A DNA stretch of 5,305 bases from positions 1 through 5,305 of the forward strand of contig MNUO01000056.1 in assembly GCA_001871015.1 (NCBI GenBank), written 5' to 3'. The position numbers and the translations under genes were made by a program. The notes beneath the pieces were generated by a model. It was not told where the DNA came from, searched no databases, and worked only from the letters and a program-made list of their open reading frames with translations. Source of the stretch: Candidatus Desantisbacteria bacterium CG1_02_38_46. Lineage in GTDB: Bacteria; Desantisbacteria; UBA1551; UBA1559. Shown piece after piece: positions 1 through 5,305 of the stretch (positions are counted from its first letter, which is position 1; every line of letters starts with the position of its first letter).

Positions 1-58
1 TTGGAGCAGAGTAAACTCTGCACTTCCAGAGTGCCTACTTTTGGCCACTACATTGGAG
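1..58. repeat. Intergenic palindromic repeat, long form (left copy)
   Basis: This is a noncoding repeat unit. Positions 6-58 match 5232-5284 at 52 of 53 bases; the single difference is T at 42 against C at 5268. The unit holds a 16-base palindrome GCAGAGTAAACTCTGC (6-21), then a second small hairpin GCACT-TCCAG-AGTGC (20-34), then GGCCACTACA (43-52). TTGGAG occurs at both 1-6 and 53-58, so the unit has a 52-base period and a second unit begins where the first gene starts. The array probably continues leftward out of the window. No transposase or regular spacer pattern is visible. Confidence 0.9.
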
Positions 59-60
59 GG
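55..60 (+). promoter_or_regulatory. Ribosome binding site made from the repeat edge
   Basis: GGAGGG lies at the 3' edge of the repeat, whose usual continuation here is GGAGCAG. It is 11 bases upstream of ATG at 72 and overlaps the alternative GTG at 60, so it favours the ATG start. Use as a ribosome binding site is inferred from position and sequence only. Confidence 0.5.
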
Positions 61-71
61 TGAAAGGGATT

Positions 72-305
72 ATGAAGAAAAAAGATATTCAATACCATTT
101 AAAAAAAAGATGGGAAGAAGTGCATAAAATTGAAGTAGAAGAACTAAAAAAAACTTCCTTAAAAGATAAATTACTCCAGATTCTGGCAATGTCCGATTTG
201 GGTAAATATTTAAAATTGCCCATTAAAAAAACCGATTCTTCTGTTCAAATGATCATTGCCCGCTGGCAACGTTTAAAAAATTATTATTCTCATGAGACAA
301 AATAA
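72..305 (+). CDS. Small helical protein, putative partner of the downstream nucleotidyltransferase
   Basis: This 77-residue protein has no signal peptide, membrane segment or cysteine motif. It is rich in Lys and Glu and looks mostly alpha-helical. The N-terminal part carries a RWEEVHKIEVEELKKTS stretch (about 13-29), followed by KLLQILAMSDLG and a C-terminal IIARWQRLKNYY segment. Small proteins with the pattern RW-x-x-V-x(3)-E-x-EELR...RW-x-RL are, as I recall, often encoded directly upstream of stand-alone nucleotidyltransferases; this is family memory, not a search result. The ATG at 72 is preferred over GTG at 60 because GGAGGG (55-60) overlaps the GTG. The end overlaps the next gene by 14 bases, implying translational coupling. 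The role is unknown; an antitoxin-like or regulatory partner of the nucleotidyltransferase is the leading guess. Confidence 0.75.
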   Translation: MKKKDIQYHLKKRWEEVHKIEVEELKKTSLKDKLLQILAMSDLGKYLKLPIKKTDSSVQMIIARWQRLKNYYSHETK

Positions 306-873
306 AATAAAACATCTTTTTAATCCTCTGGAAGCATTACTTAAATTTTTATCTGCTCTTGGTGTTAAGAATGTAATTATTGGAGGAATTGCTGCAAGCC
401 TTCTGGGAAAAACACGTTTTACTGCTGATATTGATGGTCTCATTTTTCTCTCGGACAAAGAACTAGAAAATTTTCTAAAAAAAGCAGGTAATTATGGTTT
501 ATTACCAAGAATTAAAAATGTTCTTGAATTTGTTCAAAAGAATAGAGTTATTCTTCTTAAACATAAGGATAGTGGCATTAATATTGATCTTTCTCTGGGA
601 CTTATTCCTTTTGAATTTGAAGTTTTAAATCATGCTCATCCTTTTAAAATAGGAAATATAGTTCTTTATTTGCCAACTCCTGAGGATTTAATAATAATGA
701 AAGCGGTGGCTCATAGACCACAGGATTTAGAGGATATTCGCTCTATTTTAGAGGTTAATCTCAATATTGACTTTAAGCGTATTAAATATTGGGTTAAAGA
801 ATTTGCTAAGGTTTTGGAAATGCCAGAAATATTTGATGATTTGAAAAAACTTATTTCTCATGCTGGAGGATAA
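292..873 (+). CDS. AbiEii-like nucleotidyltransferase-fold protein
   Basis: This 193-residue protein shows the core of the minimal nucleotidyltransferase fold: GG at 31-32 after a hydrophobic strand, the T-x-D-x-D motif (T44, D46, D48), and a third acidic residue in INIDLSLG (D99). After [19 protein letters not shown] (about 127-145) comes a helical tail. The PEDL...K...R..D..D pattern (K137, R142, D145, D148) resembles the AbiEii/type IV toxin nucleotidyltransferase group. All three metal-binding acids are present, so it may be catalytically active, transferring nucleotides to a tRNA, protein or other target; the substrate cannot be read here. No Shine-Dalgarno sequence precedes ATG 292, and the gene starts inside the preceding one, so translation is probably coupled. 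It is AT-rich compared with the genes downstream. Alternatives are an orphan antibiotic-resistance-like nucleotidyltransferase or the effector of a two-gene toxin-antitoxin module. Confidence 0.8.
865..869 (+). promoter_or_regulatory. ribBA ribosome binding site inside the end of the nucleotidyltransferase gene
   Basis: GGAGG is formed by the last two Gly codons (GGA GGA) of the upstream gene. It sits 5 bases before TTG at 875, a good spacing, while the ATG at 860 lies upstream of it and has no such site. This site decides the ribBA start and ties ribBA translation to the upstream gene. Confidence 0.75.
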
Positions 874-874
874 T

Positions 875-2080
875 TTGAAATTTGCAAGTATTCCAGATGC
901 AATTAGTGATGTAAAAAAAGGGAAATTTGTTATTGTGGTGGATGATAAGGATCGTGAAAATGAAGGAGATCTTATTATTGCCGCAGAAAAAGTAACCCCA
1001 CAGGCAATAAATTTTATGGCGAAGGTTGCCAGGGGATTAATTTGCCTTGCTGCGACTGAGGAGAGACTTGATGGATTGAAACTGTCCCCAATGGTAGACG
1101 AAAACACATCTTTAATGGGAACGCCTTTTACAGTTTCCGTAGATGCAAAAAAGGGAGTTACAACCGGAATTTCTGCACATGACCGGGCTAGAACAATCAA
1201 AACTATAATTGACAGGAGGACGAAACCTGAAGATCTTGCAAGGCCCGGGCATATTTTTCCTTTGAGAGCACATCCAGCAGGAACGCTTCGTCGAGCAGGT
1301 CATACAGATGCAGCGGTTGACCTTGCAAAACTTGCAGGTCTGTATCCTGCAGGTGCATTGTGTGAAATTATGGCTGAGAGTGGGAAAATGGCAAGATTGC
1401 CAGCACTTATGAAATTAGCAAGTTTTTATAAATTAAAAATTATTACTATTGCCGATTTGATCAGGTATCGGCGCAAAATTGAAAAATTGGTTAAACCTAT
1501 AATAACTACAAAATTACCCACACGATACACAGAATTCAAATTGATAGTCTATGAGGATATCACAAACAATCAACATCATTTAGCACTGGTGAAAGGCGAA
1601 GTCAAGGGAAAGAAAAATGTCCTGGTGAGGATGCATTCCCAGTGCCTTACAGGAGATGTATTTCGAAGCCTGCGCTGTGATTGTGGTGAACAGTTACGCA
1701 AATCACTTAAGATTATCGGGAAATCTAAAAGAGGCGTGGTTGTGTATATGTGCCAGGAAGGACGTGGTATAGGGCTTGTGAACAAGTTAAGGGCATATGA
1801 ACTTCAGGATAGAGGACTTGATACAGTGGAGGCAAATTTAAAACTTGGATTTCAGTCAGATTTAAGGGACTATGGCATTGGTGCGCAGATATTGGTGGAC
1901 CTGGGTTTAACGAGCATCAGGATTCTGACGAACAATCCACGCAAGATTGTTGGTTTAAGAGGTTATGGCTTGAAGGTTGTAGAGAGAATTCCAATTGAGA
2001 TTCCACCAACAAAGTATAACATCAAATATCTGAAGACAAAGAAGAAAAAAATGGGACATATTTTAAAGGGGGGTGATTAA
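875..2080 (+). CDS. ribBA: Bifunctional 3,4-dihydroxy-2-butanone-4-phosphate synthase / GTP cyclohydrolase II
   Basis: This cytoplasmic enzyme supplies both branches of riboflavin synthesis: ribulose 5-phosphate to dihydroxybutanone phosphate (N-terminal domain), and GTP to diaminohydroxypyrimidine ribosylamino phosphate (C-terminal domain). With the TTG start it has 401 residues, the usual family length. The RibB domain (about 1-200) shows the [10 protein letters not shown] loop (R27, E28, E30, D32), GHTDAAVDL with metal-binding H143, and CEIM with E164. The RibA domain (about 205-395) has the zinc cysteines C257, C268 and C270 in C-x10-C-x-C spacing, QEGRGIGL at 294-301, and probable catalytic Tyr308 and Arg331. 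The TTG is chosen because GGAGG sits 5 bases upstream and the protein then begins MKFASI, as in relatives. One mild oddity is HTD where HTE is usual. The stop codon abuts the ribH start. Confidence 0.97.
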
Positions 2081-2548
2081 ATGAAAAAGGTATACAAGGG
2101 TTCATTGATTGGAAAGGGGCTGAGGTTTGCTATTGTGGTTTCCAGGTTCAATGAGTTTGTAACCGCACGGCTTTTAGAGGGTGCACAGGATTGTCTGGAA
2201 CGTCATGGCATTGAAGAAGATGATATTGAAGTCGTGTGGGTGCCGGGTTCTTTTGAAATTCCTTTTGCGGCAATGAAGATTGCTAAGGGAAAGAGATTCG
2301 ATGCAATCGTATGCCTGGGAACGCTCATACGCGGTGATACACCACACTTTGATTATATTGCCAGGGAAGTAACAAAGGGTATTGCAGGAGTATCCATTTC
2401 AACTGGTGTTCCTGCAATATTCGGGATAATAACTGCGGATTCACTTGACCAGGCAATCCAGCGCGCTGGAACAAAAGAAGGAAATAAAGGCTGGCAGGCT
2501 GCTCTTTTTGCAATAGAAATGGCAAATCTTACAAAAGAATTGAAATAA
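2081..2548 (+). CDS. ribH: 6,7-dimethyl-8-ribityllumazine synthase
   Basis: This enzyme catalyses the penultimate step of riboflavin synthesis, condensing the butanone phosphate made by RibBA with the ribitylaminopyrimidine to give lumazine. The family assembles as pentamers or 60-subunit capsids. The protein has 155 residues, full length. Signatures in order are [15 protein letters not shown] (21-35), VPGSFEIP (54-61), [11 protein letters not shown] (83-93), [10 protein letters not shown] (109-118) and [10 protein letters not shown] (128-137). F23, H89 and R128 correspond to the active-site F22, H88 and R127 of the Bacillus subtilis enzyme. A strong AGGGGGGTGAT ribosome binding site overlaps the end of ribBA, and there is no gap between the two genes, so they are translated from one message. 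The riboflavin synthase (ribE) and deaminase/reductase (ribD) genes are not nearby in the window. Confidence 0.97.
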
Positions 2549-2550
2549 AA

Positions 2551-2630
2551 TGTAGTGGCAGAGTTTACTCGACATTAATGCAGACCAAGGTCTGCCACTA
2601 CATTGGAGCAGAGTAAACTCGGCCACTACA
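2551..2630. repeat. Compound inverted repeat between ribH and nusB
   Basis: The first 20 bases (2551-2570) and the last 20 (2611-2630) are reverse complements at 19 of 20 positions, with A2560 facing G2621. Inside is a perfect 7-base-pair hairpin GCAGACC-AA-GGTCTGC (2580-2595). The first 12 bases TGTAGTGGCAGA also pair perfectly with 2591-2602, so two alternative long stems are possible. Positions 2603-2630 are a 28-base short form of the window-end repeat (TTGGAGCAGAGTAAACTC then a changed GGCCACTACA). The element fills nearly the whole 93-base gap. No T-run follows the stem on the + strand, so it is not a standard terminator; it could affect message stability or separate two transcription units. 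Confidence 0.9.
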
Positions 2631-2632
2631 AT
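2603..2632 (+). promoter_or_regulatory. Possible promoter at the repeat/nusB junction
   Basis: TACAAT (2627-2632) matches the sigma-70 -10 consensus at five of six bases. TTGGAG (2603-2608) lies 18 bases upstream and shares only TTG with the -35 consensus. Transcription would begin near 2639, almost on the nusB ATG at 2642. That would give a nearly leaderless message and fit the lack of a ribosome binding site there. The -10 is completed by the AAT just outside the repeat. This is weak, position-based evidence. Confidence 0.25.
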
Positions 2633-2641
2633 TATTGTGAC

Positions 2642-3058
2642 ATGAAAATAAGAAGAAAAGCACGCGAATTGGCTCTCCAGGTTTTATTTCAGATAGATGT
2701 AGGGGAAATTGTCCTGGAGGATACGATTAAAAATTTCTGGAAGATTGAAAAAGTTCTTCCGGAGATCAGGGATTTTACCCTCAGGTTATCAAGGGGGGTA
2801 ATGGAAAATATTACCCAGATTAATGAGGTTATAACAAAATACACAAAGAACTGGACAATTAATCGTATAAATAATATTGACAGAAACATCCTTCGGATTG
2901 CAATTTATGAACTTCTTTACTGTCCAGATATTCCTTATAAGGTTGCGATAAATGAGGCAATCGAGATTGCCAAGAAGTACGGAACACTGGAGTCCGGCAA
3001 ATTTATAAATGGGGTGCTGGATAAGGTGGCAAAAGAAAAGGGCAAAGATGAAAAGTGA
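2642..3058 (+). CDS. nusB: Transcription antitermination factor NusB
   Basis: NusB is an all-helical RNA-binding protein. With NusE (ribosomal S10) it binds boxA RNA and takes part in the antitermination complex, mainly on rRNA operons. From ATG 2642 it has 138 residues, matching the family. It shows the basic N-terminus [19 protein letters not shown] (1-19), the central [17 protein letters not shown] (about 79-95), and [19 protein letters not shown] (about 98-116) followed by [13 protein letters not shown]. An upstream in-frame TTG at 2603 would translate the repeat and is rejected. No convincing ribosome binding site precedes 2642, since the bases upstream are ATTATTGTGAC, which is unusual in this otherwise strongly marked block. 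ribH-nusB order is common in bacteria. The end overlaps radA by 11 bases. Confidence 0.96.
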
Positions 3059-4424
3059 GAGGAAGGACAGAACAAAATTCTTCTGTCAGGAATGTGGATA
3101 CGAATCGCTAAAATGGATTGGACACTGTCCGGATTGTGGTAAGTGGAATACATTTGTTGAGGAAGTGCTGCCAGCACACTCTACTCAGGCCCAAGCATTT
3201 ATAAGTTATGACAAGCCTAAGCCAATCAAAGATATAGAAGTTCAGGAAAACTTGCGCATCTCCACTAATATGGAAGAATTTGACCGGGTCCTGGGTGGTG
3301 GACTTGTGGCTGGTTCGGTAATTTTGATAGGTGGAGACCCTGGCATAGGGAAATCAACACTTCTCCTGCAAGCTTCAAACAATTTAAGTCAAAGCAAAGA
3401 TGGATTGGTGTTATATGTTTCTGGAGAAGAATCAAGTTCGCAGACGAAATTAAGGGCAGAAAGGCTGAGGTTGAGCTCAGAGAATTTGTATGTTCTTTCA
3501 GAAACGAATTTAGATGTCATCCTTGACCATATAAGTAAGTTAAATCCTAATGCAGTAGTCATTGATTCAATCCAGACGATGTTTCGTTCAGGACTATCTT
3601 CAAGTCCTGGCAGCATTACACAGGTCAGGGAGTGTACTGCTCAGTTGATGTACCTTGCCAAAAGCAAGGGTATTATAGTTTTTATTATAGGGCACGTGAC
3701 CAAAGAAGGCAACCTTGCAGGTCCAAAAGTCCTTGAACACATTGTTGACACTGTGCTTTATTTTGAAGGTGATGAGCATCGTCTTTATCGGGTCTTGCGC
3801 ACAACTAAAAATCGGTTTGGTTCTACCAATGAAATCGGCATATTTGAAATGAGAAGTAACGGTCTGGTTCAAGTTGGAAATCCATCCCAGGTTTTCTTGA
3901 GCGAAAGACCTGTAGGTTCTCCTGGTTCTGTAGTTGTAGCTACACAGGAGGGGGACCGACCGATTTTAGTGGAGGTTCAGGCGTTAGTCACAGGTTCAAA
4001 TTTCGGCATGCCTCAGCGCAGAACCACAGGAGTGGATTATAACAGAGTTTCCCTGTTGATAGCAGTGTTAGAGAAGAGGGCAGGATTACAGGTTGGAGGT
4101 TGTGATGCATTTGTAAATGTCGCTGGAGGAATAAAGGTTGATGAGCCAGCAGCAGACCTGGGTATAATTATTGCAATAGCCTCAAGTTTTAAGGATATTC
4201 CAGTGGAGCAAGGGGTTGTCGTCTTAGGTGAAGTGGGATTATCAGGAGAAGTAAGAGCGGTTAACTATGCAGAAAGGAGGATTAAAGAATCGGAGAAATT
4301 AGGGTTTAAAAAATGTATTGTTCCAAATGGAAATTTAAAAGAACTTCAAAAATTCAAAGGTATTGAAATTGTTGGCGTGAGGATGATTCAGGAATCAATA
4401 GCAGAGTGTTTGAAAAGGGGGTGA
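3048..4424 (+). CDS. radA: DNA repair protein RadA (Sms)
   Basis: RadA is a RecA-like DnaB-type branch-migration ATPase that helps process recombination intermediates. The protein has 458 residues, essentially the same as E. coli RadA. Domains in order: an N-terminal zinc finger C-x2-C-x10-C-x2-C (C13, C16, C27, C30); a RecA-type ATPase with Walker [11 protein letters not shown] (95-104, K102), Walker B ending at D173 (VVIDSIQT), and the RadA-specific KNRFG motif (254-258); and a C-terminal Lon-like domain (about 275-455). That last domain reads EPAADLG (366-372) where Lon carries its catalytic serine, so it is non-proteolytic, as in the family. ATG 3048 is chosen over an upstream ATG at 3009 inside nusB because AAGGG (3038-3042) lies 5 bases before it and the zinc finger then sits at the normal distance. 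It is translationally coupled to nusB. Confidence 0.97.
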
Positions 4425-4427
4425 ATC

Positions 4428-5225
4428 ATGAATTTTCTTAATATTTTATTTATAATTTTATGTGCAGCATTAGGATATTATATCGGACATTTTGAACCTT
4501 CGTTTGCAGTCCTTGGTGGACTTGTAGCTATTGGTGTAGTGATTATTGAACAGGCAATTCGAAGTGTAGGGCATGCGATGAAAGGTGAGGAACAAATTTT
4601 ACAGGGGGAAATAGAGAAAACTGAAACCGTCAGTGCTGTTAAATTATTAGATACAAGTGTAATTATAGATGGCAGGATTGCTGATGTCGGTGAAACCGGA
4701 TTTATTGAGGGGACATTGGTTATTCCTCGATTTGTTCTTCAGGAACTTCAGCGTATTGCTGATTCAGATGACCCTTTGAAGAGGAACCGTGGAAGACGAG
4801 GGTTAGACATATTGAATAAATTACAACAGAGCAAAGTAGTTAAAGTCCAGATACAGGATAAAGATTTTCCGGAGATTAAAGAGGTTGATGCAAAACTTGT
4901 GAAATTAGGGAGTTTATTAAATGCAAAGATTATCACAAACGATTTTAATCTGAACAAAGTTGCACAGTTTCAGGGTGTTAAAGTGCTGAACTTAAACGAG
5001 TTAAGCAATGTGGTCAAGCCCGTTGTGTTGCCTGGAGAGGAAATGTCAGTTTTTGTCGCCAAGGAAGGAAAGGATGCAAAGCAGGGTGTGGCATACTTAG
5101 ATGATGGGACAATGGTTGTGATTGAAGATGGTAAACACTATATAAGTAAGACTATTAATGTGGTGGTCACAAGTGTGCTTCAAACTCCTGCTGGAAGAAT
5201 GATATTTACAAAAATTAGAGAATAA
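4428..5225 (+). CDS. yacL: YacL-family membrane PIN-TRAM protein (short form)
   Basis: This 265-residue protein joins a membrane anchor, a PIN nuclease-fold domain and a TRAM RNA-binding domain. Two hydrophobic segments (about 3-20 and 25-43) anchor it. The PIN domain (about 71-190) has the acidic residues expected of a metal-dependent RNase: D75 ([11 protein letters not shown]), E106 (LQEL), D154 and D172 (TNDFNLNKV), with the hallmark [13 protein letters not shown] (118-130). The TRAM domain (about 200-263) contains [25 protein letters not shown] and the SVLQT-AGRMIF ending. Family members are predicted membrane-associated RNases of unclear target. Bacillus YacL is about 100 residues longer, with more membrane helices at the N-terminus; this version keeps only two. 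The ATG follows radA by 3 bases with AAAAGGGGGTGA as ribosome binding site. The radA-yacL link is conserved in many bacteria, often with disA between, which is absent here. Confidence 0.93.
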
Positions 5226-5247
5226 AAAAAGGCAGAGTAAACTCTGC
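5222..5247 (-). terminator. Possible intrinsic terminator reading leftward
   Basis: Read on the minus strand, the repeat hairpin GCAGAG-TTTA-CTCTGC (5247-5232) is followed by CTTTTTTTATT (5231-5221): a short GC stem, a tetraloop and a T-tract. It could stop a leftward transcript from a gene beyond the window. On the + strand the same hairpin has no T-run after it, so it would not end the yacL transcript in the standard way. The stem is only 6 base pairs and the A-run may be chance. Confidence 0.3.
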
Positions 5248-5305
5248 ACTTCCAGAGTGCCTACTTTCGGCCACTACATTGGAGCAGAGTAAACTCTGCC
5301 ACTAC
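5231..5305. repeat. Intergenic palindromic repeat, long form followed by short form (right copy)
   Basis: The copy begins 5 bases after the yacL stop. Positions 5232-5284 repeat the left copy (6-58) with one mismatch. A short unit then follows from TTGGAG at 5279 through a second perfect GCAGAGTAAACTCTGC palindrome (5284-5299) to CACTAC at the window end. The short unit lacks the middle section (from CACTTCCAG to the TTTCGG before CCACTAC) and matches 2603-2629 at all but one base. The array seems to continue beyond 5305. Confidence 0.9.

Follow-up and report, generated by a model that had tools for sequence, protein, structure and literature searches.

The window, the whole stretch of 5,305 nucleotides analysed here, carries ribH and nusB with short hairpin repeats in the gap between them, and further repeat units lie at both ends of the window contig (Table 1). 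Such repeats resemble REP elements, which are short GTAG-tagged DNA hairpins present in hundreds of copies per bacterium. The preliminary description had placed a 16-base core, GCAGAGTAAACTCTGC, at 6-21, 5232-5247 and 5284-5299, and a second version, GCAGACCAAGGTCTGC, at 2580-2595, and these positions match the sequence. The two versions differ, as claimed, at four positions that make up two base pairs (G-C to C-G and T-A to C-G), and the 7-bp stem with its AA loop is kept. The stem of a further copy, GCAGAGTAAACTCGGC, is indeed broken, but this copy lies at 2608-2623, one base away from the place first given (2609-2624). A flank, CACTACA, had been described as common to both versions; it directly follows three copies only (as CACTAC at the contig end), whereas the cores at 6-21 and 5232-5247 sit inside a 46-nt composite (GTAGTGGCCRAAAGTAGGCACTCTGGAAGT plus a hairpin), with GTAG further out.

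The strand that carries the tag is the opposite of the one first described. Read on this strand, each unit opens with GTAG, and the repeat is a 22-nt element in which GTAGTG precedes a stem of 7 bp closed by a 2-nt loop, as in GTAGTG-GCAGAGTTTACTCTGC. The second version is one half of an inverted pair, a REPIN, whose other half is a half-copy on the plus strand that had been overlooked. This half-copy looks like a chimera of two subfamilies, GCAGAG..CTCTGC and GTCGAG..CTCGAC, its own stem being GCAGAG..CTCGAC, and chimeras of this type occur four times in the genome. The motif GGAA, found in the composite, precedes 22 hairpins genome-wide.

The longest nusB reading frame opens at a TTG at position 2603, inside a REP (window 2603-2641). 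We infer that translation more likely begins at the ATG at 2642; automatic annotation may extend NusB by residues that the repeat encodes.

Table 1. Repeat units and genes of the window, RAYT genes close to the repeat in other genomes, and genes with in-frame copies in the host genome (G000). Positions without a contig name are those of the window.
Feature	Position	Strand	Remarks
Composite unit, second copy, other contig end	6..51	-	98% identity
ribH (6,7-dimethyl-8-ribityllumazine synthase)	2081..2548	+	PF00885, E 4e-58; upstream of REPIN
REPIN, two inverted REP units, GTAG tags outward	2552..2601	.	49 bp between tag starts; ribH-nusB intergenic gap
REP unit GTAGTGGCAGAGTTTACTCGAC	2552..2573	+	Imperfect stem, 5 of 7 pairs
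REP unit GTAGTGGCAGACCTTGGTCTGC (second version)	2580..2601	-	13 genome copies with its stem
REP unit GTAGTGGCCGAGTTTACTCTGC (broken copy)	2608..2629	-	Single C-T stem mismatch
nusB	2642..3058	+	PF01029, E 1e-40; downstream of REPIN
Composite unit GTAGTGGCCGAAAGTAGGCACTCTGGAAGT + GCAGAGTTTACTCTGC	5232..5277	-	GGAA before last hairpin; GTAG tags further out
REP unit GTAGTGGCAGAGTTTACTCTGC, commonest form	5284..5305	-	70 copies of its stem after GTAGTG; tag at contig end
RAYT with GTAGTGGCARAG within 150 bp	G007:C191 (both sides); G011:C36, G013:C53 (near)		By coordinates
RAYT with GTAGTGGCARAG inside gene	G006:C55; G012:C25; G017:C94		Same positions as in L251, by coordinates
In-frame REP copies, G000	C109:16344-17903; C82:9993-11078; C76:7310-8257; C76:3372-4619; C118:6152-7555; C122:2532-5807; C1:2386-4452		Loci L143, L116, L110, L152, L156, L034

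Abundance, stem pairing and placement in the host genome

The host assembly is a MAG of 1.73 Mb in 133 contigs, 88% complete, of which 1.59 Mb was analysed as sequence. The string GTAGTGGC occurs 222 times in this assembly, as against 28 times for its reversed control, and GTAGTGGCAGA occurs 147 times, as against none. A perfect 7-bp/2-nt hairpin follows 170 of the 607 GTAGTG sites in the 1.59 Mb and none of the sites of seven scrambled tags. The abundance of the repeat is far above chance. When hairpins were picked without regard to the tag, 156 of 187 carried GTAG at the same offset, 2 nt 5' of the stem. The perfect hairpins comprise 23 different 16-mers, led by GCAGAGTTTACTCTGC (70 copies), GTCGAGTTTACTCGAC (33), GCAGACCTTGGTCTGC (13; the second version of the window) and GTCGAGCTTGCTCGAC (12). 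An intermediate, GCAGAGCTTGCTCTGC, is present in 8 copies and bridges both window versions with one paired change per step. Decayed single copies, with 6 of 7 pairs kept after GTAGTG, number 47.

The idea that changes in the stem are more paired than expected by chance was upheld genome-wide. Among units picked by the tag and the 5' arm only, the 3' arm was the exact complement in 62%, compared with a mean of 17% and a maximum of 23% in 1000 shuffles. In 63 distinct units, six of the seven pairs had changed on both sides, and cells changed on both sides numbered 52, compared with 22.7 ± 5.1 after shuffling. The covariation score of these sequences was 0.333 (shuffled, 0.218 ± 0.017), a value reached in 0 of 500 shuffles, and it fell to 0.07-0.17 (at most 0.171) when the partners were slid by 1-3 columns; the shuffles ignore relatedness, and the shuffle figures are therefore not probabilities. 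Because the changes mostly represent a few subfamilies, each copied many times, the number of independent compensatory events is far below the number of copies. The many copies found for each stem suggest a few founding changes followed by copying.

Neighbouring units within 120 bp of each other were direct in 76 cases, inverted with the tags outward in 27, and back to back with the tags inward in 20. Direct neighbours are mostly 20-51 bp apart, with common periods of 24, 26, 28 and 30, and the pairs with outward tags mostly have a spacing of 48-49 bp, 15 of them exactly the 49 bp of the REPIN in the window. By crude gene calls (at least 100 aa), 56 of the 170 perfect copies lie inside ORFs, compared with 87% of the sequence being coding.

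Several in-frame copies lie in conserved host genes, and the genes with such copies include those for TrpE, OppD/DppD, TsaB, ThiL, a proton-pumping subunit, an Mfd-like protein and topoisomerase I. In TrpE, OppD/DppD and TsaB the REP-encoded stretch has no counterpart in solved homologues, and the same is true of several such stretches in ThiL. Such comparisons amount to occupied and empty sites, and they provide the best evidence that points to mobility. The in-frame copies on C118 appear as three 19-aa repeats.

These traits are those of the GTAG-tagged REPs (Di Nocera et al. 2013, PMC3733652): a short perfect palindrome whose stem measures about 6-13 bp and whose loop is short (here 7 bp and 2 nt, perfect in 170 copies), an unpaired GTAG 0-2 nt 5' of the stem (here 2 nt), a high copy number with a mainly extragenic location, single, clustered and inverted-pair forms, all of which are present, and some in-frame copies in genes. 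The likeness to the 24 published families is one of form, not of sequence matching. Inverted pairs that fold into one long hairpin also correspond to the REPINs of Bertels and Rainey (2011, PMC3116915), in which compensatory changes on both sides are common, but the host genome has more direct arrays than inverted pairs. Other hosts, G006 among them, commonly have a REPIN form of 52 bp.

Occurrence in other genomes and linked RAYT genes

An exact 22-mer of the repeat was found in at least 91 stretches from MAGs labelled Stahlbacteria/WOR-3, Elusimicrobia, Zixibacteria, Planctomycetota/Brocadiaceae and Ratteibacteria. In twenty genomes bearing it, GTAGTGGCARAG has 4-205 copies per genome (control, at most 2), and all twenty contain RAYT-like genes. 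A phage origin was rejected, the 22-mer being absent from the viral collection. A literature search for REPs in Elusimicrobia gave no match, and one for RAYT and WOR-3 gave no REP paper as judged by titles and abstracts.

A RAYT gene in a genome of the same order, L274, has a GTAGC-tagged hairpin of a related type, GCAGGGCTTGCCCTGC, close on both sides. L274 defines a subfamily (about 40-55% identity, about 145-185 aa). The six RAYTs for which the matches listed place GTAGTGGCARAG within 150 bp are all members. By a hand count of the matches listed, GTAGTGGCARAG lies within 150 bp of about 6 of 23 subfamily genes and of none of about 105 others (Fisher P about 2e-5). The RAYT loci of other genomes were judged mainly by coordinates. 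In these genomes the repeat family is associated with a RAYT gene, an arrangement known as a REPtron.

The sole PDB match of L274 was E. coli TnpAREP (4er8, E 4.5e-4). The alignment pairs DHLH with EHMH and WQPNYYEHVIR with WQPRFWEHAIR, with WQP..EH.IR conserved, and the linked subfamily shares with TnpAREP both the HUH motif and the GTAG-contacting residues WQ..EH..R. When the first 91 loci of the 22-mer were searched with L274 as query, one RAYT was found, L251 (Elusimicrobia MAG, 139-663). Read directly, this gene has hairpins in its reading frame and past its stop codon, and three further RAYT genes carry the repeat at the same positions, judged by coordinates (Table 1). In-frame REPs inside the RAYT's own gene are described as a unique feature of RAYT subclass 2.4 (PMC6006769), and length, motif and in-gene REPs would together place the linked subfamily in this subclass.

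Within L251, GTAGTTGCAGAGCTTGCTCTGC encodes VVAELAL in frame and aligns without a gap to L274, and the hairpin array makes up an insert of roughly 32 aa ahead of the conserved WQPNYYEH. The gapless in-gene copy is odd and might bear on the origin of the REP.

No RAYT of the linked subfamily was found in the host assembly, and the mobilising enzyme was therefore assigned through other genomes. The cognate RAYT missing from the host assembly is the main gap of the explanation; REPtrons are reported missing from some REP-bearing species (PMC3733652). The two RAYT-like genes of the host (C109 and C60), one of them with an in-frame stop, match the linked subfamily at background level only. In place of REPs, both have unrelated terminal inverted repeats on their flanks, as do TIRYTs and TIRtrons (PMC3733652), and they were therefore rejected as evident partners of the GTAG hairpins. 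A third match (C53) was rejected as an IS200-type fragment at a contig edge. A search of the first 91 loci of the 22-mer with the host's own RAYTs as queries found no RAYT near the repeats. The C109 gene (about 6860-7870) encodes a RAYT-like protein of 327 aa that carries a DnaA-type DNA-binding domain at its C-terminus, and its flanking inverted repeats contain GGGTCAGACCTCAAC.

Origin of the repeats

We consider it highly probable that the repeats are GTAG-class REP elements, present singly, head to tail and as REPINs, and that they were spread by RAYT copying on single-stranded DNA. The structure, tag, copy number, covariation, arrangement and in-frame copies of the repeats, and the RAYT linkage elsewhere, all argue for this reading; for the RAYT mechanism itself, we argue from that linkage and from the published biochemistry of relatives. 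Acting on one DNA strand, probably during replication, a RAYT (TnpAREP, a HUH/tyrosine single-strand DNA transposase) would recognise the tag together with the hairpin, cut this element and rejoin it elsewhere. Copying would be limited to variants that still fold, so that changes in the stem would be expected to survive in pairs. Different folding variants would then form separate subfamilies as they spread, and copies that stay where they are would decay. Besides the cognate RAYT missing from the host assembly, two points stand against RAYT-driven spread: no transposition has been observed, and three of the six RAYTs close to the repeat have it within their own gene.

Amplification in this lineage could instead have run without a RAYT, through such processes as replication slippage and template switching from hairpin to hairpin; the link to RAYTs in other genomes would then be historical. 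The head-to-tail arrays with their periods of 24-30 bp, chimeric stems such as GCAGAGTTTACTCGAC and a host assembly without a cognate RAYT would all fit such a course. Slippage, however, accounts for local arrays and not for dispersal to unrelated genes, and genes flanked by repeats are easily lost from assemblies, of which this one is 88% complete. We regard this course as rather improbable.

The preliminary description had proposed that the fold is kept by selection or by copying, as RNA or as DNA. That the fold is kept is supported, and copying as DNA fits best. If the hairpins were instead kept as RNA (mRNA stabilisers, processing sites or small regulatory elements), the stem would covary since the transcript must fold. 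Consistent with this, 56 of 57 gaps lie between genes of the same direction, where the hairpins would fold in mRNA, and G-T outnumbers A-C among the single mismatches of the tag strand, many of which, however, occur at the stem end. A role as RNA is nevertheless unsupported, because the tag points with transcription in 51 cases and against it in 53, the copies lack a T-run directly after the hairpin, and an Rfam search gave 0 matches at the gathering score. Some copies also lie in reading frames, the adjoining genes are unrelated, and the GTAG tag, the inverted pairs and the RAYT linkage would be left unexplained, which makes this role very unlikely. GC-rich hairpins after genes might point to intrinsic terminators. 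The missing T-run largely refutes this reading: the next 8 bases contain a mean of 3.0 T on the tag strand and of 1.6 on the opposite one, and at least 6 T in only 8 of 170 copies. The equal orientation, tandem arrays and in-frame copies do not fit it either, and terminators can practically be dismissed.

The REP reading accounts for the paired changes, with no need of a new RNA. Published work (PMC3733652, PMC3116915, PMC8266576, PMC6006769) already covers GTAG REPs, compensatory changes in REPINs, the recognition of tag and hairpin by RAYTs on one DNA strand, and REP copies within genes. What is new here is this GTAG REP family, placed by its form, and its cross-phylum spread, which extends GTAG REPs and RAYTs to poorly studied candidate phyla. 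The folding variants, the tags (GTAG and GTAA) and the partner enzymes form a natural series on which to test the recognition of REPs by RAYTs. Tentatively, and with more doubt than confidence, we raise the possibility that several bacterial phyla have kept or exchanged one REP with an identical 22-nt sequence, along with one RAYT subfamily whose gene contains copies of its own substrate. This would make REPs horizontally mobile systems whose recognition code is fixed, and not species-private repeats, and a sister family tagged GTAA, with H for Q beside the conserved W of its RAYTs, would show that code changing.

This second hairpin family, TCAGGACTTTAGTCCTGA and its variants, has about 90 copies in the host genome; of 103 copies, 89 bear a GTAA tag. 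The GTAA tag was not found in the cited REP literature, and a search for a RAYT partner of this family in the host assembly gave background matches only. In a relative (G001:C23), two RAYT genes, L267 (160 aa) and L269, are flanked by arrays of the TCAGGACTTTAGTCCTGA family. Their guide-contact motif is WH, where L274 and E. coli TnpAREP have WQ.
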